A stretch of DNA of 64,000 nt. It comes from a virus. The position numbers were made by a program, and so were the translations under genes. The stretch covers positions 1 to 64,000 of the IMG/VR virus record IMGVR_UViG_3300020207_000022; one strand, written 5' to 3'. How positions within the stretch are numbered: the stretch's first letter is position 1; each line of letters opens with the position of its first letter. Below the pieces are notes generated by a model. The model was not told the origin of the DNA. It made no database searches and worked only from the letters and a program-made list of their open reading frames with translations. Shown here in pieces: positions 1 to 64,000 of this stretch.

Positions 1-224
1 TCTACATCATAATCTTCAATATAACTCCATTTAGGACCAATGTGTTCTAATGTCCAAGCATACTTTTCTGTCTCTTCATATGTCAAGTCACCCTCAACAA
101 AGATATCAGAGAACCAACGATAGTTCCCATCTTCACGAATACGTCCAAACATCTCTTTGAGTTTTGCACGAGCTTCATCGTTGATTTGATGAAAGTTTAC
201 TGCAAAGTGTACGTGATTTGCCAT
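1..224 (-). CDS. Unknown small phage protein, N-terminal part (runs off left edge)
   Basis: 74 complete codons are visible from the ATG at 224 (N-terminus MANHVHFAVNFHQ), preceded by the ribosome-binding site AGGAGA. I do not recognise it with confidence. The MANHV start and a later W..GPKW segment loosely resemble Api92/DUF1281-type small phage proteins, but that is only a guess. It lies at the downstream end of the leftmost minus-strand early run, 10 bases after the AbrB-like gene. Confidence 0.7.
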   Translation of the reverse strand, partial: MANHVHFAVNFHQINDEARAKLKEMFGRIREDGNYRWFSDIFVEGDLTYEETEKYAWTLEHIGPKWSYIEDYDV

Positions 225-234
225 TCTATATCTC

Positions 235-675
235 CTATTCGATTTCGTAAGGTTCGGTGTCTTCAATCTTTTGTGCCCGAACAAATTCATATTCTTCGTC
301 GAACGCAACCTTTTTCTTACGAAGTACTAAACCATTGTCTGAGTATTCTACCACAAGTTCATCCCCAATGTCAAGCCCCATCTGAACTAAAATCGCACGT
401 GGGATATTCATGAGAACGTTTTCTGGATCATCTTCAATATCTTCAAACAGATCGTCTGCAGGATAATCACGAATTTTTACATTCATGATTGGACCAGTTC
501 CGATGTGGAAAACATTTTCTGGATCGGCTGTATGATACTCATCATCAAAGACAGAAAAAATGGTGACGCTGTCTTCGGTAACCTCTGTGACATTACCACA
601 ACAACCTTCCCATTCACGTGCGAACAGATCATCTTCTTCCCACACGTATACTTTATCGCCAACACTAAACATCAT
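235..675 (-). CDS. Small protein with C-terminal AbrB-like domain
   Basis: 146 residues. Residues 1-58 look like a small beta-barrel (GDKVYVWE, then alternating hydrophobic strands). Residues about 87-121 fit the SpoVT/AbrB-type swapped-hairpin fold (VLMNIPRAILVQMGL followed by GDEL and a GLVLRKK strand), a fold used for DNA binding or oligomerisation. The tail is acidic. It starts with two consecutive ATG codons (675 or 672), and the stop of the 31-codon gene above overlaps the first as ATGA, which suggests translational coupling. A role as a regulator of early or host transcription is an inference; no partner is visible. Confidence 0.65.
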   Translation of the reverse strand: MMFSVGDKVYVWEEDDLFAREWEGCCGNVTEVTEDSVTIFSVFDDEYHTADPENVFHIGTGPIMNVKIRDYPADDLFEDIEDDPENVLMNIPRAILVQMGLDIGDELVVEYSDNGLVLRKKKVAFDEEYEFVRAQKIEDTEPYEIE

Positions 676-767
676 GCAGCCTTCTTTTCTTTCTTTTTTT
701 CTTCTGCCTCTTCACGCTCTTGGCGTTTTTTGAGTTCTTCAACGAGTTCAGAGAATGACATAGTCAT
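672..767 (-). CDS. Micro-gene, charged 31-residue peptide
   Basis: 31 codons from ATG at 767 (MTMSFSELVEELKKRQ start), almost entirely one predicted amphipathic, Lys/Glu-rich helix. ATGA overlaps at both ends tie it to the genes on either side: its start overlaps the stop of the 71-residue gene, and its stop overlaps the start of the AbrB-like gene. The second ATG at 761 is an alternative start. No function is recognised; the overlaps are the evidence that it is translated. Confidence 0.6.
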   Translation of the reverse strand: MTMSFSELVEELKKRQEREEAEEKKKEKKAA

Positions 768-979
768 AGTCCAAGGATCCTTCCTGCATCACTTGTGATT
801 TTGTTACCAGAACGAAGCCAGTCTTCACACTGTTCAAAATAGAAGGCACTATCTTCTTTACCCTCACGTTCTAGAACTTCTTTTGCAGACTTGAAGAAGG
901 TGACAAGAGTCATTTCATCGACTTTACCACCATCACTCATTGCTGCAGGTTTCCACTTACCGCCACGTTGGTTGCTCAT
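764..979 (-). CDS. Hypothetical 71-residue early protein
   Basis: 71 residues with a strong ribosome-binding site (AAGGAG, 7 bases before ATG). No signal peptide, membrane segment or recognised motif; predicted mostly helical with the aromatic segment FYFEQCEDWL in the middle. Its start lies inside the end of the 55-residue gene upstream and its stop overlaps the next start as ATGA. It belongs to the early unit driven from the promoter at 1895-1923. Confidence 0.65.
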   Translation of the reverse strand: MSNQRGGKWKPAAMSDGGKVDEMTLVTFFKSAKEVLEREGKEDSAFYFEQCEDWLRSGNKITSDAGRILGL

Positions 980-1124
980 TTGACACTCCTTTTAGATTTG
1001 GTTGGAATTCTAAAATTTCGTAGATTGTTTTATCAAGGCGTTGACCAAAAAGATATGCTTCTGCGTCAACTTTGCGGGAACAGATGGCCACAGTCTGGCC
1101 ACCTTTTATCTTAACAACATACAT
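957..1124 (-). CDS. Small hypothetical protein (55 residues)
   Basis: ATG at 1124 overlaps the stop of the upstream 145-residue gene as TAATG. The protein starts MYVVKIKGGQTVAICSRKVD and looks like a small alpha/beta domain (strand, strand, helix). Its last 23 bases overlap the start of the 71-residue gene. The next gene's ribosome-binding site lies inside this coding sequence. No family recognised. Confidence 0.65.
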   Translation of the reverse strand: MYVVKIKGGQTVAICSRKVDAEAYLFGQRLDKTIYEILEFQPNLKGVSNEQPTWR

Positions 1125-1561
1125 TACGCCGCAACCGCCTCTAAGTTATCGTCAACGTATGTACGTTTATCACCCTCAATTTTCATGACACATCCCCCTT
1201 CAGAGACATTGTCAATCCAACCAATGAACTTACCTACAAGGTGTTCAAAATCAGAGTTGGTGGTGCGGTTAAGTAAGTAACCACGTTTCAAGTAGTACTT
1301 ACCACTCTTAGGAGAGCGACGAACAACAGGGTCCAAGTAGAGGACACCGTCATCATACTCACGTTGAGACTTGACGTACCAAGACTCCCAATCTTCTGAC
1401 TCCTCATGAATGTCTAGGATGTGTTCCCACTCATCAGAAATCATAGAGGCGATTGCTTCCGCCTCTTCCATGGTGTCGACTTCACAACAGATGGAACGTC
1501 CACCTTTTGCTTTGATGCGTGTGCCGTAGTCTTCATAACACTGAGTTTCAATAACAAACAT
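1124..1561 (-). CDS. Hypothetical acidic early protein (145 residues)
   Basis: 145 residues, soluble, acidic and rich in aromatic residues (a DWESWYVKSQREYDDG segment in the middle). It begins MFVIETQCYEDYGTRI with a predicted beta-alpha-beta start and an ALA/MET-rich helix (EEAEAIASMI). I do not recognise a family. The start codon overlaps the stop of the upstream gene as TAATG and the stop overlaps the next start in the same way, so three genes are translationally chained. Confidence 0.7.
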   Translation of the reverse strand: MFVIETQCYEDYGTRIKAKGGRSICCEVDTMEEAEAIASMISDEWEHILDIHEESEDWESWYVKSQREYDDGVLYLDPVVRRSPKSGKYYLKRGYLLNRTTNSDFEHLVGKFIGWIDNVSEGGCVMKIEGDKRTYVDDNLEAVAA

Positions 1562-1866
1562 TATACTAGCTCCTCAAAACCAACCATTGATACTTTGTAC
1601 TTCGTAGTTCCCAACAACATGTGGTCACCCATTGATGTCGAACGCAAACCGTATGTCTGACCATCGACAACAGGAAGTTCACCGACAACAGTAACATCAT
1701 CGTTACCATCTTCTTCCATCTTCAAAGACCATGAGTCCATGATGTTCTGCGTCCAACGATACGCATACTCAAGAGCCTCCGTACCTGTTCGATCACCAAC
1801 TTCTACAAACGCAACTGTGCGTGGTGTGTCTTCGAAAGCGGTGTGGATTACTGCAACTTGTGTCAT
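1561..1866 (-). CDS. Hypothetical early protein (101 residues), first gene of its unit
   Basis: 101 residues, soluble, predicted alpha/beta. Not recognised. It is the first gene after the near-perfect sigma70 promoter at 1895-1923, with a GAGAGAGA ribosome-binding region, so it should be among the first products made in this unit. Its stop overlaps the next start as TAATG. Confidence 0.7.
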   Translation of the reverse strand: MTQVAVIHTAFEDTPRTVAFVEVGDRTGTEALEYAYRWTQNIMDSWSLKMEEDGNDDVTVVGELPVVDGQTYGLRSTSMGDHMLLGTTKYKVSMVGFEELV

Positions 1867-1894
1867 GATATATCTCTCTCTTGATTACCTATGT

Positions 1895-1923
1895 ATTATA
1901 TGACATTTCGTAGGGAATGTCAA
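1895..1923 (-). promoter_or_regulatory. Sigma70-type early promoter
   Basis: On the minus strand TTGACA, 17 bases, TATAAT: both hexamers match the bacterial consensus exactly. It lies about 30 bases upstream of the start at 1866 and drives the run of small genes down to position 1. Confidence 0.85.
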
Positions 1924-1940
1924 CCCCTTTTTTGAATTAA

Positions 1941-2213
1941 TTACGAATTAATTTTGATGCCCCCTTCTGGGAATTTTAGACCAAACTTATCGATCATGAT
2001 ATCACGTACCTTCTCACGATCTAGTGAATCTCCACAGAAAGAAAAACTATCTTCTGGATTTGTACCAACTTGATCGATGTACTGTTTTGTAGCTTCGATG
2101 ATCTGTGTGGGTGTTGCACCCATATCATAGATCCCGCCAGGACCATAGAAGTCTTGTACATAGACAAGGAAGTCTGCTACGCCTGATACGATTTTTTCAA
2201 CTGAATTGGTCAT
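1941..2213 (-). CDS. Hypothetical early protein (90 residues)
   Basis: 90 residues starting MTNSVEKIVSGVADFL. Predicted helical in the first half, no membrane segment, with a central GPGGIYDMGATPTQI loop. Not recognised. It has its own consensus promoter (2243-2271), so it is a single-gene early unit whose transcript may read into the next unit. Confidence 0.65.
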   Translation of the reverse strand: MTNSVEKIVSGVADFLVYVQDFYGPGGIYDMGATPTQIIEATKQYIDQVGTNPEDSFSFCGDSLDREKVRDIMIDKFGLKFPEGGIKINS

Positions 2214-2242
2214 GATGTTTCTTTCTCTCTTGTTACATACTT

Positions 2243-2271
2243 AATATAGTGCATCTCATAGGAAATGTCAA
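2243..2271 (-). promoter_or_regulatory. Sigma70-type early promoter
   Basis: TTGACA, 17 bases, TATATT on the minus strand, followed by a purine-rich GAGAGAAAG leader before the ATG at 2213. Preceded by CGC, a context (CGCTTGACATT) it shares with the promoter at 2557. Confidence 0.8.
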
Positions 2272-2285
2272 GCGTTTTTTTGAAA

Positions 2286-2525
2286 TTATTTCAAAAAAAT
2301 TAATTTCATTGCTTCATCCCAAAGGTTCTTCGCACCATTATAATGATCGAAACCGTACTCATCTGCAAAGTCCATACTACTAGTGAAGTAGACATCATAA
2401 TTTTGAGCTTTGTGAGTCATAAGGATGTACGCAAGACCTTTTGCAGTCTTTGCACCACCTACGATGTTATCAACACCTTTGTACACTTTAACAAAACCGT
2501 TTTCTGCACTAATAAACATTTTCAT
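2286..2525 (-). CDS. Hypothetical early protein (79 residues)
   Basis: 79 residues starting MKMFISAENGFVKVYKG, predicted beta-hairpin then helices, soluble. Not recognised. It is the outermost early gene next to the divergent plus-strand late block and is headed by its own promoter at 2557-2584. Confidence 0.65.
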   Translation of the reverse strand: MKMFISAENGFVKVYKGVDNIVGGAKTAKGLAYILMTHKAQNYDVYFTSSMDFADEYGFDHYNGAKNLWDEAMKLIFLK

Positions 2526-2556
2526 AACTGATTCCTTTTCTCTTTCTTACACTATT

Positions 2557-2584
2557 AATATAATCATTATTTGAAAAATGTCAA
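2557..2584 (-). promoter_or_regulatory. Sigma70-type early promoter
   Basis: TTGACA, 16 bases, TATATT on the minus strand, upstream of the start at 2525. The AT-rich stretch 2585-2689 between this promoter and the divergent late promoter contains no gene. Confidence 0.75.
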
Positions 2585-2689
2585 GCGTTTTTTGAAAAAA
2601 AATTAAATTTTTTTATGTTGTCAAATTGTTGATTTGCGAACTTTGTCAAATTTTAGTTGTTGTCAAATTTTTGACAAGATATGTGCTTA

Positions 2690-2697
2690 TATAAATA
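2690..2697 (+). promoter_or_regulatory. T4-type late promoter
   Basis: Exact TATAAATA on the plus strand, 41 bases before the first plus-strand gene. In T4 this octamer is recognised by gp55-RNA polymerase with gp33 and the sliding clamp. Nothing else upstream looks like a well-spaced sigma70 promoter, so the plus-strand block is most likely late. Confidence 0.8.
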
Positions 2698-2737
2698 GAA
2701 CGAATTGTGCTTTAAATTATCTAAAGTGGAGAGGTTT

Positions 2738-3313
2738 ATGTTTAGATATTTGTTTCTGTGTATGTTGTTATTGGTGGGTTTTGCCTCGCCTACACTTGCA
2801 CAAGATGCTGCTGATTGTCCAGAAGGTTACATATGTACTAGAGCCGATACTGACAGCACTGTTACTACAAATGGTAACATGAACACTAAAATTGAACAAC
2901 CACCCCCTTCTGCAATTTCGCCATCTTTTAGCGCAGGTAATAATAGTGACTTATGTACTATCGGTGTTGCAGGAGCAGTACAAACACAGATCCTTGGTAT
3001 ATCTGCAGGTGGAACATTTACTGAGGAAAATTGTCAAAGACTGAAAAATGCTAAAGTACTGTATGATATGGGTATGAAGGTTGCAGCAGTTTCTGTTATG
3101 TGTCAAGACGAAAAAGTATTTGATGCAATGATGCACGCTGGCACTCCATGTCCATATAATGGAACTATTGGTGATGCGGCGAAACTAGGATGGGAATCTC
3201 ATGTCGAAGAGACACAAAAAGAATTGGATGGAATGGGGCCGTTATTCGAGTCACCTCAACAAGCTGCTCCTGTCATTGGTGGTGGTTTGTTGGCCCTCTT
3301 ACTCTTCCTCTGA
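2738..3313 (+). CDS. Exported Cys-containing protein with C-terminal hydrophobic tail
   Basis: 191 residues from ATG at 2738 (ribosome-binding site GGAGAGG). Residues 1-22 are a clear signal peptide (FLCMLLLVGFASPTLA, then QDAAD). The mature part has several Cys residues, a Pro-rich PPPSAISPSF segment and a helical region around YDMGMKVAAVSVMC, and ends in a hydrophobic stretch (VIGGGLLALLLFL) that could anchor it in a membrane. The same general layout occurs in proteins of marine T4-like viruses whose function is unknown. The next gene starts inside its 3' end. A role in the cell envelope during late infection, or in the virion, is an inference. Confidence 0.7.
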   Translation: MFRYLFLCMLLLVGFASPTLAQDAADCPEGYICTRADTDSTVTTNGNMNTKIEQPPPSAISPSFSAGNNSDLCTIGVAGAVQTQILGISAGGTFTEENCQRLKNAKVLYDMGMKVAAVSVMCQDEKVFDAMMHAGTPCPYNGTIGDAAKLGWESHVEETQKELDGMGPLFESPQQAAPVIGGGLLALLLFL

Positions 3314-4148
3314 AAGTATTGCACCATATTACGGATACACGGGCAACGCTGCAGCAGACAACGCACTTAAGTGGTCAATGGGAGATATCTTACCAGAACC
3401 GCCAGGCGTCTATATAGATAACGTTCTATATCAGTATAGGATAGACAAAGAAACGGACGATACAGTTACTGTGTATGTCTACAACGAGAATGCAGACGGA
3501 ACTGGTTATATCTTCAGAGACAAAGAAGATTGGAAACCAGGCAGTCTTGCGGGAACACAGGTAACAAAGATCGTACCATTAGGAAGGTTACATAGGGATG
3601 TATTCGGAGACGGAGGAATCGACGTTGAAGGAGATGGATCTGTTTATGATGCTAATGTGGTTTATACTTATAGAGTAGAACCATGTTATGATCCACAATT
3701 CGATCCGAATTGTCCTGGCTATGAAGTTCAGATTCCAGATATCTATAATGGATCTGATATTGTAATTTATGATGCTATAGAATCTGGTGACGCAGACCGT
3801 GAACAATATGCAGAAAATGATGAGGAATCCTCAGAAGATGAACTAACTGAAGAAGAAAAAATGAAGTTAGAAGAGGAAGAAGAGGAAGATCGCAAAAACA
3901 GGTTAGAACAAGCTTTGTTCGAAGCAGGACGTGCGGCATTATTTGCAGAAGCACTTGCAATGTCTCAACTTAAAGACTCCGTACAAGTTAATCTGAATTC
4001 ATATTATGTAAAAAAAATTGATGGCGGAGTATACAATGACACAGTCGTATTGAATGATAAACAATTACCTGAGAACAAACGTGGTTTAAGAAATGGACTG
4101 GCACAACAATTGTTGCATCAACAAATGGTTGATTCGCAATATAATTAA
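3201..4148 (+). CDS. Exported protein with acidic coiled-coil region
   Basis: 315 residues if it starts at 3201; an ATG at 3228 is equally possible, and either start overlaps the previous gene by about 100 bases. A hydrophobic segment (KLLLSLVVVCWPS) near the N-terminus looks like a signal sequence. The exported part has a beta-rich half with C..YDPQFDPNCPGY, then a very acidic Glu-rich segment (about residues 210-235) and a helical C-terminal half. I do not recognise a characterised family. The overlap and position make it a co-expressed partner of the preceding secreted protein. Confidence 0.65.
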   Translation: MSKRHKKNWMEWGRYSSHLNKLLLSLVVVCWPSYSSSESIAPYYGYTGNAAADNALKWSMGDILPEPPGVYIDNVLYQYRIDKETDDTVTVYVYNENADGTGYIFRDKEDWKPGSLAGTQVTKIVPLGRLHRDVFGDGGIDVEGDGSVYDANVVYTYRVEPCYDPQFDPNCPGYEVQIPDIYNGSDIVIYDAIESGDADREQYAENDEESSEDELTEEEKMKLEEEEEEDRKNRLEQALFEAGRAALFAEALAMSQLKDSVQVNLNSYYVKKIDGGVYNDTVVLNDKQLPENKRGLRNGLAQQLLHQQMVDSQYN

Positions 4149-4168
4149 AACAAAAACAGGGAGCAACC

Positions 4169-4678
4169 ATGTTTAAAAAATTACCTATCTTCGTAGCTGG
4201 AGCGTTAATGAGTTCGGTAATCTCTGCAAGCGCAAACGAAACTCCGATTAACGGTACAGTACAATCTCGTTGTATAATTACAACGGATACTGCAGGTACA
4301 TACGCTAACCCCAATGCATACACTCTTACAACGTCTCCTACAGACGGTGGTGAACATGCTAGGATCCGTGTAGATGTGTCACTTGCAGATGCATACTATG
4401 TTGAAATTACACCCCCAACCGAATTTTCATCTGCACCTACTTTGCCAGATATAGTCACATGGACTGGGGATACAGAAGTGGATACTGTTTCAGATGCAAC
4501 TGGAATGGGATCATATGAATCAAACAAAGTTGAACTAGGTCTAACAGATCGTTATGATATGACTGCAACTGGTTCCACTTGGTTTAAAACATCTTCGTCT
4601 GCAACTATGGGTGGGTCAAAAGCTTTCCCAGGCGGTAACTATACTGCACTAGTATCAGCGGAGTGTATTGCACAATAA
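4169..4678 (+). CDS. Exported beta-rich protein (pilin-subunit-like layout)
   Basis: 169 residues with signal peptide (FVAGALMSSVISASA, then NETPI) and ribosome-binding site GGGAG. The mature protein is beta-rich, Thr/Ser-rich, with only two Cys (near the start and at the very end, CIAQ), as in secreted pilin or spore-coat-U-like domains where the two Cys form one disulfide. That comparison is by layout only. The gene immediately downstream has features of a PapD-like chaperone, which makes a subunit-chaperone pair worth testing. Confidence 0.55.
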   Translation: MFKKLPIFVAGALMSSVISASANETPINGTVQSRCIITTDTAGTYANPNAYTLTTSPTDGGEHARIRVDVSLADAYYVEITPPTEFSSAPTLPDIVTWTGDTEVDTVSDATGMGSYESNKVELGLTDRYDMTATGSTWFKTSSSATMGGSKAFPGGNYTALVSAECIAQ

Positions 4679-4688
4679 TATAATTATC

Positions 4689-5096
4689 ATGAAACATTAT
4701 GCACACGTAATTGCGACTATATTCGCCTTTTTAATATTCGGATTATTTTCGAGTATTGCACACTCACATGAGATGGTTCCAACATATCCAAAGTTGGTGC
4801 CGTCTATCATGGGAGAGAACCTAGTCACAACTACTATGACAATGTTCAATAAAAGACCAGAAGTAGAATTTTACGAGTTCGCTGTTTTCGATAAAGACTG
4901 GTCTCCAATTCCATTCGTATCTAAATATAAGATATGGAAGATACCGTATTTAAGTACGGTAACTGTGGAAATTTATATGCATAGAAGTGTAGCTAAGGAC
5001 GCATTATATATTTGTTCTCGTTCTAAGTTACGCAAAATAGATTTAACTAGAACAGCAGTTTCATCAAGAATCTGTTCTAAAATTGTTGAGAAGTGA
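4689..5096 (+). CDS. Exported protein resembling a fimbrial-chaperone-type Ig domain
   Basis: 135 residues from ATG at 4689 (no clear ribosome-binding site; the upstream TTG at 4668 overlaps the previous gene and is less likely). Signal peptide FAFLIFGLFSSIAHSH. The mature part (EMVPTYPKLVPSIMGEN, then EFYEFAVFDKDWSPI) has the strand pattern of the first Ig-like domain of periplasmic fimbrial chaperones, but it is shorter than PapD and I cannot see the full conserved Arg/Lys pair. Its stop overlaps the next reading frame. Confidence 0.5.
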   Translation: MKHYAHVIATIFAFLIFGLFSSIAHSHEMVPTYPKLVPSIMGENLVTTTMTMFNKRPEVEFYEFAVFDKDWSPIPFVSKYKIWKIPYLSTVTVEIYMHRSVAKDALYICSRSKLRKIDLTRTAVSSRICSKIVEK

Positions 5097-5104
5097 GTAA
5101 TACT

Positions 5105-5539
5105 ATGAGAACGTTTGCTATGGCAATATGCCTTTCTTTGATTGGCGCACATGTACATGCGGAATCTAGTTCTTTAAACCTATCCTTGCCAGGCATGGGT
5201 AGTACTTATGGATCTGACAGTATTCGCACACAAGATGGAGTTAATTGTGAAAACTCTATTGGTGGTGCGACAAATCTAGAATTCGGTTTGACTGGAATAA
5301 TTGATAATGCACAAAGTCCTTTTGATAGAAATAATGGTTTTGATTCAAGTAGGGATATTGGCGTTTATGCAAGGATAACAATTCCTTTAGACAAACCAAA
5401 ACAACGTATTAATTGTAACACCCTATATGAATTAGAACTGAGAAAGAAAAGACTAGAAGTTTTGAAACTCCAAGAAGAATTAAATGCTTTGAGAAGATTG
5501 AATGCTCAGCAACCAGTTGAGGAACAGTTCGAAAATTAG
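5105..5539 (+). CDS. Exported protein with C-terminal coiled coil
   Basis: 144 residues from ATG at 5105; an in-frame GTG at 5093 overlaps the upstream stop and could also be used. Signal peptide MRTFAMAICLSLIGAHVHA. The mature N-terminal half is Gly/Ser-rich and beta-like (GMGSTYGSDSI, GGATNLEFGLTGI) with two Cys; the last 45 residues are a Leu/Glu/Lys coiled coil (ELRKKRLEVLKLQEELNALR). A porin- or adhesin-like beta segment with an oligomerising helix is possible; the family is not named with confidence. Confidence 0.55.
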   Translation: MRTFAMAICLSLIGAHVHAESSSLNLSLPGMGSTYGSDSIRTQDGVNCENSIGGATNLEFGLTGIIDNAQSPFDRNNGFDSSRDIGVYARITIPLDKPKQRINCNTLYELELRKKRLEVLKLQEELNALRRLNAQQPVEEQFEN

Positions 5540-5553
5540 GGAGTAAAAATTAA

Positions 5554-6267
5554 ATGTCTGTATGTCACAAAATGGCAAAACTTGCCGCACTTGCATACTT
5601 CGACGGTAAAGAGGCGAAAGAAGCGGTCAAGTCTCTGGGATACACATATCATAAATTCTTTGAACATAATGGTGCGCAATGTCATGTCGCATACAACAAA
5701 AAAGAATATGTTATTGCATTTAGAGGCACAGAACCAGACGAACTATCGGATGTACTCGCAGACTTAAATGCATGGCCTGCAGGTGCAATGACCCATGGTT
5801 TGGTTCATTCAGGTTTTAAAGGAGAGACAGATAAAATCTGGGCGGCTCTTTTAAGACACTATAAAGAATTCGCAAAAAATAAAAAAGTATATATCACAGG
5901 TCACTCACTTGGTGGGGCGATGGCAACTATCGCATGTTCACGTTTAGAAGAGATTGGTAAGATTGAACAGTTGACCACATTTGGATCTCCAAGAGTTGGG
6001 ACACGCAAGTTTGTGAAAAACATTGCGACACCACATATGAGATTCGTAAACAATAACGACATAGTTACAAAAGTTCCCTTGTTGTTGATGGGATATAAAC
6101 ATCATGGGAAATTGCAGTATATCAACTTCTATGGGAATGTGCGTAAACTAACTACGTGGCAAATGATTAAAGATCGTTGGCGTGGTTACAAGTCTGGTGT
6201 TCTTGATGGTGCATTGGACCACGGAATGCAGAACTATGTAGAATTCACTAAGAAGTTGGATTATTAG
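5554..6267 (+). CDS. Class 3 lipase-type serine hydrolase
   Basis: 237 residues, alpha/beta hydrolase of the Lipase_3 family. Visible signatures in order: FRGT (56-59, oxyanion region), HSGF (85-88), nucleophile elbow GHSLGG with Ser118, TFGSPRVG (142-149), acid NNNDIVTKVP with Asp169, and LDH with His223 as the likely catalytic base. No signal peptide, so it acts in the cytoplasm unless released by lysis or carried on the virion. It sits in the late plus-strand block between exported proteins and membrane proteins. A role in membrane lipid breakdown at lysis, or lipid recycling, is an inference. Confidence 0.85.
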   Translation: MSVCHKMAKLAALAYFDGKEAKEAVKSLGYTYHKFFEHNGAQCHVAYNKKEYVIAFRGTEPDELSDVLADLNAWPAGAMTHGLVHSGFKGETDKIWAALLRHYKEFAKNKKVYITGHSLGGAMATIACSRLEEIGKIEQLTTFGSPRVGTRKFVKNIATPHMRFVNNNDIVTKVPLLLMGYKHHGKLQYINFYGNVRKLTTWQMIKDRWRGYKSGVLDGALDHGMQNYVEFTKKLDY

Positions 6268-6268
6268 T

Positions 6269-6592
6269 ATGTGGGAAATGATACACAGAATGTTCGGTGA
6301 TACGTTGTGGATTTACACAGCGATTGCCGGATCTTTAATTGGTGCAGCATTTCTTGCTTGGTTTAGAAATACACACGCAGCCTTATGGTTGATGAGTTTA
6401 TTTGATAGATCTATGGATCACTTAGTTGATCGTTTTGGATGGGACTTCCTGCAGGATGATCCCATGGCGTGGCGAAAGCGATATCCAAAAGTAACATCAA
6501 AGATCGACGAGTTAGAAACTCGTATCAAGGAACTCGAAACATGGCAGAAAAAGACCTCGGCGAACTCACCGAAAACTTCGAAGAAGAAGTAG
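6269..6592 (+). CDS. Small inner-membrane protein with C-terminal coiled coil
   Basis: 107 residues. One N-terminal membrane span (about residues 13-31, YTAIAGSLIGAAFLAW), then a soluble part ending in a helical SKIDELETRIKELETW coiled coil and a Lys-rich tail. It starts one base after the lipase stop, and its end overlaps the next membrane/coiled-coil gene by 52 bases. Could be part of a late membrane complex (holin-like or scaffold); not recognised. Confidence 0.6.
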   Translation: MWEMIHRMFGDTLWIYTAIAGSLIGAAFLAWFRNTHAALWLMSLFDRSMDHLVDRFGWDFLQDDPMAWRKRYPKVTSKIDELETRIKELETWQKKTSANSPKTSKKK

Positions 6593-7182
6593 AGAATCTT
6601 AAGAACACCAAAATGAAGTTGTTCGGGATCACTATGACCCCGACAACCATTGGTGCAGCCTTCGCAATAGTAAGTGCGATAGGTGGATCTCTCTATGGGG
6701 GATTTGAAGTATATAAAGACTACATGGACATGAAAGAGATTGTTCAGAATATTGACGTTGATGAAATTCAAACTCGCAACAACGAGATTGAAGTATTGGT
6801 AGGTAACGCAAAAGCAGAACTTGAAGTTCGCATTAATTCAATTCAAAAACAAATTGATGATCTAGAAAAACGTGTCCGTGAAAACAAAGTGGATACGAGG
6901 GATCAACTCAACCAAATGGACTCTCAAGTTCGTAGGGTTGAAAAACTTGTGCGTGATACTGAAGCAGACGTGAGACAAATCATTCAGAACGCAGAAGAAC
7001 GTTTTGACAATAAACGTGACGCACTACAAAACCAGTATGATAATAAAGCGTCTGCGCTAAGAGAATCTAATGATAGTCGTATGACTGATTTAGAAGATAA
7101 AGTCGAAAGAGACTTAAACGAACTAGAACAAAACCTTAACTCAAAACTACAGAGGGCGCTAGATAATCCTCTAGCGAATTAA
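6541..7182 (+). CDS. Membrane-anchored long coiled-coil protein
   Basis: 213 residues from ATG at 6541 (MAEKDLGEL), chosen because AAGGA lies 8 bases upstream; an open frame continues to 6469 but lacks a site. One membrane span around residues 35-55 (TTIGAAFAIVSAIGGSLYGG), then about 140 residues of charged heptad-like helix (repeated R..R/E patterns, DDLEKRVREN, QVRRVEKLVRD). Shape suggests a membrane-tethered rod or spacer. No enzymatic motif. It overlaps the preceding membrane protein, suggesting coupled synthesis. Confidence 0.65.
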   Translation: MAEKDLGELTENFEEEVENLKNTKMKLFGITMTPTTIGAAFAIVSAIGGSLYGGFEVYKDYMDMKEIVQNIDVDEIQTRNNEIEVLVGNAKAELEVRINSIQKQIDDLEKRVRENKVDTRDQLNQMDSQVRRVEKLVRDTEADVRQIIQNAEERFDNKRDALQNQYDNKASALRESNDSRMTDLEDKVERDLNELEQNLNSKLQRALDNPLAN

Positions 7183-7184
7183 AA

Positions 7185-7358
7185 ATGGAATGGAAAAAGG
7201 TTGAAGAATACTGGGCGTTCGATACAACACCAGAAGAGTTGAATGAAAAGGGTATTATTTTCATTCCTCATAGGGGGTTTAAGAATAAAGCAACAGAAGA
7301 AAAAAGAGAGAAGGTATGGAGACCACACCTTCTCAATAAAGATTCAACGAATACTTAA
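7185..7358 (+). CDS. Small hypothetical protein (57 residues)
   Basis: ATG at 7185, three bases after the coiled-coil gene; begins MEWKKVEEYWAFDTTPEELN. Basic, soluble, no known motif. It is the last gene of the plus-strand block and overlaps the convergent oxygenase gene by 15 bases. The ribosome-binding site is poor, so coupling to the previous gene is assumed. Confidence 0.5.
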   Translation: MEWKKVEEYWAFDTTPEELNEKGIIFIPHRGFKNKATEEKREKVWRPHLLNKDSTNT

Positions 7359-7964
7359 CTGTGAGTTACTATGAGGGTGAGACTTGTTTAGATCACCTTC
7401 AACCCACACGTTGAACGCAAGACAGAATCGAGAATGTTCTGATCTCGAATCTGAAACCATATGAGCCGTCTTTGATGGAAACATAACTAAGTCGCCTTCT
7501 CTTGGCGTAAATCCCATTATGTCTTGGTTGATCATGTTGTCTTCTTCGAAGTCAAACGCAAACATGTTACCACACCAGTTGTGATAGTTTATGAACATCA
7601 AATCGCCTGAGTCTTCGTCACACTGTAGGTATAAGATACCAGAGAACAGACTATTCGAATGCCAATGAATCCCAGAGTGATCCCCCTTAACGTGTTTCAT
7701 TACCCAACTGTTTTGAATTTTAAATTTATAATGTTTTTTGAATTTCCAATTATTAAAACACATATCTTCAATTTGTTTTTCGATCATGGGTTTTAAGACT
7801 GAGAAATCTTCATCTAAGACCCATGGACTTACAGATGCATATCCATCATCTGTCCTAAGACGATAAAACTCCATATCTCTTAAGATTGGATTGATAACTG
7901 ATTTATCTAATTGACAACTATGTTTATAAAGCGGGGTTGGGAAAGCGGTATAGATACTACCCAT
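7344..7964 (-). CDS. Putative 2-oxoglutarate/Fe(II) oxygenase
   Basis: 206 residues matching the phage 2OG-FeII_Oxy_5-type family. The metal/cosubstrate signatures are visible: GIHWHSNSLFSGILYL (first His cluster), then GDLVMFPSKTAHMV with the second His, and RFCLAFNVW with the Arg that normally contacts 2-oxoglutarate. The substrate is unknown; such proteins are common in T4-like marine phages and are thought to hydroxylate proteins or bases. It is preceded by and overlaps a 35-codon gene and probably shares the promoter at 8149-8176. Confidence 0.8.
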   Translation of the reverse strand: MGSIYTAFPTPLYKHSCQLDKSVINPILRDMEFYRLRTDDGYASVSPWVLDEDFSVLKPMIEKQIEDMCFNNWKFKKHYKFKIQNSWVMKHVKGDHSGIHWHSNSLFSGILYLQCDEDSGDLMFINYHNWCGNMFAFDFEEDNMINQDIMGFTPREGDLVMFPSKTAHMVSDSRSEHSRFCLAFNVWVEGDLNKSHPHSNSQLSIR

Positions 7965-8064
7965 TCGAGCGTCCTTTCAACAGTGCGTGAATAAGTTTTG
8001 CTTCTTTACCTTTGATCCCTTCTTTACGGATCTGTTTTTCAACTGCATCTTTATTGTAATTCAT
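7957..8064 (-). CDS. Micro-gene, 35-residue basic helix
   Basis: ATG at 8064 (MNYNKDAVEKQIRKEGIKGK) with an AGGAAAG site; its start overlaps the upstream stop as ATGA and its end overlaps the oxygenase start. Predicted helix-turn-helix-sized basic peptide, but too short to assign. The two overlaps support real translation. Confidence 0.6.
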   Translation of the reverse strand: MNYNKDAVEKQIRKEGIKGKEAKLIHALLKGRSNG

Positions 8065-8339
8065 ACTTTCCTCACTACTTCTTTCCATCCAGACTGTCGA
8101 TGAAGTGAACCAACCATTGCATGGTTACGATATTCATTGACAGCGTATATCATACACGATCTGACACGATTGTCAATCTCTAAGACCTCTTTTGCATAAG
8201 AGAATGCTTCTTCAAATGTGAGGATCTCAGGCATCGCCCTCGACCCCTTCTGAGGCGTGAATGCAATCACAGAATATGATGTTGGGTTATCGACTATACC
8301 CTGTTCCCATACGTCTGCATCTCTCATTATTCTACCCAC
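8061..8339 (-). CDS. Hypothetical protein (92 residues)
   Basis: 92 residues, soluble, predicted alpha/beta with a helix EEAFSYAKEVLEID in the middle. Not recognised. Its first 12 bases overlap the end of the 69-residue membrane-protein gene, and it contains a sigma70-type promoter (8149-8176) that would serve the oxygenase unit downstream. Confidence 0.65.
   Translation of the reverse strand: MGRIMRDADVWEQGIVDNPTSYSVIAFTPQKGSRAMPEILTFEEAFSYAKEVLEIDNRVRSCMIYAVNEYRNHAMVGSLHRQSGWKEVVRKV
8149..8176 (-). promoter_or_regulatory. Sigma70-type promoter inside a coding sequence
   Basis: TTGACA, 16 bases, TATGAT on the minus strand, within the 92-residue gene and pointing toward the 35-residue gene and the 2OG oxygenase. 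Confidence 0.6.
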
Positions 8340-8536
8340 ACATGATAAAAACGCTTGGGAAGATTTTCACAAGAATACTCATCTCCCTGTGCATAGTTTA
8401 GAACCTGCACACAGTCACCTGTAGAGTAACTAAACCAGACATCTGGTAGTTCCATTGCGGTGAGAAATGCGTAGGTTCCAAACCCACACATTGCTGCAAC
8501 CATCAAACCTGTTATAAGTGTTCCAAATTTCATCAT
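8327..8536 (-). CDS. Small single-span membrane or exported protein
   Basis: 69 residues from the double ATG at 8536/8533, chosen because AAGAGGT precedes it; the longer open frame reaching 8611 would run deep into the upstream gene. The N-terminus is hydrophobic (FGTLITGLMVAAMCGFGTYAFL), the rest short and soluble with two Cys (GDCVQVL, YSCENLP). This pattern is common among small T4-like marine phage proteins. Function unknown. Confidence 0.6.
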   Translation of the reverse strand: MMKFGTLITGLMVAAMCGFGTYAFLTAMELPDVWFSYSTGDCVQVLNYAQGDEYSCENLPKRFYHVWVE

Positions 8537-8543
8537 GTACCTC

Positions 8544-8852
8544 TTAACGCAAATACTCAGGACCAGTCCAACGAATGGTGTAGTCACCAAAGATGTTACC
8601 ACGAGCGGCATTACGAGTAGGTGTCGCCCAACCCGCAGGTTTCAGAATGTCACCGACTTGGAACTTCTTGTCTTCACCTTTCACGATGAAACCCCAAACA
8701 CTGCCACCGCTAAGGATTTTGATGTACTTACGACCTTCTTGAAAAGACAAACCGTTCTCAAATCTTTCAATCATGAAGTCTTGCCAACTACCTTTGCGGT
8801 AATCGTCTTTGATTGCAATCATAAGTTTTTCAATCGCTTGGTTCATGTTCAT
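8544..8852 (-). CDS. Conserved T4-like phage hypothetical protein (102 residues)
   Basis: 102 residues. An N-terminal helix pair (NQAIEKLMIAIKDDY) is followed by a beta-rich half with FQVGDILKPAGWATPTRN and a C-terminal RWTGPEYLR, a layout I associate with conserved proteins of T4-like marine phages. Function unknown. First gene after the promoter at 8887-8915. Confidence 0.65.
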   Translation of the reverse strand: MNMNQAIEKLMIAIKDDYRKGSWQDFMIERFENGLSFQEGRKYIKILSGGSVWGFIVKGEDKKFQVGDILKPAGWATPTRNAARGNIFGDYTIRWTGPEYLR

Positions 8853-8886
8853 AGTAGATCTCTCTTTCTCATCACGTTACATATAT

Positions 8887-8915
8887 AATATAATGCTTCT
8901 ACAAGAGAAAGTCAA
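8887..8915 (-). promoter_or_regulatory. Sigma70-type early promoter
   Basis: TTGACT, 17 bases, TATATT on the minus strand, upstream of the start at 8852. A short GTTGT/ACAAC hairpin at about 8943-8958 and long A/T runs lie upstream of it; they do not form a convincing terminator. Confidence 0.75.
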
Positions 8916-8963
8916 GCCTTTTTTGAAAAAAAATGAATTTTTTTGTTGTGAAAAAACAACGAC

Positions 8964-9263
8964 TTATGATTTTTTTAAATAATATTTCTTATAAAGATGT
9001 ACTATCCCTGTCAATTCGGGGTGTTTGTGTATCCACTGGCCAGTGGATGGGTTGAACTCTTCCTTAAAGAACTTGTCCATCTTTGCGTTGCCTGTCTCTA
9101 TAGAGGGATCTACCTGTAGACACAACGCATCAAACTCCCCATCGGATATAAGTGATTCGTTGCACATTTCATATGCATAAGCGAACACACTAAGTCGAAT
9201 GCGGAGTCTGATTTGTTTTGAAATCAATTCCTGATCATTTTCTAAGAAATCGTCAAGGTTCAT
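8964..9263 (-). CDS. Small helical phage protein (LigA-N-terminus-like pattern)
   Basis: 99 residues from ATG at 9263, which follows the upstream stop by one base; the longer frame to 9317 has no site. The helical segment with NESLISDGEFDAL resembles the start of NAD-dependent DNA ligases (the isDaeYD motif), a pattern seen in many small phage proteins that are not ligases. There is no catalytic Lys motif, so ligase activity is not proposed. Confidence 0.6.
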   Translation of the reverse strand: MNLDDFLENDQELISKQIRLRIRLSVFAYAYEMCNESLISDGEFDALCLQVDPSIETGNAKMDKFFKEEFNPSTGQWIHKHPELTGIVHLYKKYYLKKS

Positions 9264-9264
9264 G

Positions 9265-9522
9265 TTACCAGTCTGGAGCGGTGTAGTCTTTCTCTTTTTT
9301 GTAGTAAGCAAAACCATCTAGACCAAATGCAGGACAAACCATAATACCTTCTGGCAGTCCCAAACTATCTTTCTCACCAGTTTCACCACAGATAAAGTAA
9401 ACACCCTCATACTTTTCTGCATTAGCGTGTAACACGATCTTCTTTAACTTGTCAAAGAGTTTCTTTTCATCGTCACTAATGACATGCATGATGGGTTCAC
9501 CATTCTCAGTTTCGATTGCCAT
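9265..9522 (-). CDS. Hypothetical protein (85 residues)
   Basis: 85 residues, soluble, alpha/beta; N-terminal helix DDEKKLFDKLKKIVLHA followed by strands with a YFICGETGEK hairpin. Not recognised. Ends TAA, one base before the start of the following gene, so the two are probably coupled. Confidence 0.65.
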   Translation of the reverse strand: MAIETENGEPIMHVISDDEKKLFDKLKKIVLHANAEKYEGVYFICGETGEKDSLGLPEGIMVCPAFGLDGFAYYKKEKDYTAPDW

Positions 9523-9523
9523 G

Positions 9524-9715
9524 TTAAACTTCTCTCAAATACTCAACAACTTTACAATTACTTGCACCATGGTTTCGCCAGATAGCTGCGGCACGTTCCG
9601 CACGTTCTTTACTTTCATAAATCACTGGATGAAGATCCCAACAATTTCCACCTTTATCTTCCGTGACATAAATCCAGTCACTCTCACCCAATTTCATCAT
9701 CAATGCGTACTTCAT
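9524..9715 (-). CDS. Hypothetical protein (63 residues)
   Basis: 63 residues from ATG at 9715, chosen for its GGGGAG site; a longer frame to 9856 would overlap most of the neighbouring gene. Contains WIYVTEDKGGNCWDLHPV and a helix KERAERAAAIWRNHG, a compact alpha/beta layout. Not recognised. Confidence 0.6.
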   Translation of the reverse strand: MKYALMMKLGESDWIYVTEDKGGNCWDLHPVIYESKERAERAAAIWRNHGASNCKVVEYLREV

Positions 9716-10121
9716 AGAACTCCCCATTTGCAAGTTTATAGTAACTAATATCGCCGTTCCACTGTAGGTCATGTCGTCCACCACTAATCCAGTTTCCATT
9801 ATCGAATGACTGGTAATCGATGGTGTTTGCAGAATAGACCAAATCCCCATTATCATTTTCTACCATACCAAAGAGATAGTTTTCAACTTCATCTGCATTA
9901 CACACATGTCCGTTTCCGCCTTCATCTCTATAAAAACCAAAGTATTGATTTCCATATGCTTCATGACGTGGCCATTGAACAAACACATCACAATAAACGT
10001 ATTCGCTCGTTTCTATTTGATACACATCTGTAGTGCAAACATAGTTAACAGTTCTAATTCCGTTATGGAAATAATCAATCACTGACTGTGTATTTGCGAC
10101 TGGGTTATGAATAATTGACAT
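9684..10121 (-). CDS. Hypothetical beta-rich protein (145 residues)
   Basis: 145 residues, aromatic- and Asn/Asp-rich with predicted beta strands throughout (EYVYCDVFVQW, YFGFYRDEGGN, NWISGGRHDLQW). No signal peptide. Not recognised. The last 32 bases overlap the 63-residue gene. Confidence 0.65.
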   Translation of the reverse strand: MSIIHNPVANTQSVIDYFHNGIRTVNYVCTTDVYQIETSEYVYCDVFVQWPRHEAYGNQYFGFYRDEGGNGHVCNADEVENYLFGMVENDNGDLVYSANTIDYQSFDNGNWISGGRHDLQWNGDISYYKLANGEFYEVRIDDEIG

Positions 10122-10130
10122 TTGTTCTCC

Positions 10131-10787
10131 TTACATGAATTGGTCAAGAGTACCTTGTTCCATCTTCGCTTTCATGTCTCTCCATTTCGTACTACGACCA
10201 GAAGATTTTGTTGTTGTCGTTTTTGGTTTGGATTTGGGTTTGGGTTTGGATTTTGATTTAGTGGTCTTACGAGGTTTACGTGTTTTCTTCTTTTTAGCTT
10301 TTTCTTCTTCTGCCTCTAACCGTGCAAGTTCTAATTCACGTTCTTCACGTTCTTTTTTTCTTTCTTCTGCACGTTGTTCTGCGAGTAACTTTTCTTCTTC
10401 TCGACGTTTCTCCATCTCTGCGAGGATTTTTTTCTCTTCACGTGCAGCTGCACGTTTTTGTTTTGTCTGTTCTTTTTTCCATTTCTCGTCAAGCAAATCC
10501 CAAGTTTTTTGAGTAGTCTTTTTCAAACGAGTTGACAATTTTTTGTCTTCTTGACCACGTTTCCAGAGTGATATGCACTTCTCCCACATCTCTTCTGTAT
10601 CGTTATATCTGCAGTCATATAAGACGTGCCAGTCCCACGTCATAGTAGAAAAGGTTAGTATGTTCCTTCCATTCTTAAGCGGGACTGTGATAGCGTATAA
10701 TGCGCCTCCTGAGTGTTCTAGTATTTGATCTATCAAAGATCGATCAAACTTTTCTCTTGTATCAGTCTGTGCTGTTCTTTTGTTCAT
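10131..10787 (-). CDS. Unknown protein with long charged helix, Lys-rich tail and clamp-binding-like C-terminus
   Basis: 218 residues. Residues 1-75 form a globular start (GALYAITVPLKNGRNI, TMTWDWHVLYDC). Residues about 80-170 are an unbroken Lys/Glu/Arg helix, then a KKKTRKPRKTTKSKSKPKPK-type low-complexity basic stretch likely to bind nucleic acid. The last residues are QGTLDQFM, which fits the Q-x-x-L-x-x-F pattern of sliding-clamp-binding peptides; T4-like proteins that bind gp45 also do so through their extreme C-terminus. Function otherwise unknown. It overlaps the upstream epimerase gene by 26 bases. Confidence 0.6.
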   Translation of the reverse strand: MNKRTAQTDTREKFDRSLIDQILEHSGGALYAITVPLKNGRNILTFSTMTWDWHVLYDCRYNDTEEMWEKCISLWKRGQEDKKLSTRLKKTTQKTWDLLDEKWKKEQTKQKRAAAREEKKILAEMEKRREEEKLLAEQRAEERKKEREERELELARLEAEEEKAKKKKTRKPRKTTKSKSKPKPKSKPKTTTTKSSGRSTKWRDMKAKMEQGTLDQFM

Positions 10788-11520
10788 ATACCAAATCTCT
10801 CACATCATGTTGTGGTATCCATCCCAACTCTCTTAAGTTGGTAATGTCTGCGCAAGTAAACTCTCGTTCATTTGGTGTTGATAATCTGACTGGAAGATTT
10901 CTATCTTTGACTAGTTCAGAAATTTTCACTGGATCCCCAGTGCCTATGTCAGTAACACCACCGATTTCGTTATCGATCAAAACTTCTATTGCATCACATA
11001 GATCATCTATATGTATGAAATCTCGTCTATGTGTCGTCACATATTCTAGTTCATCATCGAACAGTTTTTGAAGGAACATTCCATTTCGTGGTTTATCAGA
11101 ATAAACTGTATGAAATCGCATTCCAAGATTGTTTGGATGTTTGGTTGCAGCTTCTTCTATGATAAATTTACTCGCTGCATAAGGGTTCAGTTCTGGTTCG
11201 TACATACTGGAAGAACTCGCATAAAGGATTCGTGTGCGAGTGTATCGTTCAAATATTCTTTTTGAAACTTCGACGTTGTTGCGCCAGTATGCCGATGGAT
11301 CTTCAATACTTTCACGGACCCCAGATTTACCTGCAAGGTGAATAATAAGATCCATACCTGATGGTAATTCGCAGTTCAAAAGATCTTGCGAATTGTTGAT
11401 ACCATCCCGATCCCAACCTTCTTTTAGGTCAATACCAATCACTTCCATCTCTCTGTCGATCAGACGTTGATGCAAGTGAGAACCAATAAAACCTTTATGT
11501 CCTGTAAGTAATACTCTCAT
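10762..11520 (-). CDS. NAD-dependent sugar epimerase/dehydratase (extended SDR)
   Basis: 252 residues. N-terminal Rossmann motif GHKGFIGSHL (7-16), acidic residue after the second strand (IGIDLKEGWD), and the catalytic YAASK (Tyr-x-x-x-Lys) about residues 118-122 with SSSSMYEP just before it. Members act on nucleotide-sugars (UDP- or GDP-hexose). It is short for the family (usually 300 or more), with a trimmed C-terminal substrate domain. With the phosphomannomutase-like and glycosyltransferase genes elsewhere in the window it may feed surface-sugar modification. Confidence 0.8.
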   Translation of the reverse strand: MRVLLTGHKGFIGSHLHQRLIDREMEVIGIDLKEGWDRDGINNSQDLLNCELPSGMDLIIHLAGKSGVRESIEDPSAYWRNNVEVSKRIFERYTRTRILYASSSSMYEPELNPYAASKFIIEEAATKHPNNLGMRFHTVYSDKPRNGMFLQKLFDDELEYVTTHRRDFIHIDDLCDAIEVLIDNEIGGVTDIGTGDPVKISELVKDRNLPVRLSTPNEREFTCADITNLRELGWIPQHDVRDLVYEQKNSTD

Positions 11521-11535
11521 TGAAAATCCTTGAAT

Positions 11536-11612
11536 TGGTCTTGGTGGCAGGATTCGAACCTGCGATCTTCTGGTCCCAAACCAGACGCCTTACCAGACTA
11601 GGCCACACCAAG
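11536..11612 (-). tRNA. tRNA-Pro (anticodon UGG)
   Basis: Full cloverleaf on the minus strand: acceptor CTTGGTG/CACCAAG, D arm GCCT/AGGC, anticodon stem TCTGG/CCAGA with loop TTTGGGA (anticodon TGG), 5-base variable loop, T arm GCAGG TTCGAAT CCTGC, discriminator A and an encoded CCA. 77 bases. It reads CCA and likely other CCN codons. Confidence 0.93.
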
Positions 11613-11614
11613 AT

Positions 11615-11699
11615 TGGCACAGGTGGTGAGATTCGAACTCACTTAGCTTACGCACTGGTTTTGGAGACCAGCCTACCTCTCCAACTGTAGCGCACCCGC
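11615..11699 (-). tRNA. tRNA-Trp (anticodon CCA) with an enlarged variable region
   Basis: Minus strand: acceptor GCGGGTG/CACCTGT (one G-T pair), D arm CTAC/GTAG, anticodon stem CTGGT/ACCAG with loop CTCCAAA as in standard tRNA-Trp, T arm GTGAG TTCGAAT CTCAC, discriminator G and encoded CCA. The region between the anticodon and T arms is 12 bases (TGCGTAAGCTAA) instead of 4-5 and can fold a two-pair GC/GC mini-stem, giving 85 bases in total. Only 2 bases separate it from tRNA-Pro. Confidence 0.85.
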
Positions 11700-11706
11700 A
11701 ATATTG

Positions 11707-11726
11707 AGTGGGGGTTACCCCCCACT
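11707..11726. other. Perfect 8-bp stem-loop between tRNA-Trp and the DUF932 gene
   Basis: AGTGGGGG, 4-base loop, CCCCCACT. On the minus strand it follows the DUF932 stop and precedes the tRNAs without a T run; on the plus strand it is followed by TTTTA. It may slow polymerase, protect the mRNA end or aid tRNA processing. Whether it terminates transcription is unclear. Confidence 0.6.
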
Positions 11727-11727
11727 T

Positions 11728-12684
11728 TTATGCTGCTTCTGCAAACTCCAATGCAGTGTTCAATGCGTCAACTTTACGTTTTGCGTTGACACCAAACCAT
11801 GCAGAAGTCATACGAGTGTCTGCAGAACGACCCAACTCGTGGTCTGTCATGTAGGTTACTGCATTGTATGCATTCCACCATGTGCCAGGACGGAACTCGT
11901 TGCCAGGCTGGGTCTCTACGACTTCCAATGCACGTTGTGCAGTACGAGAAAGTTCTTTACCTTCTTTGGTAGACTCACCGAAAACCTTCTTCAAGAAGTT
12001 CTGAAGTTCTTGTTTCTGGTAGTTCTTTGAACCAAGGAACTCTGCAGCTTCTTTGAAACGTTCTACTTTATTGTGTCCAATACCAAGAGTCTGTTTTACC
12101 AGATCCGCATTGAACTGAGAACGGTGATTGATGCGAACGCCAGGCATACCCTTTTCGTTCAACGCCACAGTCAATGTGTTGTTGCAGACAACACGTTCCA
12201 TAACGAACTTGATGTCGATTGCTTTACCGTACTGGTGTGGGTTAGAGAAAAGAAGATAACCCTTCACTTCGTCTCCACCAAACAGTGAGAAACCATCACG
12301 TACATCTGCAAGTGCCCAGACGATCTGACCGCCTTTGAGTGAACCTGCAGTATCCATGATCATATCACCATTGGATACAAACTCTGTGAAGAATTCGAAC
12401 GCCTCTGCGTTCTGTACTGGATTCCAGCCTGGTCCTACTTGGGTAAGAATCTTACCGTCTGTGGAACGGACAAGTGCTTGTTGACCAGTTGCGTGATTGT
12501 CGCCTTTGTAGCGATAGAATGTGTCGACCTTCTCGACTTCCCAATCTAGACCTGCCGCCTCCATCATCATCTGAGGTGTCATGAAGTCATGAACTGGGGT
12601 TCCTAGACCGTGCCAAGGGCGACCTTTTGATTCACGGTACGCCATCTGTGCTTGACCATTTACGATCTCTAATTCGTGTGCCAT
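11728..12684 (-). CDS. DUF932 family protein
   Basis: 318 residues of the DUF932 / phage-plasmid-like TIGR03299 family. Family signatures visible: WHGLGTPV near residue 24, the LDWEVEK stretch, LTQVGPGWNPVQN, and an FVMERVVCNNTL segment. The molecular function of this widespread phage and plasmid family is not established. It has its own early promoter at 12727-12755 and a TCTCC-type ribosome-binding site (GGAGAATC before ATG). The transcript continues into the tRNA pair. Confidence 0.85.
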   Translation of the reverse strand: MAHELEIVNGQAQMAYRESKGRPWHGLGTPVHDFMTPQMMMEAAGLDWEVEKVDTFYRYKGDNHATGQQALVRSTDGKILTQVGPGWNPVQNAEAFEFFTEFVSNGDMIMDTAGSLKGGQIVWALADVRDGFSLFGGDEVKGYLLFSNPHQYGKAIDIKFVMERVVCNNTLTVALNEKGMPGVRINHRSQFNADLVKQTLGIGHNKVERFKEAAEFLGSKNYQKQELQNFLKKVFGESTKEGKELSRTAQRALEVVETQPGNEFRPGTWWNAYNAVTYMTDHELGRSADTRMTSAWFGVNAKRKVDALNTALEFAEAA

Positions 12685-12726
12685 AATGATTCTCCTATCA
12701 GGATGTTTAACTCAATTTACACGTAT

Positions 12727-12755
12727 ACTATATATGATTTGAAAACAAAAGTCAA
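12727..12755 (-). promoter_or_regulatory. Sigma70-type early promoter
   Basis: TTGACT, 17 bases, TATAGT on the minus strand, about 40 bases upstream of the DUF932 start. Probably also the main promoter for the two tRNAs. Confidence 0.75.
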
Positions 12756-12783
12756 GCACTTTTTTAAAATAATTGTATTTTTT

Positions 12784-13191
12784 TTAATGTGGGTATTTTG
12801 AGGGGATGTCAAGTCCATCTAACATGTCAAAAGTCATGTGTCCTAAATCAGACTTTATCAAATCGACGACATCTGGGTAAAGACTTGCGGTTTGCACTGG
12901 TGCCGTTTTCAGTCTAAGTTTTTTGGCAGTAGGCCCAAAAGAGTCGAGAATAAACCTTCGTGCTTCTTCTCTTGTCTCAAACGAACAGGCTCTTGGAACT
13001 GAGAAGGGATTGTCTTTTGCAAACAGTGCAAACGATCTATCCAAATCATAAGGTGGGATGTATTCGTCTTCTCCTAAAAACTCTTCTTCTATTTTTTGTT
13101 TGAAATCTGCCATAGTATATGTACCCAAGAAAATACCATTCTCGTCGTCGACAATCACATATCTTGTTTGTCGTTTGGGTAATTCGATCAT
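12784..13191 (-). CDS. Hypothetical protein (135 residues)
   Basis: 135 residues from ATG at 13191 (MIELPKRQTRYVIVDDENG), chosen because GGAG lies 6-7 bases upstream and because longer frames would overlap the preceding gene. The first half reads as a beta sheet with an RYVIVDDENGIFLGTYT pattern, the rest helical. Not recognised. Confidence 0.6.
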   Translation of the reverse strand: MIELPKRQTRYVIVDDENGIFLGTYTMADFKQKIEEEFLGEDEYIPPYDLDRSFALFAKDNPFSVPRACSFETREEARRFILDSFGPTAKKLRLKTAPVQTASLYPDVVDLIKSDLGHMTFDMLDGLDIPSKYPH

Positions 13192-13216
13192 ATGTTCTCC
13201 GATTAATAGGATATCA

Positions 13217-13426
13217 TCAATATTCTTTGTAGTGACCAAGTTCTTCATTTTCAATATATCCCGCCCTATATGCTTCAATTTCTTCCTCAGTCATTTGCTC
13301 TTTTTCAACACGTTTAGACTGATAGGTTGCGCCTTCATAGAAGTGTGGATCAAACCCACGTCGATAGTAACTATCTGCGCTACCCCTATCAAATGGTCCG
13401 CCGTGTCTTTCGTCATACTTCAACAT
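13217..13426 (-). CDS. Conserved small phage protein (69 residues)
   Basis: 69 residues beginning MLKYDERHGGPFDRGSADSY, then YYRRGFDPHFY and an acidic helix (TEEEIEAYRAGYIENEE). I recognise the RHGGPFDRG.ADSYY pattern as recurring in phages, without known function. Ribosome-binding site AAGGA. It lies between the 27-codon CxxC gene and the 135-residue gene. Confidence 0.65.
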   Translation of the reverse strand: MLKYDERHGGPFDRGSADSYYRRGFDPHFYEGATYQSKRVEKEQMTEEEIEAYRAGYIENEELGHYKEY

Positions 13427-13434
13427 TGTCTTCC

Positions 13435-13518
13435 TTATATTTTACCGATCCAATGTGTACAGTCGTCACACGGATCATCCCATCGTTCTGGGACCTCATC
13501 TTTCGTAGAGTTCTCCAT
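13435..13518 (-). CDS. Micro-gene, 27-residue CxxC peptide
   Basis: ATG at 13518; the peptide contains WDDPCDDCTHWIGK, a CxxC pair followed by His that could bind a metal alone or as part of a partner protein. Overlaps the last 23 bases of the exonuclease gene and has AAGGG upstream. Supported by position and site only. Confidence 0.5.
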   Translation of the reverse strand: MENSTKDEVPERWDDPCDDCTHWIGKI

Positions 13519-14164
13519 AGCTTTCCCTTACCGCTTTGAAGTGTTGCAAGTAATCGTATGTATCGATCTTGAACACGAGTGGTTCGGAGTCATCCACAGA
13601 CATCACGATCACACCTTGTTTAACTGGGATACCAGTCCTTTCATAAAACGCCGCAGCGTAAAAACTCATTTGCATAAAGTAGTTTAGAATGTCTTTTTCT
13701 TTCTTTACACGCTTAGAAGTCTTAAAGTCGATGATGGATAGTTCTCCATCCCACTCTGCAATGCAGTCTACTTGTCCTGCGCACTTCAAAATGTCACTGT
13801 AAAGAAATGCTTCTTGAAACCAAACATTGTCTAGATTTTTATCAAGAAGTGTTTTAAGTGTGTTGAAAGTCATAATGTTGGCGGGCATGTGTTTTGCAGT
13901 GTACTCTGGGACATTGTCGATATAGTCCTCACAGAGTTTGTGAACTGCAGTCCCACGTTTGCTCGCTTGACTCGAAATCTTATTTGCTTCTGCATCCCCC
14001 ACACGTTTTCTCCATGCGAGGATTGCTTCTTTATTTAGTATAGAAAGAACAGTAGTGACGGAAGGGTAGGCATTGCCTTCGGGAGTGAAGTACTTCCGTC
14101 CTTTCTCTGTCGTCTCTCTTGTTATTTTCGGTAATTCAATACCATGATCTACATGGGTAAACAT
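13496..14164 (-). CDS. PD-(D/E)XK exonuclease (MGME1/Cas4-like)
   Basis: 222 residues. RecB-like nuclease core: GTAVHKL with His75, GQVDCIAEWDG with Asp133, IDFKTSKR with Asp146 and Lys148, and the downstream Q-x-x-x-YA type motif (MQMSFYAAAFYE). This is the single-domain exonuclease form resembling mitochondrial MGME1 and Cas4 found in T4-like marine phages, presumably acting in recombination or host DNA breakdown. It has its own early promoter (14194-14222). Confidence 0.85.
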   Translation of the reverse strand: MFTHVDHGIELPKITRETTEKGRKYFTPEGNAYPSVTTVLSILNKEAILAWRKRVGDAEANKISSQASKRGTAVHKLCEDYIDNVPEYTAKHMPANIMTFNTLKTLLDKNLDNVWFQEAFLYSDILKCAGQVDCIAEWDGELSIIDFKTSKRVKKEKDILNYFMQMSFYAAAFYERTGIPVKQGVIVMSVDDSEPLVFKIDTYDYLQHFKAVRESYGELYER

Positions 14165-14193
14165 AATATAACCTTATTCGTTATTCTTTGTGT

Positions 14194-14222
14194 ACTATAT
14201 CATATGTGTGAGGGGTTGTCAA
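14194..14222 (-). promoter_or_regulatory. Sigma70-type early promoter
   Basis: TTGACA, 17 bases, TATAGT on the minus strand, between the end of the late tail-fibre unit (14234) and the exonuclease start. It restarts early transcription just below the late unit. Confidence 0.8.
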
Positions 14223-14233
14223 CTATAATCTAG

Positions 14234-15070
14234 TCATACAGCAACTTCCCAAAGGCGATCATTAAAAGAACGACCAAAAAACATCTTTGTTCCAGTGTTG
14301 TTAAATTGTAGCGAAAGTGGACCAACTAGTTCAGCGTCATCAAAGTCAATACTGTCATAGCTTGCGGTGCTAATATCCCAAGCAGTTGTCATACTGTATT
14401 GTCTAATATCGTCCGTATCATTTCCATGCACCCACACATATTCTCCTGTCGGCGCAAACCACAATGCTGAAGGACTTGTTTGGGAGCCTTCAGTGGCTAG
14501 GTTTAATTCTACGCTGTCATAACTCGCAGTGCTAATGTCCCAAGCAGCGCTAAGGGTATGTTGAAACACTTTGTCCGTAGAATTGCCTGTTGTATAAAGT
14601 TTTAGGCCATCAGAACGAATAAAGAAATCTTTTGTTACGGTGCTTTGCAAAGGACTATAAGACTTACTGTCTGACGTAGCAGTCGAGATGTCCCATGCAG
14701 TGCTTAAAGAGTACTGCCTAATGATATCCGTTGTTCCTACAGCATTCTCAGCTATATAAACTTTTGTTCCATCATCTTTAAAGAATATACTTGCAATCGT
14801 TTCAGTGAATGTTTTCTCATTATCAACCGTTGAGCTAACAGTTGTTATATCCCACGCAGTTGATGCGGTATGTGTATGAACATCCGTGTCGTCTGCCTCG
14901 ATAAAAAGTTTTGTTCCATCGTAACTCCAACGGAAACAGCCTGTATATGCTCCGTGCGGAGAAGCAAAGTATGTTGTGTTTTTTACACCACTAGCAATGT
15001 CAGGGTGCGTCCACACAGACAATCCCATACCCGATAATGATCGTCCTGTTAAACTTGTTAATCTAGGCAT
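14234..15070 (-). CDS. Beta-propeller protein next to the tail fibre (putative receptor-binding or fibre-tip protein)
   Basis: 278 residues from ATG at 15070, which overlaps the tail-fibre stop as TAATG. Five repeats of about 45 residues each contain DG-T/L-K-L/V-[FY] and end in a TAWDISTASYDS-type strand with a preceding TD.I.QY; the layout is that of a small beta-propeller (YVTN/WD-like). No enzymatic residues are evident. Its coupling to a 1703-residue fibre suggests an adhesin or host-range tip, which is an inference. Confidence 0.65.
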   Translation of the reverse strand: MPRLTSLTGRSLSGMGLSVWTHPDIASGVKNTTYFASPHGAYTGCFRWSYDGTKLFIEADDTDVHTHTASTAWDITTVSSTVDNEKTFTETIASIFFKDDGTKVYIAENAVGTTDIIRQYSLSTAWDISTATSDSKSYSPLQSTVTKDFFIRSDGLKLYTTGNSTDKVFQHTLSAAWDISTASYDSVELNLATEGSQTSPSALWFAPTGEYVWVHGNDTDDIRQYSMTTAWDISTASYDSIDFDDAELVGPLSLQFNNTGTKMFFGRSFNDRLWEVAV

Positions 15071-18000
15071 TATGAATAACTCGTTGCTGAACCAATAACT
15101 TTCCACGCACCGCCTGAAGATCTAATTAAAGTGAAACTTACAATATCAGTTCCACTTGCAGTACCACTTGGAGCAGATCCACCTTGCCATAGAATAGTCT
15201 GTGCAGATCCATCAATCTGAACTGCTGTTGGCATATACGCAGTACCACCTTGACTTAAAATCAATGCGACACCGATAGTTCTACTTACAGTCGTAGGAAC
15301 ATTCGTAAAGTTTGCAGTAAAGTCTGCAGCCAAACTTGTATGATCGAATACCGCACCATCATTTAAGTTGTGTGTAACAACACCAGTTGCACCAGTTAGT
15401 GCATTTGTCTTTTCAGTTGTGATGTCATTAAACGTTACCTTACCAAACATATTGATTGGTGTGCCACCCGCTGCTGACTGAGAACCAATGTTGACATTAT
15501 CCTGCGAAAGACTGTTACCGATATCGATATCAAGAGAAGAATATATTAAGACGTTACTACCAGAAAGTCTTAAATCCCTAGTTCCAGTATCCGTATCTGC
15601 CGAAATTGTCAGTCCAGTATTCGAAAACGGCTTGACATATCCAACATTTGTCCCATCCGCAGCTTTGAAATTGACAAGCGGTTCACCACTATTGAGACTA
15701 TTCAATTCTAATACAGTAGTGTCAGTACCGTTTATTGCAAGATTAAATTTCATTGATCCATCATAGTCACCTGCAGTAGTGTCTTCAGCGGTTACTATGA
15801 TCTGTGCATAATCTTTATAAGTTGTGTATGTGGTCTCACCAGCTCTAAAATTCAAACGACCAATTACAGTATCATCTTCAGGAGTGTAGTCTGAGTTTGT
15901 GAGGATAAGGTTGGTTGGGTGTGATTGGTTAAATGTAGTTGTCGCCCCAAAGAAGTAAGAAGCATCTCTAGCAGTGGAATTCAAAGTCATACGGAAGTCT
16001 GGTCCACCAAACGGATCCCATCTTGGCGTTCCACTAATATGTTGACTAGAGTCACGAAGAATACCCATACCGTGTGGAACTTCTTCTGTGTGTCCTTCAG
16101 GAATGTAACTATTCTGTGACGCAGTACCATTGTTCGCATCACCAAACACGAAGAACGCAAGTGCACCATAGATTTCGTTGCCTGGGACAATCTCTGCATT
16201 GCCTGATGCCCCACCGTTAAATCCACCAAAGTCAGATCTATCAGACATTACTTCAGTGTTTGCATATGCACTAAATCTTAAAAGGTTTTGATCGTCAGAA
16301 ACAATTGATCTAACCTTTGCATCTGCGTTCTGATCAGTATAAACATCATAACTTGTCGCCGTACCACCGACTACACTTGTGAATGACAACCCACCTGCAC
16401 TGATTGGTCTCTGCGTCAACTGCGTCCATGTGTTATAAGGTGTCGCCGCATTCATATCGTGAGCAATTGTCCTCAACATATTGTTTTGGAAATACATTGT
16501 CGCACGAGTTGCAGACTGACCAGTTGTTGTATCATACCCCACAAATTGCAACGCAATATTTGTATCAGAGTAGATGTCGTTTGCAGTGTCTACTTCATCA
16601 ATGAGGTAAAAGTCTGGACCTGCGTAGAATGGTTTCGTCGCATGTGTTCCAATATTGTTAACCACAGGATCGTTTGGGTTGAATGGATCAATACCAACTT
16701 TTACAAAAGTTTCTAACCCACCGTCCAATTTCGCTTGTAAATCTATATAACCAAAACTATCGTTTACCGTTATAGATGAAACCTGCGAAGGTTTAACAGA
16801 AATACGAGCATACTCTGTGAGAGTTAATGTACTACCACCTTCATCAAGACCATCCCCAAAGAATCTAATATCACCTACAGATGAATTGATATTTGGTGTC
16901 ACATCTCTATTTTCAAATACCAAAGAACCGTTATTGATATTACCAGAAGTACTTCTAAACAATGTCAATGGAGTGTCTGATTCATCTCCTGCAGTTAGGA
17001 CTTCATCTAAGGTGCTAGAACCTGTTGGGAATGCAATATAGTTAGTACCATCGTTAGTGAATTCCCAACGATCAAAACCTTCGTTCCAACGGATTGCAAC
17101 GTTTGGCAAAACACCACGCTCTACATCAATGTATGACCAGTTACTTGATGAACCACTTGGAGATCCCGACTGTGCAGAGTTTAGAATAATTCTACCACCA
17201 TCAAATGCCTCACCAACAACATTGATATTTCCGTTCGCAGTAATTGTGCTTGCAGAAATTGATCCTCTACCTGTTACTGTCGCAAAGGTATCCGTTTCTG
17301 TGTAACTTGTCAAATAACCACTTAAATCTGGTGGGGTGAAATCAAACACACCGTTTGCATATGATAGTGCTGCAGACCCCGCAGCAGCAGTTGTTACACT
17401 GAAGTCGTTAAGAGTGACGCCTGATTGCGCAACCCAATCAAACCCCGAACCAGTCCAACTAAGTACTTCGTTTGCACCCGCACCTGCAGTTCCCAAACCA
17501 CTTGTCATGACACTATCAAGAGTACTAACTTCCCATGCAGAATTTGTGCCGTTATACTGTATCAGATCAGTATCTGCCAATCCTGTAAGATCAACATCCG
17601 TTAAATCACCAAAGACAGTAGCTCCACCTGCACCTGCGGATGTAATGTAAGTGTTTGTGTCGTAATACCATTCGCCGCCCACATTTCTTAAGAACCCATC
17701 ACCAGAAGATGCAACAACATTTGCAACTGCAGAAGCGGTGAAGACTGGATCTGTTTCTGTTCCACCTCCTAATCCAGAAAGATCTGGTGGGGTGAACGTG
17801 AATAGACCAGTAGAGCTGTCATAAGACAACGAACCGTTACCGCTTGGAACCTCATTGTTTGCAGAAAGATCACTAAGTGTAATACCTGTAGACTGAAGGT
17901 TTGCAGAGAAAACACCAGTGGTGTCGTTGTATGAAATGTCACCACTTGCGCTTAGATCTGCTAAAGTAATATATCCTGCACCATTACTAAATGTTGCTAC

Positions 18001-20181
18001 GTTTGCGGTTTCCAATGCAACTGCAACACCACCGACAGTCAACCCACCAAATTCTGCAGAGTTTGTTGTTGTAGAACCGTTTGTGGTAACTTGATCCAAG
18101 TTTAATGTGGATGTAGGAATGTCGTTTGCAGTGATGTAAGTATTTGCGTCCCAATACCAGTTGTTTGCGTTATCTTGTCTGAGGAAACCTTCACCATCCA
18201 CAATAAGACTTGTTGTATGTGCATTAAAGATGGGATCTGTTTCTTCTTCAAGGAATGTATTTGCTTCGTATGACCAGTTTCCACCCCCATCGTTTACAAG
18301 TCTACCAGTACCATTAATTATATTATATGTGGTGTGAGCGGTAAATACTGGGTCTGTTTCAGATCCAGCTGCAGTCAGATATGTGTTCGAATCATAGAAC
18401 CAGTTGCCCGAACCGTCTTGTTTAAGGAAACCAAGACCATCGTTGATATTCGCAGTAGTATGCGCAGAGAAGACGGGATCCGTTTCAACGAGAGTGTTTG
18501 CAGTTAGATATGTGGTTGTCGCAATGTAAGACCAGTTGTCTGCACCATCATTCACCAAAAGACCGTTACCGTTACCAATGTTGTACGTTCTGTGAGCAGT
18601 GAACACTGGATCTGATTCTGCACCTGCTGATGTTACATAAGTGTTTGTATCGTAGAACCACTCACCACCAATATTTTTAAGGAAACCTTCTGTGACAGCT
18701 ATGTCAACGTTCGCAACTGCAGACGCAGAGAAGATTGGATCGGTTTCGTTTACAATGTAATTCTGCAAGTCAGTGATTTGACTTTCAGTGATACGAAGAT
18801 CTGCTTGGTGTTGAACCACACTTGTATTAGAAATATATGCATCTGGTACAATCGCCCAAACAACAGATTGCGTCAAGTCATTAGATTCTGCACCTGCAGA
18901 TTGTGCAATATATGTTAACCCTGTAGCTTGGTTGTTAACTGCGACAAGTTGGTTACCTGCACCAACATAGTTTGCAGGAGTGTCCGAAAGTGCAAGAAAA
19001 GACGTTGCACCACCACCACTGCCGGAAGGCGCATCTTGAAAACTGAATGCACTACCATTGGAAGTTAGAATTTGACCATTTGCGCCAGAACCACCCACAA
19101 CATCAACCAATTCGAGTAAAGATGCATTTGAGATGCCCGCATTTGTCAAATCTGTGGGAATATTCTGTAGACTTGTATATTCTCCATCGAATTCTGAATA
19201 GTCAGTACCTGCCACAGCAGCACTAATATTTCCCGCACCATCTGACTTTACAATACCTGTAACTGCGCCAACAACAGGATCTGTTTCAGATCCACCGCTA
19301 CCGCCTAATGACACCCACTGGAAGTCTGAACCATTCCATTGCAAGTATTCATTAGAGTTTGCAGAGTTTGTGTTTAAGTGCGAACTAACATCAGTGTCAC
19401 CATAAGAACCAGTAACTGTTAGGTCACCAGAACCAAGTATGGATGCGCCATTGATTGTTTTAATGTTTGTACCAGAAACCAAAATTTCTTGCGCATCTGT
19501 GATACCATAACCAGACAAAGTTGTGGGGGCACCAGTTAGTGAAGAGAATGCACCATCAAACGCATCGGTAATACCGAACCCTGCAATTGTAGTTGGTTTA
19601 TTTGTAAGAGTAGTCCAGTCTGCAGTTGCAGTAACAGTTAAATCACCCGTTCCAAGAATAGATTGGCTGTTGATTGTCTTAATGTTTGTACCAGAAACTA
19701 GAAGCGCTTGTGCATCTGTAATACCGTATCCTGCAACAGTTGTTGGGGTTCCTGTCAAAGAAGAGAATGCAAAGTCTTGTGAAAAGGTAGCGTTGATTGT
19801 AAGCGTGTCAGTCGTCGCATTTGTTGTAAGACTGATGTTTGTACCTGCGGCAAAATTAATAGTGTCCGTTGTGCTGTCTGCAGCGATAGTTGTTTGACCA
19901 GATACTGCAAAGTTACTGAATGCATTTTGGTTCGGATCACCAGATCCACCACCGCCACCAAGACCACCCCAACCGCCGTTGATGTAACCTTCAAACTGGT
20001 TTAGTTGAGTGTTATATCTGAGAAATCCGTTCGTTGGGGAACCGTCTCTTTGTGCAGTCGTTCCTGCAGGGATTTGAATCGAACCAGTCGAACTAGTGCG
20101 TGGTGCGATTGCTTCTAAGTTGTCATCCATCTCTTGGTACGTAAGGGATGAACCTTTAGTAATTCGTTTTGTAATAGCCAT
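15070..20181 (-). CDS. Large tail fibre protein (1703 residues)
   Basis: N-terminus MAITKRITKGSSLTYQEMDD is typical of fibre and fibre-attachment proteins in marine T4-like phages. It contains several GYGITDA fibre motifs with repeated SSLTGTPTT (about residues 140-250), a tandem array of ETDPVF repeats (about residues 475-690, with a further copy near 810-850), long Ser/Thr/Asn/Gly beta-rich stretches, and a C-terminal segment VSFTLIRSSGGAWKVIGS. No peptidase or chaperone motif was seen at the C-terminus. It is coupled to the propeller gene downstream and to the 121-residue gene upstream by TAATG overlaps. Late structural gene, probably host recognition. Confidence 0.85.
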   Translation of the reverse strand: MAITKRITKGSSLTYQEMDDNLEAIAPRTSSTGSIQIPAGTTAQRDGSPTNGFLRYNTQLNQFEGYINGGWGGLGGGGGSGDPNQNAFSNFAVSGQTTIAADSTTDTINFAAGTNISLTTNATTDTLTINATFSQDFAFSSLTGTPTTVAGYGITDAQALLVSGTNIKTINSQSILGTGDLTVTATADWTTLTNKPTTIAGFGITDAFDGAFSSLTGAPTTLSGYGITDAQEILVSGTNIKTINGASILGSGDLTVTGSYGDTDVSSHLNTNSANSNEYLQWNGSDFQWVSLGGSGGSETDPVVGAVTGIVKSDGAGNISAAVAGTDYSEFDGEYTSLQNIPTDLTNAGISNASLLELVDVVGGSGANGQILTSNGSAFSFQDAPSGSGGGATSFLALSDTPANYVGAGNQLVAVNNQATGLTYIAQSAGAESNDLTQSVVWAIVPDAYISNTSVVQHQADLRITESQITDLQNYIVNETDPIFSASAVANVDIAVTEGFLKNIGGEWFYDTNTYVTSAGAESDPVFTAHRTYNIGNGNGLLVNDGADNWSYIATTTYLTANTLVETDPVFSAHTTANINDGLGFLKQDGSGNWFYDSNTYLTAAGSETDPVFTAHTTYNIINGTGRLVNDGGGNWSYEANTFLEEETDPIFNAHTTSLIVDGEGFLRQDNANNWYWDANTYITANDIPTSTLNLDQVTTNGSTTTNSAEFGGLTVGGVAVALETANVATFSNGAGYITLADLSASGDISYNDTTGVFSANLQSTGITLSDLSANNEVPSGNGSLSYDSSTGLFTFTPPDLSGLGGGTETDPVFTASAVANVVASSGDGFLRNVGGEWYYDTNTYITSAGAGGATVFGDLTDVDLTGLADTDLIQYNGTNSAWEVSTLDSVMTSGLGTAGAGANEVLSWTGSGFDWVAQSGVTLNDFSVTTAAAGSAALSYANGVFDFTPPDLSGYLTSYTETDTFATVTGRGSISASTITANGNINVVGEAFDGGRIILNSAQSGSPSGSSSNWSYIDVERGVLPNVAIRWNEGFDRWEFTNDGTNYIAFPTGSSTLDEVLTAGDESDTPLTLFRSTSGNINNGSLVFENRDVTPNINSSVGDIRFFGDGLDEGGSTLTLTEYARISVKPSQVSSITVNDSFGYIDLQAKLDGGLETFVKVGIDPFNPNDPVVNNIGTHATKPFYAGPDFYLIDEVDTANDIYSDTNIALQFVGYDTTTGQSATRATMYFQNNMLRTIAHDMNAATPYNTWTQLTQRPISAGGLSFTSVVGGTATSYDVYTDQNADAKVRSIVSDDQNLLRFSAYANTEVMSDRSDFGGFNGGASGNAEIVPGNEIYGALAFFVFGDANNGTASQNSYIPEGHTEEVPHGMGILRDSSQHISGTPRWDPFGGPDFRMTLNSTARDASYFFGATTTFNQSHPTNLILTNSDYTPEDDTVIGRLNFRAGETTYTTYKDYAQIIVTAEDTTAGDYDGSMKFNLAINGTDTTVLELNSLNSGEPLVNFKAADGTNVGYVKPFSNTGLTISADTDTGTRDLRLSGSNVLIYSSLDIDIGNSLSQDNVNIGSQSAAGGTPINMFGKVTFNDITTEKTNALTGATGVVTHNLNDGAVFDHTSLAADFTANFTNVPTTVSRTIGVALILSQGGTAYMPTAVQIDGSAQTILWQGGSAPSGTASGTDIVSFTLIRSSGGAWKVIGSATSYS
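18120..18755 (-). repeat. Tandem in-gene repeats (ETDPVF type) in the tail fibre
   Basis: Five consecutive units of about 39-44 codons, each with ETDP[VI]F.AHTT, a GFL/RLV strand, NW[FS]Y or EWFYD, and a NTY[LV]T end. A sixth, diverged copy lies near 17640-17760. Codon-level similarity between copies suggests recombination-driven expansion and contraction. Confidence 0.75.
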
Positions 20182-20546
20182 TAAGTACTTTCCCCAAATT
20201 CGTTGTAGTATACACCTACATATGAGCTATAAGTTGGTGAAGACGGTATCGAACCTTCTTCGAAATAATTGTCGTCGACATAATATATATCTACGTAAGA
20301 ATACGCTGCTTCTATAACATATCCCACATCTACATACCCAGGCGTTAAGTAAAATGCAGTAGTGTCTTGAAATTCGCCTGGGTTCGGTTCAACATAATTG
20401 AAATCAACAAATTCAAATAACTGTATTTCATTATTACTTGGTGTCGACGTAAAGACATATGCCTGATCGATTAACGCCTGTTTTAAGACTGGATCTGTTT
20501 CTGCAGCAATAGCTGCGAGTAACGCTGCATAATCTGGATTAGTCAT
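20181..20546 (-). CDS. Tyr-rich small tail-associated protein (121 residues)
   Basis: Helical N-terminus (NPDYAALLAAIAAETDPVLK) followed by about 70 residues very rich in Tyr, Val and Asp (YVDVGYVIEAAYSYVDIYY). It carries the same ETDPV string as the fibre repeats. TAATG overlap with the fibre gene downstream; one base after the end of the PAAR gene. Probably a tail-fibre connector or accessory, not a recognised family. Confidence 0.6.
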   Translation of the reverse strand: MTNPDYAALLAAIAAETDPVLKQALIDQAYVFTSTPSNNEIQLFEFVDFNYVEPNPGEFQDTTAFYLTPGYVDVGYVIEAAYSYVDIYYVDDNYFEEGSIPSSPTYSSYVGVYYNEFGEST

Positions 20547-20840
20547 TTAACTACCTACGTTAACTTTAGGTGCTCCTGATTCCGCTTGGTTTGGAACCCA
20601 AGACCCATGACCCCCTGTTGCGTCTCCTGCCCTATGAACAAATGCACCTACCGCTTTTACTTTTCCAGAACTACCAGTCGCAGGATCTCCACATGCAGTG
20701 GAGTCGCCTTTACGAATTACTGGATCACCTTGTGCCTCAACCTTATTCTGACCCGCAGTATATGGAGTTTTATGAAAAGGGTTGGGAGTAGGACTTGCGT
20801 GTCCTACGTGGAAGTGTGCAGTTGTGACTATCCTAGGCAT
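20547..20840 (-). CDS. PAAR-type tail spike tip protein
   Basis: 97 residues fitting the PAAR fold that sharpens the T4 gp5 spike (gp5.4 counterpart) and type VI secretion spikes. It begins MPRIVTTAHFHVGHAS, has the Pro-Ala-like repeats GDPVIRKGDSTACGDP and GKVKAVGAFVHRAGDATGGHG, and spaced His/Cys residues suited to the metal site at the tip. It sits at the head of the tail-fibre unit. Confidence 0.75.
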   Translation of the reverse strand: MPRIVTTAHFHVGHASPTPNPFHKTPYTAGQNKVEAQGDPVIRKGDSTACGDPATGSSGKVKAVGAFVHRAGDATGGHGSWVPNQAESGAPKVNVGS

Positions 20841-20844
20841 AATT

Positions 20845-21096
20845 TTACCAAGTATTAATTTTGTTTTGTATCGACCTCGAACCTTGGTGGTGCGACTTTA
20901 CATTTTTAAGAACATCTCTAAAACCATCATCTGGTTTGCGTAAACCCATTCTTACAGGATCACCAATAGATGGCGGTCTATTCAATAATTGTTGCAACTC
21001 AGGATGCGTATTTTTGTATTCATCCAGTTCAGAAATTTTCATTGTGATTTCAAATTCTTCATTAGTATTTATATTACGAAAGTTGTAAGTAGGCAT
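20845..21096 (-). CDS. Conserved small T4-like phage protein (FmdB-like N-terminus without Cys)
   Basis: 83 residues. The start MPTYNFRNINTNEEFE matches the outline of FmdB-type zinc-ribbon proteins but lacks the Cys residues, so metal binding is not expected. The middle IGDPVRMGLRKPDDGFRDVL recurs in T4-like cyanophage relatives that sit beside tail genes. First gene of the late tail-fibre unit. Function unknown. Confidence 0.65.
   Translation of the reverse strand: MPTYNFRNINTNEEFEITMKISELDEYKNTHPELQQLLNRPPSIGDPVRMGLRKPDDGFRDVLKNVKSHHQGSRSIQNKINTW
21066..21073 (-). promoter_or_regulatory. TATAAATA late-promoter-like element
   Basis: Exact TATAAATA on the minus strand, but inside the first codons of the 83-residue gene, so it would serve the PAAR gene and fibre. 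A related CCTAAATA lies upstream of the gene at 21127-21134. Confidence 0.5.
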
Positions 21097-21126
21097 GACA
21101 TAGTCCTCATCAATATCTGTTTATTA

Positions 21127-21134
21127 TATTTAGG
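21127..21134 (-). promoter_or_regulatory. CCTAAATA element, possible variant late promoter
   Basis: CCTAAATATA on the minus strand, about 30 bases before the start at 21096 and just after the terminator. The same ten bases occur at 27845-27854 before the RuvC gene. Confidence 0.4.
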
Positions 21135-21140
21135 TAATAC

Positions 21141-21167
21141 AAAAAAAGACGGTCAATTTCTTGACCG
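21141..21167 (-). terminator. Rho-independent terminator
   Basis: On the minus strand CGGTCAA, loop GAAA, TTGACCG followed by TC and seven T residues. It lies after the early gene ending at 21215 and before the late tail-fibre unit, so it separates the two. Confidence 0.85.
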
Positions 21168-21214
21168 CCAGTCTTCTGATCTAATCCAAAGAGAAAGGAA
21201 AAAAGGAAACTAAA

Positions 21215-21466
21215 TTAGATCAGGTATTCATCATTCTCATTTTCCCACGCACTGATTGCGTTTCTGAAACCTAGTCCCAACATACCATCATACTCTGACA
21301 TATCTTCCCAAACTTCAATTACTTCTTCGATCTGCGCTTGAGTTAATTCTGATGGACAATCCACACCAAAGTGTTCTTGGATATGACCATACGCCCATTC
21401 TGTTACTTCACCTTCAATCCAATCAAGCATCTTGTGAGGTTTGTGGATAGTAAATTTTTCTGACAT
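21215..21466 (-). CDS. Conserved small T4-like phage protein (83 residues)
   Basis: 83 residues from ATG at 21466 (MSEKFTIHKPHKMLDWIEGE), with GGAGA ahead of it; the ATG at 21478 that forms part of that site is not used. Acidic, helical, with a WAYGHIQEHFG segment. I associate this layout with conserved cyanophage/pelagiphage proteins of unknown role. Last gene before the terminator. Confidence 0.65.
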   Translation of the reverse strand: MSEKFTIHKPHKMLDWIEGEVTEWAYGHIQEHFGVDCPSELTQAQIEEVIEVWEDMSEYDGMLGLGFRNAISAWENENDEYLI

Positions 21467-21479
21467 TTTATTCTCCATA

Positions 21480-22064
21480 TTATCCAGTGATTAAGTTGTA
21501 GATCTCTTTCCACCCTTGAACACGAGTGGCTTGACCTGTGTAACCTGCGTTGTGAGTGTGTGCCATAAGGATACCTTCACAACCAACATTAATACCAACG
21601 TCGACGTTCTCAGGTTTGTCTTCAACCCAATAACATCCTGTATCCCGATACTCTTCCATGACTTCGTCTTTGTCTGCACCTGTGTCCAAATACACAAACC
21701 GTTCAAAGACAGTGTCACCAAACAACTCCCGAAGGTTTTTGCTCCGTAAGTGTTGAGCGTAAGTATCATTACTCAAACTAGTGATTGCGTGGAAAACATA
21801 TCCATGTTCTTCGTGCAGTTTTTTGACATACTTTACTGCGTCCCGAAGAGGAGCAAGTTTCCGCATCCACGCACTCTCGTTGAACATCCGAATCAACCGT
21901 TTGCATTCTTGTTTTTCAATTCCGTACTTGACATCCATTTCATAAATGCCTTCTTGTACAACTTGATAACCGTGCCGATGCATCCACTGACCAAAAGCGT
22001 ACTCCCAGTCTAGGACGACACCGTCACAGTCTGTCAATATTGTTTTCTCTTTTATTGCTATCAT
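21480..22064 (-). CDS. HAD-type 5'(3')-deoxyribonucleotidase-like phosphatase
   Basis: 194 residues. Motif I is TDCDGVVLDWEY (nucleophile Asp12, acid Asp14), with an LRDAVKYVKKL helix, ITSLSND as motif II (Ser) and CYWVEDKPEN as motif IV. Size and order fit the NT5C family that dephosphorylates deoxyribonucleotides, a logical activity next to nucleotide recycling. The substrate is not proven by sequence. Own promoter at 22096-22124. Confidence 0.75.
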   Translation of the reverse strand: MIAIKEKTILTDCDGVVLDWEYAFGQWMHRHGYQVVQEGIYEMDVKYGIEKQECKRLIRMFNESAWMRKLAPLRDAVKYVKKLHEEHGYVFHAITSLSNDTYAQHLRSKNLRELFGDTVFERFVYLDTGADKDEVMEEYRDTGCYWVEDKPENVDVGINVGCEGILMAHTHNAGYTGQATRVQGWKEIYNLITG

Positions 22065-22095
22065 AATCTACTACTTTCTCATTACTTACATTATT

Positions 22096-22124
22096 AATAT
22101 AGTGTATTTGATAACAAATGTCAA
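22096..22124 (-). promoter_or_regulatory. Sigma70-type early promoter
   Basis: TTGACA, 17 bases, TATATT on the minus strand, upstream of the HAD phosphatase start at 22064. Confidence 0.8.
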
Positions 22125-22152
22125 GAGCTTTTTTTGATTTTTTTTGATTTTT

Positions 22153-22329
22153 TTATGCGTCTCGAAAATCTTTAAAGTTCATATGTTTTTGTTTTCGATT
22201 TTCATTCTCACGCAGTTTGCGTTTCTTACCACGTTGTTTTTCCCGAATGCGATCTTCATTAAAGTTTCCCCATTCGTCATCGTCAAAACGATTTTTTTGC
22301 TTGCGAAAATTTTTGAACTTTTTAGACAT
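22153..22329 (-). CDS. Small very basic conserved protein (58 residues)
   Basis: ATG at 22329 (MSKKFKNFRKQKNRFDDDEW). A Lys/Arg-rich start, an FDDDEWGNFNEDR acidic patch, then a basic helix and a FKDFRDA end. Resembles short basic proteins near RNase H in T4-like marine phages; nucleic acid binding is plausible but unproven. Five bases separate it from the 144-residue gene. Confidence 0.65.
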   Translation of the reverse strand: MSKKFKNFRKQKNRFDDDEWGNFNEDRIREKQRGKKRKLRENENRKQKHMNFKDFRDA

Positions 22330-22334
22330 CTTTC

Positions 22335-22769
22335 TTAACTCAGTTTTAGTGGATCAATAAAAATTCGTGGAAGTCCTTCTTCCACAGTTTGTTTGGTCAG
22401 ACCTTTCACCTTTTCTCTTGTGATCATCTGACACAACATCTCAGAGTCTTCATCACACACATCTTCTAGCAGACCAATAAACAACGACTCACGTTTAGCT
22501 TGTTGTAGATTATCATAACCGCCTCCCTTTACGAAGATGCGTAGCTTCCTTGCTTCATGATAAAGCATCATTCCTTCGTCTGAAGTTGCATTCTCCTTGT
22601 AGGGTGGTGCAGTGTCTGGAACGAGGAATTCAATATTCTCGTCATACCATAGACGAAGAATAATGCGTAGAGGAACAGAGTCGTGTTTTTGCAACCATTC
22701 TATTTTTTGTTTCTTACTTTTAAGTTTACCTGCTTGGTTCACGATTTCAGAAATCGGTATTCTCGCCAT
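22335..22769 (-). CDS. Conserved T4-like marine phage protein (144 residues)
   Basis: 144 residues, helical and soluble (KLKSKKQKIEWLQKHDS start, DVCDEDSEMLCQM near the end). It matches in outline a conserved protein found between RNase H and small basic proteins in cyanophages. A role in clamp or replication accessory function has not been shown. One base separates it from rnh. Confidence 0.65.
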   Translation of the reverse strand: MARIPISEIVNQAGKLKSKKQKIEWLQKHDSVPLRIILRLWYDENIEFLVPDTAPPYKENATSDEGMMLYHEARKLRIFVKGGGYDNLQQAKRESLFIGLLEDVCDEDSEMLCQMITREKVKGLTKQTVEEGLPRIFIDPLKLS

Positions 22770-22770
22770 T

Positions 22771-23631
22771 TTAAAAATCCTGTATATCAGTTAACAAATG
22801 TTTCAGTTTGTGTTTAATAAAGAAATTGAACAAACCTTCACGTCCGACTTCTTTATCTCTATTATAAATTTCAAGAATTTCATCTTGATAATTCTGAGGG
22901 ATTTCTTTTAAATCGATCATCATCTTGTTACGATGATATCCCGAAAGAATTTCCTCATTCATTTCCTTTTCGCCACCATCCAACAGTGCGTACAACCGTT
23001 TGGATGTCATAGGACGTTGACGTTCGCCAATTGCAAGACAGTTGTCTGCAGACAAAACATTTGGAACACCGTCTCCTGCGTCACCCTTCAAAATGTGTTC
23101 TTTGAGGTATTTATCAGGATTATCATTTCTTATCCAACGTTTCCGTACTGGGTCATATTGTCCAACGTTTGCATAACTATGCAATTGGATATAATCTTTA
23201 TCACCAGACAAAATCAAGAACTTCTCGCCACCAGTGTTTAATTCTGTTCCATTATCATGAACAATAGTACCAATGATGTCATCAGCTTCAACTCTATCGA
23301 CGTTAATTACCTTGTAAGGAAAACTTTCGTCGATCTCATCACGGATCTTATGTATCACTGTGAATAGTTCATTCCAATCGATGTCAGACTCATTACGAGA
23401 CTTCTTACGATTTGCCTTGTAGTAAGGGAAGATGTCTTTGCGCCATACATTCTTACTATCACAACATATTACAATTTCACCCCATTCTTCTACAAACTTT
23501 TTTCGATTGTATCTGATAGAGTTTAAAAACATGTGACGGATCATACTCTCGTCAATTTCTACATTATGACCACCTGAGTTCGCAAAGAACGAGGCGAGCA
23601 TAACTTGGTTAAAATCTACTAAGATTGCCAT
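22771..23631 (-). CDS. rnh: RNase H / 5'-3' flap exonuclease (T4 Rnh type)
   Basis: 286 residues of the FEN/T4 RNase H family that removes RNA primers and 5' flaps on the lagging strand. Acidic metal ligands in order: LVDFNQV, CCDSKNVWRKDIFPYYKANR, VEADDIIG, SGDKDYIQL and KGDAGDGVPN. Length is close to T4 Rnh. It works with gp32, gp41, gp59 and primase, also in this window. First gene after the promoter region at 23663-23691. Confidence 0.9.
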   Translation of the reverse strand: MAILVDFNQVMLASFFANSGGHNVEIDESMIRHMFLNSIRYNRKKFVEEWGEIVICCDSKNVWRKDIFPYYKANRKKSRNESDIDWNELFTVIHKIRDEIDESFPYKVINVDRVEADDIIGTIVHDNGTELNTGGEKFLILSGDKDYIQLHSYANVGQYDPVRKRWIRNDNPDKYLKEHILKGDAGDGVPNVLSADNCLAIGERQRPMTSKRLYALLDGGEKEMNEEILSGYHRNKMMIDLKEIPQNYQDEILEIYNRDKEVGREGLFNFFIKHKLKHLLTDIQDF

Positions 23632-23662
23632 ATCTAATTTCCAACAAATTTACATTATGTAC

Positions 23663-23691
23663 AGTGTACTACACTATATCACGAATGTCAA
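23663..23691 (-). promoter_or_regulatory. Sigma70-type early promoter, weaker -10
   Basis: TTGACA, 17 bases, TACACT on the minus strand, in the 63-base gap between the glycosyltransferase and rnh. Confidence 0.6.
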
Positions 23692-23694
23692 GTG

Positions 23695-24657
23695 TTATTT
23701 TTCGGACTCCTGTACAATTAGTGAAAGAACTTGATTCCACACATTTGTGAAAGACTCAATGCTGTTACGTGCAAGGTTGTAACGATCTGAGTAGGTGAAA
23801 CGGTTGAAGTAATTTGGGTTTTCTTTCTGCACATTTAGAACTTGTGCAGCGATACTGAATGCGTAGTTTGCGTGTTGCATTTTATCTTCGTTGTATTCAT
23901 ATACGATTGTTGCGTTAGCCGCAGTCTCTGTCAATGCACCATAGTTAGGGTGAATAACAATGACTTGGTTCTTGATAGCTTCAATCATTGCAATACAAGA
24001 TGTCTCTTTCCAAATATTTGGATACAAGAAAATATGAGACTTCTTCAAGGCGTCGACAACAACATCATTAGGCTGCCAACCATGATAAGTCATGTGGGGG
24101 TGGTCTTCAATTTGTTTGAACAATGGTTTGTAAGGTTCATCTCGTTGTTCCCATCCGTAAATACCAAACGAGGAATATACATCAAGATGAATGTTGTCAA
24201 AACTTTTTGTCAACGCATCGAAGATAGGAACAAGAAGTTCCAATCCACGGTGTGGTGTTGTGTGGTAGATAAAACGAATCGTATCAACATCTTTATTGAC
24301 TGGTTCGTATTGAGACTCTACTGCGTTGTAGATTACTGTTGTCTTCGAATAAGGAATTCCAAAACGTGTGATGTACTGATCACGTTGCCACGCAGACACA
24401 AACACAAAATGCGCAAACTGTTGCCATCCATTATTTGCAAGAATGTTCATTTCTGGATCTTCTGCGAGATCATGACAGTATAGAACGTTTGGAACATCGT
24501 CTGCTAGTTGTCGTGGACGTGAGAAGTGAATTGCAACTTTCTCTAACCATTTTGGGTCCACATTTTTAAGGACACGTTCTCGCATCATTTCAGTTCCACC
24601 AAATGAATTGGCAGATACTTCTGATTCAATCACTTGACCTTTATATATTACACTCAT
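23695..24657 (-). CDS. Glycosyltransferase, GT4-like (GT-B fold)
   Basis: 320 residues from ATG at 24657 (MSVIYKGQVIESEVSANSFG), chosen because GAGGA precedes it; the frame to 24729 would overlap the upstream gene. GGTEMMRERVL near the start, NVLYCHDL, VSAWQRDQY, NAVESQYEP, IRFIYHTTPHRGLELL and the acceptor-side ETSCIAMIEAIKNQ fit family 1/4 glycosyltransferases, with E-x7-E-type spacing in the last motif. Probable role: modification of phage or host surface sugars or of DNA; acceptor unknown. Confidence 0.8.
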   Translation of the reverse strand: MSVIYKGQVIESEVSANSFGGTEMMRERVLKNVDPKWLEKVAIHFSRPRQLADDVPNVLYCHDLAEDPEMNILANNGWQQFAHFVFVSAWQRDQYITRFGIPYSKTTVIYNAVESQYEPVNKDVDTIRFIYHTTPHRGLELLVPIFDALTKSFDNIHLDVYSSFGIYGWEQRDEPYKPLFKQIEDHPHMTYHGWQPNDVVVDALKKSHIFLYPNIWKETSCIAMIEAIKNQVIVIHPNYGALTETAANATIVYEYNEDKMQHANYAFSIAAQVLNVQKENPNYFNRFTYSDRYNLARNSIESFTNVWNQVLSLIVQESEK

Positions 24658-24667
24658 AATTTTTTCC

Positions 24668-25222
24668 TCATACGATTGGTGTTTTTGCGTTATTTTCAAA
24701 GACCTGTGTGGGATGATCCAAATCTCCAAGTCTACTTTCTACTTTCTTGTGAACATTCCAATAAATGTGACCATATGCATTTGCAGTTTCCCATGCATCC
24801 ATTTGTTCAAAACCATTTTTGTCAAAGAATGCCTTTATTGCAAGTCTTTCTGTTACATTTATCCCATGTCCAAAATATTTTGCGCAAGGCGCATGTCCAA
24901 TATAATATCCCCCAACTTCAACCATCTTCGCTGCATTTGAATATGCAGTATGAACGTCCCAGATGTGTTCAATTGTCCCTAAGTTCCATACAACACCAAA
25001 ACTTTCATAAAGATCAGAACAATCATCTACGAGAGATCTTTGGAGATTATTCTCGTCCCCAGCTTGGGGATCCATTGATTGGTATGATGTCAGTTTAAAC
25101 CATTTTTTTGGTGGATCAAACTGAGGATGATATGTAGTTGCGCCTAACATCAACATTGATCTGCCCTCAGTATAAGGCAATAACCTTTCATAGTGTTGTT
25201 TGTGTTGGTCAATTAGTGTCAT
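24668..25222 (-). CDS. SAM-dependent methyltransferase-like protein
   Basis: 184 residues. VVWNLGTIEHIWDVHTAYSN followed by VEVGGYYIGHAP is the post-motif region of class I methyltransferases (SAM-binding GxGxG-like start is degenerate: SMLMLGATTYHP). Pairs with two glycosyltransferases in a small sugar cluster; the acceptor may be a sugar. Activity uncertain because motif I is weak. Confidence 0.6.
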   Translation of the reverse strand: MTLIDQHKQHYERLLPYTEGRSMLMLGATTYHPQFDPPKKWFKLTSYQSMDPQAGDENNLQRSLVDDCSDLYESFGVVWNLGTIEHIWDVHTAYSNAAKMVEVGGYYIGHAPCAKYFGHGINVTERLAIKAFFDKNGFEQMDAWETANAYGHIYWNVHKKVESRLGDLDHPTQVFENNAKTPIV

Positions 25223-25231
25223 ATGTTTTCC

Positions 25232-25987
25232 TTAGTAGTCTAAAGTGTTTCCGTGAAATATTTCATCAAGACTTAAATTACGGCCTGTGTTTTCCCACCA
25301 TGATCTGATTACATGATAAGACCGCACACTTGCATCTACTTGTGCGTCTGGATTGAAAATATTTTTTGAAGTGAATTGTTGTACGTTATGATTGAATAGT
25401 GGGAAAGTATAAACCCTGTCAAACCCCCAAAGAACCGCATTCTCTAAGGATAACGCTGCCCCTACAGGCATTCTATAATGTATTGTATCATCTCCTTGGT
25501 CAAAATAAAATTTCACCAACTTAGTCGCATATTTTCTTTTCAACATATAACATTGCAAACCATGATCTTGTTGTTCACGTTTTCTTGGAGTCATGTTAGG
25601 TGAACTCTCATGAACAAGACCTAATTGTAGTGCGCCCCATTTTGAACCCATGCGTTCAATAAATTCTTCAAATGTAAAGTTCCAATGTTCAACAGTGGAG
25701 AGATCTGCATCATCTTCGAAAAAGATACCCACATCATCGTTAGTATTTTCCAACCAAGATTTAATAGTGAGTAGATGAGAAGTAGTTGTACCTTTGTCAA
25801 CCCAATAGGGTTCTATCATCTCATCACAAAACGCCTTAACATTTGAGTTTTCATATCTTTCATACTGGTGAAACGAAACCACACCACATCCCAGATTATT
25901 AAACTGGGTGGCCATATAAGTCGCACGATCTTCAGACTCATAAAGATTAATCACGTTAGGTATAGGCATACCCTTCAATTTACCCAT
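25232..25987 (-). CDS. Glycosyltransferase family 25-like protein
   Basis: 251 residues with PNVINLYESEDRATYM at the start, the IFFEDDADLS metal-binding motif, and WGALQLGLVHESS, as in GT25-type LPS/collagen glycosyltransferases. Two further genes in the window (50157-50882 and 51598-52248) belong to similar classes. Substrate not inferred. Confidence 0.7.
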   Translation of the reverse strand: MGKLKGMPIPNVINLYESEDRATYMATQFNNLGCGVVSFHQYERYENSNVKAFCDEMIEPYWVDKGTTTSHLLTIKSWLENTNDDVGIFFEDDADLSTVEHWNFTFEEFIERMGSKWGALQLGLVHESSPNMTPRKREQQDHGLQCYMLKRKYATKLVKFYFDQGDDTIHYRMPVGAALSLENAVLWGFDRVYTFPLFNHNVQQFTSKNIFNPDAQVDASVRSYHVIRSWWENTGRNLSLDEIFHGNTLDY

Positions 25988-26003
25988 AACAAAATTCCAA
26001 TTA

Positions 26004-26219
26004 TTATTCTATGCCGTTTGTTACCAAGTCATCTACAAGTGCGATAACCATATCCACATCGTCTTGTGAACATGGGGGGATTTCACCACTATAGATACCT
26101 ATCGTAATATTCTCTTCAATCTTATCTCTGTTCGATTTACCCTTAACAAAGGGTCTGTGATAGTCGTTATAGAGAATGGTAAAAACCATCTCACCGTGTT
26201 GTTCAGCTGTCAATAACAT
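26004..26219 (-). CDS. Hypothetical protein (71 residues)
   Basis: 71 residues, acidic, helical (NRDKIEENITIGIYSG, DVDMVIALVDDLV). Overlaps the end of the kinase gene by 17 bases. Not recognised. Confidence 0.55.
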   Translation of the reverse strand: MLLTAEQHGEMVFTILYNDYHRPFVKGKSNRDKIEENITIGIYSGEIPPCSQDDVDMVIALVDDLVTNGIE

Positions 26220-26841
26220 CTAACTCTTTACCTATTACTAGTTCGTATATTTCTTCTAACGATCTATGAAGATCAGAAAGATCTCCATTATTATATATGC
26301 GATATGTGAGAACTGGTAGTTCTACTTCTTGCACATATTCTTCTTCAAACTTAGATTTGAAACCGTTGACAAATGTTTTGAAAACGGATCCATTAAAATA
26401 TCTACGAGAGTCAGAACGATAACTACAACCCTCACGAACAAGTTGAACTAAAATAACGTTTTCTTCTCCAACTTTGTCTAGTAATGGTTCTATCTCTTCT
26501 ACAAATCCGCCATCACTGATTGCGTACTTTTCATTGTATTCAACTTGACTCGCAACCTGATCACCAAAATACGACTTACCATATTTTGGTTTTACGATTT
26601 CTTCTGATGTGTGAATCATCGCTTGACGACGAGACATTCCACGAAGATCTTCTTCGGGTACTTCTTTCAGATCACGATTGTTAAATCCATCCATAAACCA
26701 AATGGTATCTACATCAAACTCTTTGATCGTTTCACGAAACAGATGGTGTTTGAAACTAAGATGAGCAAAACCACGGCGTTTAAAAAACGCTGCAGCTTCA
26801 TCTTTGCCAGAACCTGGCGGACCATTAAATATAACTATCAT
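26203..26841 (-). CDS. P-loop nucleotide kinase (dNMP-kinase-like)
   Basis: 212 residues. Walker A GPPGSGKDEAA (8-18), followed by FKRRGFAHLSFKHHLF as the NMP-binding-type helix, a DTIWFMDGF segment and a GMSRRQAMIHTSEEI lid-like region. It resembles T4 gene 1 deoxynucleoside monophosphate kinase in outline. This would fit with NrdAB and ThyX in supplying dNTPs; the specific substrate is inferred only. Confidence 0.7.
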   Translation of the reverse strand: MIVIFNGPPGSGKDEAAAFFKRRGFAHLSFKHHLFRETIKEFDVDTIWFMDGFNNRDLKEVPEEDLRGMSRRQAMIHTSEEIVKPKYGKSYFGDQVASQVEYNEKYAISDGGFVEEIEPLLDKVGEENVILVQLVREGCSYRSDSRRYFNGSVFKTFVNGFKSKFEEEYVQEVELPVLTYRIYNNGDLSDLHRSLEEIYELVIGKELDVIDS

Positions 26842-27026
26842 TATTTTTCCCAGTGTTTCAACAATTGTAGATCTTCACCAGATCCTTTAGTCTTAATATA
26901 ACCATCTATAATCAATTTGTCAATGATTGTCTCAACAAATTCTTCCAAGTTTTCGTTTTTACCAATGTGGTGACCGATAAATGTTCCAGCCACGTAAGCG
27001 AAGAACAACCAGATGATCATTTCCAT
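26841..27026 (-). CDS. Small membrane protein (61 residues)
   Basis: N-terminal hydrophobic helix (MEMIIWLFFAYVAGTFIGHH) followed by a soluble acidic/basic helix (EEFVETIIDKLIIDGYI). Starts inside the kinase region (TAATG). Common type of small phage membrane protein; function unknown. Confidence 0.6.
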   Translation of the reverse strand: MEMIIWLFFAYVAGTFIGHHIGKNENLEEFVETIIDKLIIDGYIKTKGSGEDLQLLKHWEK

Positions 27027-27036
27027 CTTTACTCCT

Positions 27037-27264
27037 TTAGAATGTGTCGTTTACAATATTACTTATTTCAGATTGAAACGCCTTCTTCCATTCATCATCA
27101 GTGATCCCTGCGAGTATAAAGGTTCGATCATCATCATTCAAATAAGGCATGGCTTCGTAAATACTCACATACCCCTTTTCCCACATCTCATAATCTTTAG
27201 GTTTTACTTTGACTTCACGTGTACGATAAACACCAGTCAGTGAACTCTTACGTTTGATCTGCAT
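27037..27264 (-). CDS. Conserved small T4-like phage protein (75 residues)
   Basis: 75 residues from ATG at 27264 (MQIKRKSSLTGVYRTREVKV), selected over the longer frame because a GAGAGAGA site precedes it. SLTGVYR, then YEMWEKGYVSIYEAMPYL and a helix with WKKAFQSEISNIV. Conserved-looking but of unknown role; overlaps the RuvC gene by 17 bases. Confidence 0.6.
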   Translation of the reverse strand: MQIKRKSSLTGVYRTREVKVKPKDYEMWEKGYVSIYEAMPYLNDDDRTFILAGITDDEWKKAFQSEISNIVNDTF

Positions 27265-27817
27265 TTTCTCTCTCCGTTTCAAAACCGAACTTCGCAATAT
27301 AGTAAGCATCCACAATGTCACTTACAGGGTTCCATTGTTTAACTGATATTATACCGATTTTTTCACGAATGTCAACCCCTGTTTCAGAAAAAAATGCATC
27401 ATACATATTTTCTTTCTTTGCATTACCCTTTCCAGTTGCAAATTTCTTAATCACAGTAGGCGGAGGCACGTCATATGGAATTCCATGAACACGTGACACC
27501 ATGTACTTAAGGAGTCCTGCATTCTCTGCAATCTGAAAGACACGACCAACCGCACCGAAAGCGTAACCTTCGATGAGAACTTTTTCTGTCTTATGTTTGG
27601 TGAGGATGTTAAGAGACCAATTGGACAGTTTTTCAAACCTGTCCATGTCATCTTCAAAGTCTGGATACAGAGTTGCATTAAACTGTTTCTCTGGATGCAG
27701 AAGTTTGTCACGTTTTACCATGTAATAAAACTGACAATTTTTGTAATCCCATTCGTTTCCTTCGTGGATACAAATAGCGGGGGAAGTTAAACTGTAGTCT
27801 ACACCTGCAATTACCAT
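27248..27817 (-). CDS. RuvC-like Holliday junction resolvase
   Basis: 189 residues with the RNase H-fold RuvC motif set: AGVDYSLTSPA with Asp7, VLIEGYAFGA with Glu83, PTVIKKFATGKGNAKKENM, and VSDIVDAYY with Asp167 and Asp170. It would cut branched recombination intermediates before packaging, replacing the T4 endonuclease VII function. An internal sigma70 promoter lies at 27348-27375. Confidence 0.85.
   Translation of the reverse strand: MVIAGVDYSLTSPAICIHEGNEWDYKNCQFYYMVKRDKLLHPEKQFNATLYPDFEDDMDRFEKLSNWSLNILTKHKTEKVLIEGYAFGAVGRVFQIAENAGLLKYMVSRVHGIPYDVPPPTVIKKFATGKGNAKKENMYDAFFSETGVDIREKIGIISVKQWNPVSDIVDAYYIAKFGFETERENADQT
27348..27375 (-). promoter_or_regulatory. Sigma70-type promoter inside the RuvC gene
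   Basis: TTGACA, 16 bases, TATAAT on the minus strand, within the RuvC reading frame, pointing to the 75-residue gene, kinase, glycosyltransferases and methyltransferase. Confidence 0.7.
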
Positions 27818-27844
27818 AATACATCTCCATAATCTATTGGTAGA

Positions 27845-27854
27845 TATATTTAGG
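27845..27854 (-). promoter_or_regulatory. CCTAAATATA element upstream of RuvC
   Basis: Identical to the ten bases at 21125-21134 and about 30 bases before the RuvC start at 27817. Possibly a variant late promoter; two copies are too few to be sure. Confidence 0.35.
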
Positions 27855-28682
27855 CTAGATGGAGTCTATTTTTACAATGTCTTTCGGATCAATATAATTG
27901 ATGTTTTTACGTGATGGTTTCTTTTTGGGTTTGACACGTTGTTCTTTGATCGCTTTTGCAGATGTAATCAACAGGATAACTGCGAGTGGATCGAACACAA
28001 CGATGATAAGAATAATCGCCCAACGAACCGCATCGGCAAGGTTCGCCTCCGCTTCATCTCCATAAACAAGTTCTGCGACATACTTGATAGGACCAACTTC
28101 GACTTCGAATGCACGAACTTCTACATTGATTTCTGCAATCTGATCTTTATATTCGTCTATCTTATCATAGGCTGCATCAATGTCTGCGTTTAGTTGTGCA
28201 CGTTGTTCTTTTTGATCTTCACGTGCCGCTAGTCCTTTAGTTACTGCACCAACTTCATTGTATTTGTCTAAGGCGGCATCTAAATCATCAAGGGTTTTAT
28301 TTGCACGAGCAATCTGAGTATTCTGTCTTTCAATACGATCTTCGATTCTTTCGATTTGTGCGGTGTACTCTCCACCACTCGCTTTAGTTTCAATGTGCGC
28401 TTTTGAGAGATACCCAAAGATCCCCATAGAAGTGATGATCATTAAAATGAAAACGGCAGTCAGTAGATACAGTTTACTAAGCCACCCTACAGATTTCCAG
28501 TACAAATGTAACCAGACCGCACTAACAAGTTTGCCAACTTCTAAGATAGAAGCCATGACAATAACAGACACGACTGCACCTGCGAAAATGGTTGATAAAC
28601 CAATCACAGAAAAATATGCTGCGACTGCAGCAATTGCAAACGCAGTAAACAGCGTTAACGTCTGCATAAACCTGTTGAACAT
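27855..28682 (-). CDS. Multi-span membrane protein with central coiled coil
   Basis: 275 residues. Three N-terminal hydrophobic spans (about 8-30, 33-57, 70-92), then a coiled coil (about 105-200; RIEDRIERQNTQIAR, DDLDAALDKYN), a fourth span (about 220-245, AIILIIVVFDPLAVILLI) and a Lys-rich tail. Overall layout recalls DUF4407-like membrane proteins. Late promoter TATAAATA at 28707-28714 precedes it, so it may act late in infection. Confidence 0.65.
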   Translation of the reverse strand: MFNRFMQTLTLFTAFAIAAVAAYFSVIGLSTIFAGAVVSVIVMASILEVGKLVSAVWLHLYWKSVGWLSKLYLLTAVFILMIITSMGIFGYLSKAHIETKASGGEYTAQIERIEDRIERQNTQIARANKTLDDLDAALDKYNEVGAVTKGLAAREDQKEQRAQLNADIDAAYDKIDEYKDQIAEINVEVRAFEVEVGPIKYVAELVYGDEAEANLADAVRWAIILIIVVFDPLAVILLITSAKAIKEQRVKPKKKPSRKNINYIDPKDIVKIDSI

Positions 28683-28706
28683 TTTTCTATTCCCTTGTGA
28701 ATATAA

Positions 28707-28714
28707 TATTTATA
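28707..28714 (-). promoter_or_regulatory. T4-type late promoter
   Basis: Exact TATAAATA on the minus strand, 25 bases before the start at 28682, overlapping the end of the phosphomannomutase-like gene. Confidence 0.65.
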
Positions 28715-29420
28715 TTATTTCACGCAGTTTATACCAAGTGTCTTTCCAATCTTTAACTGCAAAAACATTCTTTGATTTTAAATTTTTACCCAAAGGATAA
28801 TCATTGCCACCCTGTTCCATTTTATCTCCAAAGAAATAAATGTCATCATATGGTGCGTCAAAGTCTTCTAAAATCTGACTTTTGTCTCCACCCTTACGAT
28901 ATATATCCACACCAGTCTCGCCACCAACCGTAGCGGTTATATTAGGAAATTCGCTGTTGATTTGATACGCAATACTTTCTCTTTCACGATTTTCCAAATC
29001 ATGTTTGATGTAAAGTTTGCGTTCTCCAAGTGTCAGTGGGGGATCATAGGGTCTACCGATGATACTGAAGTTGATAGTACCCGCTCGTTCTTCAATGTGA
29101 TTTCCCATACGTAGAGGGAAAGAACTAGTCTGCAACCAACCGTACATCAAGTCATAAAGTTCTTGTGGTGGATTAAAAGCTTTCGTATTGACACGTCTAC
29201 CTTTAAAGAACGTATCATTGCCAGAACAATTATACACTGTGACAACGTTTTCGCAGATATCTCGACCAAGTTGTTCAAGAGTTTTGGGATAATCACTTCC
29301 TGTAACTAACCACACTTTGTGTTTCTTCATGAATTTCAAAAAGAATTCTTTAAACAAAGGATCTATAGTACCCCTACTTGGTGTAAGAGTACCATCTACA
29401 TCAAAAATAAATTTTTTCAT
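28710..29420 (-). CDS. HAD-family protein of the eukaryotic phosphomannomutase type
   Basis: 236 residues. HAD motif FDVDGTLTPSRG (Asp7, Asp9, Thr11), NHIEERAGTINFSIIGRP (substrate-binding strand typical of PMM), GGETGVDIYRKGGDKSQIL and FFGDKMEQGGNDYPL match the eukaryotic PMM (PF03332) signatures rather than the bacterial alpha-D-phosphohexomutase family. PMM interconverts mannose-6-P and mannose-1-P for GDP-mannose. It is preceded by a 31-codon gene whose stop overlaps its ATG as TGATG. Confidence 0.8.
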   Translation of the reverse strand: MKKFIFDVDGTLTPSRGTIDPLFKEFFLKFMKKHKVWLVTGSDYPKTLEQLGRDICENVVTVYNCSGNDTFFKGRRVNTKAFNPPQELYDLMYGWLQTSSFPLRMGNHIEERAGTINFSIIGRPYDPPLTLGERKLYIKHDLENRERESIAYQINSEFPNITATVGGETGVDIYRKGGDKSQILEDFDAPYDDIYFFGDKMEQGGNDYPLGKNLKSKNVFAVKDWKDTWYKLREII

Positions 29421-29515
29421 CAGTCCAGTTCTTTATATACCCAACGTGTTGAAGGATGAGACCCAAACTCTCGTGCGTAAATTACTTTACCCACTCGTTC
29501 AAATATAAGTTTCAT
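29420..29515 (-). CDS. Micro-gene, 31-residue peptide
   Basis: ATG at 29515 (MKLIFERVGKVIYAREFG). Overlaps by ATGA with the upstream 46-codon gene and by TGATG with the downstream PMM-like gene. Small strand-strand-helix layout; function unknown. Confidence 0.55.
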   Translation of the reverse strand: MKLIFERVGKVIYAREFGSHPSTRWVYKELD

Positions 29516-29652
29516 TTTCCCTGACCTCTATATTTTTTCCAACTACGTTTTGCAGCTTTGTTTTTGGGACGTGAACGAACAGACTTCCCAATAGAAGTTG
29601 TTTTCTTAATACTCTGAACTGCAGAAACGGCGCTTCCAACTCTCGTGGCCAT
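29512..29652 (-). CDS. Small basic protein (46 residues)
   Basis: ATG at 29652 with a strong AAGGAG site; MATRVGSAVSAVQSIKKTTS followed by a Lys/Arg-rich half (RSRPKNKAAKRSWKKYRG). Nucleic-acid binding is likely from composition only. Nine bases after the PhoH stop. Confidence 0.6.
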   Translation of the reverse strand: MATRVGSAVSAVQSIKKTTSIGKSVRSRPKNKAAKRSWKKYRGQGK

Positions 29653-29661
29653 AATATCTCC

Positions 29662-30339
29662 TTATCTTATTTTCAATTGTTCTTTTGTCATAATGTATTG
29701 TTTAACAAATTCAGATCTTACAATATCTTCCCATGTAAACTCTACCACTTTAAACATAAACATCTTTTTCATGATGTCCATGAAGTCACGAATACCTTGA
29801 CGATCTTTATCTCTTTCAAAGTCCGACTGGTAATAATCTCCACACATAATAAATCTACAGTCTTCTCCAACTCGTGTTATAACTGTATCTAGTTCGTGGA
29901 AGTTTAGGTTTTGCATTTCGTCTACAATAACAATTGCATTAGATAATGTCAGTCCCCTAATAAATGACGTGGAGACAAACTCGACACGTCCAGACGCAAC
30001 CAGATCCAACCACGCTTCTCTACTACCAAGAAGTTCTTCGCATATGGAAACATAGGGTCTTGTGTATACGTCTTTTTTCTCTTCTTCGTCGCCAGGCAAG
30101 AAACCGATATCTCTTGTTGGGACAATTGATCGTATAATAACAACTTTATCATACGGTGTATCTCTATTCAAAACTTCTTGAAGGGCAAGATGCATTGCAA
30201 GGAAAGTTTTACCTGTTCCTGCAGATCCTGATAGAACAAGATTAAAATTTTCTTTCCACCAATCGAATGTTTGTTTTTGATGAAGTGTTTTGGGTTCAAT
30301 CTTTACAAGATTTCTTCGACTAAGATTTGATTTCTTCAC
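29662..30339 (-). CDS. phoH: PhoH-like ATPase
   Basis: 225 residues. Walker A GSAGTGKTFLAMH, Walker B VIVDEMQNL, and IRSIVPTRDIGFLPGDEEEK between them are the PhoH signature. PhoH-like proteins are common in marine phages; a role in RNA handling or phosphate starvation has been proposed but is not settled. The upstream 77-residue gene overlaps it by 4 bases. Confidence 0.88.
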   Translation of the reverse strand: MKKSNLSRRNLVKIEPKTLHQKQTFDWWKENFNLVLSGSAGTGKTFLAMHLALQEVLNRDTPYDKVVIIRSIVPTRDIGFLPGDEEEKKDVYTRPYVSICEELLGSREAWLDLVASGRVEFVSTSFIRGLTLSNAIVIVDEMQNLNFHELDTVITRVGEDCRFIMCGDYYQSDFERDKDRQGIRDFMDIMKKMFMFKVVEFTWEDIVRSEFVKQYIMTKEQLKIR

Positions 30340-30569
30340 TTCATTTCCACAATATTATTCAGCACATTATTCAGACGAAAACGAGTACTCTGATCTGGAA
30401 TGACATTATCATCACAGACTGCTTCGAGTGTTTCCAACAACATTGTATTCTGCCTTCTAATTAATTCGTTTTCAAAAACAAGTTCTTTGTTTTCTCTACA
30501 AATCTCATTATATTGATGTGTTAGTTCGTCAAGCGCTTCCTGTCTTACTTTCCTACCAGCCATTGTCAC
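30336..30569 (-). CDS. Small coiled-coil protein (77 residues)
   Basis: Starts either with GTG at 30569, overlapping the glutaredoxin stop as TAGTG, or with ATG at 30563 (MAGRKVRQEALDEL). Central helix NEICRENKELVFENELIRRQ suggests a dimeric coiled coil. Unknown role. Confidence 0.55.
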   Translation of the reverse strand: MTMAGRKVRQEALDELTHQYNEICRENKELVFENELIRRQNTMLLETLEAVCDDNVIPDQSTRFRLNNVLNNIVEMK

Positions 30570-30832
30570 TAAAACGGTTGATCACCGAATCCTCCCAAAT
30601 GATCTTCTATATATTGGAGATAATCCTTATATCCACCAACGTGTTTACCGTTAACAAAAATAATTGGTAGGGGAATTATCTCTGGTTCGTGTCCTATGTG
30701 AGATATCATCTCATCATAGTATTTTTTCCAAGTTACATTTTTATATTCCCAATTGTGTTTATAACGTTTGGCAATATCAAGTGCCTTATCGCAGTTTACA
30801 CAATCAGGTTTTCCGAATATTTCAACTTCCAT
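30569..30832 (-). CDS. Glutaredoxin
   Basis: 87 residues, thioredoxin fold with the active site PDCVNCDKA (Cys11, Cys14), a cis-Pro segment PLPIIFVNG and the GG-Y end (HVGGYKDYLQYI). Glutaredoxins donate electrons to class I ribonucleotide reductase; a second one (33872-34105) sits directly next to nrdB. This one lies with PhoH. Confidence 0.85.
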   Translation of the reverse strand: MEVEIFGKPDCVNCDKALDIAKRYKHNWEYKNVTWKKYYDEMISHIGHEPEIIPLPIIFVNGKHVGGYKDYLQYIEDHLGGFGDQPF

Positions 30833-31052
30833 CTTTTTTCCAACTATCCATATCAGTCTTTATATCCGTAATTTCTTCGTTTGCAATACCTGCAGCCATT
30901 GACTGCACTTGTTCTAAAAGATGTTTACATGTATCATAGTCATATTCTTTATAACTAATTTCAGCGAATTCATTTCGTAATCGATGCGCTTGTATGCACA
31001 AGTCTTTCATCGCATTTATACGTTCAATCCACTGTTCGATACTATGGTCCAC
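30822..31052 (-). CDS. Hypothetical helical protein (76 residues)
   Basis: 76 residues, predicted all-helical, acidic (IEQWIERINAMKDL, YDTCKHLLEQVQSM). Overlaps both neighbours by about 11 bases. Not recognised. Confidence 0.55.
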   Translation of the reverse strand: MDHSIEQWIERINAMKDLCIQAHRLRNEFAEISYKEYDYDTCKHLLEQVQSMAAGIANEEITDIKTDMDSWKKDGS

Positions 31053-31383
31053 GTGGTTTCTCCTTCCAATCGTCTAACCATTCAAGTTTTTTTTCTTTAG
31101 TCCACTCTTTTAAATATTCGTTGTCACGGTCAAACAGTTGTAGAACTCTTTCTTCATCAAGAATAAAAGTGTCTAGAATAGTTTCTCCCAACCACTTCTG
31201 AGAAAACTCTTTGATTTCCTCTGCAGTTACAGAATCCTGTGCCCATTCGACTTGTTTAACAGGATCGTTAGTAATATCTACATCTGTGTTCATTTCCTGC
31301 AATTTACTTACAGGGATGCAGTAACGTTGACGAAAACTTGATGTTGTCGTAACTACCACATATCGTTCTTCAGTCGTTGCCAT
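31042..31383 (-). CDS. Conserved T4-like hypothetical protein (113 residues)
   Basis: 113 residues from ATG at 31383 (MATTEERYVVVTTTSSFRQR) with GGAG upstream. N-terminal strands plus VSKLQEM, then acidic helices ending DWKEKPRGP. Layout resembles conserved cyanophage proteins next to glutaredoxin and PhoH. First gene after the promoter at 31420-31448. Confidence 0.6.
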   Translation of the reverse strand: MATTEERYVVVTTTSSFRQRYCIPVSKLQEMNTDVDITNDPVKQVEWAQDSVTAEEIKEFSQKWLGETILDTFILDEERVLQLFDRDNEYLKEWTKEKKLEWLDDWKEKPRGP

Positions 31384-31419
31384 GTAATCTCCACAAGTTG
31401 TAAATTTTAAATCATTCAT

Positions 31420-31448
31420 ATTATATTTCTTTTTAGATTATTTGTCAA
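31420..31448 (-). promoter_or_regulatory. Sigma70-type promoter
   Basis: TTGACA, 17 bases, TATAAT on the minus strand (perfect hexamers), upstream of the 113-residue gene, glutaredoxin and phoH. Its -35 lies in the last codons of the upstream gene. Confidence 0.8.
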
Positions 31449-31758
31449 GCACAAATTCATATCCTATAACCAATCCAACTTTATCACCTTCAAATGCAGG
31501 ACTGATATAAAAATCTTTATATGTTCCTCTTGTGTAAAGTGTTGGATGATCTCTATATCCAGTCACCATTGCAGTTTCAAGACCAAAGTCTCCGAACTCT
31601 CTTCTTATTCCACCATATACACTAAGTTTTTCCAAAGAGTTGTAATAGACTCCACCAATAATGTTTTCATATGACATTCTAAAGTGAGGATGGATATAAT
31701 TATATTCTTTTTCAAAACCCAAATGTTGAGATAATGCAAGTGCGAATATGAAATCCAT
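31438..31758 (-). CDS. Hypothetical beta-rich protein (outer-membrane-barrel-like pattern)
   Basis: 106 residues, alternating hydrophobic strands with aromatic ends (IIGGVYYNSLEKLSVYGG, VGLVIGYEFVL) as in small beta-barrels, but no clear signal peptide (MDFIFALALSQHLGF is short). Not recognised; a barrel is a guess. Confidence 0.45.
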   Translation of the reverse strand: MDFIFALALSQHLGFEKEYNYIHPHFRMSYENIIGGVYYNSLEKLSVYGGIRREFGDFGLETAMVTGYRDHPTLYTRGTYKDFYISPAFEGDKVGLVIGYEFVLDK

Positions 31759-31768
31759 TGACTTATTC

Positions 31769-31960
31769 CTATTTTAGATTTGGAAATATTTCCGAGTAAG
31801 CTTCTTCGAAACCATCCTCTCTGTAAACATTTTCGTGGTTACCCCATAGTCTTCTAAAGTATCCATCATAGGATTCAAAGATAGTATTTTCGTCTGCATT
31901 CAAATGTCCTTTAACCATCCAAAACAAACGATACCTCTCTTTGCGTTCCTCTGGTGTCAT
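31769..31960 (-). CDS. Hypothetical protein (63 residues)
   Basis: 63 residues, helical, starts MTPEERKERYRLFWMVKGHL; middle resembles a helical repeat with a YDGYFRRLWG stretch. Overlaps the upstream gene by 4 bases as ATGA. Not recognised. Confidence 0.5.
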   Translation of the reverse strand: MTPEERKERYRLFWMVKGHLNADENTIFESYDGYFRRLWGNHENVYREDGFEEAYSEIFPNLK

Positions 31961-32175
31961 TTTTTCTTCCCCATGAGTTTTGCTTTGAGCGCATCCATCT
32001 CTGCATTCTTTGTTTTTCTTTCTGCATCGATGACTTCTATAGGGGGCGGCGTTGGTTCGTGTTTGACTCTTGGACTATCATTCAACATTGAAGACTTTTT
32101 ATAGTAACCAGTTTCTTTACGCAACTTTTCTATGCGCCATTTAAGTTCGCTGATTCTATATTCCCATTCGTCCAT
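31957..32175 (-). CDS. Hypothetical charged helical protein (72 residues)
   Basis: 72 residues: helix EWEYRISELKWRIEKLRK, a Pro-rich joint (KHEPTPPPIEV), then a basic helix. Probably a small oligomerising protein; unknown role. Follows directly on the YbaN-like gene. Confidence 0.5.
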   Translation of the reverse strand: MDEWEYRISELKWRIEKLRKETGYYKKSSMLNDSPRVKHEPTPPPIEVIDAERKTKNAEMDALKAKLMGKKK

Positions 32176-32595
32176 TTACTTTAACCAACCAAGTTTTTCT
32201 CCTGCATCAATTCGTCTCTGAGATTCTTCTTTTGAGCCAGGATATCTCCATGCCCAAGTAACAATCAGTGCGAACAAGATAAACAGGTAAAGTGTTGCTT
32301 TTGGATTACCCGTACCGAAGTACATCGCTGCAAGTGATGTTGACATCACTGCCATCATAATATACTTAGCTTTTTGTGGATAGACTTTATAGGTCTGCCA
32401 TTCAGTAATGAATGGACCAAATGTTTTGTGGTTCATAATCCAGTTGTGGAACTTCTCACTAGATTTTGCGAAACAAAAAGCTGCACCAAGAATAGGTGTT
32501 GACCAAGGAATGCCTGGCAAGATCACACCAAGGTATGCAATACCTAGACACAGGATCCCGCAAACAAACCAAAACGCTTTTTTAATTTTACTCAT
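32176..32595 (-). CDS. DUF454/YbaN-family inner-membrane protein
   Basis: 139 residues from ATG at 32595; a start at 32652, whose ATG overlaps the ALAS stop as ATGA, would add 19 residues. Family marks: GIAYLGVILPGIPWSTPILG, AAFCFAKSSEKFHNW and HKTFGPFI, with four hydrophobic spans. YbaN/DUF454 proteins are widespread in proteobacteria and their biochemical role is unknown. It is adjacent to and possibly coupled with 5-aminolevulinate synthase. Confidence 0.8.
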   Translation of the reverse strand: MSKIKKAFWFVCGILCLGIAYLGVILPGIPWSTPILGAAFCFAKSSEKFHNWIMNHKTFGPFITEWQTYKVYPQKAKYIMMAVMSTSLAAMYFGTGNPKATLYLFILFALIVTWAWRYPGSKEESQRRIDAGEKLGWLK

Positions 32596-32648
32596 TTTAT
32601 TTTCTCTCTTCCATATTGTTTTACCAAAATACCAAGATTCTAATTGGT

Positions 32649-33848
32649 TCATTTTAAAACTTTCTTCAATGCTGACACCAACTCTACCATCATCACATCA
32701 TCATGATATGGCGTTGGTGCAATTCGTAATCTTTCTGTCCCGACATCTACTGTCGGTGAGTTAATCGGTTGAATGTAAATCCCAAACTCGTTTAGTAGTC
32801 TATCAGATGCTTCTTTACATTTAAAAGCATCGTTAACCATCACTGGTACGATATGCGTACACGCATTTTCATGAACAGGAATTCCTGCATCTGCAAGCAT
32901 TTGTTTTAACGTACTTGCTCTCTCTTGATGTCGTCTATGGGCGGAAGGATTGTCACTGATATATTTGATTGAGGCGATAGCTCCGGCGCAGAGGACGGGC
33001 GAGATACTTGTTGTAAAGATGAACCCAGAAGCCACGGACCGAATAGCGTCAATAACAATACTGTCCCCAGCAATATAACCCCCTTGAACCCCAAACGCTT
33101 TTCCCAGTGTTCCATTTATAATTGTTATCCTATCTTGTAAACCTAAATGTTCACAATATCCTGCACCTGTGGGACCATATAATCCTACCGCATGGACTTC
33201 ATCGATATAAGTTATTGCTCCATATTTATCTGCGAGATCACATATCTCTTCAATTTTCCCTACGTCACCATCCATAGAATAGACAGACTCGAATACAACA
33301 CATGGTACTTGATTATTCTTAGTCGCAGTCTTTAATGCATTCTCCAAGTCCTTCATATCGTTGTGTTTGAAAATGATCTTGTGTGCACGACTATGTTTCA
33401 TGCCCATAATCAAAGAAGCATGGTTCTTGTTATCTGAAACAAAACAGATATTAGGAATGATACGAGAGAGTGCAATAAGTGACCATTCGTTGGCGACATA
33501 TGCAGAAGAGAATAATAGTGCCCGTTCTTTCTTGTGTAACTGTGCGAGAACACCTTCAAGTGTTACGTGATAATGTGATGTACCACCAATGTTTCTTGTC
33601 CCGCCAGATCCCGCACCAGTTTGATCTAGTGCAGTATGCATTGCATCAATGACATATTGGTTTTGACCCATCCCAAGATAATCATTTGAACACCAGTTTA
33701 CAATATTCTTTGGTGCATATTTTCCATACCAAATGGAGCGAGGAAACTTCCCTCGCTCTCTTAGTATATCGTTGAAGACTCTATACTTGCCTTCTTTTTT
33801 AAATGAGGAAATTACTTCTTCAAAATTATCTTTAGAAATCATGCCCAT
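32649..33848 (-). CDS. hemA: 5-aminolevulinate synthase (ALAS), alphaproteobacterial type
   Basis: 399 residues, close to the usual 400-405. Catalyses glycine + succinyl-CoA to 5-aminolevulinate, the first step of heme synthesis in alphaproteobacteria. Family-defining features: [11 protein letters not shown] (52-62), [18 protein letters not shown] (77-94) which separates ALAS from KBL and Bio[29 protein letters not shown] with the PLP-ring Asp216, and [15 protein letters not shown] with the PLP Lys250. C-terminal [20 protein letters not shown] is also typical. It is intact and probably functional. It follows glutaredoxin/NrdB and precedes YbaN, with a late-type element upstream. C4-pathway ALAS points to an alphaproteobacterial gene origin and host. 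Confidence 0.93.
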
Positions 33849-33868
33849 ACTCTATTAGTTTATAGAGT

Positions 33869-33876
33869 TATTTATG
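33869..33876 (-). promoter_or_regulatory. CATAAATA, possible late promoter of ALAS
   Basis: 7 of 8 matches to TATAAATA on the minus strand, over the glutaredoxin stop codon and 20 bases before the ALAS start. A small CTCTAT/ATAGAG hairpin lies between it and the ATG. Confidence 0.5.
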
Positions 33877-34105
33877 CTGCCTGTTCCTGTTTTGTGTACT
33901 GAACAAATTGTTCATAACCACCAATGGATTTCCCATTTACACGGATCTGAGGGAATGTACGTGCATTGGGAAATTCTTCAAGAAGTTCTTCACGTGAAAA
34001 GTCACGTCCTAGTTTTTTGTAAACATAGTTTAGACCTAGCATATCTGCTAGACCAGTTGCTTTTGCGCAGAATGAACATGCGTCTTTGCCGTAAATTTCG
34101 ATCAT
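33872..34105 (-). CDS. Glutaredoxin next to ribonucleotide reductase
   Basis: 77 residues from ATG at 34105, overlapping the NrdB stop as ATGA; the longer frame to 34231 is only an out-of-frame reading of nrdB. Active site KDACSFCAKA (Cys10, Cys13), TFPQIRVNG cis-Pro loop, GGYEQFVQY end. Probable electron donor for the phage NrdAB, as T4 NrdC. Confidence 0.88.
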   Translation of the reverse strand: MIEIYGKDACSFCAKATGLADMLGLNYVYKKLGRDFSREELLEEFPNARTFPQIRVNGKSIGGYEQFVQYTKQEQAA

Positions 34106-35229
34106 AAGCTGAACCCCTTGAATGTGTCTGTTGATACGTCTTGTTTTGTTCCACCAGAAACGTATGATGTGATCTCTGTTTCTTGTGGGGCGACTTGGAC
34201 TTCTGCACCTGAGATCCACTTCTGTGTCCAAGGAAGAGGATTGTTTTTAACATTATAAGGTGATTCAAGGTCAACGTGTTTCATACGTCGAGTGCAGATA
34301 TACTCAATATACTCACTTAGTAGTTCCGCATTTAGACCAATCATAGAACCGTCTTGGAACAGATAATCTGCCCATGCCTTTTCTTGATCCACTGCGTCGA
34401 CGAACATTTGAATACATTCGTCTTTTGTTTCGTCTGCGATCTTGATAAAATCTGGATCGTCTTTCTTTAAGGTACGCAACATCAGCTGAGTAGAACCTAA
34501 GTGTAGATTTTCATCTCTAGCAATAAGTTTGATAATCTTTGCGTTTCCTTCCATCTTTTTAAGTTCTGCGAACGCCCACGAGCAAGCAAAGGATACGTAG
34601 AAGCGAACACCTTCGAGAATATTTACACTCATCAATGTCAACCAAAGAAGTTTCTTCAGTTCATACAGATCAACAACAACAATTTTACCATTGATCCCAT
34701 GACGACCTTCACCTAATAGATTGTACCACGAAGACATTTCAATTAGTTCATCATAATATTTTGAAATAGAATCTGCGCAGTCCACAATAGGTGCAATATC
34801 CATAAGTTCATCAAATACTTTAGAAGGATTTGAATATACATTACGAATGATATGCGTATACGAACGACTATGGATCGTCTCAGAGAAAGTCCATGTCTGT
34901 ATCCAGTTCTCTATTTCTGGAAGACTAACAATAGGGTTGAACGCTTCTACAGGTGCACGGCCCTGCACACTATCCAACAAAATTTGTCGTTTTAAATTTG
35001 AAGTGAAAATATGTTTTTCATGGTCTGTCAATGCTTTGAAGTCTTTTGCATCCTGATAGATGTCAACTTCTTCAGGACGCCAAAAGAAACCCAACTGACT
35101 ATCAGTGAGTTTATCAAATGACTTATACTTCAACTGGTCATAACGTTGAATGGTTGGACCCCCAGAGGGATCCAAAAACATCTTTACTTTTGTATGATCA
35201 GTACGATTGTTAACGTCAAAAACGCTCAT
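34102..35229 (-). CDS. nrdB: Ribonucleotide reductase class Ia, beta (small) subunit
   Basis: 375 residues. Di-iron and radical residues visible: Asp86 (LLDSVQG), SETIHSRSYTHIIRN with Glu117, His120 and radical Tyr124, and RDENLHLG with the second Glu/His pair. C-terminal end KGFSL provides the tail that binds NrdA. Works with NrdA to make dNDPs for phage DNA. Co-transcribed with nrdA, thyX and primase from the promoter at 39284-39312. Confidence 0.95.
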   Translation of the reverse strand: MSVFDVNNRTDHTKVKMFLDPSGGPTIQRYDQLKYKSFDKLTDSQLGFFWRPEEVDIYQDAKDFKALTDHEKHIFTSNLKRQILLDSVQGRAPVEAFNPIVSLPEIENWIQTWTFSETIHSRSYTHIIRNVYSNPSKVFDELMDIAPIVDCADSISKYYDELIEMSSWYNLLGEGRHGINGKIVVVDLYELKKLLWLTLMSVNILEGVRFYVSFACSWAFAELKKMEGNAKIIKLIARDENLHLGSTQLMLRTLKKDDPDFIKIADETKDECIQMFVDAVDQEKAWADYLFQDGSMIGLNAELLSEYIEYICTRRMKHVDLESPYNVKNNPLPWTQKWISGAEVQVAPQETEITSYVSGGTKQDVSTDTFKGFSL

Positions 35230-35239
35230 TTATTTTCCT

Positions 35240-37537
35240 CTATATTGTGCAGCTTTCACATGCTGCATCATCTGTTTCTGATTGTTCCAAAGGTTCTTCC
35301 ATCAACTTGTTAATGTCGACTTCACCTTGACCGTCATAAGTGTTGAAGTAATATAGTTGTTTTCCACCATACTTGTAGAACATCAATACGTGTTGAAGCA
35401 TTTCACTCATAGGAATCTTTTCGTCCTCATAGAACTTAGGATTATAACTTGTGTTAATGCTGATGCCTTGATCGATGTATTTTTGCAGAACTGCCATGAT
35501 TTTTAGGTATCCAACAGGTGACTGTTGATCCCATAGGAGATCATATTTATTCTTCAAACGTTTGTACTCAGGAACAACTTGTTTTAAAACTCCATGTTTA
35601 GATTGTTTTACTGAAATAAGTGAACGAGGTGGTTCAATGCCATTCGTTGCATTTGCAACCTGTGCACTTGTTTCTGAAGGCATCAATGCCATGAGTGTGG
35701 AATTACGGATACCTGTTTTCAGAAGTTGTTTTCTTAATCCTTTCCAATCCATACGTTCTTTGTGTTTGACAAGTTCATCAACGTCTTTTTTGTATGTTTG
35801 GTTCGGTGTAATTCCATGTCCATACTTTGTTTCACATACTCCTTCGATATTGCCCATCTCCACTGCAAGATCTGCAGATGCTTTGATCAAGTAGTAGGAC
35901 CAAGCTTCTGCGTACTCATCAATTAGTTCGAGACCTTCAGATGTAATGTCTTGGTAAGACAGATCATTTTTTGCCATCCAATATGCGAAGTTGATAATCC
36001 CCACACCAAGAGGTCTGCGTTTCTCAGTTGATAAACGTGCAGCCAGAATAGGATAATTCTGATACGACAAGAGTGCGTCTAGACCACGCACGGCGAGTGT
36101 ACAGGCACGTTCAAAGTCTTCTGGTGATCTTACATTACCCCAGTTGATTGCAGACAGTGTACAGAGAGAGATTTCTCCTTCTGGATCATTTATATCATTT
36201 AATGGTTTGGTTGGCAAGTCGATTTCTGCACAAAGATTGGACTGTCGTATCGGTGCCACAGATGGATCAAAAGATCCATGATCATTTGCGTTGTCTACAT
36301 TCTGTAAATAGATACGACCTGTGTTCTTACGTTCTTCGATGAACATAGAGAACAATTCAATTGCTTTGATAGTCTTCTTACGCAATCGTGTATTGCGTTC
36401 TGCAGTCTCGTAGAGACGTTTGAACTCATCTTGATCTGCAAAGAATGCGTCATACAATCCAGGCACGTCTGATGGTGAGAATAGAGTAATGTCACCACCA
36501 CTTATTAGACGTTCGTACATCAGTTTATTGAACTGTACTCCATAGTCCATGTGACGTACACGGTTCTCTTCTGTACCCTTGTTGTTCTTCAACACCAACA
36601 TATCTTCGACTTCAAGGTGCCAGATAGGATAGTAGATAGTTGCTGCACCACCACGAACACCACCTTGTGAACATGACTTTGTTGCAGACTGAAAGTGTTT
36701 GTAGAACGGAATGATACCTGTATGGAATGCATCACCTCTACGGATTGGTGATCCAATTGCACGAATAGAACCACCCCCAATACCAATACCTGCCTTCTGA
36801 CTTACGTACTTAACAATAGAACTAGAAGTGGCGTTGATAGAGTCAAGACTGTCACCAGTTTCAATAAGGACACATGAACTAAATTGACGTTGTGGAGTTC
36901 TAACACCAGCCATAACAGGAGTAGGCAGAGAAATGTCGTGTTGACTAATTGCATTGTAGTAATCCTTTACCCATTGCATCCTAGTTTCTTTTGGATAATT
37001 CTGGAACAATGTCGCAGCAATCAACACATAACACATTTGTGGTGTTTCAAAAATCTCACCAGTCACACGGTTTTGTACGAGGTACTTACCACGCAATTGT
37101 TCCATTGCAACATAAGTTAAATTCTCATCACGTTCATGTTTAACAAAACCATTGATGGTATCCCACTCTTCATCATCGTACTGTTCAAGTAACTCTTCAT
37201 CATAAAAACCCCTTTCAGTATTGCGAACAACCAGTTCCTTAACAGAACACGGTTCATATCCACCGTACACTTCTTTGCGTAGTTGATAATTAATCAAACG
37301 ACCACCTACGAATTGGTAATTAGGTGTTTCTTCGGTGATAAGATCTGCAGCCGCCTTAATAAGAGTTTCTTGAATTTCAGTTGTTGTTATACCATTGTAG
37401 AATTGGATCTGACTTTTGATTTCGACTTCACTTGGACTTACCCCAGTGATATCATCACAAGCGTGAAACACAACTTTGTGAAGTTTTTCGATATCAAGTT
37501 CTTCTTTAGATCCATCCCGCTTTGTTACTTGCGTCAT
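35240..37537 (-). CDS. nrdA: Ribonucleotide reductase class Ia, alpha (large) subunit
   Basis: 765 residues. N-terminal ATP-cone (about 1-90), FSSCVLIETGDSLDSI with the first active-site Cys, NLCAEIDLP with the radical Cys and Glu, SLCTLSAINWG with the second redox Cys, and the C-terminal CESCTI pair that shuttles electrons from glutaredoxin. No intein or intron interrupts it. 10 bases before nrdB. Confidence 0.96.
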   Translation of the reverse strand: MTQVTKRDGSKEELDIEKLHKVVFHACDDITGVSPSEVEIKSQIQFYNGITTTEIQETLIKAAADLITEETPNYQFVGGRLINYQLRKEVYGGYEPCSVKELVVRNTERGFYDEELLEQYDDEEWDTINGFVKHERDENLTYVAMEQLRGKYLVQNRVTGEIFETPQMCYVLIAATLFQNYPKETRMQWVKDYYNAISQHDISLPTPVMAGVRTPQRQFSSCVLIETGDSLDSINATSSSIVKYVSQKAGIGIGGGSIRAIGSPIRRGDAFHTGIIPFYKHFQSATKSCSQGGVRGGAATIYYPIWHLEVEDMLVLKNNKGTEENRVRHMDYGVQFNKLMYERLISGGDITLFSPSDVPGLYDAFFADQDEFKRLYETAERNTRLRKKTIKAIELFSMFIEERKNTGRIYLQNVDNANDHGSFDPSVAPIRQSNLCAEIDLPTKPLNDINDPEGEISLCTLSAINWGNVRSPEDFERACTLAVRGLDALLSYQNYPILAARLSTEKRRPLGVGIINFAYWMAKNDLSYQDITSEGLELIDEYAEAWSYYLIKASADLAVEMGNIEGVCETKYGHGITPNQTYKKDVDELVKHKERMDWKGLRKQLLKTGIRNSTLMALMPSETSAQVANATNGIEPPRSLISVKQSKHGVLKQVVPEYKRLKNKYDLLWDQQSPVGYLKIMAVLQKYIDQGISINTSYNPKFYEDEKIPMSEMLQHVLMFYKYGGKQLYYFNTYDGQGEVDINKLMEEPLEQSETDDAACESCTI

Positions 37538-37548
37538 ATGAGATGTTC

Positions 37549-38247
37549 CTATTTTTTGTTAATATATTTTTCTGCGAGGGGAAATATTTGGGCAATAGCC
37601 TTACCAATATCTCGTGCGAGTTCTATGTGCTCCTTTTGTGTACCATTTGCGCTTCTGAGTTCAACATAATGAATCCACGAACGAATTGTACCATTCACAT
37701 ATAGACGTGACACTGTCAAACCTTCTGGTAGAAGCGCACGTGCTTGTTCTTTGGCGATACCATTTTCTACCGCCCATTCATAGTTTCTTTTTACGATGTC
37801 AATAACGCCAGACTGTCTACGACCCCACTCAGCAATTAAATCTTGGTATTTTTGATTTTCTACAAGAGAAGGATCACCCTCAATCTCAATAGAGTTTTGA
37901 CGGTTCTTTGGATCTTGTAAACGACATTCACGTTTTACAAATTCTAACTCTTTCACTGGATCTGCATACCGTTGCGAAAACTCTTGAAAAGAAAACGAAC
38001 GGTGACGCAACAACTGTCGTGCAATGTCACGAGTTGTCTCTACTTCAATACATGCAGACACCATCTCAAATGGTGACCAGTGTTTATGTTTGGCGAGATA
38101 ATTCAGAAGTTTTTCTGAAGTTGAGGAATTAAGTTGGTTTGTCGGGTTAGACACACGTGCACAATAAGCGATAAGATCTTGTACATCTTCAAGTCCAATG
38201 AAAGTATCTTCAGGTGGTTGACTGTAAGAAATCAGTCTAGTCTTCAT
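37549..38247 (-). CDS. thyX: Flavin-dependent thymidylate synthase
   Basis: 232 residues from ATG at 38247 (MKTRLISYSQ); the ATGGAG just upstream is its ribosome-binding site rather than the start. The ThyX motif RHRSFSFQEFSQRY is intact. Converts dUMP to dTMP using methylene-tetrahydrofolate and FAD/NADPH. Makes dTMP for phage DNA together with NrdAB. Overlaps the primase gene by 4 bases. Confidence 0.93.
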   Translation of the reverse strand: MKTRLISYSQPPEDTFIGLEDVQDLIAYCARVSNPTNQLNSSTSEKLLNYLAKHKHWSPFEMVSACIEVETTRDIARQLLRHRSFSFQEFSQRYADPVKELEFVKRECRLQDPKNRQNSIEIEGDPSLVENQKYQDLIAEWGRRQSGVIDIVKRNYEWAVENGIAKEQARALLPEGLTVSRLYVNGTIRSWIHYVELRSANGTQKEHIELARDIGKAIAQIFPLAEKYINKK

Positions 38248-39251
38248 GTTTTTCTCCATCTTTGTAATCTAAGGTTTGCTTCCAAACCCTTATACGTATT
38301 ATTATTAATCACATTTTCAACATCTGTACTACCATTTAAGATCATCTCATTGATGTCTTTACCCTTTACATTGTCGGGCCAAATACAAATCTTGTATCCC
38401 TGTCTAATCACCTTCTCCATCCGTTGATGGATTTCTTTATTGCGAGGTTCTGCATCAAAGACAAACACCGCATTATCTAAGTTTTCAAATGCGGATACAT
38501 TACCATCCGCACCCGCCATTGCGACTGCGTTAGATAAGAATAAACTGTCTATGGCTCCCTCAACAACAAAATATCGCTTGTCGAAATCTACCGTATCAAG
38601 ACCAAAGACCTTTGGACGATCATCAAACATGATGGTAAGATATCGAACACCACTAGGATTGAACCCACGAGCAGAAACACCAAAACATTTTTTATCTTTG
38701 TCAAGGAAAGGTATTACTAGGCGTGGTTCGTCCTTATCTAAGTTGTCGAATTTATCAGGGATGATTCCGTTAATCCAACTCTTGAATGATTTTACGTAAT
38801 AGAGTCGATAGTGGTGACGTGCCGGAATCTGTCTCTTACTTATATATCTTTTGATTGCATGGTTGTGGGTAAGTTGAGATACTTTTTTTATCTTCTTTAA
38901 AGGATTATCTTTTAGCACAGATAGACGTTTTCCAGTCTCATCTTTGAACTGAAATTCTTCTTTTTTGTCTTTTTTGATAAACTTTTCTGCAATATAATCA
39001 TTATAAAGGAGAGGATCTATAGTCTTTAGGAAGTTCTGAAAACCATGACTTGCACCACAGTTGTGGCAATAATACAAGAATTTATTTTCTTTTTCTAACA
39101 GCCACCCACGAGCTTTTGATCGTGACTTCTGTGAGTCGCCGCAGATAGGACATCTAAAATTAATTTTGTAGGGAGCAGTATTCCTGATACGGAAATTCTC
39201 TAATCTGCCAGATAACATCTGGGCATAGTGCAAATCTGTGAAAGATACCAT
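38244..39251 (-). CDS. 61: DNA primase (T4 gp61 type)
   Basis: 335 residues. N-terminal zinc ribbon CPIC (Cys34, Cys37) with YYCHNC (Cys62, Cys65), then TOPRIM-type motifs YFVVEGAIDSLFLS and FVFDAEPRN. Makes RNA primers with the gp41 helicase on the lagging strand. First gene of the nucleotide-synthesis operon. Confidence 0.9.
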   Translation of the reverse strand: MVSFTDLHYAQMLSGRLENFRIRNTAPYKINFRCPICGDSQKSRSKARGWLLEKENKFLYYCHNCGASHGFQNFLKTIDPLLYNDYIAEKFIKKDKKEEFQFKDETGKRLSVLKDNPLKKIKKVSQLTHNHAIKRYISKRQIPARHHYRLYYVKSFKSWINGIIPDKFDNLDKDEPRLVIPFLDKDKKCFGVSARGFNPSGVRYLTIMFDDRPKVFGLDTVDFDKRYFVVEGAIDSLFLSNAVAMAGADGNVSAFENLDNAVFVFDAEPRNKEIHQRMEKVIRQGYKICIWPDNVKGKDINEMILNGSTDVENVINNNTYKGLEANLRLQRWRKT

Positions 39252-39283
39252 TACAAATCCTCAAGGGTCATACGATTGCTACA

Positions 39284-39312
39284 ATCATACACCAATAAAA
39301 TGGATTTGTCAA
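39284..39312 (-). promoter_or_regulatory. Sigma70-type promoter of the primase-thyX-nrdAB operon
   Basis: TTGACA, 17 bases, TATGAT on the minus strand, about 35 bases before the primase start. Its -35 overlaps the stop region of the upstream coiled-coil gene. Confidence 0.78.
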
Positions 39313-39797
39313 CCGAAAAGTTGAGGCCAGTTTAATTTTGCTACGAGAAAAATTAGAACTGCACCGACACCCATCATGTAGTATCGCCAGTTCTCTAATG
39401 CGTTGATACGTTTAGTCTGTTGCGTGATACGTTCGTGGAGTGTACGTTCCATTTGATCTAAACGATCAAGGATTTCTTTGTTACTAGAATTACGTTTTTC
39501 GTTACTAGCTTCTGATAGTCTTTGATGGTCTTCTCGTGCCATGCGTCGATATTCCTCTAATCGATCACTTAGTACATTTAAACGAACTTGTTCTTCTTTT
39601 TTATATGAACTGCAGACTTGTTCCACATCTTCTAATTTTTCACCTTGGAATTTCAATGTGACTGATTGTGCAGCTACAGTTTTCTGTAACTCTGACATCA
39701 TGTCGAGAGAGTTGTCTACCTTTGCAAAGTATTTATTAATGACTTTTATATCAGACTTGATTAAAGCAATATCTGTTTCTAACGAACTCTGAGCCAT
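39309..39797 (-). CDS. Coiled-coil protein with C-terminal membrane anchor (lysis-cassette neighbour)
   Basis: 162 residues: long charged coiled coil (about 30-135, with EEQVRLNVLSDRLEEYRR and a LDQMERTLHERITQQ heptad end) and a C-terminal hydrophobic helix YYMMGVGAVLIFLVAKL. It lies next to the spanin pair and has a late-type element upstream, so a holin-associated or membrane scaffold role is possible; there is no evidence for pore formation. Confidence 0.55.
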   Translation of the reverse strand: MAQSSLETDIALIKSDIKVINKYFAKVDNSLDMMSELQKTVAAQSVTLKFQGEKLEDVEQVCSSYKKEEQVRLNVLSDRLEEYRRMAREDHQRLSEASNEKRNSSNKEILDRLDQMERTLHERITQQTKRINALENWRYYMMGVGAVLIFLVAKLNWPQLFG

Positions 39798-39829
39798 TGA
39801 ACTGTTTCCTAAAGTGTAAATTTTTAACC

Positions 39830-40225
39830 TTATTTATCAGTTTCAGGGTCTGGAGTAACCGCTTCTTCGTAGTACACGATGATTTCACCTTGTTGATTAA
39901 TGTATCTACGCAACTCTGCAATGTTGAGTGCAAGGTTCTCATAATCCTTAACTGAGAACGCAACAAACGCACGATTACCATTAACCTCTTCGAATTCCTT
40001 TAAGAACTCTTCAAGGTTATCTTCGTTGACAACGTATAGACGTGTGTCAGTTAGGTTGATCGGTTTCGGGCGGGCGACTGTCGGAACTGTCGTTTTCTGA
40101 ATCTCCGTTACCGTCACCACTTTCGGTTCTGGAGTCAGGAGACTGCAACCAGCTAGGAAGGGGATCATCCCCAACGCCACCAGTGTCTTGTTCCAATTCA
40201 CGCCATAGTTTTGCTGTTGCACCAT
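39830..40225 (-). CDS. Probable o-spanin (outer-membrane lipoprotein, Rz1-like)
   Basis: 131 residues with lipobox IPFLAGC (Cys27) after a hydrophobic stretch, so it should be a lipoprotein. The next residues SLLTPEPK and the Pro-rich VPTVARPKP fit an outer-membrane o-spanin. It is long for Rz1 and its C-terminal half (YVVNEDNLEEFLKEFEE) is globular. Its first 179 bases overlap the i-spanin gene in another frame, as in overlapping Rz/Rz1 pairs. Confidence 0.65.
   Translation of the reverse strand: MVQQQNYGVNWNKTLVALGMIPFLAGCSLLTPEPKVVTVTEIQKTTVPTVARPKPINLTDTRLYVVNEDNLEEFLKEFEEVNGNRAFVAFSVKDYENLALNIAELRRYINQQGEIIVYYEEAVTPDPETDK
39831..39838 (-). promoter_or_regulatory. GATAAATA, possible late promoter
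   Basis: 7 of 8 matches to TATAAATA on the minus strand, over the o-spanin stop codon, upstream of the 162-residue coiled-coil gene. Confidence 0.5.
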
Positions 40226-40547
40226 TCATCTTTCCTTCAAGTTGGCCAGGCTCTTTGAGCGCCATCGCCGTCAAATTGTGTCTTTGGAGTTTACCTCTGA
40301 GGTCATCACCATATGCCTCAGCTTTTTGAAGATCTGCAGATAGTTGGTTATTAAGTTCCGCCATCTTTGCAGCATCTTCTCTGAGTGTTTTAACACTCGC
40401 TTCTGCAGTCTGTACTGCAACTTCCATACGTGCAACATTCGCACGTGCGGTTTCTAAATCAGATTGTAGCTTCTGAACATACAAATAGCCGACCCCACCA
40501 GTGGCAAGGACGGCTATTACTATACCGATTTTAATTGATGCGATCAT
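40047..40547 (-). CDS. Probable i-spanin (Rz-like)
   Basis: 166 residues. N-terminal membrane helix (IGIVIAVLATGGVGYLYV, residues 7-24), periplasmic coiled coil (about 26-90), then ALKEPGQLEGKMNGATAKLW, an Rz-like C-terminal helix, and a long Ser/Asp/Gly-rich tail (GDGNGDSENDSSDSRPPE). Together with the overlapping lipoprotein it forms a likely two-component spanin that fuses the inner and outer membranes at lysis. Confidence 0.68.
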   Translation of the reverse strand: MIASIKIGIVIAVLATGGVGYLYVQKLQSDLETARANVARMEVAVQTAEASVKTLREDAAKMAELNNQLSADLQKAEAYGDDLRGKLQRHNLTAMALKEPGQLEGKMNGATAKLWRELEQDTGGVGDDPLPSWLQSPDSRTESGDGNGDSENDSSDSRPPETDQPN

Positions 40548-40562
40548 CGATTAAAGAGAAGA

Positions 40563-40781
40563 CTATTCCTCGTCTTCTTCCTCTTCGTCCTCATCTTCAT
40601 CTTCATCTTCGTCTTCATCATCTTCTGCTTCGTCTTCTTCTTTGACTTTTGCTTCAGACATCTCTGCATACTTTGCTTCCAAAGCTGCAGATAGACGACC
40701 TGCGATTTCTTCTTCAAAATGTTTTTTCATCGCTACTGGTTCATTTGCCAGTGCGGATTTAATAATATCTTCTACAGACAT
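40563..40781 (-). CDS. Small acidic-tail protein (possible gp67-like prohead core)
   Basis: 72 residues: amphipathic start MSVEDIIKSALANEPVAM, helix FEEEIAGRLSAALEAKY, then an almost pure Asp/Glu tail (EDDEDEDEDEDEDEEEE). T4 gp67 has a comparable short helix plus acidic nature, but it normally lies beside gp20-gp23, which are not here. Late promoter TATAAATA at 40816-40823 supports late expression. Confidence 0.5.
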   Translation of the reverse strand: MSVEDIIKSALANEPVAMKKHFEEEIAGRLSAALEAKYAEMSEAKVKEEDEAEDDEDEDEDEDEDEEEEDEE

Positions 40782-40783
40782 GG

Positions 40784-41227
40784 TTAATCTCCTAAATTAA
40801 GGTTCATTGTCTTTCTATTTATAAATTTGCGAAAATCTTTTTGATTACGTCTTTTGTATTTGTTTCTCGCTTTAGAACCAACGCCTGGTTCCCCCTGTGG
40901 TCCAACACCTATTCCTGCGATCCCACCACCCCCTGCAGAATTTGCAGGTTCTTCTGATAGTCGTCTCTTATGACGTTTATATCTAGGAAGCGACATCTCT
41001 TTTTCTACATCCATGACTGCTTCAACAAATTCGTTGACCATATTCATAGCATGTACATAATTATCGAAACTTCCCATCTTCAAAAACCTAGAAGCGGCAA
41101 CATGATCCTTTTCGATTTTCTTTTTAAGAGTGTCAAGGTTCATGCGTCCGTAACCCTGAATAAGAACTTCAGGGTTGTCGTACTCTTTTTTAGTTTCTGG
41201 TTTTTTGAAGATAGTACCTTTTGCCAT
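40784..41227 (-). CDS. Late structural-region protein with basic tail and collagen-like joint (147 residues)
   Basis: 147 residues: a globular start (NPEVLIQGYGRMNLDTL, NMVNEFVEAVMDVEKEM), a Gly-rich joint with GPQGEPGVG, and a Lys/Arg-rich tail. It is part of a run of short genes that in cyanophages encode virion proteins. Role not recognised. It contains the late promoter for the next gene near its 3' end. Confidence 0.55.
   Translation of the reverse strand: MAKGTIFKKPETKKEYDNPEVLIQGYGRMNLDTLKKKIEKDHVAASRFLKMGSFDNYVHAMNMVNEFVEAVMDVEKEMSLPRYKRHKRRLSEEPANSAGGGGIAGIGVGPQGEPGVGSKARNKYKRRNQKDFRKFINRKTMNLNLGD
40816..40823 (-). promoter_or_regulatory. T4-type late promoter
   Basis: Exact TATAAATA on the minus strand, inside the 3' end of the 147-residue gene and 35 bases before the start at 40781. 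Confidence 0.7.
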
Positions 41228-41229
41228 TT

Positions 41230-41427
41230 TTATACGTCTACTGTTACTGAGAATTGAACTGATGTTGCGCCTGGAGTGATACCTTTATTACGGAAGTAAG
41301 TGTCGAAATCAGAGAATCTAATTGTCCCACTAGTAGGAATGCCTGGCGCAACACCATAGTATTCATTAATTGCGTGAGGTGTACTTCCTCCAAAGTACCT
41401 CACAATGAACGCCATACCGATTGCCAT
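41230..41427 (-). CDS. Small virion-type protein (65 residues)
   Basis: 65 residues with VRYFGGSTPHAINEYYGVAP and GTIRFSDFDTYFRN, a pattern I recognise from T4-like cyanophage structural regions. TAATG overlap with the upstream gene. Probable minor structural protein. Confidence 0.6.
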   Translation of the reverse strand: MAIGMAFIVRYFGGSTPHAINEYYGVAPGIPTSGTIRFSDFDTYFRNKGITPGATSVQFSVTVDV

Positions 41428-41831
41428 TATGTATCTCCTTCACCAAAATCTCCCTGATTAGCCAAGATAAGATTTAAATATTCACTTTCAAATTTCAAAA
41501 GCGCTGGCTCGATTATATCATCGTCCATATCTTCTGTCAAGAGGGAATCTTCACTAAATTCATTAAATTCTTTGATAAGAAATAGTGCAGCAGCATAAGA
41601 TGCAAAACGTGAAGATCCGCCAGGCACCTTTGCGAGAATTTTCTTTAGATTTAGAATCATAAGATCGAAGATACCAAACGCATCTCTTTGCGCTTTTTTC
41701 AAAAAGTTTTTGCGCTTGATGAGAATATTTCCTTTCTCATCAATTATTCCAAGCTTATAGGCTTCCCACTTCTCGAAAGGAGTGACAAGTTTTCTTATGA
41801 ATGAATAAACTAAAAATAGATCTACGACCAT
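41427..41831 (-). CDS. Conserved structural-region protein (134 residues)
   Basis: 134 residues, helical: LVYSFIRKLVTPFEKWEAYK, KLGIIDEKGNIL, AFGIFDLMILNLKKIL and PGGSSRFASYAAALFLIKEF match in outline conserved virion-region proteins of T4-like marine phages. Contains a chance-or-real sigma70-like sequence at 41512-41540. Confidence 0.6.
   Translation of the reverse strand: MVVDLFLVYSFIRKLVTPFEKWEAYKLGIIDEKGNILIKRKNFLKKAQRDAFGIFDLMILNLKKILAKVPGGSSRFASYAAALFLIKEFNEFSEDSLLTEDMDDDIIEPALLKFESEYLNLILANQGDFGEGDT
41512..41540 (-). promoter_or_regulatory. Sigma70-like promoter sequence within a late gene
   Basis: TTGACA, 17 bases, TATAAT on the minus strand, inside the 134-residue gene. Both hexamers are perfect, but it sits in a late region, so it may be accidental. 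Confidence 0.4.
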
Positions 41832-41834
41832 TCG

Positions 41835-42209
41835 TTAGATTCCTTTAAGTACTTGACATATGTGTCTGTCTGATACTATACTATCTTTGTGTATAGATAA
41901 CCCCTCGTATCGAACGAGAACAGGCATATAATTCAAATACTCACAAAACGGTTTCAAGTACTCATGGTACTCTGGTAATTTCATGAACAACATGTGAGTT
42001 CCATTTTCACCAAATACGTTGTAGATGATGATCATGTGATTCAGAATCAACCTTTCTTTCAGTTCGCCTTCTTGTCTATAACGTCCGAACAGTTTCCTCA
42101 AATATTGGAAACGTTTCATGTCTTCCTCAAATTCGGTTATATCCGAACAATGAGGATTGTCATAGTGCTTCATAGCGTACATCAGAAAGGTTGATTCTGT
42201 CAAATTCAT
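41835..42209 (-). CDS. Conserved helical structural-region protein (124 residues)
   Basis: 124 residues, helical and aromatic-rich (FEEDMKRFQYLRKLFGRYRQ, HMLFMKLPEYHEYLKPFCEY). Same gene order as in cyanophage virion regions; function not known. Confidence 0.6.
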   Translation of the reverse strand: MNLTESTFLMYAMKHYDNPHCSDITEFEEDMKRFQYLRKLFGRYRQEGELKERLILNHMIIIYNVFGENGTHMLFMKLPEYHEYLKPFCEYLNYMPVLVRYEGLSIHKDSIVSDRHICQVLKGI

Positions 42210-42227
42210 AATTTAAATGTTTCAGTC

Positions 42228-42545
42228 TTAGCTGTCTGCTACGATTGCGTCTTCGTCAACTGTATCACCTGTAATACCCAAGTCACCCGCATCACCCGAA
42301 GCAACTTTCATCACTACTAGTGGTTCTGCAATGTGACGTGTACGTCCATCTGCAGTGGTGTATGTGTGGTACAGGTTCCAGCCTGGCGTACCAAGACCTT
42401 TTGCTTTGTTTGACGCAAGTCCCGCTTCTGTCAAGTCAACGAACACTGCGTTGTCCTTGTCATGCGACTTGTTCGGGTTTGCCGCTGCTGTTTCTAGATA
42501 CTTAGGTGCGTCCGCCAGTGTATCTGTCTTTCCCCATTGTGCCAT
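42228..42545 (-). CDS. Virion-type protein (105 residues)
   Basis: 105 residues starting MAQWGKTDTLADAPKYLETA, with NAVFVDLTEAGLASNKAKG, GTPGWNLYHTYTTADGRTRH and LVVMKVASGDAGD. I recognise this as a conserved T4-like cyanophage structural-region protein. TAATG overlap with the 540-residue gene upstream, so they are coupled. Confidence 0.65.
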   Translation of the reverse strand: MAQWGKTDTLADAPKYLETAAANPNKSHDKDNAVFVDLTEAGLASNKAKGLGTPGWNLYHTYTTADGRTRHIAEPLVVMKVASGDAGDLGITGDTVDEDAIVADS

Positions 42546-44167
42546 TATTCTTCTCCTTGGTTTTCGAATTCTTTATCGACAATTTTTGAAATAAGTTCTG
42601 ATTTTTCCATACTCTTTACTTTATCTATGTCATCTTCTCCATAATGTTTTTGATAAAGTTTCATCAATTCCACTGGCGCTAATTGTTTAAGTTCATTATA
42701 TCTATTCGCAACCTCATCAGACTTCTCTTCTGTCTTTGCAGATTCCGAAAGTCTCTTTGAAAGAGATTTCTTGAATTTTTCTTTGAAACTTGATTCTGTG
42801 AATACAACTTCATATGATGCAGATCCACCAGTCTTAGGATCTAACGCCATCATGCGTTCTTTACCTTTAGTGGTGTTCTTATAGTCCTTGTGTACCTTGC
42901 GAAAGTCCTTCTTAGAGATGTGGATCTTACCACCTTTGATCTCATAGTTCTTCTTCTCTTGTACGTCTGAAGACTCTTTGATTTCATTTCCACAACAACT
43001 ACACTTTTCACCAATTTCACTGGCATCGTGATTGCCCTTACAGTGTTCACAATCAGGACCACATCCGCATGAAGCTTCGTCTAGGTTTTCCTCAATTTCT
43101 TCTTTCGTGCCCTTCTTCTCCCAAGGTGCTTTTTTCAGAGTAACTTTTTCTTTACCCTTCTTGGAATAATTTGATACTTTTGCAAGTCTCGCTGCAAGTG
43201 CACCTTTTGCGTTTTCATCAAGTTCTTCTTCTACTTCCTCACGTTTCATCAACTTCATTGCAACGTCTGCAAGTTTGGTGATCTTTAGACCATCCATCTT
43301 TTTCTTGTTTGCATCATTGACCTTGTCGTAGATCTGTGAGATTGCAGATGCAGTGAACATGTCAACCATCACACCGTCAATCTTCATCGCTTGTTTTTTC
43401 GAAACGATTTCTTTGACTTTTGAGATAGTCGCTGACTCTTCGTCTAGTTCTACCGACTCTTTAACTTTTTTTTTAATTTTAAAGTTGTCTGCTTTTCTAC
43501 GGATGTCTGAAAGTGAACTTTTCGAAGACGAAGGTTTTGCTTTTGCACGACCCTTTGGTGCCATGCCTGGCGCATGGAACTCTACCATTTCCGCATCAGG
43601 TTCGTAACTGTTATTCAATGCAGCACGGGCTTTTGCAAGACGATCCTGTGCTTTTTTAATGCGTTCACGATCCTTTTGTTTCTTCTCTGCTGAGGCTGCA
43701 CGTTTCTCTGCAGCATCTGCACGACCAGAAGTAGAAAGTCTTTGACCGATTTTCTGTCCACCTTTGTAAAGTGCTTTAGCGGTTCCACCAACTGCTTTTC
43801 CAATACCCTTTGCAACTTTACCAATGAGTTCATCTAGTTGTTCTTCAGTTAGATCATCAATGTCATATTCTTCCGCAATGATGTCACATGCTGCTTCAAG
43901 ATCTTCGTTCGCAACCGCCTTAGAAACTGCTTTACGTCTTTTGTGCAGATACTCATCAGAACTATCTACATCACCATCGTTGTCGATATCTTTATCTTTA
44001 CGATCTTTGAACTTCTTTTTGACTGCTTTTGGATCGACTTTATCCATACCTTCGCCGTCATCAGACTTATCGTTAGATGCGTCTTCGTCTTTAATAGATT
44101 TCTTCTCTTCCAATGTCTGTGCGACGAGACTGCCGAAAAGACTGTCGATTTTATCTTTGAAAGTCAT
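42545..44167 (-). CDS. Large late protein with EF-hand-type loop, Cys cluster and LDE tripeptides (540 residues)
   Basis: 540 residues, Lys/Glu-rich. Residues 60-71 read DIDNDGDVDSSD, a D-x-D-x-D-G calcium-loop pattern, followed by YLHKRRK. Residues 366-392 carry six Cys and a His (CGCGPDC, CEHC, CSCC) suited to zinc. LDE tripeptides, matching the T4 gp21 (L/I)-x-E cut sites, occur at 111-113, 241-243, 316-318 and 362-364, each followed by a new helical segment. N-terminus MTFKDKIDSLFG. Late promoters 44207-44218 precede it. I propose a packaged, possibly processed protein; activity unknown. Confidence 0.6.
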   Translation of the reverse strand: MTFKDKIDSLFGSLVAQTLEEKKSIKDEDASNDKSDDGEGMDKVDPKAVKKKFKDRKDKDIDNDGDVDSSDEYLHKRRKAVSKAVANEDLEAACDIIAEEYDIDDLTEEQLDELIGKVAKGIGKAVGGTAKALYKGGQKIGQRLSTSGRADAAEKRAASAEKKQKDRERIKKAQDRLAKARAALNNSYEPDAEMVEFHAPGMAPKGRAKAKPSSSKSSLSDIRRKADNFKIKKKVKESVELDEESATISKVKEIVSKKQAMKIDGVMVDMFTASAISQIYDKVNDANKKKMDGLKITKLADVAMKLMKREEVEEELDENAKGALAARLAKVSNYSKKGKEKVTLKKAPWEKKGTKEEIEENLDEASCGCGPDCEHCKGNHDASEIGEKCSCCGNEIKESSDVQEKKNYEIKGGKIHISKKDFRKVHKDYKNTTKGKERMMALDPKTGGSASYEVVFTESSFKEKFKKSLSKRLSESAKTEEKSDEVANRYNELKQLAPVELMKLYQKHYGEDDIDKVKSMEKSELISKIVDKEFENQGEE

Positions 44168-44206
44168 TGTTCTTTCCTTAAGGTTATATTATTCTAATCC
44201 AATTGT

Positions 44207-44218
44207 ATTTATTTATGT
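44207..44218 (-). promoter_or_regulatory. Late promoter, CATAAATA overlapping AATAAATA
   Basis: CATAAATAAATA on the minus strand gives two overlapping 7-of-8 matches to TATAAATA, 40 bases before the 540-residue gene. It overlaps the stop of the cupin-like gene. Confidence 0.6.
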
Positions 44219-44490
44219 TCTGTGATTTTTATTTCCAAATCATCGACGCCTTTTATAAGTCTATGATAGACATTCTTTTCAATGGTAAAGACCAAACCCC
44301 TTTTTAAAAGAAAAGGTAGACATCCTTCTATTTGGAAAGTCCAACCATTTCCTTCAACGATTTCGATGGTTCGATCATTTGCATCTCTGTGCCATACATA
44401 ATCATCGCTAGAAACATCGAAGCTTCTGCAGATGTACTCATTCCCCAGTTTGTCAGTATAAGGTTTACCACCAGTAATCTCCGCCACCAC
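44209..44490 (-). CDS. Cupin-fold-like protein (93 residues)
   Basis: 93 residues, all beta: DYVWHRDANDRTIEIVEGNG then WTFQIEGCLPFLLKRGLVFTI and YHRLIKGVDDLEIKI follow the two-motif cupin order, with a YHR end seen in conserved cyanophage relatives. Metal ligands are incomplete, so enzymatic activity is not claimed. Confidence 0.6.
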   Translation of the reverse strand: MVAEITGGKPYTDKLGNEYICRSFDVSSDDYVWHRDANDRTIEIVEGNGWTFQIEGCLPFLLKRGLVFTIEKNVYHRLIKGVDDLEIKITEHK

Positions 44491-44839
44491 TAAGTCCTAA
44501 CTGTTTTGCATATTTCGGTAGACGACACGCCCAGTATCCTGGCGACATCTTATCTGTCTTAGTATCACAACTGTGTCGTGCAGCAAAAGATCTTGCAGCA
44601 TCCCTGTCACCAATCTTAGATGTCAGTCCACCCTTTTCGTCACCAAAAGTAATCTTTCTTACATTCCCTGTCTTGGGATCTTTAACATAAACAACATACT
44701 TCTTACCGTCCCCACTATTTCTTTTGGGGGAGTTTAATTCTGGTTGTTCCGCTTCAATAAGAGGTTGTTCGAGAGGAACCGTATTACCCTCGTACAAACC
44801 AAACTTGGACTCGTGCGTATATTGTTTAAAACGTTTCAT
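44465..44839 (-). CDS. Putative capsid-targeted protein (124 residues)
   Basis: N-terminus MKRFKQYTHE|SKFG matches the T4 internal-protein capsid-targeting pattern (MK.Y..F..E). A further I-x-E (LIEAEQ) lies near residue 29. The C-terminal half, with KYVVYVKDPKTGNVRKITFG, ARHSCDTKTDK and GYWACRLPKYA, is a compact domain with conserved-looking Cys and His, common in marine phages; its activity is unknown. Ends overlap neighbours by about 4 and 26 bases. Confidence 0.6.
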   Translation of the reverse strand: MKRFKQYTHESKFGLYEGNTVPLEQPLIEAEQPELNSPKRNSGDGKKYVVYVKDPKTGNVRKITFGDEKGGLTSKIGDRDAARSFAARHSCDTKTDKMSPGYWACRLPKYAKQLGLSGGGDYWW

Positions 44840-45081
44840 TTGTATGCCGTGCCAATTTTTGTATGTTTCTTTTCACCCGACTGTCTTTTCTGTGCTAGTT
44901 TCGTCAAGTTCTTAGTTTCTGCACCAGTAATTTCATCAGGCATAATATTTTCTAAATCGTCTACATCACCATCAACATCTTTATCGACTCCACGATCCTT
45001 AATAGCATGTTGAATAGACTTGTTGGGATCTAAAACATGCGGAATCTTTTTCTCTGAGATGTAGTGTTTAAAACGTTTCAT
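44836..45081 (-). CDS. Putative capsid-targeted small protein (81 residues)
   Basis: N-terminus MKRFKHYISE|KKIPHV is nearly identical to the neighbouring gene's start and to the T4 capsid-targeting sequence. The rest has DVDGDVDD (Asp-rich loop), an acidic MPDEITG, and a Lys-rich tail. Probably an internal-head protein. ATGA overlaps at both ends. Confidence 0.6.
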   Translation of the reverse strand: MKRFKHYISEKKIPHVLDPNKSIQHAIKDRGVDKDVDGDVDDLENIMPDEITGAETKNLTKLAQKRQSGEKKHTKIGTAYK

Positions 45082-45563
45082 TTTTTATTTTCCATCAACT
45101 TTACCGCTTTGTTATATGCGTCTTGATCAACGACACCTTCTTTTAAAAGTCGTTCTCTATTAATCATATGTTGCGCTTGCACATCATCTTTTGATCCACC
45201 AAAGTAAGGAACACAATGTCCTTCTTCGATCATAACCTCAGTGACTAGTCTACCGTCTGGTGTTCTGAAGTCACCTAGAATGCGTCCAAACTTACCACGC
45301 ATATCTTCACCATTCTTTTCTTCAGTAGTGACCAACGTACCACCAGCAACCAACAATTCTTTTAGTCTTGCTTTCGCAGCTCTACCAAACAACTTCTCAA
45401 CTTTATCAGAAGTTCTAGACTCTGGTGTATCAATACCCATAATACGAACACGTTCGTCTTTCAACCACATACCAAAACCTAAATCAATATCTACGTCAAC
45501 GGTATCCCCATCAACTGCTTTCAAGAGTCTAACATCATATTCATTGACTTTTAACTCTTTCAT
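45078..45563 (-). CDS. Staphylococcal-nuclease-like nuclease
   Basis: 161 residues from ATG at 45563, overlapping the upstream stop as ATGA. SNase fold with catalytic residues at VDGDTVDV (Asp20), RVRIMGIDTPE (Arg40, Asp45, Glu48) and KFGRILG (Arg94), followed by VMIEEGHCVPYFGG. Such calcium-dependent nucleases cut DNA and RNA. No signal peptide. Lying among putative capsid-targeted genes it could act on host nucleic acids on entry or late; no CTS is visible in this protein itself. Confidence 0.85.
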   Translation of the reverse strand: MKELKVNEYDVRLLKAVDGDTVDVDIDLGFGMWLKDERVRIMGIDTPESRTSDKVEKLFGRAAKARLKELLVAGGTLVTTEEKNGEDMRGKFGRILGDFRTPDGRLVTEVMIEEGHCVPYFGGSKDDVQAQHMINRERLLKEGVVDQDAYNKAVKLMENKK

Positions 45564-45721
45564 TTTTCTTTCTTCCACATTGTCCATACACCGTATGCGA
45601 TTGCAATACCTGCACCAATTTTTGCAAGTGGTGCCATGAACAACACTAGTCCACCTAGTGCAACCAGACCCGCTCCATCCCAAGTGGTGCGTTCTTTTAG
45701 TCTACCTGTGATCCATTTCAT
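45560..45721 (-). CDS. Small membrane protein (53 residues)
   Basis: ATG at 45721 with AAGGAG. MKWITGRLKERTTWDGAGL leads into a hydrophobic span (LVALGGLVLFMAPLAKIG) and a second (GAGIAIAYGVWTMW). Conserved-looking in T4-like marine phages. ATGA coupling to the SNase gene. Confidence 0.6.
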   Translation of the reverse strand: MKWITGRLKERTTWDGAGLVALGGLVLFMAPLAKIGAGIAIAYGVWTMWKKEK

Positions 45722-45733
45722 GGGAATATCTCC

Positions 45734-48700
45734 TTATCTACGTCTACGAGATTTCAGGATACTTTCCCTAATACGTTGTGTGAACCTCTGTGGTGCACCT
45801 TCGCCTGGCGTTGCCTTCTTGAATGTATCCGTAGTCTCCTGTGTTCCATATTCAAGAGGTTTCTTAGACTCTTCAAGTTTCTTTGAGTCTTCCTCAGTAA
45901 TTCCACGTTGTTGTTTCTGCGAGTCAATCCATTTCTTTGCAACAGGTGATTTCACTGGTTTCTTAACCCACGCAGACATTTTCTTATATGCGTTAGTTGA
46001 ACCAGACTGCCAATCTGCACCATCAGAGTTGTCGACGATGATCATTCCAGTTCCAAAGAATTTCTGGAACTTACCAATGTTGTCCTGCACTGCATTCCAC
46101 ATCTTGGTGACTTCTTTTGCACCAAGTGTGCGATCACGTTTTGCATCACGTGCAATCGCAGTTTCTAGGTTTGTGTTAACAAAGATCATTCCGACTTCGT
46201 AACCTATTTTCTTCAGCGCAATAGCCTGTTTCTCAATCTTTGCGTAGTCTTTACCTGTACCATCGATAACCAGACCCAGACGACCATTCAACGCAAGTTC
46301 CTGTTGTTTTGCAGTCAGTCGTTTTGCTTTCGCACGTGCGTCCTGTCCTTTAGGTGTGAAGATGTCTTCTGGTGTCGCTTTTAGTCCTACCTTTTTCAAC
46401 TGTGCTTCAAATGCAGGGTCAGAGTTGATCAGTTTCAGACCAAGTGTAGTCAATGCAGTCTTACCAACCATGAATGATTTACCACTGCCTGGACCACCTG
46501 CAAGGAACACTGCCTTGAAGATGCCTGGATCGTTTACACCTTCTTCTAGTTCAACTTCTTCCATCGTTGACTTTGTTTTTTGACTCATAGCTTTTTGAGT
46601 ACGATTTCTTACTTTGTCTAACTTTTTTTCAAGGTGATCGTTGTCTTTACCAGTAAGTATAGCTTCGTTACGTTTCGACTTTTGGAACGATTTATAGTCT
46701 TTACGGCGATCTGCATCCTTCTGCATTAAAGATAGGATTTTCTCACGTGGTTCTGTGTCCAGATCATCAACGAACTTCTTCAGTTGGTTGGTCTGACCTT
46801 TCTTCATCATCATTGCAGCCTTCATAAAGTCCATCTTGTCGATGCCGCCATTCTTACGTGCATATGTTTCAAGTTCTTTTGCAGCACGTGACATGTTTTC
46901 GTCAAGTTCTTCTTTTTTCATACGCTTCTTCCACATATAGTCTTTTACGACTTTGCGGATTTCGTCTGTGTTTGTTGTGCGCTTATTAGCAAACATAGTC
47001 ATAATAACATCCATAGACTTACCATCGTCAACTGCTTTTTGAATTCCTTTGACATTGACTTTTTCTTCTAGTTCAACTGACTCATCCATAACTTTCATGA
47101 TGTGTTTGTCCAGTTCACCGAACGCCTTCATCATGTCCGATTCAGATGCACCCATCTTTTCAAGTTCTTTCTTCAACATATCCATCGCTGCGAAACGGTT
47201 CTTATCTTGGATACGTTCACTACGACCTTTACTTGTTTTAACGAAGAACTTGTGCGCTTTGTCGATTGCTTTCTTGTGTTTTGAATTCTCCTGTAGATCT
47301 TCCTCTACAAGTGATTCGAACTGCGCATCTAAATCTGTTGACTCTTTATACATGTTTAACTCGTATCTTTTGTTATCTAGGTTTGCAACTTGAATATGAA
47401 CCGCCTTTTTACCAGACTTATCTGTTAGACGATATGTGTTTGTTTTACCCTTGGAAGGTTTACGAGGACCAGTCGCAACTTTATTATCAATCTCTTCTGG
47501 ATCAATCTCAATCTTCAATTTGTCTTTCGCATGTTTGTATGCATGTTGCATTGCAGACGAGAAGTCTTTGTGATATAGTTCGTAACCTGTTGACGATTTA
47601 CCTTCGTTCATTTCTTCGTTCCTTACCTTCTTTGCAAGATCTTGGTCTGCGCCACCCCAAGTACCCTTAGACTTGGTGACAAATGAGTTAACACGTGCAA
47701 GTCCCCACTGTGTTGCGGTTGTGCCTGGTCTGTGACCAGTTCTCCACGCCGCAACTCCACGGTCAAACACTTTCTTCAGAATGCTCAAAGGCATCCCTGT
47801 CTTATCCGCTTTCTTTTTTAATGCTTCACCAGAATCCTCAGTGATTGCATTCTCAGTAGATTCCATCAAATCAAAGACTTGCATCGATAAGTCTTCAACA
47901 CTCTCTTTTAGTGGTTTCTCATCATCATGCAACATCTGTTTCTTTTTAAACATTTTGAAACGACCATCAAACTTGACCCCTGCGTTACCAGCTTTCAACA
48001 TCATATGTGGTCTCTTGCGAATTCTCATATCCGCACGTGATGCTTCATCCATGTTAACGAATTCCTCATACTTGATGATCTTAGAAGTTGTTTTAAAATC
48101 AGGTTTTCTCATGATAGTCTTATTGACGAGTTCGATTTCGTCACCCTTTTGTTTGATTACTACTGGAAGGTTTAGATCCGACGAAAGATCCTTCAGTACC
48201 GCTTCAAGTCCTGCGTTACCTTGAATGTTCTTCGCCTTGTTCTTTTGGATCTTCTTGAATAGTTTCTGCAACTCTACGACCTTGATCTCAGGTGAGTTGC
48301 GTTTGTCGTTCATACGATCTTTGAAATGTTTTGTGAATTCAACATCGACTTTAAACTTCGCAAGAAGTCTATCTGCAAACTTTTCTAGATCGTCGATTTG
48401 TTTTTGAGACACTTCTTCTTGTACCATCTTGACGAGATCTCTTCCACTGATATCTCTATATCCACGTGCAACTTGTGCAGCATAGTATCCGATGTCGTGT
48501 TTCGCATCTTTTTTCTTGCGGTTCCAAACCTTTTGCAGTGTGTCTGCAGCGTGTTTGATCATCTTCTCTTTGTTTGCTTCATCAATACGATTACCATCTT
48601 TGTCGTACTTACCAGACTTTTTCTTTGCGATTGCAATCGCCGCTTGTTGGGCGGGGGATACAGCTTCGTTCTTCTTCGCCATCTTTGTGATGGTTGCGTA

Positions 48701-49063
48701 ATAGATGCGTTCGCCTTCCTCTTCACCGTATCGATCAATGAAGTCTTTCTTGTCGATCTTCTTCTCGTACTCCTTCATCTTATCTTTTTCTGCAGGAGTC
48801 AGTGCACGTTCACCGTACATCTGTTTGAACTTGTTAGTATGTTTGGAAGGTTTTGTCTTCGCCTCTTTATCGCCAGGCGCAGGTTTATATGCACGAGGAT
48901 CATCATCAGACATCTTCGCTTGTCGTGCAAACTGTTTTGCACGTTTTTCTTTTTCGTCTTTGTCTACACCTTTATAGTACTTAGAGGGTTGAGTGCCAGG
49001 CAACTCATCCACGTCTCTGTCCTGTGAGACTTTCATTTTCTCAACAAAGGTTCCGAATCGCAT
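45734..49063 (-). CDS. Giant multi-domain late protein with C-terminal P-loop kinase (1109 residues)
   Basis: N-terminus MRFGTFVE|KMK resembles a capsid-targeting sequence. Modules in order: a basic front (about 40-220); a KFADRLLAKFKVDVEFTKHF-type module (about 222-330) whose outline recalls toxin-nuclease-like phage domains; a GVAAWRTGHRPGTTATQWG-containing DUF5824-like module (about 410-490); a YELYHKDFSSAMQHAYKHAK module (about 494-575); helical linkers; and a kinase-like domain (about 845-1040) with Walker A GGPGSGKS (856-863) and a VIDGTGKDYAK strand. L-x-E sites at 590-592, 665-667, 720-722 and 839-841 separate modules. Reads like a polyvalent, packaged, possibly processed protein. Confidence 0.6.
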   Translation of the reverse strand: MRFGTFVEKMKVSQDRDVDELPGTQPSKYYKGVDKDEKEKRAKQFARQAKMSDDDPRAYKPAPGDKEAKTKPSKHTNKFKQMYGERALTPAEKDKMKEYEKKIDKKDFIDRYGEEEGERIYYATITKMAKKNEAVSPAQQAAIAIAKKKSGKYDKDGNRIDEANKEKMIKHAADTLQKVWNRKKKDAKHDIGYYAAQVARGYRDISGRDLVKMVQEEVSQKQIDDLEKFADRLLAKFKVDVEFTKHFKDRMNDKRNSPEIKVVELQKLFKKIQKNKAKNIQGNAGLEAVLKDLSSDLNLPVVIKQKGDEIELVNKTIMRKPDFKTTSKIIKYEEFVNMDEASRADMRIRKRPHMMLKAGNAGVKFDGRFKMFKKKQMLHDDEKPLKESVEDLSMQVFDLMESTENAITEDSGEALKKKADKTGMPLSILKKVFDRGVAAWRTGHRPGTTATQWGLARVNSFVTKSKGTWGGADQDLAKKVRNEEMNEGKSSTGYELYHKDFSSAMQHAYKHAKDKLKIEIDPEEIDNKVATGPRKPSKGKTNTYRLTDKSGKKAVHIQVANLDNKRYELNMYKESTDLDAQFESLVEEDLQENSKHKKAIDKAHKFFVKTSKGRSERIQDKNRFAAMDMLKKELEKMGASESDMMKAFGELDKHIMKVMDESVELEEKVNVKGIQKAVDDGKSMDVIMTMFANKRTTNTDEIRKVVKDYMWKKRMKKEELDENMSRAAKELETYARKNGGIDKMDFMKAAMMMKKGQTNQLKKFVDDLDTEPREKILSLMQKDADRRKDYKSFQKSKRNEAILTGKDNDHLEKKLDKVRNRTQKAMSQKTKSTMEEVELEEGVNDPGIFKAVFLAGGPGSGKSFMVGKTALTTLGLKLINSDPAFEAQLKKVGLKATPEDIFTPKGQDARAKAKRLTAKQQELALNGRLGLVIDGTGKDYAKIEKQAIALKKIGYEVGMIFVNTNLETAIARDAKRDRTLGAKEVTKMWNAVQDNIGKFQKFFGTGMIIVDNSDGADWQSGSTNAYKKMSAWVKKPVKSPVAKKWIDSQKQQRGITEEDSKKLEESKKPLEYGTQETTDTFKKATPGEGAPQRFTQRIRESILKSRRRR

Positions 49064-49064
49064 T

Positions 49065-50126
49065 TTACTTACCTTTAGGTTGGTCTGCTGGGCGTTTGTT
49101 TCTATTCTTCATACGATCCATCTCACGTTTCTTCACAGTAGGTAACATACGTTTAGAAATCGCATTGATGCGACTAGGTGAAATTTTGTCCAGTCTTTTA
49201 TCTATAGCTTGTCTTTGTCCAAAAGACATATTCTTATAATCTTGTCCTTTGGTTAATTTTTTCTTAAGAAGATTTCTTGCACCTTTTCTCGCAAGTTTTC
49301 TCAACTTCTCTAAAGGTTTGCGTTTTCTGGCGGCCTTTTCTCTACCGATTTTAATTTTATGTTTAATTCTACGGAACCTTTGTTTGGCGGCCATACGTTG
49401 TTGTCTTGTCAACGCACGTTCTTCTAACTCTTCTTTAAGGTTCTTCTGAACAAGTTTCATCATCGCCATCTTATCTTTGTCAGACAACTTAGATGCAGCG
49501 GCACTTTTGAAACCATATTGTTTCTTACCTTTTTCATCTGTATAGTCGTCAAACTGTCCCTTCTGTGCAATGCCTCTTAACTTGGTTCCAGACATTCCTT
49601 CGACACCTTCTGCATCAGGATCACGTTCGCCTGCAGAGACAACCTTGATAGAATCGAAGTTGTAGTCTTTACCATTATACTTGTTGAGGATTGTTTGGAA
49701 TTCTTTTACACGATCAGATCCAACCACCATGATGATCTCGTCGTATCCAGATTTTTCGAGTTCTGCTGCGATCTGGAAGACTTGTCTTGCATTTGACTGT
49801 ATAACAACATCGCCGAACGCCTTCTTTGCGAATCGGAACTTGTCTTTGTAGCTGAGGGGATCTTTTTTGTTGTTCTGCGTGTGGGATAGGTATATACGTG
49901 CGTCTGCGTTATTGGACTTAGCAACTGATTTCACCTTGTTTACTAGTTTCTCATGACCTATTGTTACAGGGTTCATGCGACCAAAAGAGAACACAACTGT
50001 CTTACTCTTTGCCTCTTTCAATTGAGGTTCAAGTTCCACGTATTGAGATGGGTCAAACTCTTTAAACTTGACCATTTCTCTTTTCTTTTTATTTTTATCT
50101 TTTTCTACTTCTGTAAGACTAGCCAT
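49065..50126 (-). CDS. NMNAT/cytidylyltransferase-like enzyme with basic C-terminal region
   Basis: 353 residues from 50126; a start at 50075 (MVKFKEFDPSQ) would make a capsid-targeting-like N-terminus. Nucleotidyltransferase motifs GRMNPVTIGHEKL (49-61, T/H-x-G-H) and EGMSGTKLRG (176-185, ISSTxxR-like) fit the NMN-adenylyltransferase/cytidylyltransferase fold. After an L-E-E tripeptide (234-236) the last 117 residues are very basic (RRIKHKIKIGREKAARKRK), suited to nucleic-acid binding. It could make NAD or modify nucleotides on entry or late. Exact late promoter at 50158-50165. Confidence 0.72.
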   Translation of the reverse strand: MASLTEVEKDKNKKKREMVKFKEFDPSQYVELEPQLKEAKSKTVVFSFGRMNPVTIGHEKLVNKVKSVAKSNNADARIYLSHTQNNKKDPLSYKDKFRFAKKAFGDVVIQSNARQVFQIAAELEKSGYDEIIMVVGSDRVKEFQTILNKYNGKDYNFDSIKVVSAGERDPDAEGVEGMSGTKLRGIAQKGQFDDYTDEKGKKQYGFKSAAASKLSDKDKMAMMKLVQKNLKEELEERALTRQQRMAAKQRFRRIKHKIKIGREKAARKRKPLEKLRKLARKGARNLLKKKLTKGQDYKNMSFGQRQAIDKRLDKISPSRINAISKRMLPTVKKREMDRMKNRNKRPADQPKGK

Positions 50127-50156
50127 GGTAATGCTCTAATTTATAGGATTAATGGT

Positions 50157-50882
50157 TTATTTATAATTTTCAGCGAACGAAGGGATGAATTCATAGTTTC
50201 TATATGCAGACCCACTCCAAATAGTTGACTTACGTAACCACCCTATCGCTGGCGTAGGGTCTGCAATACAAAGAGGAACCTTTGTTCGTCTCTGGTTCAT
50301 GATAAAATATGCATTATCTACACACCCAAGACGACCTACAGTTTCGATCTCTTCAATCAAAGTTCTTGCAGTGTTTTTAGTCATTGCGTATGCATGTGCA
50401 CCCTCATGACCAAGAATGTCTACAAACCTTACAGGTGGTCCTGCAGTCACGTGATCATATCTCTCAGGTTCGGGTAGTTTGTACCCCAAGACAACAATTC
50501 TATTCTCTGGTATATCTATATCTATACTTTGCAACATAAGCGCATCGTGTTCAAGAACAATACCAACATCTTCTTCACCCTCTGCGATCTTTTTCCAAAT
50601 TGCAGCGTGACCAACTGTGCAACATTCCGCTTTCTCACCCGCATGTAGATTCTCGTTGGGTTCAAACGGATAGTCTGCAGGCGGTAGTTGAATTGGTTTG
50701 CCTTCATTAATAGTTAGATTAATACCAGACTTTGCCCACGCAAGAACGCCAGGGATGTCGCACCAACCATCAAAGGTTTCCCACTTCAAACCAATTGCAT
50801 CACAAGATGCCATTGCGTCTCGTGCATATTGTTCTGAGATTTCTTTATTGATTCTGAGTATGTAAGCTAGTTGTGTCTGCAT
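50157..50882 (-). CDS. Glycosyltransferase family 25-like protein
   Basis: 241 residues. GHAAIWKKIAEGEEDVGIVL followed by EHDALML (the DxD-like E-H-D motif) and GHEGAHAYAMTKNTARTL are GT25-type features. N-terminal INKEISEQYARDAMASC. It starts a cassette of sugar, sulfo- and methyltransferases running 50157-53506. Overlaps the sulfotransferase gene by 38 bases. Confidence 0.68.
   Translation of the reverse strand: MQTQLAYILRINKEISEQYARDAMASCDAIGLKWETFDGWCDIPGVLAWAKSGINLTINEGKPIQLPPADYPFEPNENLHAGEKAECCTVGHAAIWKKIAEGEEDVGIVLEHDALMLQSIDIDIPENRIVVLGYKLPEPERYDHVTAGPPVRFVDILGHEGAHAYAMTKNTARTLIEEIETVGRLGCVDNAYFIMNQRRTKVPLCIADPTPAIGWLRKSTIWSGSAYRNYEFIPSFAENYK
50158..50165 (-). promoter_or_regulatory. 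T4-type late promoter
   Basis: Exact TATAAATA on the minus strand over the stop of the glycosyltransferase gene, 32 bases before the start at 50126. Drives the NMNAT-like and giant multi-domain genes. Confidence 0.78.
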
Positions 50883-51594
50883 AATGTTTCTTCTTTATTG
50901 TCGTATAGAGGTTTAAATCTTTTTCAAAATAATCTTTTATTGGTCCCAATGCTTCATAATCAAAGTGAATTTCTTTAGATGCATCTATTCTATCCACTCT
51001 ATATTGATTTTTATGATTTTGCAGTTTATGTTTTATTGATAGATCATTGTCCTCTATAAAGGACTGTATATGATCCAAAAGGTTTTCATATAACCAATAT
51101 TCACCACGAATCTTTCCATCATAAAGAAGGAAATCAGACTGCAACAATTTAGAATTGTCTTCTCCTGTTGCTTTATCTGCATCGAACCATCCACGTGGAG
51201 CCATGTATTTGTACTCTGCCAAACTGTATGGTTTACTTTTCAGATCCTTATCCCAACGTTTAAAGAAGTAATAAAAACTCTTTTGTCTTTCGATAGGATC
51301 TCTAAGAACCGCTACGGAACGATATGTTCTGGCTTGTTCATCAGTGATAATGTCATACTCGACAAGTTGTTTTAAATTTAAATGGAGATGTTTGAAGGGG
51401 TGGTAGTTTTCGTGAGTTCCTCTAATCTCTGTGAGTTTTTCTTCAGAGAGAGTACCATCAATTTTAGCATCTTCCACTTCTGTGTATATTGCATCGGGAT
51501 CATCTATATTACGAATAAAGAATTCCGATAGACTGGTACTAGCAGTCTTCGGAACTCTGAGAAATATGAATTTATATTTTGGAGATATGTACAT
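50845..51594 (-). CDS. Sulfotransferase-like protein
   Basis: 249 residues. PAPS-binding motifs FLRVPKTASTSLSEFF (5'-phosphosulfate loop) and VAVLRDPIERQKSFYYFF (3'-phosphate loop) match carbohydrate sulfotransferases, with YHPFKHLHL between. Would transfer sulfate to a sugar or peptide acceptor. Neighbours are glycosyltransferases, so a sulfated glycan on virion or host surface is the natural guess. Confidence 0.78.
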   Translation of the reverse strand: MYISPKYKFIFLRVPKTASTSLSEFFIRNIDDPDAIYTEVEDAKIDGTLSEEKLTEIRGTHENYHPFKHLHLNLKQLVEYDIITDEQARTYRSVAVLRDPIERQKSFYYFFKRWDKDLKSKPYSLAEYKYMAPRGWFDADKATGEDNSKLLQSDFLLYDGKIRGEYWLYENLLDHIQSFIEDNDLSIKHKLQNHKNQYRVDRIDASKEIHFDYEALGPIKDYFEKDLNLYTTIKKKHYADTTSLHTQNQ

Positions 51595-51597
51595 CGA

Positions 51598-52248
51598 TCA
51601 AGTTGCAGTTGAGTACTGCTGTGTCCAAGGCATCCCTGTTGACCCCCAATGATGTTCTGCATAGACCTTATCGTCGCCATCATAACGTTTAGATTCACGC
51701 ACATAGAACTGAGGAATGAAATAATGTGAAGGGAAAATCTTCAAATGATACATGTTGTCCTGCACCAAACGACTTAGGAACTCGTTACCTGTCGATCTGA
51801 AAGGTTCTGGTGCGAGTTGATCTGCACGAAGTTGGTGTAGAGTTTCAACCAACATACGAACAAACATATTGCCTGGGTTACACGCAAGAATTGGTTGAAC
51901 AAAATTTGCACGATACAATTCGTTCTCATAACAAGTATACGCTTTGTGCGGTTCAGAGATCCACAACTCATCGGTGTTTTCTAGACACTCCATATCAGCT
52001 TCTGGGAAAAACCCACCACGTTCAAGTAAGAGTTCGTATCGAATGAGATCAGAAACCCCACAATACTTCTTTGTATTATAATAGTGTTCAATGAGATGTT
52101 GATTCATCCACTTGCGTTGGTGCAACATTTCATCTGTGAAAATCTCATACTCCCACTCTGGGTGTTTTTCTTTCCACGTATTCATCCATTTCATAGGCGC
52201 AGGATTGGGCCCAATCCAAATCTGTGTGATTTTCTTTTCGATATTCAT
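51598..52248 (-). CDS. Glycosyltransferase family 32-like protein
   Basis: 216 residues. KITQIWIGPNPAPMKWMNTW and VSDLIRYELLLERGGFFPEA, with the D-x-E after it, fit the capsular/mannosyl GT32 (DXD) group. Overlaps the methyltransferase by 4 bases. Part of the late cassette; acceptor unknown. Confidence 0.78.
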   Translation of the reverse strand: MNIEKKITQIWIGPNPAPMKWMNTWKEKHPEWEYEIFTDEMLHQRKWMNQHLIEHYYNTKKYCGVSDLIRYELLLERGGFFPEADMECLENTDELWISEPHKAYTCYENELYRANFVQPILACNPGNMFVRMLVETLHQLRADQLAPEPFRSTGNEFLSRLVQDNMYHLKIFPSHYFIPQFYVRESKRYDGDDKVYAEHHWGSTGMPWTQQYSTAT

Positions 52249-52943
52249 AACAGTTGCTCTCTTCTTAATAGTACCATATCTTTTGCGGGGTATCGACTAC
52301 CCTCTGGTGTATCATCTATAGTATATAGAACTTCTTTTGGAAAGTTAAATGGTTCTTCGAATATATCTATCAATCTAAATTCACCACAATTCACATATAT
52401 GTTTGAAGCACTTCTATGTAATATATTTTTATTCGTTGTCAAACAAATATAAGGTATTTCAGACCTCAAATAGTTTTCAATTATCTTCAAACATATATCA
52501 TTGTGCAAGTGAAAGAATAGATCTCTACAGAAAAATAAATCTGCGTAAGGTAATTCGTCTTCTACAACATCCAACTCTAAAAATTTGTATTCTGGATATT
52601 TATCTTTATTGTCTTGTATCATTTCAGAAACAATGTCGCCACCTGTATATTCAATTGGACATTCTTTCAGAACTTCTATCATCCAGTTCATATCTCCACA
52701 TGGTGCATCCAACATACTGTTGATACCAAATTGACTAAACATCAATGGCAGTTTTTCACGTAAGTTCTTTGTATACCCAAGTTCCGACCCTGGCCCACTA
52801 CGTGATTCTTGATTGCGTCCTTCCATGCGCCATGCAAAGTTTCTATAGACCCCATCAAATATCCAAGTACGATAATCTCGTGTGTTTTTTACTTCATCCG
52901 AAGCATGTTTTGGATACTTATGAGGATCTATTTCCTTTGTCAT
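52245..52943 (-). CDS. Class I SAM-dependent methyltransferase
   Basis: 232 residues. Motif I SMLDAPCGDMNWM, then ITYTGGDIV-type acidic loop (EYTGGDIVSEMI), KFLELDVVEDEL and a CRDLFFHLHND post-motif. Likely sugar or small-molecule methylation in the cassette. ATGA overlaps with both neighbours. Confidence 0.72.
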   Translation of the reverse strand: MTKEIDPHKYPKHASDEVKNTRDYRTWIFDGVYRNFAWRMEGRNQESRSGPGSELGYTKNLREKLPLMFSQFGINSMLDAPCGDMNWMIEVLKECPIEYTGGDIVSEMIQDNKDKYPEYKFLELDVVEDELPYADLFFCRDLFFHLHNDICLKIIENYLRSEIPYICLTTNKNILHRSASNIYVNCGEFRLIDIFEEPFNFPKEVLYTIDDTPEGSRYPAKDMVLLRREQLL

Positions 52944-53506
52944 TTACTTTCTACCCACCAAACAAAGTCGTCTTCGACATTCCATGAGTTCTCACCATAA
53001 TATTCTGTAACCGCTTGTTGAACGGTTGGAAAGTGTATATCGTGTCCCATCACGTATCCACCTTTACGAACTTTTGGAGCCCATGCTTTGATGTCACGCA
53101 AACAACCTTCGTATCCATGATCTGCGTCGATGAATACAAAGTCGAGACTTCCATCTTCTACAGTCTCTGCGACTTCAGTTGTATATCCTTTGATGATTTG
53201 CGCACGATCAGGGTATTGCGCACAGAATTGCAACATACGTTTGTAGTATGTTTCGTGGTCCCAAGGGTGACCATTCTCCCCTGCAGTCCATTTCTCTGGA
53301 CCATTATTCTCTGGTTGGGGCGCATAAAGATCCACCCCAATGATGTGAAGATTTTTACATGTGCGTACTAAGTGCGTAAAGGTTTGTCCCATCCATACGC
53401 CAAGTTCCGCACCTTTGGTCCAACCGTTTTGTCGGACCAATTTTTCGATTGTTAACCAACGCCAAGTGTTACCACCATCGTGTCCACGGTCACGTATCAT
53501 TCCCAT
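52940..53506 (-). CDS. Class I SAM-dependent methyltransferase (Methyltransf_24-like)
   Basis: 188 residues. GAELGVWMGQTFTHLV as motif I, HIIGVDLYAPQPE, and LDFVFIDADHGYEGCLRDI, typical of sugar or macrocin-type O-methyltransferases; metal ligands Asp/His in the DADHGYEG loop. First gene of the cassette; a GATAAATA element at 53537-53544 precedes it. Confidence 0.78.
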   Translation of the reverse strand: MGMIRDRGHDGGNTWRWLTIEKLVRQNGWTKGAELGVWMGQTFTHLVRTCKNLHIIGVDLYAPQPENNGPEKWTAGENGHPWDHETYYKRMLQFCAQYPDRAQIIKGYTTEVAETVEDGSLDFVFIDADHGYEGCLRDIKAWAPKVRKGGYVMGHDIHFPTVQQAVTEYYGENSWNVEDDFVWWVESK

Positions 53507-53536
53507 AACAAATTCTCCGTTATTAATCTTGTATTT

Positions 53537-53544
53537 TATTTATC
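53537..53544 (-). promoter_or_regulatory. GATAAATA, possible late promoter of the sugar cassette
   Basis: 7 of 8 matches to TATAAATA on the minus strand, over the stop codon of the exported-protein gene (53540-53875) and 31 bases before the methyltransferase start. Confidence 0.5.
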
Positions 53545-53875
53545 TAATTGGTGTGAAATCTCTTCCAGCTATCACCATGCAACCCATTCCTGTAGATGGA
53601 TCCATTATGATCAAACTATAACTTAGAGATTCTGGATTGATGGTTTGAATTACATCTCCATTTATCCATTGACCATTTTGTGCAAGTTGTAGTATACCCT
53701 TTGCAGTTGCAAATGGTATTTCACCGTATTTCGATTGCACCAGACCTAGTATATTTTGTACATCCATGTCACACGCAAGTGCAACAGGCATTAGGACAGG
53801 TTGTTTTTCCGCTTGTGCGCTATTCGTTACTGCGAGGATAGACCCCAACAATAACGCTGCAAGTCTTCCCAACAT
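53540..53875 (-). CDS. Exported small protein (111 residues)
   Basis: Signal peptide RLAALLLGSILAVTNSAQA then EKQPV. The mature part is alpha/beta with two Cys (LACDMDV, GMGCMVIAG) and ends AGRDFTPIR. Occurs in similar form in marine T4-like phages, role unknown; periplasmic by inference. Confidence 0.6.
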   Translation of the reverse strand: MLGRLAALLLGSILAVTNSAQAEKQPVLMPVALACDMDVQNILGLVQSKYGEIPFATAKGILQLAQNGQWINGDVIQTINPESLSYSLIIMDPSTGMGCMVIAGRDFTPIR

Positions 53876-53896
53876 TCTTGTTCTCCGATTTTACAA

Positions 53897-54154
53897 TCAT
53901 ATAAAATTCATCCTTATGGTTAAAGAATCAAACTCCTTTTCATTAACAATGCATCCGCCCCTAAAGATCATTCCATCCATAGAAGCAAATTCGAAATTTC
54001 CTGTTCTACTGTCTGCAGCTTCGTGTTCTGCAATTTTATTTACAAAGTCTACACATTCTTGTCGACTTTCGAAAACCTTTTCGCTAACCTGTGGTCCCAT
54101 TATGACAGTTGGATCATGTAACATCCACGTCCAGAAGACCAACCAAGCGTTCAT
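53897..54154 (-). CDS. Small probably exported protein (85 residues)
   Basis: Starts MNAWLVFWTWMLHDPTVIMG, a short hydrophobic segment that could be a signal anchor, then CVDFVNKIAEHEA with an FRGGCIVN end. Follows the upstream structural gene with an overlapping TAATG. Not recognised. Confidence 0.5.
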   Translation of the reverse strand: MNAWLVFWTWMLHDPTVIMGPQVSEKVFESRQECVDFVNKIAEHEAADSRTGNFEFASMDGMIFRGGCIVNEKEFDSLTIRMNFI

Positions 54155-54528
54155 TATGAATACCCTGACACCTTGGTTAGTTTCAATAACACATGTCCTG
54201 GCCCGTCAAGCAACACTTGAATATTACGTTCTGAGTAAACATCATCTACAAATCCATTAAAATCATATGAACCTGCAGCAGTGAAATAATAATGCCCATG
54301 AACATCAGATCCGCCACGTTCTTTACGTGAAACGTCGATTTGCTTATCTTTCTTTGCACCCCAAAATATTTCTGTGATAGTTACACTCGCAGTGTTCGCA
54401 TCGAATGTTTCACCGTCCCCAACAAGGTTTGCGATATCTAATTCGATTGTCTCTCCTGCAGACTCCGTTGTATAAATCTTTACGACTGCTTCGTTATGAG
54501 ATCTTTTGAGATAGTGAATGTTCGCCAT
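54154..54528 (-). CDS. Structural-region protein (124 residues)
   Basis: 124 residues, beta-rich: MANIHYLKRSHNEAVVKIYT, VTITEIFWGAKKDKQIDV, HGHYYFTAAGSYDF and VLLKLTKVSGYS, resembling conserved cyanophage virion-region proteins. Immediately follows the KxDG gene. Confidence 0.6.
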   Translation of the reverse strand: MANIHYLKRSHNEAVVKIYTTESAGETIELDIANLVGDGETFDANTASVTITEIFWGAKKDKQIDVSRKERGGSDVHGHYYFTAAGSYDFNGFVDDVYSERNIQVLLDGPGHVLLKLTKVSGYS

Positions 54529-55761
54529 TTATCGTTGCCACCCTTTGATATATTCCGAACTAAAGTTCGCTTTTGAGAACTGTAGTCTGTCTACCAATTT
54601 CAAAGAGTTTTTACCCAACCGATCCATCGCAACGAATCCTTCAGGGTTTGTCACTTCGTAACCCGACTGAGTTTTGAGGAACGTTTTTAGACTGTCTACT
54701 TTATTAAGTTTGTCGATGATCATCATTTTCACATCGACGAGAAGATTGTAAAGTTCAAACACTTTTTCAATCTCTTTAGTGTTCTTGTCACTGAACATTG
54801 TCAGTGCTTTTTCCATCTTGTCTGTCTGTGTTTTCTTACCACGATCAGTTTTCTTCTTGTCTGCTTCTTTCTGATAGTAGTCTTGAATGTACTTGACAAG
54901 ACCCTTTACAAACGACTTAGGATTACCGATACGTTGTCCTTCACGGACTTTAGAGTTGATGAACGTGTTCACACGAAGGTTAAGTTCTTCATTGTTACCC
55001 AACTCATTTAGAATATCTTTCTTGACTGTTCTGAAGATCTTACCAGCCTCAGACAGTTTTTTAGTTACTGCTGCGGTTTCTTTCGCAGTCATCGTAACAC
55101 TACCAGACTTGTCTTCGAACACCGCATCAACTGACCAAACAGAACTTACTTCTTTGAGATTAGATGCAATCTTCTCTCCAAAACTTGCTGACATTCCTTC
55201 AAGCGTTGATCCTCTGTATACTGTATGCCAGACCACACCGATCTTGGATCTTCGTATTTTCTTAGCGAGCCCACTCTTCGTTGGTATCGCATAAACAATC
55301 GTATTAGGATGGAAAGTAATATACGATTCTCCATCAATAGTATCCGTTTTGAGATCATCTTTAGTATAGAGGAAATCACCTTGAATAACTCCTTCAATTC
55401 CGAGTTTCGAGAACTCGCTAAGCGCAACCTTGAACTTGTTGTTCAGATCACCACTTATATCATTATCAATTTCTTCTGGTGTCTTATAGATTTTTGGATT
55501 CTTATTGAAAACACCTTTCTTCGCAATGAAGAATTTTCCGTCACTTGGATCTACTCCTGCGAAAATTGCAGGTGCACCGTCCCACTTGACACTTAGGTTG
55601 ACGGGCGCTTTTGCATTGCCGCCCAACATGTCACGGATTGCACGAAAGTAGTTGATGACGTTACGTGTACCGTTAACACCCCCATCGATCACCGCATCTT
55701 CTGCGTGTGTCATGTGAAGGTTCTTTTCTTCTTTTAGTATGAACTGTTTAAAACGTTCCAT
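54529..55761 (-). CDS. KxDG nucleotidyltransferase/ligase-like protein with capsid-targeting N-terminus (410 residues)
   Basis: N-terminus MERFKQFILKE|EK fits the capsid-targeting pattern. The core has SVKWDGAPAIFAG with Lys59-x-Asp61-Gly62, the motif I of covalent nucleotidyltransferases (DNA/RNA ligases, capping enzymes), then IQGDFLYTKDDL (motif IIIa-like) and ITFHPNTIVYAIP/KIGVVWHTVY strands (IV/V-like). Layout matches a conserved cyanophage protein family (probably DUF6267). The C-terminal half is helical. Predicted adenylylated Lys enzyme in the head; substrate unknown. TAATG overlap with the gene above. Confidence 0.65.
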   Translation of the reverse strand: MERFKQFILKEEKNLHMTHAEDAVIDGGVNGTRNVINYFRAIRDMLGGNAKAPVNLSVKWDGAPAIFAGVDPSDGKFFIAKKGVFNKNPKIYKTPEEIDNDISGDLNNKFKVALSEFSKLGIEGVIQGDFLYTKDDLKTDTIDGESYITFHPNTIVYAIPTKSGLAKKIRRSKIGVVWHTVYRGSTLEGMSASFGEKIASNLKEVSSVWSVDAVFEDKSGSVTMTAKETAAVTKKLSEAGKIFRTVKKDILNELGNNEELNLRVNTFINSKVREGQRIGNPKSFVKGLVKYIQDYYQKEADKKKTDRGKKTQTDKMEKALTMFSDKNTKEIEKVFELYNLLVDVKMMIIDKLNKVDSLKTFLKTQSGYEVTNPEGFVAMDRLGKNSLKLVDRLQFSKANFSSEYIKGWQR

Positions 55762-56822
55762 TAGAATTTGATGTCCTTGTTGACTTTAATGTCTGGTTGA
55801 AGTCCAAAAAACTTCAATACATTCGACATCTTTCCACGAACATACTGAGTAGCTTTACTAATGTATCCACCAATTTTACCTTTGACTTTCTGCAACATAC
55901 GTCTGAATGCATTTTCGTCTAGTTGTTCATTTTCTTCTTTGAGATTGGCATCCACGATAAGAGAAATCACAGACCAGAAGTTATACTCGCCTGTTTTCTT
56001 ACCGCCTAGTTTACGTGAGGATGTTTTGAAACGTGCTTGTAGTTTCATCTGATCCGCAATCTGTTTGCAGTACGCATCGTCGTATACGGATTTAATTTTT
56101 GTTGCAGATCCACTATGATCTGATACAACCATAAACTCTGCAGCAGAATTACTACCTTCACCATATTTCATAAAACCAGACATTGCCTCACGTGCAAATT
56201 CAATTTTGAATTGTTCGTTTGTTTGAAATAGTACACCCAGTTCATTCATAATAGTCTTGTGTGCAGCCTCACCTTGATTGACAAGAGGATTTTCACGAGA
56301 CTTAATAAGAGGACGCAATTGTGATGGAGCAAGAGATGTAGTTACAAAATCCTCAAAAATCCCCACAACCTTTTTCAATTGTGGAGATTCTTCGATTTTA
56401 GATTTTTCCATCGCTGCGTGGAATGTTGCGACTGACTCTGCTTTACCGCCAGACATCAATTGTGCCATTCCGATTTTCAATGATAGACGTTTATCACCAA
56501 TCAGAATGTCACACTTAGGTGTGGTGTCTGTCGCACCATAACTTTTCCAGAAACCAGTCAGTTTAGATTTTGCACGGCCGTATTGTTCTGCCTTGACATT
56601 ATTACCCAACTTAAAATGGTCTTTAATGTCTTGTGCAATGCGTTTACCCGCTTCGATATATTCGGGGTTCTGTAGAAGTAGAGTATGCACCTTGTCACTA
56701 ATACCTGCAGATGACGCATCGAAGGGTTGATTAGTAATTGCATACCAACCCATAACGATTGCAGCCTCGAAATCTTCTGCTTTGATTTTAGATTCCGTGA
56801 TGTAAGATTTGTAAGATTTCAT
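55761..56822 (-). CDS. Putative capsid-targeted protein with basic C-terminal peptide (353 residues)
   Basis: Starts at 56822 rather than 56864, since the longer start lies on the late promoter. N-terminus MKSYKSYITE|SKIK is the clearest match to the T4 capsid-targeting decapeptide. The middle has TPKCDILIGDKRLSLKIGMA, whose D...SLK spacing only loosely recalls PD-(D/E)XK nucleases, and LMSGGKAES. An L-D-E (301-303) precedes a 50-residue basic amphipathic end (RRMLQKVKGKIGGYISKATQ). Exact function unknown; part of the packaged group. Confidence 0.6.
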   Translation of the reverse strand: MKSYKSYITESKIKAEDFEAAIVMGWYAITNQPFDASSAGISDKVHTLLLQNPEYIEAGKRIAQDIKDHFKLGNNVKAEQYGRAKSKLTGFWKSYGATDTTPKCDILIGDKRLSLKIGMAQLMSGGKAESVATFHAAMEKSKIEESPQLKKVVGIFEDFVTTSLAPSQLRPLIKSRENPLVNQGEAAHKTIMNELGVLFQTNEQFKIEFAREAMSGFMKYGEGSNSAAEFMVVSDHSGSATKIKSVYDDAYCKQIADQMKLQARFKTSSRKLGGKKTGEYNFWSVISLIVDANLKEENEQLDENAFRRMLQKVKGKIGGYISKATQYVRGKMSNVLKFFGLQPDIKVNKDIKF

Positions 56823-56854
56823 GTTCGAACTCAAATTATTTTGTGCTTTCGAAC

Positions 56855-56862
56855 TATTTATC
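56855..56862 (-). promoter_or_regulatory. GATAAATA late-type promoter
   Basis: 7 of 8 matches to TATAAATA on the minus strand, 33 bases before the start at 56822, overlapping the helicase stop. Supports the shorter start for the capsid-targeted gene. Confidence 0.6.
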
Positions 56863-58270
56863 ATTGTAGACCACTTACATCGTCAAAGATATTCTTCTTT
56901 GGTTTCTTAAGAGCAGGTAGGTCATTAGGTAATGCAGGTTTAGTAACCTGTGACTGATTATCCATTGTCTGACCAATGTTGTCTTGCGCAGAATCTTCTA
57001 GATCATAGATCTTCATCTTTGATCTGTCAATACCCACAAGGAACCGACGATAGTAACCAGTGTCACCCCAACGGTTCTTTAGTTGTTTCAACATTAATTG
57101 ACCCAGTTGGTCAAGTTCTTCTGTAGTCACAAGTCCTAGAATGCAGTCGGCAGTGTGTGTAATTCCCATACTCTCTGAAGTATTAGTAAGGTCAACGTCA
57201 CTATTCCCATAGCCGTCACGATTGAACTGAGACGAAGTAACCACAGCACAATTAAATTCCATTGCAAGTCCACGTACCTCTTCTGCTATTGATTTAACTA
57301 ATGTATAACTGTTTGCAGCTGCCGCACCACGCACACGTGATGACGAACAGATGTTTAGATAATCTACGAAGATCAGATCAGGCACAAACCCTTTCTTCAT
57401 TCGTAGTTCGTTCAAGAGATGTCGGAAGTGTCCCACATGCGCAGACCCAGTTGGATATTCTTTGATAACCAACTTACCTGTTGTCTTTGACTTGTAACGG
57501 TTCATACGTTTATCAAACACGTCACGTGGCGTGATAGAAACATCATCCAATGTCACATCCATAATGTTCGCATCGATACGACGACCAATCTCTTCTTCTG
57601 CCATCTCCATTGTAATGTACAGAACATTCTTACCATACATGAGTGCGTTTGCAGCCATGTGACACTTGATAAGAGATTTACCACCACCAGTAGTGGCGAG
57701 TAAGACTGTCATAGACTTACGAGGCAGACCACCTTTGGTGATTTTGTTTAGGATGTCGATATCAAATGGGAGTCGTTCTTCTTTACGATGATAAAACTCA
57801 TAACGTGAGTCGTACTCTTCTAAGAAGTCGTGACCAACTGAAGTATCGAAACTGATACCAAGTGAGTCAGAGAGAAGTTTGGGGATGGACCCTTTGTCGA
57901 GTCCGTCCCCACTGCCTTCAAGTATATTAATTGACTTACGAATAGAATTGTATAGATCACGGTCTTGACAGAACTTCTCTGTCTCGTCAATTAAGAATTG
58001 GAGATCTGTTGAGTTGTCACGAGAGATACCAGATAATTCGGATTGTGCATCCTTGTACTGGTCTTCGTTCAAATCTTTTCGTTTATCAATAGAGAGTTTA
58101 AGAGCCTCCACAGAGGGAGGCTCCTTGTATTGTTCGACATACGATACAAAAGTGTTGAATACCTTTCGTAGTGTAATGTCTTCAAAGTAATCTTCCTTCA
58201 GATAAGGATATACCTTTCGGTAGTATTCCTCATTCAGAAGTAGATTCGATAAGATCGTCTGTTCTATCAT
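56861..58270 (-). CDS. 41: Replicative DNA helicase (T4 gp41/DnaB type)
   Basis: 469 residues. N-terminal helical domain (MIEQTILSNLLLNEEYYRKV), then the RecA-like motor with Walker A ATTGGGKSLIK, YITMEMAEEEIGRR, Walker B LIFVDYLNICSS and VVTSSQFNRDGYG. Unwinds DNA at the phage fork; loaded by gp59, partner of primase gp61. Overlaps UvsX by 41 bases. Confidence 0.93.
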   Translation of the reverse strand: MIEQTILSNLLLNEEYYRKVYPYLKEDYFEDITLRKVFNTFVSYVEQYKEPPSVEALKLSIDKRKDLNEDQYKDAQSELSGISRDNSTDLQFLIDETEKFCQDRDLYNSIRKSINILEGSGDGLDKGSIPKLLSDSLGISFDTSVGHDFLEEYDSRYEFYHRKEERLPFDIDILNKITKGGLPRKSMTVLLATTGGGKSLIKCHMAANALMYGKNVLYITMEMAEEEIGRRIDANIMDVTLDDVSITPRDVFDKRMNRYKSKTTGKLVIKEYPTGSAHVGHFRHLLNELRMKKGFVPDLIFVDYLNICSSSRVRGAAAANSYTLVKSIAEEVRGLAMEFNCAVVTSSQFNRDGYGNSDVDLTNTSESMGITHTADCILGLVTTEELDQLGQLMLKQLKNRWGDTGYYRRFLVGIDRSKMKIYDLEDSAQDNIGQTMDNQSQVTKPALPNDLPALKKPKKNIFDDVSGLQ

Positions 58271-59291
58271 CGTTGTGGTCCACGTTTAGTTTATACTTGC
58301 GCTCAATATACACGTTAAATGCGTCATTGGCAACAAGTTTCTCAAAGAATGCGTCATCTTGTTCGATGTCTTTTAGTCGACGACGAGGTTCGATAACTTC
58401 TCCTGTGTCCAAATCAACAAGGTTATACCAACCCTGTGTCGACTTGGAAATAAACCCAGCTTCCAGTGCGAGGTCAAATAGTGCTGACCACTTCTGAATA
58501 CCACTTTCGTAAAGAACTGTGAAAGGTAACTTTGACTTCTCTTTTACGAAACGTGACTTTTCGATGTTGATTGTGAACTTGAATCCTGCGAGATCTGTAC
58601 CATCCTTCTCTTGTGATTTGGTAATGATAAAAATCTGATTTGCAGAATAGTAGATCCCTGTACCACCTGATACGACAGCCTTAGGGAACATACCGATCTC
58701 TTGGTACACGTGATTGATTGCAATCAAAGGAATATTTTTTGCAGTCAACTTTGGTGTAACAATACGGAAGAGAGACTTCAATGCTTTTGCACGAGACATG
58801 TCAGCGACTGCTTTCTCGTTCATCGCATCTTCAACTTCTTTCTTCGATGCAAGGTTACCTACAGAGTCAATCATGATGAACACGTTGTCATCTTTCTCAA
58901 TCTGTTCCAACCTTTTGGTGATGTCAAACTTAAGTTGTTCAACATCTTCAACAGGGATGTGGATCACACGATCCGTATCAATGTTGTAACTTTCTAGATA
59001 CTCTGGTGTGATACCATACTCAGAGTCGTACAACAGCGCAACACCGTCTTCATACTTATCTAGATATGCCTTCATGCAGTACAGTGACAGCAAAGTCTTA
59101 AACGACTTTGACTGTCCTGCAACTACAGTAAGGCCTGGGATTAGTCCACCCTTCAGCGATCCACTAAACGCAATATTAACAATAGGAAGTTCCGTTTGAA
59201 TAGGATTCTTCTCTTCGAAAAAACTGGATTTAGAGAGAACTGAGGAAGACTTCACTGCTCCTGCTTTGAGCATTTTGTCTAAGAGACTCAT
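58230..59291 (-). CDS. uvsX: RecA-like recombinase UvsX
   Basis: 353 residues. Walker A AGQSKSFKTLL (the T4-like GxSKSFK form), VALLYDSEYGI, IDSVGNLASKKE and AINHVYQE match UvsX. Strand exchange for recombination-dependent replication, with gp32 and gp59. Acidic C-terminus. Confidence 0.93.
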   Translation of the reverse strand: MSLLDKMLKAGAVKSSSVLSKSSFFEEKNPIQTELPIVNIAFSGSLKGGLIPGLTVVAGQSKSFKTLLSLYCMKAYLDKYEDGVALLYDSEYGITPEYLESYNIDTDRVIHIPVEDVEQLKFDITKRLEQIEKDDNVFIMIDSVGNLASKKEVEDAMNEKAVADMSRAKALKSLFRIVTPKLTAKNIPLIAINHVYQEIGMFPKAVVSGGTGIYYSANQIFIITKSQEKDGTDLAGFKFTINIEKSRFVKEKSKLPFTVLYESGIQKWSALFDLALEAGFISKSTQGWYNLVDLDTGEVIEPRRRLKDIEQDDAFFEKLVANDAFNVYIERKYKLNVDHNDDRTDDLIESTSE

Positions 59292-59294
59292 AGT

Positions 59295-59609
59295 CTATTC
59301 CCCTTCTGCGATTACTCTCAACTTGTCTTTGTAATTTTGGATTTTCTCTACACGATCAGGCCAGAAGATTGTACTCTTTTCTGGTGACTTACACAGATTG
59401 TCAAGAAATGGAACAACCGAATGAAACAGTTTTTCCAGCCTTGCTTCCAATGCAATCTTCTCATTCATGAGATCACTGAGTTGTCCTTCGAGATCTTCTG
59501 CAGCAGCTTGAGTAGCTACTGCAGTTTCTTTTACTGCTTCAATTTCATCATCGATGAAACTAAAACCAAAGTCGAAATCGATTACATCTGTTGTCGATTT
59601 AGTACTCAT
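59295..59609 (-). CDS. Small coiled-coil protein between gp32 and UvsX (104 residues)
   Basis: 104 residues: DFDFGFSFIDDEIE start, then a coiled coil (AAEDLEGQLSDLMNEKIALE) and a short alpha/beta end. Gene position between gp32 and uvsX is typical for T4-like marine phages; function unknown, possibly a replication accessory. Confidence 0.6.
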   Translation of the reverse strand: MSTKSTTDVIDFDFGFSFIDDEIEAVKETAVATQAAAEDLEGQLSDLMNEKIALEARLEKLFHSVVPFLDNLCKSPEKSTIFWPDRVEKIQNYKDKLRVIAEGE

Positions 59610-59615
59610 ACCGTC

Positions 59616-60560
59616 TTAACCTTTTGCAAGTTCCTTGAAGATTGATAGATCATCATCGTCATCATCTACTGTAGATGAAGAACCTGTAGGAGCGGGTTCA
59701 AAAGGGATTGAGTCCTCTTCGACTGCAGGTGCAGTCTTCGCAAATGAAGGTGTGGCGGATAGATCTAGACCGTCATCTTCATCATCATATGCACTAGGAG
59801 CAGATGGACCTGCATCTTCACCAAGATCTAACACTCTATATAGTTTGGTTTTCAACTCCGCATAGGACTTGAAGTTCTTCGGATCAAGAAGTTCCTGTAG
59901 AGAATGTTCTTGGTTGTAGATGGTTTCCAATTCTGAATCATCATCAGACAATGGTGAAGGCGCATCGAACTCTGACTTATCATAGTTTGGGTAACCTTCG
60001 AACTGACGGATCTTCAGACGGAAGTTTGCACCTTCCCACAGATCAAATGGGTTTACAGGTGTCTCATCTTCGAACTGAGGATTCATTAGATCGTTCAGTT
60101 TGTCGAAGATTTTCTTACCGAACTGGTAAAGGAATACTTTACCTTCGTTCTCTGGATTCGCTGCATCCTTGATTACTTGGATGTTTGCGACATACTTCAG
60201 GCGGCGTTTCTGTTTACGTGCCTGTTCCTTATCTGAGTCAATACCAGAATTCCACAGTTTAGAGTTATACTCTGACACTGGGTCATCTTGGTTAAGAGTC
60301 GTCAAAGAGTTTTCGATATACCACTGACCAGATGGTCCTTGGAAACCGTGATCCCAAATACGCACGAAAGGCATCTCTTCACCCGCAGGCGCAGGCAAGA
60401 AACGAATGATTGCAAACCCATTGCCCGCTTTATCACGAGTAGGTTTCCAGAACTTTCCTTCGTTCGGATCTGAGTAAGATTTTTGGGAAATTTTATCCAG
60501 TTGTGCATTTAGTTTATCAAGTGATGCAGAACGAGATTTTTTAAGAGCTGCGAATGACAT
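59616..60560 (-). CDS. 32: Single-stranded DNA-binding protein gp32
   Basis: 314 residues. N-terminal LAST-like start (MSFAALKKSRSASLDKL, residues 1-17) for cooperativity, OB-fold core (PAPAGEEMPFVRIWDHGF, IENSLTTLNQDDPVSEYNS, ANIQVIKDAANPENEGK) and a long acidic C-terminal tail. The stretch corresponding to the T4 zinc site (NSLTTL...VSEYN) has no Cys, and no Cys occurs anywhere, so it is a zinc-free gp32. A consensus promoter (60694-60721) inside gp59 lies just upstream. Confidence 0.93.
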   Translation of the reverse strand: MSFAALKKSRSASLDKLNAQLDKISQKSYSDPNEGKFWKPTRDKAGNGFAIIRFLPAPAGEEMPFVRIWDHGFQGPSGQWYIENSLTTLNQDDPVSEYNSKLWNSGIDSDKEQARKQKRRLKYVANIQVIKDAANPENEGKVFLYQFGKKIFDKLNDLMNPQFEDETPVNPFDLWEGANFRLKIRQFEGYPNYDKSEFDAPSPLSDDDSELETIYNQEHSLQELLDPKNFKSYAELKTKLYRVLDLGEDAGPSAPSAYDDEDDGLDLSATPSFAKTAPAVEEDSIPFEPAPTGSSSTVDDDDDDLSIFKELAKG

Positions 60561-60608
60561 ATGTTTGTCTCCTTTATATTGCAGTGTATTACGTTGTATA
60601 GCGTTGTG

Positions 60609-61211
60609 TTAGATATCAAAGTGGTCCTTGACATAAGTCTTGTACCGTTTCATGTCCAACATCAGGAAAGGAAAATACTTTCTTGAGTGTTGTATTATAT
60701 CAGAAGCCACGAATTTGTCAAGTAGATTCTGCTCCCAATATGTAAAAATATTTGCAATGTGTATTAGTATTGCAAATGTTTCCAGACTTATTTTCTTCTG
60801 TAGATACAGAGTCAATACGACTGGGTGTTGACCATCGGTTACGAAGTTTGACTTCCAATCATCGTTAAGATGCTTTAAATCAGACTTGAAGTGATAACCC
60901 AACGAGTCAATCTTTTTCTTCCATTCGACATACAGAAAGTCGTCCTCTGCGATATCTCGAATCCATGCGTTTGGGTTCTTGACTAAGTTTGCAAGAAGAA
61001 CGTTTTCGTAGTCCTCATGTTTAGCGAGTTTTGCAAAGTAAAATGCATCGTTGCGACTTTTGAATGCGTCGAAGGATGCTCTTACCTTACCCCTATATTT
61101 ATGAAAATCGTAACTTGGCGAAGTAAAATGTTTCTTCATTGCGAGGTATTTTATGTACGCCTCATACGACTTATCATTCACATAACTCGGTAATGTCCTG
61201 TTGTTCATCAT
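60609..61211 (-). CDS. 59: Helicase loader gp59
   Basis: 200 residues, helical. VNDKSYEAYIKYLAMKKHF, FDAFKSRNDAFYFAKLAKHE and the C-terminal half with SFQ-type NFVTDGQHPVVL fit T4 gp59 in order and length. Loads gp41 on gp32-coated forks. Starts inside the gp33 gene and contains the gp32 promoter. Confidence 0.82.
   Translation of the reverse strand: MMNNRTLPSYVNDKSYEAYIKYLAMKKHFTSPSYDFHKYRGKVRASFDAFKSRNDAFYFAKLAKHEDYENVLLANLVKNPNAWIRDIAEDDFLYVEWKKKIDSLGYHFKSDLKHLNDDWKSNFVTDGQHPVVLTLYLQKKISLETFAILIHIANIFTYWEQNLLDKFVASDIIQHSRKYFPFLMLDMKRYKTYVKDHFDI
60694..60721 (-). promoter_or_regulatory. Sigma70-type promoter for gp32 inside gp59
   Basis: TTGACA, 16 bases, TATAAT on the minus strand, within the gp59 reading frame, about 130 bases before the gp32 start. 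Confidence 0.75.
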
Positions 61212-61425
61212 TTCGTTTTACCATCTTCAAACCGACTGCTTCTCTTCTTATTTTTTCTTTCAAAATAGACGACTTTTTGATGACATCTGCGACTGATTCG
61301 ATTTCCAAATTATGTTTATCTGCATAACTAATTAGTGCCTCGATATAAGGCACACCATTTGCAATTAAATCTGCAATGGCGAGGTGAATTTTTTCTGGTG
61401 TAAGTGACACCACATTATCTTTCAT
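61174..61425 (-). CDS. 33: Late transcription coactivator gp33-like protein
   Basis: 83 residues. The helical region VPYIEALISYADKHNLEIES and VADVIKKSSILKEKIRREA matches the gp33 of T4-like cyanophages, which bridges gp55-RNA polymerase to the sliding clamp at late promoters. Its presence agrees with the TATAAATA elements found. TAATG overlap with the bilin reductase. Confidence 0.78.
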   Translation of the reverse strand: MKDNVVSLTPEKIHLAIADLIANGVPYIEALISYADKHNLEIESVADVIKKSSILKEKIRREAVGLKMVKRNDEQQDITELCE

Positions 61426-62102
61426 TAATCTTCTATCTCCTGAAATAATATGTTATTCACATAATAATCTTTGTCTTCCTCACTAATACCCATAGCAAGG
61501 ATACTATTGTGCAACTGATGATTCTTTTTTTGGTTTATACAATACTTGTTGAGTAGATCCCTAGTAGGGAAATCAACCTGCACTGCTTGGTGATTCATAT
61601 TATCCATATAATAACATATTAATTCAGAAGTTGCAAGCAAAAATTTATCAGTTTCTTCTTCTCTTACATTACCCACAGCCATCATGTGATCACTGAAGAT
61701 CTCTTTAGCCCAGTCTGGAAGTTCACGAGGTTTCTTCCAAGTAAACTTTTGTGTCTCTTCATTGAAATGTTTACACATAACGTGATCATCATGAACGACA
61801 GGAGAGAAGTCAAAAAATGCACCGCTGATTTTGTTTGGTCCTGCAACAATGTCACATCCAAGGATAGGAAGATCCCATCCAGATTTTGGGAAGACATTTA
61901 AGTGCAGTAACCACAATCGTCGTTCTTCTAGCAAGTCAATTGTTTTCAAATGACATTTTTCGATGAGATCTGATTTCCAAAAATCGTCTTTCCATCCATC
62001 AAACTCTTGGACGTGTAGAGGATTTTCATACGAAATTAAGTGTTCATCGAATATACTACTTATGTTCTCAGCGAATTCTTTCAGTTTATCCTTGTGGTTC
62101 AT
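61425..62102 (-). CDS. pcyX: Ferredoxin-dependent bilin reductase (PcyA/PcyX-like)
   Basis: 225 residues, right size for the family. LHLNVFPKSGWDLPILGCDI (66-85) followed by VAGPNKISGAFFDFSPV (86-102), PRELPDWAKEIFSDH and YCINQKKNHQLH...YYVNNILF follow PcyA closely. Against Synechocystis PcyA, His88 and Asp105 align with His67 and Asp84 and Asn219 with Asn194, while Glu76 aligns with Lys53 and Asp220 with His195. Loss of Glu76 argues against phycocyanobilin formation; marine phage PcyX makes phycoerythrobilin. Follows heme oxygenase with a 17-base overlap. Confidence 0.85.
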   Translation of the reverse strand: MNHKDKLKEFAENISSIFDEHLISYENPLHVQEFDGWKDDFWKSDLIEKCHLKTIDLLEERRLWLLHLNVFPKSGWDLPILGCDIVAGPNKISGAFFDFSPVVHDDHVMCKHFNEETQKFTWKKPRELPDWAKEIFSDHMMAVGNVREEETDKFLLATSELICYYMDNMNHQAVQVDFPTRDLLNKYCINQKKNHQLHNSILAMGISEEDKDYYVNNILFQEIED

Positions 62103-62628
62103 TACTCAACTCTTCAAAAGAACGAAATGCGAAATCAAAACAAATTCTTGCTTCATCTGCCATAGAGTCATCAAGTAACGAACGAAGACCCTTGATCAAT
62201 TCATAACGATGTTCGAAATCGTAGTACTTACCACTGCCTGGCACCTTCTTCTTAATCATTTGACCGCCATGTAGGTCACCAAAGTGACGTACATATAAGT
62301 GTGCAAGAAGTTTATGATTATCGTTTTTAATTCCTTCAATGTAACCTACGTATTCGACAGTAGTATCTAACGCCTTTTCGATAGGAGAAAGGTTATACTC
62401 TTTCATCAGTTCTTGCATATCTTGAAAGATTGCGTCTGCACGGAACACACCACGCCATGGTTCTGGCAGATCCACCGCTCCTTCTAATGCACCATAACAG
62501 ATCATCTGATTGAAAAGATACTTTTGATAATCTTTAGGTTCGATATCTCCACTCATAAGCAAAGATGCAAATGGTGACTGTTCTGCTCTTTCGTGATGTT
62601 CCCATGTAAGTTCTTTTAGATTACTCAT
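62086..62628 (-). CDS. ho: Heme oxygenase
   Basis: 180 residues, slightly shorter than the 220-240 of cyanobacterial HO1. Proximal-ligand helix TWEHHERAEQ with His12 in the H-x-x-A-E pattern, YLFNQMICYGALE, and the distal helix YVRHFGDLHGGQM (G-D-x-x-G-G) are canonical. Converts heme to biliverdin, CO and iron, using ferredoxin. Gives biliverdin for the neighbouring bilin reductase. Overlaps the methyltransferase by 8 bases. Confidence 0.9.
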   Translation of the reverse strand: MSNLKELTWEHHERAEQSPFASLLMSGDIEPKDYQKYLFNQMICYGALEGAVDLPEPWRGVFRADAIFQDMQELMKEYNLSPIEKALDTTVEYVGYIEGIKNDNHKLLAHLYVRHFGDLHGGQMIKKKVPGSGKYYDFEHRYELIKGLRSLLDDSMADEARICFDFAFRSFEELSNEPQG

Positions 62629-63292
62629 TTGGTTCCTTTCTGTGAGGTATCATTCCAAAAATGAAATATCTTATACCTCTTTCTTCTCCTATTTCCATTT
62701 CCTTTAAAATTTTTGCCTCCATAGGCATTTGCAATTTAAATTCTTTCATGGACGAAACGCAGTTTATATGACCTTCTATATCCAACATGTTATTCGATTG
62801 ACATGCAATCCAAATGTTTCTTGGATTTTGTTTGTATTTTGGATTCAAATGCTGTAGGTGCATAATGTCAATCATATCATCCATGTGTTCACAGGAAGTG
62901 TTTATAACTAACAAATCGTTTGCGTCTTGTAATGTTTTAACTCTCTGTTTAGATAAATCTTGTTTACTAAAAATAACATTGTCATATTTGTGTAACTGTG
63001 TAGCAATGTGTCCCGCCTCTTCATCGATATCAAAACATATGATGTCCTTTACAAGCGGAGCCAACACAGGAACCAAAATAGAACCAAACCAAGATCCTAT
63101 AATTGTTACTGACAAATCTTTAGATAGTATACCACTTTCTAACACAGTTGTCAAGAGTTCTTTTTTCGAAATAAATTGATTAGGGCTAACAGAGTCCCAC
63201 AATTCAGTCGCTTTTTCTGGGAACCTCTGAGATATATGAACGATTCTGTTCATGTAGTCGATATCAATAGTGTTATTGTATAAGTCAATCAT
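62621..63292 (-). CDS. SAM-dependent methyltransferase-like protein
   Basis: 223 residues from ATG at 63292, overlapping the carbamoyltransferase stop as ATGA; the longer frame to 63457 is an out-of-frame reading. Motif I VTIIGSWFGSILVPVLAPLV and ICFDIDEEAGHIA, then LLVINTSCEHMDD as the post-motif. Function unknown. The promoter of the ho-pcyX pair lies inside it. Confidence 0.62.
   Translation of the reverse strand: MIDLYNNTIDIDYMNRIVHISQRFPEKATELWDSVSPNQFISKKELLTTVLESGILSKDLSVTIIGSWFGSILVPVLAPLVKDIICFDIDEEAGHIATQLHKYDNVIFSKQDLSKQRVKTLQDANDLLVINTSCEHMDDMIDIMHLQHLNPKYKQNPRNIWIACQSNNMLDIEGHINCVSSMKEFKLQMPMEAKILKEMEIGEERGIRYFIFGMIPHRKEPNE
63126..63154 (-). promoter_or_regulatory. Sigma70-type promoter upstream of ho-pcyX
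   Basis: TTGACA, 17 bases, TATACT on the minus strand, inside the methyltransferase gene and about 500 bases before the heme oxygenase start, so it likely feeds ho, pcyX, gp33 and gp59. Confidence 0.65.
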
Positions 63293-64000
63293 TTTACTAC
63301 AACATAATCTTCTATAACCAAAATGTCTAAACCAACTCTGTTGAATGTAGCGAGCGCTTCTTCTGGGGTTTCTACAATTGGTTCTTGACAATTGAAACTC
63401 GTATTTAAAAGCATAGGGACGCCTGTCTCTTCTTTGAACGCATTGATGACGTTCCAATATTTTTCATTGAATGATTTTTCTACTGTCTGAATACGTGCAG
63501 TTCCGTCAACATGCGTCACGCCTGGTATTACAGATCTTTTATCTTCCTTCACAGGCATGATACGTGACATGTAAGGTGAGGGTTGGTTTGTATCAAACCA
63601 CTCTTGATAATCCTCAATCAAGACTGAAGGAGCGAATGGTCTAAAGTCTTCTCTGAGTTTGATCTTCTCGTTGATGATGCCCTTGATATCTGGGTTTCTG
63701 GGATCCGCAAGGATCGAACGATTTCCTAGTGCACGATTTCCACTTTCAGATCTACCTTGATACCATCCAACGATAGATCCACCAGCAATTTGTTTTGCAA
63801 TAAATGGATATATGTCATCCATATTCATTTTCTTGTATTTCATACCAACAAAAATCTCTTCTTTCACTTCATGTTCAATGCCAGCATACACTTTTGGAAT
63901 ATGCACATTATTATTTATGACATAGTCTGCCATCATATAAATCCCAACGGATTGTCCCTCATCTCCTACTGCAGGCGGCACAAAAACATTGTCATATATC
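63289..64000 (-). CDS. Carbamoyltransferase (NodU/CmcH/HypF-related), C-terminal part (runs off right edge)
   Basis: The reading frame is open to the window edge. The C-terminal ATP-grasp-like half is visible: VFVPPAVGDEGQSVGIYMMA, IVGWYQGRSESGNRALGNRS, REDFRPFAPSVLIED, HVDGTARIQTV and MLLNTSFNCQEPIV are the standard Carbam_trans_C motifs. Transfers a carbamoyl group from carbamoyl phosphate to a sugar or other acceptor. Common in T4-like marine phages. Confidence 0.85.
   Translation of the reverse strand, partial: IYDNVFVPPAVGDEGQSVGIYMMADYVINNNVHIPKVYAGIEHEVKEEIFVGMKYKKMNMDDIYPFIAKQIAGGSIVGWYQGRSESGNRALGNRSILADPRNPDIKGIINEKIKLREDFRPFAPSVLIEDYQEWFDTNQPSPYMSRIMPVKEDKRSVIPGVTHVDGTARIQTVEKSFNEKYWNVINAFKEETGVPMLLNTSFNCQEPIVETPEEALATFNRVGLDILVIEDYVVVK

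Follow-up and report, generated by a model that had tools for sequence, protein, structure and literature searches.

Gene content of the locus

We analyzed a 64,000-nt stretch of viral DNA (the window), which comprises bases 1-64000 of a linear, fragmentary virus record of 65,833 bases. Given this record length, the rest of the genome beyond the window amounts to 1.8 kb. The features discussed here are listed with their evidence in parentheses.

63289-64000: carbamoyltransferase genes upstream of hemO
62621-63292, minus strand: methyltransferase-like gene (without Pfam match; the name follows, by analogy, the annotation of a carbamoyltransferase neighbor in phage Mosig)
62086-62628, minus strand: hemO, heme oxygenase, 180 aa (ORF and Pfam PF01126)
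62086-62102, minus strand: 17-base overlap between the hemO end and the FDBR start (ORF coordinates)
61425-62102, minus strand: ferredoxin-dependent bilin reductase (FDBR), 225 aa, Lys53-type sister of PcyX (ORF, PF05996, 5owg match, alignment, tree, AlphaFold2 model and Foldseek)
61174-61425, minus strand: gp33, late-transcription coactivator (Pfam PF16805, 1.7e-12)
60609-61211, minus strand: gp59, helicase loader (PHROG 269, 1.3e-43)
59616-60560, minus strand: gp32, single-stranded DNA-binding protein (PHROG 224, 7.3e-120)
between gp32 and uvsX, minus strand: ORF of 104 aa
58230-59291, minus strand: uvsX recombinase (PHROG 97, 4.1e-89)
56861-58270, minus strand: gp41, DnaB-like replicative helicase (PHROG 19, 5.5e-125)
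32649-33848, minus strand: alaS, 5-aminolevulinate synthase, first step of heme synthesis (TIGR01821, 4.3e-167, 550 bits, cut-off 338.55)

The order on the minus strand is hemO, FDBR, gp33, gp59, gp32, the 104-aa ORF, uvsX and gp41. The initial annotation had described a tight pair of a heme oxygenase and a bilin reductase gene with a 17-base overlap, directly followed by gp33 and gp59 in a T4-like core. The ORF coordinates agree with the overlap and with the positions of gp33 and gp59, and gp33, gp59, gp32, uvsX and gp41 were all identified. The FDBR stop shares one base with gp33 (61425), and hemO overlaps the preceding methyltransferase-like gene by 8 bases. With overlaps of 17, 8 and 1 bases, the locus reads as one operon. 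Translational coupling of hemO and FDBR via the 17-base overlap is probable.

Carbamoyltransferase genes were likewise found upstream of hemO in contig L027 (7289-9831), with a methyltransferase-like gene immediately before hemO. An adjacent carbamoyltransferase/methyltransferase pair is also present in Mosig (EXVC030M), a cultured phage of Pelagibacter (SAR11), but elsewhere in the Mosig genome.

HemO and FDBR belong to the predicted enzyme families

HemO matched the Pfam Heme_oxygenase profile (PF01126; 7.7e-17, 62.2 bits, cut-off 23) and, by sequence, heme oxygenase structures (3.8e-10). Together with the profile match, a proximal His (His12) and the GD..GG motif, present in the distal helix as G117-D-L-H-G121-G122-Q, place it in the HO-1 type. 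His12 was conserved in 128/128 distinct phage heme oxygenases with a residue at this site, and G121/G122 in 130/130. The FDBR matched Fe_bilin_red (PF05996; 4.8e-20, 72.6 bits, cut-off 31), and its best solved relative was PcyX (5owg, 5.5e-37). An AlphaFold2 model (pLDDT 92.5) showed the alpha/beta/alpha fold of FDBRs, with TM scores of 0.78-0.82 against PcyA and E values down to 6e-12. Foldseek returned 46 PDB matches to this model at E <= 0.001, all of them FDBRs or related red chlorophyll catabolite reductases. Homologues were present in hundreds of viral contigs with hemO adjoining, far beyond chance. The initial family assignment of both proteins is thus well founded, the Pfam cut-offs being passed widely and the FDBR fold being present in the model. 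We consider it very likely that the two enzymes carry out the predicted conversion of heme to a reduced bilin.

The FDBR carries Lys at a catalytic site and belongs to a sister clade of PcyX

PcyA catalysis uses Glu76, His88 and Asp105, with Glu76 required for reduction of the 18-vinyl group (PMC10151467). In PcyX, which makes phycoerythrobilin (PEB), Asp55 is a specific catalytic residue (PMC11480375). The window FDBR keeps H51, H67 and D84, which correspond to PcyA H74, H88 and D105. At the site of PcyX D55 and PcyA E76, it has K53: following the invariant His (PcyA His74), the alignment reads HLD in 5owg, HLE in Synechocystis PcyA and HLK in the window, with no gap ambiguity after His51. 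Both His sites were invariant among 230 distinct phage FDBRs (H67 in 230/230), and D84 was found in 229, the remaining one having an unreadable residue. Site 53 was Asp in 133, Asn in 2, Glu in none and Lys in 95, all from one clade, the Lys count being inflated because the set was pooled from several scans and the peptide pattern of one (A3) included the Lys. Scans A1 and A4 used peptide patterns elsewhere in the FDBR, away from this site.

The phylogeny against PcyA, PcyX and PebS that had been proposed as a check was run for the FDBR. The Lys clade (99/99) and the Asp clade (99/98) were reciprocally monophyletic sisters, with 5owg and Mosig inside the Asp clade. When the site was masked, the Lys state still had a single origin on the 236-row tree. 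PebS was split off from the window FDBR at 100/100, without any grouping of the two. In this tree, which was built without any alphaproteobacterial PcyA, the window FDBR was well outside the PcyA group and far from cyanophage PcyA and PebS.

Thus, of the earlier label of a PcyA/PcyX-type reductase, the FDBR family stands, while K53 at the catalytic site and the position as a sister of the PcyX clade instead of a member do not fit it. The window FDBR shares with PcyX the adjacent hemO, but it has no Asp55 and lies outside the 5owg/Mosig clade. As to PcyA, it retains the equivalents of His88 and Asp105 and has Lys53 in place of Glu76. Since two defining features of PcyX and one of PcyA are missing, PEB, which PcyX makes via 15,16-DHBV, should not be assumed as the product, and the earlier reading of a PcyX-type PEB maker is not a safe one. 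The loss of the carboxylate at this site could lower or redirect the activity of Lys53-type FDBRs.

The Lys-type pair is fixed in the replication locus

In nearly all contigs of sufficient length, the Lys-type pair lies just upstream of gp33-gp59-gp32-uvsX-gp41. Either gp33 or gp32 was present on 210/218 Lys-type stretches vs 8/159 Asp-type stretches, and hemO was present on 202 of the 218. To avoid circularity, contigs were also fetched by gp59 alone, and only those with at least 4.5 kb upstream were counted; both hemO and FDBR were present in 31/31. The Mosig-type (Asp-type) pair lies mostly elsewhere. Pairwise distances of FDBR and hemO tracked those of gp59, gp32 and uvsX (rho 0.48-0.63; 0/999 permutations as high). 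The comparisons indicate that the Lys-type pair is fixed within the replication locus of a large, widespread clade of T4-like phages, rather than being sporadic cargo.

Against close relatives, dN/dS was 0.05-0.14 where dS was unsaturated, which points to strong purifying selection on the pair. A fusion or pseudogene is ruled out, as both ORFs are intact and under such selection. In the comparison of the window with L005, dS was 0.1-0.35 in gp32, uvsX and gp59 and 1.8 in hemO, and it was saturated in the FDBR. Over 58230-62628, against both L005 and L007, the replication genes had dS values of 0.1-0.55, whereas hemO/FDBR reached at least 1.8 or were saturated. This jump indicates that recombination exchanges alleles, either those of the cassette or those of the neighboring genes, with a boundary near the cassette.

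Two further observations concern the locus. Asp-type (PcyX-like) pairs were found upstream of gp33/gp32 in L415, L417, L420, L429, L445, L446, L458 and L461, and the locus may therefore be ancestral for both clades. Many Lys-type contigs have a conserved short ORF between hemO and FDBR, highly basic and about 55-85 aa long (examples are L064:2368-2622, L079:539-757 and L098:7822-7989), with the motif ...RSEAARxRRKExKxIRETR...NEWAKxRRxRK...

alaS is present in the same record

The alaS gene, overlooked in the initial annotation, lies 27.6 kb from the pair, as the next larger gene after nrdB and on the same strand. Besides the window, 7 relatives carry it, among them 3/4 Lys-type records of more than 100 kb. 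No alaS turned up in the 194-kb relative G002, and the combination of AlaS, HemO and FDBR is therefore not universal. Since no PHROG match was obtained for alaS, phage annotation pipelines may miss it. Near alaS are nrdB and nrdA, and it has a 4-base overlap with a DUF454 gene (32176-32652). The NrdA/NrdB of the window are of class Ia, and a 2OG-Fe(II) oxygenase is also encoded there.

We searched the Lys-type phages, including records of 194-221 kb, with profiles PF00502, PF01590, PF00360 and PF00111. There were no matches, and no phytochrome, GAF, phycobiliprotein or [2Fe-2S] ferredoxin was recognized in these phages; a Fer2 protein was found in Mosig alone. The search for bilin-binding proteins suggested by the initial annotation thus returned none in the Lys-type phages. 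With no phycobiliprotein, GAF or phytochrome domain in the phage records, any bilin-binding target would have to come from the host or be a protein not recognized as such.

The host is probably an alphaproteobacterium

In a gp41 tree, which included only six isolates, the Lys-type phages formed one clade (100/99). The next isolates outward, modestly supported (88/82, 95/89), were Caulobacter phage Cr30 and Sinorhizobium phage phiM12. A permuted tmRNA was detected upstream of hemO in 15 Lys-type contigs (L098:5987-6339, L028:5292-5624, L073:2793-3218, L053:6062-6439, L085:6556-7022 and ten other loci), and the tags were mostly ANDN/ANEN...ALAA-like. All 6 tmRNA contigs examined passed the gathering threshold of RF01849, the Rfam family of alphaproteobacterial tmRNAs. 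In the window itself and its nearest relatives, no tmRNA was found. Since the tmRNA lies directly before gp33 in Mosig, the hemO/FDBR pair of the Lys-type tmRNA phages sits at the tmRNA/gp33 junction. As a caveat, the tmRNA of phage Melnitz is likewise of the alpha type, and this phage infects a gammaproteobacterium (PMC9004378). From the gp41 neighbors and the alpha-type tmRNA of relatives, the host is probably a nonphotosynthetic alphaproteobacterium, in line with the initial annotation.

That the pair is a cyanophage light-harvesting gene set wrongly given to a heterotroph is very improbable. FDBRs are common among cyanophages, and the best UvsX match was BUCT-ZZ01, a phage listed on Synechococcus elongatus. 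Against this, the FDBR is far from cyanophage PcyA and PebS, gp41 groups with Cr30 and phiM12, and an alpha-type permuted tmRNA is present at the locus in relatives. The phage AlaS is, in addition, a Shemin-pathway enzyme; cyanobacteria, in contrast, rely on the C5 pathway. On the FDBR and gp41 trees, we reject a cyanophage origin, and the non-cyanophage setting of the initial annotation holds.

A scan of 385 alphaproteobacterial genomes for a bacterial source of the pair gave two above the cut-off. One was a Rhodobacteraceae MAG with three FDBR contigs bearing the phage locus; the other had distant FDBR-like proteins outside the Lys/Asp phage FDBR group. A plasmid search for the pair gave no match. 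Phage-looking contigs or phage-type FDBRs were binned in bacterial MAGs in several cases (L028, L029 and L031 in Rhodobacteraceae bacterium Water_Bin34; L030; L032-L034), and such phage FDBRs can therefore pass as bacterial ones in databases.

Comparison with known systems

The novelty of the pair in an alphaproteobacterial phage had been overstated. In Mosig, hemO and the FDBR gene overlap, and cassettes of hemO, pcyA/X and a phage alaS, intact or "broken," have been described in phage contigs (Nat Commun 2024; PMC11480375). What is new here is the Lys53-type sister of PcyX at a fixed phage locus; the hemO/FDBR pair itself was already known in ocean viruses. As in Mosig and 5owg, the FDBR gene follows hemO immediately and overlaps it, the phage is T4-like with an alphaproteobacterial (here, probable) host, and the FDBRs share the fold and the PcyA H88 and D105 equivalents. 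Unlike the Mosig protein, the window FDBR (35-39% identity) has Lys53 instead of Asp55 and belongs to a separate clade. Moreover, the Mosig pair lies beside neck genes, whereas the window pair lies beside gp33-gp59-gp32, and alaS was not found in Mosig.

The window has the arrangement of a broken cassette, with hemO and FDBR linked and alaS elsewhere in the same genome. It resembles the valaS-hemO-pcyA/X cassettes, including that of Crystal Bog phage CB_2, in this combination of genes in one phage and in a predicted alphaproteobacterial host. Some cassette phages are predicted to infect nonphotosynthetic Alphaproteobacteria, and cassette contigs were reported to be of pelagiphage origin by gp13 phylogeny (PMC11480375); no gp13 was identified in the window. 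HemO and FDBR of CB_2 are active, and this FDBR, which has no Asp55, makes phycocyanobilin (PCB), which assembles with Cph1 (PMC11480375). The lack of Asp55 is shared with the window FDBR, CB_2 being compared here from its published description. In contrast to the window, CB_2 is a 527-kb freshwater phage with a PCB-forming FDBR.

Cyanobacterial and cyanophage PcyAs are of the same superfamily and share the H74, H88 and D105 equivalents, but the window FDBR has Lys for Glu76 and lies well outside their group. Pre-PcyAs are active FDBRs of heterotrophic, nonphotosynthetic bacteria that have no Glu76 (PNAS 2023; PMC10151467). Glu76 is thus absent from both, but pre-PcyAs also have no His88, which the window FDBR keeps. 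Their genes lie with those for bilin-binding globins and V4R proteins, whereas no phycobiliprotein-type globin was found here.

A reduced bilin as the proposed product

Taken as a whole, we read the locus as a phage heme-to-reduced-bilin module with an FDBR of the Lys53 sister clade at a fixed locus (probability roughly 0.6). Gene identities, clade, locus and selection can be read from the sequences, and from there we infer the activity, electron donor, timing and host of the module. AlaS would supply the heme synthesis of the host by carrying out the committed step (5-aminolevulinic acid, 5-ALA), HemO would open heme to biliverdin, CO and iron, and the FDBR would reduce biliverdin to a phytobilin with host ferredoxin. 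The phage would thereby control both ends of the route, 5-ALA formation at the start and the conversion of heme to bilin at the finish, with the intermediate steps left to the host. HemO and FDBR would probably be made together with the replication proteins.

The pair might instead serve iron or heme catabolism, with HemO freeing host-heme iron for phage iron enzymes and the FDBR only clearing biliverdin and so pulling HemO turnover. NrdA/NrdB and the 2OG-Fe(II) oxygenase of the window are candidate iron enzymes, ferrochelatase and several 2OG-Fe(II) oxygenase genes lie beside the pair in Mosig, and an iron-supply role is discussed in PMC11480375. The absence of a recognized bilin-binding protein from Lys-type phages also fits. 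We consider this explanation doubtful, because genomes that also carry AlaS would spend iron on heme merely to break it down, with nothing gained if only iron is wanted, and because iron release alone needs no reductase kept in every member, whereas the FDBR was retained without exception in the gp59-found set. To our knowledge, heme oxygenases serving iron supply elsewhere need no FDBR. A bilin as product accounts for hemO, FDBR and AlaS together, and iron release for hemO alone. We therefore tentatively favor a reduced bilin as the wanted product over iron release, at somewhat less than even odds; the bilin would serve a host protein or redox/radical scavenging. Its host role may differ between members of the clade.

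As to which bilin is made, PEB formation as by marine phage PcyX would agree with the closest solved relative (5owg), with the hemO-FDBR gene order of PcyX pairs and with PEB as the PcyX product (PMC11480375). We regard it as rather unlikely, given the separate sister clade, the absence of Asp55 (K in 95/95 distinct clade members) and the formation of PCB by the CB_2 enzyme, which likewise has no Asp55. This last enzyme suggests PCB as a product that could reload a host phytochrome, as CB_2 PCB assembles with Cph1 and CB_2, known by description, could itself be of the Lys type. PCB is an equally uncertain candidate: Glu76 is required for 18-vinyl reduction (PMC10151467), Lys is no obvious substitute, Glu occurred in 0/230 phage FDBRs, and no phytochrome was found in Lys-type phages. 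More speculatively still, the Lys53 clade would be a separate kind of bilin reductase, with a regiochemistry of its own, and a near-core gene of a large T4-like clade; with AlaS, it would turn host carbon into a bilin that acts within infected cells of nonphotosynthetic Alphaproteobacteria, outside known phycobiliproteins and phytochromes.

Bilin use by phages of nonphotosynthetic bacteria thus becomes a testable question. One diagnostic residue allows cheap sorting of phage bilin reductases and provides a clean structure-function contrast (K53 vs D55 vs E76), and it cautions against labeling every phage FDBR linked to a heme oxygenase as a PEB-making PcyX. Rare FDBRs with Asn at this site (L406, L407 and L411), each paired with hemO, are possible intermediates.
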